Shown in pieces: positions 1 through 12,859 of a DNA stretch of 12,859 bases. Origin of the DNA: Nitrospinae bacterium RIFCSPLOWO2_12_FULL_45_22 (GTDB taxonomy: Bacteria > 2-12-FULL-45-22); assembly GCA_001803565.1 (NCBI GenBank), contig MHDQ01000125.1, forward strand, positions 2,473-15,331, read 5' to 3'. Made by a program: the position numbers and the translations under genes. The notes below the pieces were generated by a model, which had not been told where the DNA came from, made no database searches, and saw only the letters and a program-made list of their open reading frames with translations. Within the stretch, counting starts at the first letter, position 1. Every line of letters begins with the position of its first letter.

Positions 1-19
1 GGAAAACCCTTTGAACCAT
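1..19 (-). CDS. Possible start of a further minus-strand gene, cut by the window edge
   Basis: Reading the minus strand from position 19, an ATG is followed by five open codons (M-V-Q-R-V-F) up to the window edge. An AAAGGA ribosome-binding-like sequence (25-30) lies 5 nt upstream. It would be the next gene after mfd in the same direction. Six codons are too few to identify a product, so this may be chance; it is listed only because the spacing and Shine-Dalgarno match are plausible. Confidence 0.25.
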
Positions 20-70
20 CCAAATCCTTTCTGAGAATATCCTTACAAATTGTAACCCTCAAAACTTTGC

Positions 71-126
71 CATTAGTCACCAGTCAGTTACCTTTCTCCT
101 AATGACTAATGATCAGTGACTAATGA
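71..126. repeat. Short TGACTAAT-type repeat with inverted arms, abutting the mfd stop codon
   Basis: The motif GACTAATGA occurs directly at 104-112 and 118-126 with a 14-nt period. Its complement occurs at 71-80 (CATTAGTCAC), which pairs perfectly over 10 bp with 116-125 (GTGACTAATG). The segment can therefore fold as a hairpin just after mfd. The repeat register runs on into the mfd stop (TAG, 127-129), so the repeat appears to supply the terminator codon. There is no T-tract, so it is not a classical intrinsic terminator. Confidence 0.7.
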
Positions 127-3100
127 CTATTTTTCCGGCCGGATAGTAACATATCCATCCAGGGCTTGCAAGGTCTTTTTTATGAATACGCCCGGGTCAT
201 CAGGGGTTGATGCCTTTATCACGGCACAGTTTTCTCCTACCCACTCTAGAGGGACATTCCGGCCATCATCCAATGGCAGTCTTGGGTGGGGGATAAGAAC
301 TATCCGGGGGCTAAAGGTCAATGTGATTATATCCCTTTTCTTCTCCAGTCTCTCCAGCCGTATCTTTCTTGCTAATATCTTCAGCTCCAGGAAGGTAAAG
401 AGGTTAATAAAAGGCTCTGGGGGCAGACCGTATCTATCCTCCAGCTCTTCTTTCTGGCAATAAAGCTCTTCTATATCATCAATATCGGAGAGCTTCTTAT
501 AGATATCCAGCCGCTGCCCGCTATGGCTGATATAATCGTCTGGTATATAACCCTGGAAGGGAATGATTATCTCGGGTTCCACCACTTCCTCTACCCCTTC
601 TCGCTCGCCTTTCAGTTCTTTGACCGTCTCTTCTAATAACCGGCAATAAAGCTCAAACCCAATAGCGGCCATATGGCCCGATTGTTGTGCGCCAAGGATA
701 TTCCCGGTACCCCGTATCTCCATATCCCGGCTGGCCAATTGGAAGCCAGAGCCCAGATGGCTAAGCTCCTTAATAGCCTGGAGCCGCTTTCGGGCATCCT
801 GGGACAGGTGGCTCTCACTTGGTACCAGCAGATAGGCATATGCCTGGTAGCGGTCTCGGCCTACCCGCCCCCGGAGTTGATATAGGTCAGCCAGGCCGAA
901 TCTGTCTGCCCGATTAATAATGATGGTATTAACTGATGGTATATCCAATCCTGACTCTATTATGGAGGTACTTAGAAGAATATCAAACTGCTCCCCCAAA
1001 AAACTAACCATCGCCTTTTCCAGCTCTCTTTCTGGCATCTGCCCATGGGCAATCTCTATCCGGGCTTGCGGAACCAGTTTTTGCAAATATTTCTTCATTG
1101 CCCTAATACTTTCTATGCGGTTATGGACAAAGAATACCTGGCCATTTCGCGCCAGTTCTTTATCTATTGCCTCTTTGATAATACCGGGGCTGAAGTGTTT
1201 TATGAAGGTCTGGATAGGTAACCGGTCTTCCGGTGGGGTCTCAATAATGCTTATATTCCGTATCCCTGCCAGAGAAAGGTATAGGGTACGAGGAATAGGT
1301 GTAGCAGTAAGGGTTAATACATCAATGTTCTTCCGGAACTGCTTCAGCCGTTCTTTATGAACCACTCCAAAGCGTTGTTCTTCATCAATAATCAATAAGC
1401 CCAAGTCTTTGAATTGGATATCCTTTTGTAAGAGTCGGTGCGTTCCAATGACAATATCTACCAGGCCATTCTTTATACCCTGGATGATCCTGGCTTGTTC
1501 CTGTCGGCTCCTGAAGCGGCTCAGCATCTCTATATTAACCGGATAAGGGGCAAACCTGCGCTGAAAAGTCTGTAGATGTTGCTGAGCTAATATGGTAGTG
1601 GGCACTAAAATTGCTACCTGCTTATTATTCATCACTGCTTTGAAGGCGGCCCTCATAGCCACCTCTGTCTTGCCATAACCTACATCACCACATACCAACC
1701 GATCCATAGGATCGGGATTTTCCATATCCGCCTTTACATCCTGGATAGCCTGGAGCTGATGCGGGGTCTCTTCGTATTCAAACATGGAATCAAACTCCTG
1801 ATGCATATGATTATCTGGAGAGAAGGCGGAGCCAGAAGATACCTGGCGGGCCGCATACAATTTTAAGAGATCCTGGGCCAGGTGTCGTAGGGACTCTTTA
1901 ATCTTCCGCTTCAGGTTCTTCCAGGCATTATGGCCCAGTTTATCTAACCTGGGAGTTACAGGCCCGGCCCCTATATAGCGTTGGACCAGATTTAGCCGAT
2001 CCAGGGGGACATATAACTTATCCCCATCTGCATATTCAAGCTCAAGGAACTCCCGGATATTACCACCTGCTTCTAGCCTGGTTATGCCCAGGTACTGGCC
2101 AATCCCGTAATCTACATGAACTACATAATCATTGACCTGCAGGGTAGAAAAAGTAGAGAGGGGAAGCTCTTTCTTTATCTTTTTGGCCAGGAGCCGTTTT
2201 TTCCGTACCCCGAATATCTCATCTTCTATCAGAAAAGCAATCTTTAGGTCAGGCAGTAGAAAGCCAGCCGAGAGGTTTCCGATAGTAATAGTTACTGGGT
2301 AAGGAGGGGCGGGGAGAGGTTTGGCTGGTACCACGCTAGCGATCATGGTGACAGAAGGGCTCCGGGGAAGTATTTCAGAGGGGATGTCATAGGCTTCTAC
2401 CAGGCCCTTCAGACGGGTGGCCTGCCCTTTATTAAGACAGACCAGAAATATGCGGTAATAATCCCTTTGCCACTGTCTTAACTGACCGGCTAGCTCGGAA
2501 AACCTATTCCTATAATACCCGATGGGTTGAATAGTCAGACCATAACCATGGTTTTCCTCTGCTAGATCGAGGCTGGATAGTTCTATTGTTTGGTACTCAT
2601 CCAGGTATAGTCGGACTTCTTCTGGGTCTAAGTAAAGACCATTTGATCCTTTCTCAGTTAAAGACTCTGTGAACTTATCCTTTACCATAGCCGGCTCGAT
2701 CATTATAAGTAAGCTATTGGCCGGGAGATAGTCAAAAAGACAATCCTTTGCCCCGGAGGGGTCAGGGAATTCTTTAATAGGGAGGATTTTTACCTGATAT
2801 ATAGGCCGGATAGATTTTTGTGTTTCTGGATCAAACTCGCGTAAGGATTCTATCTCATCGCCATTAAACTCTATCCTGACAGGATAAGTCTGGGCCGGTG
2901 GAAAGATATCAACAATACAACCCCGGATACTAAACTCTCCCCTTTCTTCTACTAGCTCAGTCCTTTGATACCCGCTGGTAATGGCGAGGGTTATTAGCTC
3001 TTCCCGGGAGTAACAATCCCCCAGGTTCAGATGACTGGTCTGAGCTACCAGATTGTTTTTGGGATAAACTTTACTACCAAGAGAGGCTACGGGGATGAGG

Positions 3101-3450
3101 ATGGCGGCTTCAGGGCCAGTGGCTAATCTATCCAGGACCTCTATCCGCTGGCCTATTGTTTCTTGCGAGACAGATGCTTCAGGGCCAGGGAAGAGATAGA
3201 GATTTTTAGAGTAGTTAGGGGATGAGCCAGAAGGGTTAAGGAAAAAATCTAAGTCCTGATAAAGGTCTTTTGCCTGGGCTTGATCCGGTACTATTATCAG
3301 CAGGTTACGCTTAGTTGTGGCAAATATTAAACCCAGGAAAAAGGCCTGGGTAGAGCCATGTAAATTACTCAGATGGATAACCCTTTTGCCATTATCAAGC
3401 TCCTGCCATAGAGGCTCCAAAGAAGATAGGTTAAGCGATTCCTTTTGCAT
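127..3450 (-). CDS. mfd: Mfd, transcription-repair coupling factor
   Basis: This cytoplasmic ATP-dependent DNA translocase displaces RNA polymerase stalled at lesions and recruits UvrA for nucleotide excision repair. The 1107-residue length is close to the roughly 1150 usual for the family. In order, it shows a UvrB-like N-terminal module (about 1-330; EERGEFSIRG near 168), the RNA-polymerase-interacting CarD-like domain (about 435-500; VHVDYGIGQYLGI), a superfamily 2 helicase core with Walker A GDVGYGKTE (about 588-596), DEEQ (689-692), TATPIPRT (715-722) and QLRGRVGR (858-865), and the C-terminal TRCF domain (about 955-1060). An in-frame TAA lies directly before the ATG at 3450, so no longer start is possible. 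The start overlaps the end of coaE by 20 bp, suggesting co-transcription and coupled translation. No recognisable Shine-Dalgarno lies at the ideal distance; AGAAAGGG is about 14 nt away. All helicase motifs look intact. Confidence 0.97.
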   Translation of the reverse strand: MQKESLNLSSLEPLWQELDNGKRVIHLSNLHGSTQAFFLGLIFATTKRNLLIIVPDQAQAKDLYQDLDFFLNPSGSSPNYSKNLYLFPGPEASVSQETIGQRIEVLDRLATGPEAAILIPVASLGSKVYPKNNLVAQTSHLNLGDCYSREELITLAITSGYQRTELVEERGEFSIRGCIVDIFPPAQTYPVRIEFNGDEIESLREFDPETQKSIRPIYQVKILPIKEFPDPSGAKDCLFDYLPANSLLIMIEPAMVKDKFTESLTEKGSNGLYLDPEEVRLYLDEYQTIELSSLDLAEENHGYGLTIQPIGYYRNRFSELAGQLRQWQRDYYRIFLVCLNKGQATRLKGLVEAYDIPSEILPRSPSVTMIASVVPAKPLPAPPYPVTITIGNLSAGFLLPDLKIAFLIEDEIFGVRKKRLLAKKIKKELPLSTFSTLQVNDYVVHVDYGIGQYLGITRLEAGGNIREFLELEYADGDKLYVPLDRLNLVQRYIGAGPVTPRLDKLGHNAWKNLKRKIKESLRHLAQDLLKLYAARQVSSGSAFSPDNHMHQEFDSMFEYEETPHQLQAIQDVKADMENPDPMDRLVCGDVGYGKTEVAMRAAFKAVMNNKQVAILVPTTILAQQHLQTFQRRFAPYPVNIEMLSRFRSRQEQARIIQGIKNGLVDIVIGTHRLLQKDIQFKDLGLLIIDEEQRFGVVHKERLKQFRKNIDVLTLTATPIPRTLYLSLAGIRNISIIETPPEDRLPIQTFIKHFSPGIIKEAIDKELARNGQVFFVHNRIESIRAMKKYLQKLVPQARIEIAHGQMPERELEKAMVSFLGEQFDILLSTSIIESGLDIPSVNTIIINRADRFGLADLYQLRGRVGRDRYQAYAYLLVPSESHLSQDARKRLQAIKELSHLGSGFQLASRDMEIRGTGNILGAQQSGHMAAIGFELYCRLLEETVKELKGEREGVEEVVEPEIIIPFQGYIPDDYISHSGQRLDIYKKLSDIDDIEELYCQKEELEDRYGLPPEPFINLFTFLELKILARKIRLERLEKKRDIITLTFSPRIVLIPHPRLPLDDGRNVPLEWVGENCAVIKASTPDDPGVFIKKTLQALDGYVTIRPEK

Positions 3451-4045
3451 TTAATTCATACCATGCCCTTTCTACTTGTTCCTGTAACTCTTCTATCGAA
3501 CCGTTATTCTTTATGATAAGGTCGGCATATTTAATCCGCTCTTCATTAGAAAGCTGAGTGGCGAGGCGCTTTTTGGCATCTTCTGGCGATAGGTTGCGAT
3601 CTCGTTGGAGACGCTGAATAGCTACTTCTTTATCCGCGACCACCACCCATACTTTATTAACCAGGAAGAGCCAATTGGCCTCTATCAAAATAGCCGCCTC
3701 CAGGAAGACATGTCCTTTATCCCCTCTCTTATCTCGCTGCACCGCAATATCTCTTTGGGTTTCCTCGACTATCCGGGGATGGGTGATCTGATTTAATTTA
3801 TTCAGGGCCTCTTTATCATTGAAGACAATGACTCCTAACTTAGCCCGATCCACGGTCTGGTCGGGCTTAAGGATAGCCGGGCCAAAGGTTGCTACTATAT
3901 CTCTCCAGGCATCCTTGTCCGGCAGATAGACCTGGTGGCCGATCAAGTCAGCATTAATGATATAGGCACCCAGGTCCGTCAATATTTTAGATACTAGAGT
4001 CTTGCCTGAAGCGATACCACCTGTTAGGCCAATCACCTCCATCAT
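3431..4045 (-). CDS. coaE: CoaE, dephospho-CoA kinase
   Basis: Catalyses the last step of coenzyme A synthesis: ATP-dependent phosphorylation of the 3'-hydroxyl of dephospho-CoA, in the cytoplasm. The 204-residue product has the usual size for this P-loop kinase. It shows Walker A GGIASGKT (residues 9-16), the NADLIGHQVY segment with the conserved Asp33, the THPRI motif around 88-92, the AILIEANW stretch (118-125) where the family usually has a PLLFE-type motif, and the Arg-rich LID region (QRLQRDR, about 144-150). The reading frame continues upstream to 4117, but the added residues resemble no CoaE. An AGGAG site (4056-4060) lies 10 nt before ATG 4045, so I place the start there; the adjacent ATG at 4042 is an equal alternative. 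It is the first gene of a two-gene unit with mfd. No clear promoter is visible in the short space upstream. Confidence 0.95.
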   Translation of the reverse strand: MMEVIGLTGGIASGKTLVSKILTDLGAYIINADLIGHQVYLPDKDAWRDIVATFGPAILKPDQTVDRAKLGVIVFNDKEALNKLNQITHPRIVEETQRDIAVQRDKRGDKGHVFLEAAILIEANWLFLVNKVWVVVADKEVAIQRLQRDRNLSPEDAKKRLATQLSNEERIKYADLIIKNNGSIEELQEQVERAWYELNAKGIA

Positions 4046-4055
4046 CTTTTCCTTT

Positions 4056-4060
4056 CTCCT
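4056..4060 (-). promoter_or_regulatory. Ribosome binding site that fixes the coaE start
   Basis: AGGAG on the minus strand, 10 nt before the tandem ATG-ATG at 4045/4042. It argues against the 24-residue longer reading that begins at 4117, whose upstream sequence overlaps repeat-like DNA. Confidence 0.7.
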
Positions 4061-4123
4061 TATCTGAAACCATTCACCTGTCTGACCTTCCCCTGCCACT
4101 AAACAATGACTAACCAACCCTTT

Positions 4124-4324
4124 GCCACAAAGTCACGAAGACGCAAAATTTCTAATTATAGTAAGGGACTAAATTAAGTTGTCATTTCGACCGAAGGGAG
4201 AAATCTTCAAGATTCCACGCTTCGCTCGGAATGACAGCTTCCATATGTCAACTTATTTAAGTCGTTCACTATAATTGTTTTTAAAAGGGAAAAATAACCC
4301 TTTGTGCCTTAGTGCCTTTGTGGC
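4124..4324. repeat. Three-layer nested inverted repeat (MITE-like composite palindrome)
   Basis: Three pairs of inverted arms lie concentrically. The outer arms, 4124-4147 and 4301-4324, match at about 20 of 24 positions (GCCACAAAG... type). The middle arms, 4154-4181 and 4249-4276, match at about 23 of 28 (AATTATAGT... type). The inner arms, 4181-4207 and 4209-4235, match at about 22 of 27 around a 1-nt loop (GTCATTTCGA... type). The whole 201-bp block could fold into one long, interrupted hairpin. No protein is encoded within it. It separates the VWA gene from coaE and mfd. The three sequence types are unrelated, which suggests insertion of one palindromic element inside another. Mobilisation in trans is an inference. 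Confidence 0.8.
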
Positions 4325-4376
4325 TAATACAAGTTTTTATTGTATACTTTTTCATGAAACGCTCTACCAGTATGCC

Positions 4377-4427
4377 GTGAGCAGCGAGGAGTGAGCCAGG
4401 AACCGCTAACTCCTTACTGCTTACCGC
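4377..4427. repeat. GTGAGCAG-type inverted repeat abutting the VWA gene stop codon
   Basis: Arms 4377-4395 (GTGAGCAGCGAGGAGTGAG) and 4406-4424 are inverted with about 15 of 19 matches around a 10-nt loop. Read on the minus strand, the repeat starts within the TGA stop of the VWA gene (4428-4430) as TGAGCGGTAAGCAGTAAGGA. It could act as a transcript-end hairpin, but no T-run follows. It is unrelated in sequence to the repeat after mfd, yet occupies the same position relative to a stop codon. Confidence 0.65.
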
Positions 4428-6362
4428 TCACTTTTCCAGGGTAAGGTGGTAATAAATTTTGGGTAATTCCTGGGGCAGTTGGCAAACATCCTTAATGACC
4501 ATATAATCGGGACCACCGCACATAGCCCTGAGATAGTCGTGGCCACAGGGGTCAACTGTTATACAAAAAGTCTTTAGCCCGGCCCTCTGTGATTCTTTGA
4601 GGGCTACCATAGTATCATGCAGAGCATATTCCCGGCTGGTACGGTCTTCACCATAATCGAAATCCTGGGGATAGCCGTCGCTTAGCAATAATAAGAGCTT
4701 GAGTTTAGCACATTGCCGGTTGAGCTTATAAGTCGCATGCCTGATAGCTGGGCCCATACGGGTACTGCGATGCGGTTTTATCCCCCCAATCCGTGCTTTG
4801 ATGGTCTGAGAATACTGCTCACAGAATTCTTTTATGTTAAAAAATTCTACCTTATCCCGGCCATAACCAGAAAAACCGAATATGGCATATTTATCTCCCA
4901 ACGAGTCCATAGCCTCCGCCATAAGGATCATAGCCTCTTTTTCTATATCAATAATCCGTTTCTGGCTATCAGGTACCCGCTCATCAGTGGAGGCGCTCAT
5001 ATCTAAAAGGAATATTGCCCCTACATCCCGCTCCACCTTTCTCCTTTCTAAATATATTTTTCCTGAGGGCGATTTACCAGATTTCTTATCTACCACATCT
5101 TCTATTAAGGCGTCCAGTTCTAATTCCTCACCAGTAAAGAGTCTTTTGATCTTTAAATATTTTTGTGGCCTCAGCCTCTGGAACTGCTTTCTAAAATCGG
5201 TGATAAGCAAAGAGTGTTGTGACAGGGTCTCTTCCACAAAAGTACTGGTGTCAGCCTCTGGGATATTTTCTGTAAGGCAACACCATTTAGGCCGATAATC
5301 ATGCCGTATATAATCCCACTCATCATAGTAATAATAATGGTTTAGGGCAATATTCTCTTTTGGTTTTTTCCGGTTCTCACAAAGAGTTTTGGTCTGGGCC
5401 TTTGCAACATTGTCCAACTGAGCCTTTGTCCTGAGTGATATGAGGGAGGATAGTTGATTAATAAATAGTCCCGAGCTATTAGGGAGAGCGCCCGATAGGA
5501 TTTCGCTCAGCTCAATTTTTATCCCCTTATCCAGTAGGTCTTTGAGATACTCCCAGGGTATTGGGTAGCTCAGACCTGGTATAGAGGGACTCTTTCGAGG
5601 CGCCTGGATTAAAGACCCAATATCAATGTCCTGGGGGGGATAAGAGTAGGAACTATCCTGGGTATAGTTTTTCTCCCAAGCAATAGGTATCGGTAAAGAA
5701 CCTTCTTGGTGTAAGTTAGTTTTATCCATTTCGCAGGTTGGGAGTTGGGATATGATAGGATAAAGGAACAGTGTCCCGAGAGCGGAATCATATCCTGTAG
5801 CATCTGGATCGGTTAATCGGCTAATTACTTCCCAAACCCATGGTTCCCATGGGACAGCATGGGGAGATGGATGGTTGCTGGTAGTGCTATTAGTATTAAA
5901 TAGTCTTTCCCAGATCATCGCTTCTATTTTTGCGGGCCAGGATTCTTTCCAGTTGCCCCCTTTTACCAGACGACTCTGACGGAATCTTTTTATATCCCTG
6001 GCCAGCCCTTGATATTCGCGCTGCAAACAGCTATCTACCCGGGCATCCTCTAGTATATAGAAAATACGGGTAGCTAAATCAGGCTCAGGAAACGAGAGGG
6101 AAAATTGGTCATGAGGGAAAGAAAAGGAATCATATAGGAAATATCCCAGTTGGTGGCTGGTATAAACCTTGTAGAGCCAAAAGTTATCACTCCAGTTGGC
6201 GAATTGGTGGATTTGTTCTGGCAGTTTAAGGGCTTCCGGGCAAGGGTGGGGATAGTTCTGGAATGTTTCTTTTGAAAGATTAATAGCAATATCGTCACCG
6301 GTAAGGGCTCTAATATAGAGCCGTAATATCAGACATATTTCTGAGAATGGAATATCAGACAT
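4428..6362 (-). CDS. NorD-like von Willebrand factor A domain protein
   Basis: A 644-residue protein of the NorD/CobT-type VWA family. In characterised systems, such proteins work with a MoxR-class AAA+ ATPase (NorQ, CbbQ) to insert metal or activate an enzyme such as nitric oxide reductase or Rubisco. The C-terminal third (about 445-640) is a complete VWA domain with a MIDAS metal site: DMSAS (454-458), the Thr of HRSTRMGP (534) and SDG (561-563). It is flanked by signatures I associate with NorD: GDKYAIFGFSGYGR, RMGPAIRHAT and LLLLSDGYPQDFDYG. The N-terminal part has an ILEDARVD segment (about 103-110) and a DEWDYIRHDYRPKWC segment (about 347-361). There is no signal peptide or clear membrane segment. 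An in-frame TAA upstream fixes the ATG at 6362, but its ribosome binding site is weak. No MoxR ATPase, nor gene or Rubisco gene lies in the window, so the target is unknown and I give no symbol. Confidence 0.88.
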   Translation of the reverse strand: MSDIPFSEICLILRLYIRALTGDDIAINLSKETFQNYPHPCPEALKLPEQIHQFANWSDNFWLYKVYTSHQLGYFLYDSFSFPHDQFSLSFPEPDLATRIFYILEDARVDSCLQREYQGLARDIKRFRQSRLVKGGNWKESWPAKIEAMIWERLFNTNSTTSNHPSPHAVPWEPWVWEVISRLTDPDATGYDSALGTLFLYPIISQLPTCEMDKTNLHQEGSLPIPIAWEKNYTQDSSYSYPPQDIDIGSLIQAPRKSPSIPGLSYPIPWEYLKDLLDKGIKIELSEILSGALPNSSGLFINQLSSLISLRTKAQLDNVAKAQTKTLCENRKKPKENIALNHYYYYDEWDYIRHDYRPKWCCLTENIPEADTSTFVEETLSQHSLLITDFRKQFQRLRPQKYLKIKRLFTGEELELDALIEDVVDKKSGKSPSGKIYLERRKVERDVGAIFLLDMSASTDERVPDSQKRIIDIEKEAMILMAEAMDSLGDKYAIFGFSGYGRDKVEFFNIKEFCEQYSQTIKARIGGIKPHRSTRMGPAIRHATYKLNRQCAKLKLLLLLSDGYPQDFDYGEDRTSREYALHDTMVALKESQRAGLKTFCITVDPCGHDYLRAMCGGPDYMVIKDVCQLPQELPKIYYHLTLEK

Positions 6363-6449
6363 ATTTTTAGGTGTTTACGATGATTGGGAAATCAAAATCT
6401 GAGGCGTTACTCCTCAATCAAACGTAATTTATAATAATCAAACCCGGAC

Positions 6450-6455
6450 TATAAT
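6450..6455 (+). promoter_or_regulatory. Candidate -10 box for the MNT/HEPN pair
   Basis: A perfect TATAAT lies 86 nt before the TTG start of the nucleotidyltransferase, in the AT-rich divergent region 6363-6541. The expected -35 position (around 6428-6433, TTTATA) is a poor match to TTGACA. The same AT-rich stretch could also drive the VWA gene leftward. Motif-level support only. Confidence 0.35.
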
Positions 6456-6502
6456 GCAACCCAAGGGCTTTTGAGATAGAATTTTCTCCCATTTTAGTGT
6501 AT

Positions 6503-6531
6503 CTTACTGTCACTAACTGTAAGCCTTAAGG
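6503..6531. promoter_or_regulatory. Candidate operator: short palindromes ahead of the MNT/HEPN start
   Basis: CTTAC (6503-6507) and GTAAG (6519-6523) form an inverted pair around 11 nt, and ACTGT appears directly twice within it. An 8-bp perfect palindrome, CCTTAAGG (6524-6531), follows and runs into the Shine-Dalgarno sequence. Position between promoter and start would suit autoregulation or an mRNA structure masking the ribosome site. The arms are short, so chance is possible. Confidence 0.3.
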
Positions 6532-6537
6532 GAGGAG
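6531..6537 (+). promoter_or_regulatory. Strong ribosome binding site supporting a TTG start
   Basis: GGAGGAG ends 4 nt before TTG 6542, near-ideal spacing. It supports initiation at the rare TTG codon for the nucleotidyltransferase; no ATG or GTG in this frame lies between the site and the conserved GSLAR core. Confidence 0.75.
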
Positions 6538-6541
6538 AAAA

Positions 6542-7027
6542 TTGAGGAATAAGAAACCACTGGTCACCATAGAAGCAGTTCAGAAGGATTTGACCTCAAG
6601 GGAAGAATATCTAGAAGAGGTAGAAGGGATAGGGATATTTGGTTCCTTAGCAAGGAACGATTTTTCGGGGCAAAAGAGTGACATAGATATCTTTGTTATC
6701 CTGGAAAAGGCTACCTATTCTGATGATGAACTGTGGATACGCAGGATTAAAGAACTGCTCGATAAATATGAAAGAGACATAACTGTGCTGGTATATGATC
6801 TGCCTAGCTTGAAAAAGGTTTGTAATTGGTATGTGCTCGAACTAGCTTCTGATAGTGTGTTGGTCTATGATAAAGGAAAGGTCAGATCCTATTTCAATAA
6901 GATCATCAAGGCCGCCGAAAAGGCTGGTTTAGTCAGGACAGTTTATGACAGACATCCTATTTGGGGATTAAGCAGAGCAGCGATACCCGGTGAAGTTATT
7001 CGGGTTGAGGTTACGGATGACCAATAA
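6542..7027 (+). CDS. MNT-type nucleotidyltransferase, partner of the downstream HEPN protein
   Basis: A 161-residue minimal nucleotidyltransferase of the polymerase-beta fold. It carries the family signature GSLAR (34-38) followed by SDIDIFV, giving metal-binding aspartates D47 and D49, with a likely third Asp in YERDITVLV (D79). All three catalytic acidic positions appear intact. In characterised MntA/HepT modules, the MNT protein is the antitoxin and transfers AMP to a Tyr of the HEPN partner; whether that applies here is inference. The C-terminal stretch after about residue 120 (AAEKAGLVRTVYDRHPIWGLS) is longer than in the smallest MNT proteins. Translation starts at TTG behind a very strong Shine-Dalgarno. 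The gene overlaps the HEPN gene by 11 bp, a sign of coupled translation. It is divergent from the VWA gene. Confidence 0.88.
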   Translation: MRNKKPLVTIEAVQKDLTSREEYLEEVEGIGIFGSLARNDFSGQKSDIDIFVILEKATYSDDELWIRRIKELLDKYERDITVLVYDLPSLKKVCNWYVLELASDSVLVYDKGKVRSYFNKIIKAAEKAGLVRTVYDRHPIWGLSRAAIPGEVIRVEVTDDQ

Positions 7028-7475
7028 AGAAGAAATAGAACGCTGGTTATTGGATGCTGAGGATACCTTAAAGACTGCGGAGGCAGATCATAAAGGAGGT
7101 TTAATCAGGGCAACGGTTCAGAATGCTCAACTATGTATTGAATTTTCTGCCAAAGCTATTATCTCATGTTTCGAAACTCCGGAGTGGGAACACGACCCCG
7201 GTAAACAGTTGAAAAGAATAAATGAGAAAAACAGGGAAATAATTGCCAAGAAAATAGGCCCTGATATGATAAAGCAGATAGATTTACTAGCACAAAAATC
7301 ATCTGACGTGGCTCTATGGCATGGGTGGTCAACTTATGGCAGGCGGGAATGCGATGGTAGTTGGTTACCCGCGGCTAAAGTTTGTACAAAAGATACTGCC
7401 GAGACGATGCTTCCAATAGCAGAACTATCCTTTAAAACCGCCAATGATTTTTATAATGGGTGGTTTAGTAAATAG
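7017..7475 (+). CDS. HEPN domain protein, possible toxin-like partner of the MNT protein
   Basis: A 152-residue, mostly helical protein resembling the HEPN domain. The N-terminal segment IERWLLDAEDTLKTAEAD, the middle QNAQLCIEFSAKAII and the EHDPGKQLKRI segment (about 58-68) fit the classic pattern of paired helices, a conserved Glu/Lys helix and an HD before the third helix. The start is ATG 7017, preceded by TTGAGG at 6-nt spacing; an earlier ATG at 6990 in the same frame is less well placed. The RX4-6H ribonuclease motif of toxic HEPN proteins is not present: none of the His residues (25, 59, 102) has an Arg 5-7 positions before it. The protein may therefore be a non-catalytic HEPN, for instance a substrate- or nucleotide-binding partner, or use other residues. 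Co-translation with the MNT gene is strongly suggested by the overlap. Confidence 0.82.
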   Translation: MTNKEEIERWLLDAEDTLKTAEADHKGGLIRATVQNAQLCIEFSAKAIISCFETPEWEHDPGKQLKRINEKNREIIAKKIGPDMIKQIDLLAQKSSDVALWHGWSTYGRRECDGSWLPAAKVCTKDTAETMLPIAELSFKTANDFYNGWFSK

Positions 7476-7752
7476 GGCTTGAGCGGGCAGATTGGGTCAC
7501 AAATAGCGTGTATAATTGTGTATAATTTTATGATGGTTCTTCGAAAATGACTGGTAGTTTTGGAGATAGAGCCCTTCTTTACAAGCCAGGAGCCCAGGAA
7601 GTATTATCTTCTTACCGAGATGAAATTGGGTGTAAATGGCTGCCTGCATGGCATAGAAGGGCAAGGGGTTGGGAGTCATGGGGGGCAAAAATTTTTTTTA
7701 TTAAAGGGGATCTCACTATCTGCCGATTATTTAGTTATATTCTAGAAACACC
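7476..7752. other. Non-coding spacer between the HEPN gene and the MITE-like element
   Basis: No convincing gene is seen. Short open frames at 7547-7759 and 7560-7745 lack a Shine-Dalgarno and protein-like composition. The stretch contains a tandem 10-bp duplication (7508-7527), a G-rich segment around 7660-7686 and a T-run at about 7692-7699 with no clean GC-rich stem before it. It could be the remnant of a decayed gene or a long leader for the FecR-TPR-barrel gene. No known riboswitch was recognised. Confidence 0.5.
7508..7527 (+). repeat. Tandem perfect 10-bp duplication containing two TATAAT boxes
   Basis: GTGTATAATT occurs twice back to back (7508-7517 and 7518-7527), placing TATAAT at 7511-7516 and 7521-7526, one helical turn apart. 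It could be a doubled -10 region for the distant downstream gene, but no matching -35 was found and the coding start lies 380 nt away. Confidence 0.4.
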
Positions 7753-7883
7753 TAATTAGTTCCCACTGAAAAAATCTTTGCAAAGCAAGCTTTGCCACTA
7801 CCTATTCTATGATAGCGCTCTTTTGATAATACCTGTAGTGGTCGAGCTTGCTCGACATCTCATTTTTCAGTGGCACCTAATTA
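7753..7883. mobile_element. MITE-like palindromic element just before the FecR-TPR-barrel gene
   Basis: The 131-bp element has terminal inverted repeats: TAATTAGTTCCCACTGAAAA... from 7753 to 7775, complementary to 7862-7883 with two mismatches and one extra A. Inside each end sits a small hairpin: GCAAAG-CAAG-CTTTGC (7780-7795) and GTCGAG-CTTG-CTCGAC (7841-7856). These are inverted copies of each other whose stems differ by compensating changes. CCACTAC (7795-7801) also pairs with GTAGTGG (7835-7841). The central 33 nt encode nothing. CACCTAATTA at 7749-7758 and 7874-7883 could be read instead as a duplicated target site, but TAATTA is itself palindromic, so the boundaries are uncertain. No transposase is present, so any movement would need one in trans. 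Confidence 0.7.
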
Positions 7884-7906
7884 ACGGAAAAAAGATAGAG
7901 TCTCCT

Positions 7907-10900
7907 ATGCCCTTTCCTATAAAAGTGCGACCCAATAGCATTTGTAGGCTATTTATACTGACCCTTCTTTCTACCGGCCTATTCCCAGCTCAAGAGATCA
8001 TGGCAGTTAGGCAACCGGCTGAGGTTGTCTCAGTTCGGCCTGCTACTTTTCGCTCCCTCAAGCCAGACATCTGGAACAATATAAACCCCGGGGATAGAGT
8101 TACGGAGGGTAGTTTTATCAAGACTGATCCCTATGGCCGTCTCTCCCTCCTGCTTCCCAACCAGATGCTTCTCAAAGTAGGAGGCAATACCCTATTCGCT
8201 TACGGGGAAGAGGCAGATACGGGGGCTAGCTTGCTCCGTCTACGTAAAGGGAAGCTCTGGATGCGGAGCGAGAAAATGCCCAGGGGTTTTAGAGTGCATA
8301 CCCCCACAGCTACTACCGCTATCCGGGGGACGGAATGGTTTATGGAGGTAGCTGAAGATGGGACAACCTCTGTGGGAGTTCTGGATGGATCGGTGGTAGT
8401 AGAGAATCCTTTGGGCAAGGTTATACTTGAGCCCCGGGAGCTGGCCCTGGTACTACCTGGAAAACCGCCTCAGAAAATGGTTTATCTCACCCCCACGGAT
8501 GCCGTAAACTGGACACTGCGCTACCGTGGTATATGGTCTGAGTCTGGCCTTGCCCGTTCTACTGGTACTCTTTCCTCTGGTATCCGTGCTGCGATTGAGG
8601 CATATCACCGGAACAACTATAAAAAGGCATTCGAGATAGTCCGGTCATTAGAGAAGAGTCAGGGTAATAAGGCAGAATGGGCTGCTATAGTAGGATTTTT
8701 GAAGATGGTCTCGGGCGACCACCGGGGTGCTAGAGAGGCTTTTGGGAGGGCCAGGAGCCTTGCTCCCGATTGGGCCCTCCCAGTCTCTCACCTGGCATTG
8801 ATGGATCTGGTGGAGAACCAGACGGCCCAGGCCCTCAAACGAGCCCGTGAGGCAGTAAAGATTGAGCCAAAATCCCCCACAGCCCATGTAGTGTTAGCTT
8901 ATGCCCTGAAGGGGAGGTTGAAGATGGAAGAAGCTTATCGTGCAAGCCAGGAGGCTCTCCAGCTAGACCCCGGCTTTACCGAAGGAATCCTTGTTGCGGC
9001 CCGGCTTGCCCTGGAATTGGAAAGATATAAAGAGACCCGCACCCTTCTGGAGTCAATTAAAAAAGAATCATCGGCTGAAGCAATTTCTGAAACATTACTG
9101 GGATATCTTTCCTTACGGGAGGGCAAGAATTTTGAGGCATTAAGTCATTTCGAAAGGGCCATTACTCTTGACCGGGAATGGGCAGAACCCATGCTCGGCT
9201 CAGGCATAAGTCTATTTCGGCTGGGAAGAGAAAAAGAAGGACAGAACTCGGTAATAAAGGCCACTCTGATGGAACCCCAGGTCTCCTTATATCAGGCCTA
9301 CCTGGCCAAATCCTACTTTGAACTCAAGCGATTCCCTGAGGCAAAACAGTCTATTGAGCGAGCTAAACGGCTTGATCCCAAAGACCCCACACCTTACCTT
9401 TACGAGGCTATCTTTCGCTTTGACCAGCACGAACCGATCCGGGCCCTTGCTGCGATCGAAAAGGCTTTTCGGCTCAATGGGAACAGGGCGGTCTTTCGCT
9501 CCAGATACCTCCTTGATCAAGACCAGGCAGTACTGATGGCCAATATTGCGCAAATCTATTCCCGGGTTGGTTTCCACCGTAAATCGGTCCAGCAGGCTTA
9601 TGATGCCCTACTATTCGATCCGACAAATGAGGGCGCCCACCGCCGACTCTATTTTGCGCTACTATTTGACCCGAGTTATTATGACCAGGGCGCTGCTTCA
9701 GAGAAGCTTCTCACCAAACTCTTGGTTCCTACCACACGTTCTGCTGTAATCTTTGATGAGGACCAACTGAGCCCTTATACCCATATGTTCGATAGATCCG
9801 GAGCAGATAAAACCATTGTATCTAACCGATTTCAACAGAGGGATAACGACACCAGGGCAATCGTACAATCAGGCACAGCAGATTTTGCCGGTAAAACCAA
9901 AGGCCCTTTTGCCTATCATGTTCAAGGGTTCCTGGACCAGGACAAATTTCAGTCGAGTTTGGCCCCCGGCCCCCTCAAATCGGCTACGGACACAGAAACC
10001 CTCGTGGGGAGCTCCTTTTTCAAGTGGCGTCCTAGACCCGGTCTGGACTTGTTCCTTGAAGCTAATCGTAATAAGTCTGATACTTTTTCCGACTCTCTAT
10101 ACTTCTTTAACCTGCGCCCTTTTACCCTGAGTGACAACGAGCAAAATTCAGATGTTACTAACCTTGATGCTGGTCTACACGGGGCCTTTGGTGCCGGGAA
10201 TCATTTATTTACTCACTTTTCTTATTACAGGCTTTCGGCTGATATGAATACGGACACTACTATTTATCAACCTAATATGAAAACTGTCTTAGATGGGGAA
10301 ACTGACGATGAACAAATTATATTCCATACCGCCTATTGGAAAAAATGGCAAGATCATTTTTTCCAGGTCGGTGGAAGGCATTTTGAAGGGGATCTGGTTA
10401 ATAGTAGTCTCTTTTCATCAGGGCTGTTCAGAAATTCATTCAAGGAGAAACACAAAAGCGAATTTGATTCTATCTATCTTTATCACCAATGGACTGCTAA
10501 CCCAGCAGTGGTACTGATCGGAGGTGTCGCAGCCGATTACCACAGGTTTAAGGATGAAAAAGGAAGAGGATTGTCTGGATGGGACCTGAATCCTTCCTTT
10601 GGCTTTCAATGGAAATTGACTTCTCTTTGGTCTCTCAGGGCGGCGTATATAAGAACCACGCAGGGAGACAGGTCAGAGCGGCTACAACCCTCCCTTATTG
10701 CCCGGTTCCCTCTCTTACGGGTGAATCAGGTTGATCTTTTTACTCCAGAACAGTTACTGAACCTGGAGCGGGATACCATTGCCTTTGGACTCGACCGAAC
10801 AAGTCTATCAGAGAAACATTTTTGGGGCATTGAATTAGCCCATGATGTTGCCAATGCTTACCAGAGAGACCCGGCTCGTATAGGTGGGCGACTAAAAACG

Positions 10901-11278
10901 GATAACAATACTCTAAGCCTTTTTTTATTTCTCGAGAGCTGCTGGACAGATAGGTTCTCAAGCAATATTACTTACCGGTTTGCTAGAACTGACCTTCCCG
11001 GAGAGTATGATGAGAACAGAATCGGGACACAGCTATATTATTTTTTGCCCGCTGGCCTCAGGTTAAACCTTAATATTGAATATATTGATATTAATCCTGA
11101 GAAAAATGAGCCCCTTGTTGCGGAAGCCGGTTCGTGGAAGTTTCAGCCTAGACTCAGCTATCAATTCTTCCGGAACCGGATCACCATCTCTCTCAATGGA
11201 CTTTATGAAGCAAGAGATATGAGTCATGATCACAAGGAAACGAAAAGATTTCAATTATTATTTTCCTGGAAATTCTGA
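7907..11278 (+). CDS. FecR domain - TPR - outer-membrane beta-barrel fusion protein
   Basis: A 1123-residue exported protein combining three modules; I do not recognise a named family. Residues 1-32 look like a signal peptide: basic residues K7, R9 and R15, then the hydrophobic run LFILTLLSTGLFPA. Residues about 40-190 form a FecR domain (DGRL-like YGRLSLLLP, RLRKGKLWMR, then TPTATTAIRGTEW at 132-144), which in known proteins is periplasmic and often linked to polysaccharide or signal binding. Residues about 222-607 hold roughly eight to nine TPR units with the usual 34-residue rhythm ending in DP or EP. Residues about 650-1123 alternate polar and hydrophobic/aromatic residues, as in an antiparallel beta-barrel, and end FSWKF with a terminal Phe, the outer-membrane assembly signal. 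The frame is open back to a TTG at 7778, but that lies in the MITE-like element; ATG 7907 places the signal peptide correctly, though its Shine-Dalgarno is weak. It is a single gene with no co-directional neighbour. Confidence 0.85.
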   Translation: MPFPIKVRPNSICRLFILTLLSTGLFPAQEIMAVRQPAEVVSVRPATFRSLKPDIWNNINPGDRVTEGSFIKTDPYGRLSLLLPNQMLLKVGGNTLFAYGEEADTGASLLRLRKGKLWMRSEKMPRGFRVHTPTATTAIRGTEWFMEVAEDGTTSVGVLDGSVVVENPLGKVILEPRELALVLPGKPPQKMVYLTPTDAVNWTLRYRGIWSESGLARSTGTLSSGIRAAIEAYHRNNYKKAFEIVRSLEKSQGNKAEWAAIVGFLKMVSGDHRGAREAFGRARSLAPDWALPVSHLALMDLVENQTAQALKRAREAVKIEPKSPTAHVVLAYALKGRLKMEEAYRASQEALQLDPGFTEGILVAARLALELERYKETRTLLESIKKESSAEAISETLLGYLSLREGKNFEALSHFERAITLDREWAEPMLGSGISLFRLGREKEGQNSVIKATLMEPQVSLYQAYLAKSYFELKRFPEAKQSIERAKRLDPKDPTPYLYEAIFRFDQHEPIRALAAIEKAFRLNGNRAVFRSRYLLDQDQAVLMANIAQIYSRVGFHRKSVQQAYDALLFDPTNEGAHRRLYFALLFDPSYYDQGAASEKLLTKLLVPTTRSAVIFDEDQLSPYTHMFDRSGADKTIVSNRFQQRDNDTRAIVQSGTADFAGKTKGPFAYHVQGFLDQDKFQSSLAPGPLKSATDTETLVGSSFFKWRPRPGLDLFLEANRNKSDTFSDSLYFFNLRPFTLSDNEQNSDVTNLDAGLHGAFGAGNHLFTHFSYYRLSADMNTDTTIYQPNMKTVLDGETDDEQIIFHTAYWKKWQDHFFQVGGRHFEGDLVNSSLFSSGLFRNSFKEKHKSEFDSIYLYHQWTANPAVVLIGGVAADYHRFKDEKGRGLSGWDLNPSFGFQWKLTSLWSLRAAYIRTTQGDRSERLQPSLIARFPLLRVNQVDLFTPEQLLNLERDTIAFGLDRTSLSEKHFWGIELAHDVANAYQRDPARIGGRLKTDNNTLSLFLFLESCWTDRFSSNITYRFARTDLPGEYDENRIGTQLYYFLPAGLRLNLNIEYIDINPEKNEPLVAEAGSWKFQPRLSYQFFRNRITISLNGLYEARDMSHDHKETKRFQLLFSWKF

Positions 11279-11407
11279 TTTCATCCCCCCCCTACTATAT
11301 TCTCGCAGTTTTCGAACGAATTGGCTGAGCACGCGGCACTCAATAGTAGCAGTGCTCCCGATCCCTAACATTTCGCTCAAGAGGGACGGCTACGCCGCCC
11401 CGCTATT
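11279..11407. other. Convergent intergenic spacer with two hairpins
   Basis: The spacer lies between two genes that end facing each other. An 8-C run sits at 11285-11292. GAGCAC (11327-11332) pairs with GTGCTC (11352-11357), with an inner ACT/AGT pair. A second hairpin is at 11383-11401. No coding potential was identified. Confidence 0.5.
11383..11401 (+). terminator. Candidate transcription terminator hairpin between convergent genes
   Basis: GGGACGGC-TAC-GCCGCCCC forms a GC-rich stem with a single A/C mismatch and a 3-nt loop. On the plus strand it is followed by GCTATTCTATTTT, only moderately T-rich. It could end transcripts of the FecR-TPR-barrel gene 105 nt after its stop. On the minus strand no T-run follows. 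Confidence 0.4.
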
Positions 11408-11917
11408 CTATTTTCCCTTAGAAACACCAGCCATATCTATGGGGCTCAAAAGAGATAATTCTGCTTCTACTTCTTGCTTCAGAAAGTGGCGGATAGAATC
11501 GTGTAATTCTTTTAGGGTTTCGTTTCCACCAGCTTCTTTTATTGTCCAGAAGAATTCGATAACCTTTTCTAGCATCTGTTTTAATGCACAGTTCTCATCT
11601 GCTAAAGGATTATTAGACTCATATTTTGTTTGCAACTGCTGGCTTATCTCCCCTAGTAACTCCGTTGCATCTTCTTCTTTAAAGACATTACTATGTTCAG
11701 ACAGTATCCTTTCCATGCGCTGGAATATCTCTTTTAAGGAATTATTTTGGGCCAACTGGAACTTATCAATGCTAGCCATCCTGACCATCACATTCTGGAG
11801 TGTAGAAACGATAGCCATTGTTTGGGCCCGGGCATAGGGAGAAGATAGCTCAGGAAGAATTAGTCTATTAATGGCATATATAATTCCCTTAAAGAGCCGA
11901 TCAATAGGGAGCTGCAT
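11408..11917 (-). CDS. Uncharacterised small helical protein, coupled to the phosphotransferase
   Basis: A 169-residue protein that I cannot assign. It is charged and predicted mostly helical, with no signal peptide, membrane segment, cysteine motif or P-loop. The N-terminus (LFKGIIYAINRLILPELSSPYARAQTMAIVSTL) could form an amphipathic helix pair; the rest, rich in E, K, L and Q, could form helical bundles or coiled coils. Its Shine-Dalgarno GAGGAG lies 7 nt before ATG 11917 and overlaps the TGA stop of the upstream kinase gene, so translation is probably coupled. Small helical proteins are known next to ACAD10/11-type phosphotransferases in other bacteria (DUF6285 is one such family, from memory), but I cannot claim membership. 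A role as kinase partner is inference from this arrangement. A plus-strand open frame at 11226-11837 overlaps it and is judged a shadow. Confidence 0.7.
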   Translation of the reverse strand: MQLPIDRLFKGIIYAINRLILPELSSPYARAQTMAIVSTLQNVMVRMASIDKFQLAQNNSLKEIFQRMERILSEHSNVFKEEDATELLGEISQQLQTKYESNNPLADENCALKQMLEKVIEFFWTIKEAGGNETLKELHDSIRHFLKQEVEAELSLLSPIDMAGVSKGK

Positions 11918-11924
11918 TTATAAA

Positions 11925-11930
11925 CTCCTC
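11925..11930 (-). promoter_or_regulatory. Ribosome binding site overlapping the kinase stop codon
   Basis: On the minus strand, TGAGGAG contains both the TGA stop of the phosphotransferase (11929-11931) and the GAGGAG site for the next gene, 7 nt before its ATG. This stop-start arrangement is typical of translational coupling and supports the small downstream gene being real. Confidence 0.75.
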
Positions 11931-12859
11931 AGAATTCAAGTAATTCTGTTAATTCTTTCAGACAGGCATAATGAACAGAATCTTGAAGCGTAATCAGTCT
12001 CACATCCCGATTTTTACCATCACTAAAAGCCCTGATTGCACTAATAAAAACCGCAGCCAGCTTGAAGTAACCCATAACCTCCCAATAAAAGACCCTGCCT
12101 TCGTCTACCTTAGTACCCGTAAGTTCTTCATAATACCGATAAAGATCTTCTCGTTCAATAAGCATACACATTAGGTTAGAATTAGGGGAGCGTAAAATCT
12201 TTAGACACATCCAGGCCAGATCAGCCATAGGATCGCCAATACCAGGCATTTCCCAATCCAAGAAAGCTACTATCTTGTCGTCCCGCCAAATAAAATTCCC
12301 TAATCTGAAATCGCTATGCGTAAGAGTAAACACCGGGGTATGGGGTTTATTTTTCCTCAGCCAGAAATATACTTCTTTCAATAGCGGTTGAGGGTAGGTT
12401 TTAAATTTTTGGATATTCTGTGCCCAGCGCTCGAGTTCAAATTCAGCCGGATCAGTAGGTCTCTGGGGAACCGGTAAAAAGTCCGTACATGTCTGGCGCC
12501 AGTCAATAGCCTGATAGTCAGCCAGGACCTGGATCAGATTCTTGGCCATTTTTAACCGTCTTTCTGGATCTTTAAATACCTCATGGTTTTCAAATCCCCA
12601 TGGTATTGGTACCTCCCCCTCCACCTTTTCCATAACAAAGAACGGTCTCCCGAGGATACCTTCATCCATTTCTAACCAATAAGGCTTAGGAGCTGGTACG
12701 GGGGTATTCTCTACTACTTTTAAGATTCTGTACTGGGCTTCAATATTATAGGGTTCGACTGCCCCCGCTTCCGGTACTCGCCTAATGGCAAAACCCTGGG
12801 AGACTATTTTTTCACCTATCCTCCATTGGGCATCCACCAGGTAAGTCTCATAAGAGAAG
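11929..12859 (-). CDS. Phosphotransferase of the APH/ACAD10-11 type, N-terminus cut by the window
   Basis: A kinase of the aminoglycoside-phosphotransferase fold, nearest in pattern to the kinase-like proteins related to the N-terminal half of ACAD10/ACAD11, some of which phosphorylate 4-hydroxy acyl-CoAs; the substrate here is unknown. Counting from the GTG at 12837, it shows IRRVPEAG (nucleotide-binding lobe, 18-25), PVPAPKPYWL, GRPFFVMEKVEGE (63-75), the Brenner-type catalytic loop HSDFRLGN (174-181; Asp176 catalytic, Asn181 metal-binding), DWE (194-196) and GDPMADLAW (201-209). The frame stays open past the GTG to the edge (FSYETYLV), resembling the family's SN-TY glycine-rich start, so GTG is not the true start and only a short N-terminal part is missing. 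It precedes and is probably translationally coupled to the small helical protein gene. All catalytic residues are intact. Confidence 0.87.
   Translation of the reverse strand, partial: FSYETYLVDAQWRIGEKIVSQGFAIRRVPEAGAVEPYNIEAQYRILKVVENTPVPAPKPYWLEMDEGILGRPFFVMEKVEGEVPIPWGFENHEVFKDPERRLKMAKNLIQVLADYQAIDWRQTCTDFLPVPQRPTDPAEFELERWAQNIQKFKTYPQPLLKEVYFWLRKNKPHTPVFTLTHSDFRLGNFIWRDDKIVAFLDWEMPGIGDPMADLAWMCLKILRSPNSNLMCMLIEREDLYRYYEELTGTKVDEGRVFYWEVMGYFKLAAVFISAIRAFSDGKNRDVRLITLQDSVHYACLKELTELLEF

Follow-up and report, generated by a model that had tools for sequence, protein, structure and literature searches.

The window analysed here (the whole stretch of 12,859 nucleotides from Nitrospinae bacterium RIFCSPLOWO2_12_FULL_45_22) holds one intact open reading frame of 1123 aa on the forward strand (7907–11278; ATG at 7907, stop at 11278), identified from the ORF call, Pfam and homologues as a FecR-TPR-barrel protein and referred to below as P0001. 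Upstream of it lie the gene for a VWA-domain protein (644 aa, 4428–6362; no NCBIfam match) and overlapping MNT nucleotidyltransferase and HEPN genes (6542–7475), likely a toxin-antitoxin pair, while downstream, on the other strand, there are a 169-aa ORF that matches nothing clearly in Pfam and an APH-fold kinase. An element of 131–132 bp with imperfect inverted ends (TAATTAGTTCCCACTGAAAAA) occupies 7753–7884, 22 bp upstream of the P0001 ATG, and gave 51 matches in the source genome, about a dozen of them near full-length (75–94% identity); it is a MITE-like repeat and may affect the P0001 promoter. Rfam returned no match in the window. A first, sequence-only reading had reported neither a sigma factor nor a glycosyltransferase nearby, and rightly so: no glycosyltransferase was seen in the window, no sigma factor among the window ORFs examined, and no obvious partner.

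The chain starts with a likely Sec signal peptide (residues 1–33; 7907–8005), read by eye from its basic start and hydrophobic LFILTLLSTGLF stretch, inside which the AlphaFold2 model places a helix of low confidence (residues 13–22). A FecR domain follows (residues 71–163; 8117–8395; PF04773, 52 bits against a cut-off of 24), then a TPR solenoid (residues 220–606; 8564–9724) in which several TPR families exceed their Pfam cut-offs. The family signature NRAVFRSRYLLDQDQ (residues 526–540; 9482–9526; alignment of 42 sequences) falls between TPR hairpins 9 and 10. The C-terminal region (residues 632–1122; 9800–11272) is, with good confidence, a predicted 22-stranded barrel of the TonB-dependent-transporter type with no plug, as judged from the models, structure matches and a leave-out profile; Pfam matches TonB_dep_Rec_b-barrel (PF00593) at residues 694–918 with 30.3 bits (cut-off 27) and lists no Plug domain for P0001. 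An identity as a FecR anti-sigma factor was rejected, as by sequence a likely signal peptide leads into FecR at the N terminus, in place of a cytoplasmic sigma-binding part, and the window ORFs examined include no sigma factor.

AlphaFold2, run with an alignment of 42 sequences (P0001 and 41 relatives), gave a whole-chain model with a mean pLDDT of 83.5 and a pTM of 0.81, comprising a beta domain (38–192), 22 helices forming 11 hairpins (220–606) and 22 strands (632–1122). Pfam and the model agree with the sequence-only reading that a FecR domain, a TPR solenoid and an outer-membrane barrel are joined in one polypeptide; its count of eight to nine TPR units proved slightly low against the 11 helical hairpins modelled. 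The closed barrel that it had expected from structure prediction was supported, with 22 strands both in the whole chain and when the barrel was modelled by itself, and with closure deduced from the likeness to the closed 22-stranded barrels among the structure matches. All 50 PDB matches listed for the barrel were TonB-dependent transporters, headed by PirA (Z 21.3, rmsd 2.8, 388 residues aligned), with FecA (1kmp) at Z 19.4. On these models (22 strands in both, Z about 20) the barrel is predicted to be of the TonB-receptor type and not of the PgaA/BcsC type. It departs from that type in lacking the N-terminal plug inside the barrel, since the stretch between the final TPR helix and the start of the first barrel strand is just 25 residues long.

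Relatives were not found by conventional means: tblastn with the whole of P0001 or its barrel against the source phylum (2 genomes) and 386 diverse genomes returned none, tblastn against plasmids with the P0001 barrel or one alphaproteobacterial member found nothing, and six linker peptides scanned against genome contigs gave no relative of P0001. We attribute the tblastn blanks to the weakness of a single-sequence search for such a barrel. P0001 does contain RAV(F/Y)RSRxLLDxD, a motif of proteobacterial relatives, and a degenerate DNA pattern for this motif (with a chance rate, by estimated information content, of about 1 per 257 billion bases) was used to gather relatives. It matched at least 117 stretches, with the motif in frame in at least 110 ORFs from seven named phyla; the sources include Pseudomonadota, Thermodesulfobacteriota, Myxococcota, Nitrospirota, Acidobacteriota, Verrucomicrobiota and Rokubacteria. 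Among the matches listed, 56 ORFs were full-length; BLASTP aligned every one of them to P0001, in most cases across all three modules (FecR, TPR, barrel). The nearest relative among them, L066 (from ‘Deltaproteobacteria’ YD0425bin50), is 36% identical over 1131 columns, and most other full-length relatives show 23–33% identity. The L066 locus also encodes, at 1142–2896, a protein of 584 aa in which a likely signal peptide and, at the C-terminal end, a transmembrane stretch were recognised by eye.

In the aligned set of 42, FecR was found in all sequences and TPR_11 in 40, while the TonB barrel model was reached at E 1e-3 by 21; no single Pfam or NCBIfam model spans the whole chain of these relatives. 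Eleven residues are invariant (N524, R527, A528, V529, R531, S532, R533, L535, L536, D537 and D539), most of those in the signature having been fixed already by the DNA pattern used to collect the sequences. Profiles built from 40 relatives, with P0001 and L066 removed, matched P0001 over FecR (residues 38–200, 102 bits), the linker (residues 495–632, 108 bits) and the barrel (84 bits, where the top of 900 shuffled controls reached 9.5 bits). The barrel profile also gave up to 61 bits on ordinary-looking TonB-receptor-sized ORFs in other genomes, so the barrel alone indicates superfamily kinship only. It is the FecR domain near the N terminus, the linker with the (N)RAV(F/Y)RSRxLLDxD signature in the last part of the TPR region, and the homologous C-terminal barrel, in the same order, that by sequence comparison show P0001 to belong to the family. 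In a quick tree, whose details are unsure given the long branches, P0001 grouped with L066 as a long-branched subgroup of its own, and both lack the LEPTQVAGFNQFFDD stretch present in most relatives; this subgroup has two members among the matches listed. P0001 is a divergent member of a large and widespread family of outer-membrane proteins, each a single chain and most of them unnamed, and the joining of FecR to a plugless TonB-type barrel is a trait of the whole family, not of P0001 alone.

Tabulation of the neighbours of these three-module homologues, a check that the sequence-only reading had proposed, identified a CHASE2 cyclase as the usual neighbour. The family is stably linked to such cyclases. 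Among upstream ORFs scanned with Pfam, 37 of 61 carried Guanylate_cyc and 30 of 61 CHASE2; downstream, each domain was found in 7 of 46. An HMM made from the neighbouring cyclases, applied only to loci whose two flanks each extend for 800 bp or more (n=39), found a class III cyclase no more than 1500 bp away at 32 of the 39 loci among the matches listed, mostly upstream and on the same strand, and Pfam confirmed CHASE2 and Guanylate_cyc for many of the adjacent cyclases. The claim that the protein has no partner genes thus holds at the P0001 locus, on whose contig no CHASE2 or class III cyclase was found, but not for the family. An adjacent cyclase was missing at 7 of the 39 loci among the matches listed and none adjoins L066; the cyclase neighbour is usual but not universal, and is therefore not a condition of family membership.

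The source genome (3.67 Mb, 85% complete) contains exactly one CHASE2 cyclase, of 742 aa, near the end of contig C35. On the same contig (L131, 254–5818), a gene set for a ParA/Mrp-like ATPase and a UbiD-like decarboxylase (names by eye) occurs twice ahead of the cyclase region. Elsewhere in this genome, on contig C196 (L133, 1012–3682), a separate 302-aa FecR-domain protein lies beside a TPR protein of 525 aa whose C-terminal half is rich in strands; this may be the same set of modules divided between two chains. The L066 genome has the same arrangement as that of P0001, with one unlinked CHASE2 gene, and CHASE2 was found elsewhere in all five genomes of five cyclase-less loci. CHASE2 occurs in 173 of the 336 sampled genomes, so its presence in the source genome is weak evidence of a pairing; co-occurrence with the family is similarly to be read against a full barrel match in only three genomes and CHASE2 in half of all. 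We infer that P0001 works with the unlinked cyclase on contig C35.

Only one relative has been studied, NsrA of Sinorhizobium meliloti. Two papers report it as an outer-membrane receptor required to perceive plant signals, and as needed for signalling by cyclases of the inner membrane, namely CyaK for signal 1 and CyaD1/D2 for signal 1' (PMC7529298, PMC13001267). NsrA was reached through its cyclase, by reading pSymB at cyaK: smb20775 is a 1219-aa ORF with FecR at 85–179 and TPRs, directly upstream of cyaK (CHASE2 and Guanylate_cyc) and ending where cyaK starts. NsrA-like genes paired with a cyclase in the same arrangement were found on Methylocystis and Rhizobium plasmids. In Rhizobium sp. 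BG4 (L144) the pair has beside it a divergently oriented gene (3349–3888) that carries the annotation ‘Pycsar system effector family protein’. Like P0001, NsrA is a single chain, of comparable length, that combines FecR, a TPR solenoid and an outer-membrane barrel, and the homology runs end to end at the profile level (family profile against NsrA: 1032 columns, E 2e-49; against the NsrA barrels alone, E 3e-22). Unlike NsrA, P0001 belongs to a separate long-branched subgroup and lies beside no cyclase. Compared directly, the two proteins match only in FecR (31%, 187 columns, E 2e-21) and the TPRs; a profile of NsrA barrels alone does not find P0001 (7 bits). NsrA has no clear copy of (N)RAV(F/Y)RSRxLLDxD, which therefore marks the larger branch of the family, and in the quick tree the NsrA group forms a distant branch, with P0001 not grouped with the NsrA orthologues proper. 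The outcome that the sequence-only reading had named as counting against it, a large known family with an assigned function and an end-to-end match, was thus largely found, but a function is assigned to only one branch, that of NsrA, the sole member for which a receptor role feeding a cyclase has been published.

Since the family is usually found beside a cyclase and its studied relative is a surface receptor, P0001 is most likely a receptor rather than a secretion pore. On balance we consider it probable that P0001, as a member of the family that contains NsrA, acts as a signal receptor in the outer membrane and that its periplasmic FecR-TPR arm signals to an inner-membrane CHASE2 cyclase. 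The 22-stranded barrel would sit in the outer membrane with ligand-binding loops outside, and the TPR solenoid with the N-terminal FecR domain would form a long arm through the periplasm. An external ligand, perhaps a macromolecule, would bind the barrel and bring about a change in the arm, which would then present FecR to the periplasmic CHASE2 domain of the class III cyclase, raising cAMP or cGMP. Such a scheme would amount to FecA-FecR signalling fused in one chain, with the cyclase replacing the sigma factor. NsrA, which is reported to serve CyaD1/D2 as well, sets a precedent for a receptor that acts with additional cyclases.

A rather unlikely variant, yet the strongest of the alternatives, is that P0001 is the same kind of receptor but that the P0001/L066 subgroup has left the CHASE2 cyclase and signals via another unlinked inner-membrane protein. 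Neither known member has an adjacent cyclase, the subgroup is divergent in the tree, and L066 is followed, 33 bp downstream, by a different co-directional gene encoding 584 aa with no Pfam match above cut-off; however, this neighbour has no counterpart in the genome of P0001 (best E 0.1), a CHASE2 gene is still present in both genomes, and the subgroup comprises only two members among the matches listed. The type and strand number of the barrel would also suit an uptake protein resembling TonB-dependent transporters, which lost its plug and whose periplasmic arm docks a binding protein. We regard this as improbable, given the missing plug (the gap is of 25 residues, and Pfam lists no Plug) and the neighbours of the relatives, among which there is no transporter gene pattern and the steady member is the cyclase. 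Marginally less probable still is a role in export, with P0001 as a porin for a polysaccharide or secreted protein in the manner of PgaA or BcsC, for although TPR solenoid and outer-membrane barrel stand in that order in a single chain and the PgaA model TIGR03939 gives a weak, TPR-driven match (29.6 bits), that match is confined to the TPRs and far under the cut-off of 366.65 bits, the cellulose-synthase domain BCSC_C is not matched in Pfam, the barrel resembles TonB-dependent transporters, and no synthase or glycosyltransferase was seen in the window or among the listed neighbour families of relatives. An identity as a polysaccharide exporter was rejected on the two model results and the TonB-type barrel, and the suggestion of a self-contained secretion or attachment device is not supported, in view of that barrel, the unmatched PgaA and BcsC models and NsrA being a signal receptor.

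A wider proposal, one that we find quite conceivable though short of probable, is a widespread two-membrane relay in which CHASE2 reads the FecR-TPR arm of a plugless TonB-type receptor and not a small molecule, with the FecA-FecR logic united in a single chain whose output is cAMP or cGMP. P0001 would then be an unlinked, divergent version from a little-known phylum. What CHASE2 domains recognise has been reported as not known (PMC5192318), and the tight linkage of the family to CHASE2 across several phyla, taken with what is published on the NsrA-CyaK pathway, suggests as a general answer that CHASE2 reads an outer-membrane receptor. If true, surface signalling to cAMP would extend well beyond nodulating rhizobia and be common among environmental bacteria; that CHASE2 perhaps reads an outer-membrane protein is the wider, testable point.

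Among known systems, the union of TPRs and a barrel in one chain is not unusual, PgaA and BcsC each carrying both; the sequence-only reading was mistaken in assigning the TPR scaffold and the pore of poly-N-acetylglucosamine export to different proteins, PgaA being one chain. PgaA and BcsC share the solenoid and barrel with P0001 but differ in having no FecR domain and a 16-stranded barrel, and P0001 falls under their family cut-offs. The FecA-FecR system (a TonB-dependent receptor and a FecR anti-sigma factor) has in common with P0001 a FecA-type barrel and a FecR domain; P0001, in contrast, is a single polypeptide with TPRs between the two, no plug and no sigma factor in the window, and its output enzyme is most likely a cyclase. 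In the BiofilmReg operon a LysM-FecR protein occurs with a CHASE2 histidine kinase (PMC5192318), so that a FecR domain is paired with a CHASE2 sensor as in the P0001 family, but with no barrel and with a kinase instead of a cyclase. In Campylobacterota, a FecR-domain outer-membrane protein, a TPR protein and a phosphodiesterase cluster with a CHASE2 cyclase (PMC9239204); the same modules are thus tied to the same kind of cyclase as in the P0001 family, the FecR and TPR proteins being described there as separate whereas P0001 carries both in one chain.
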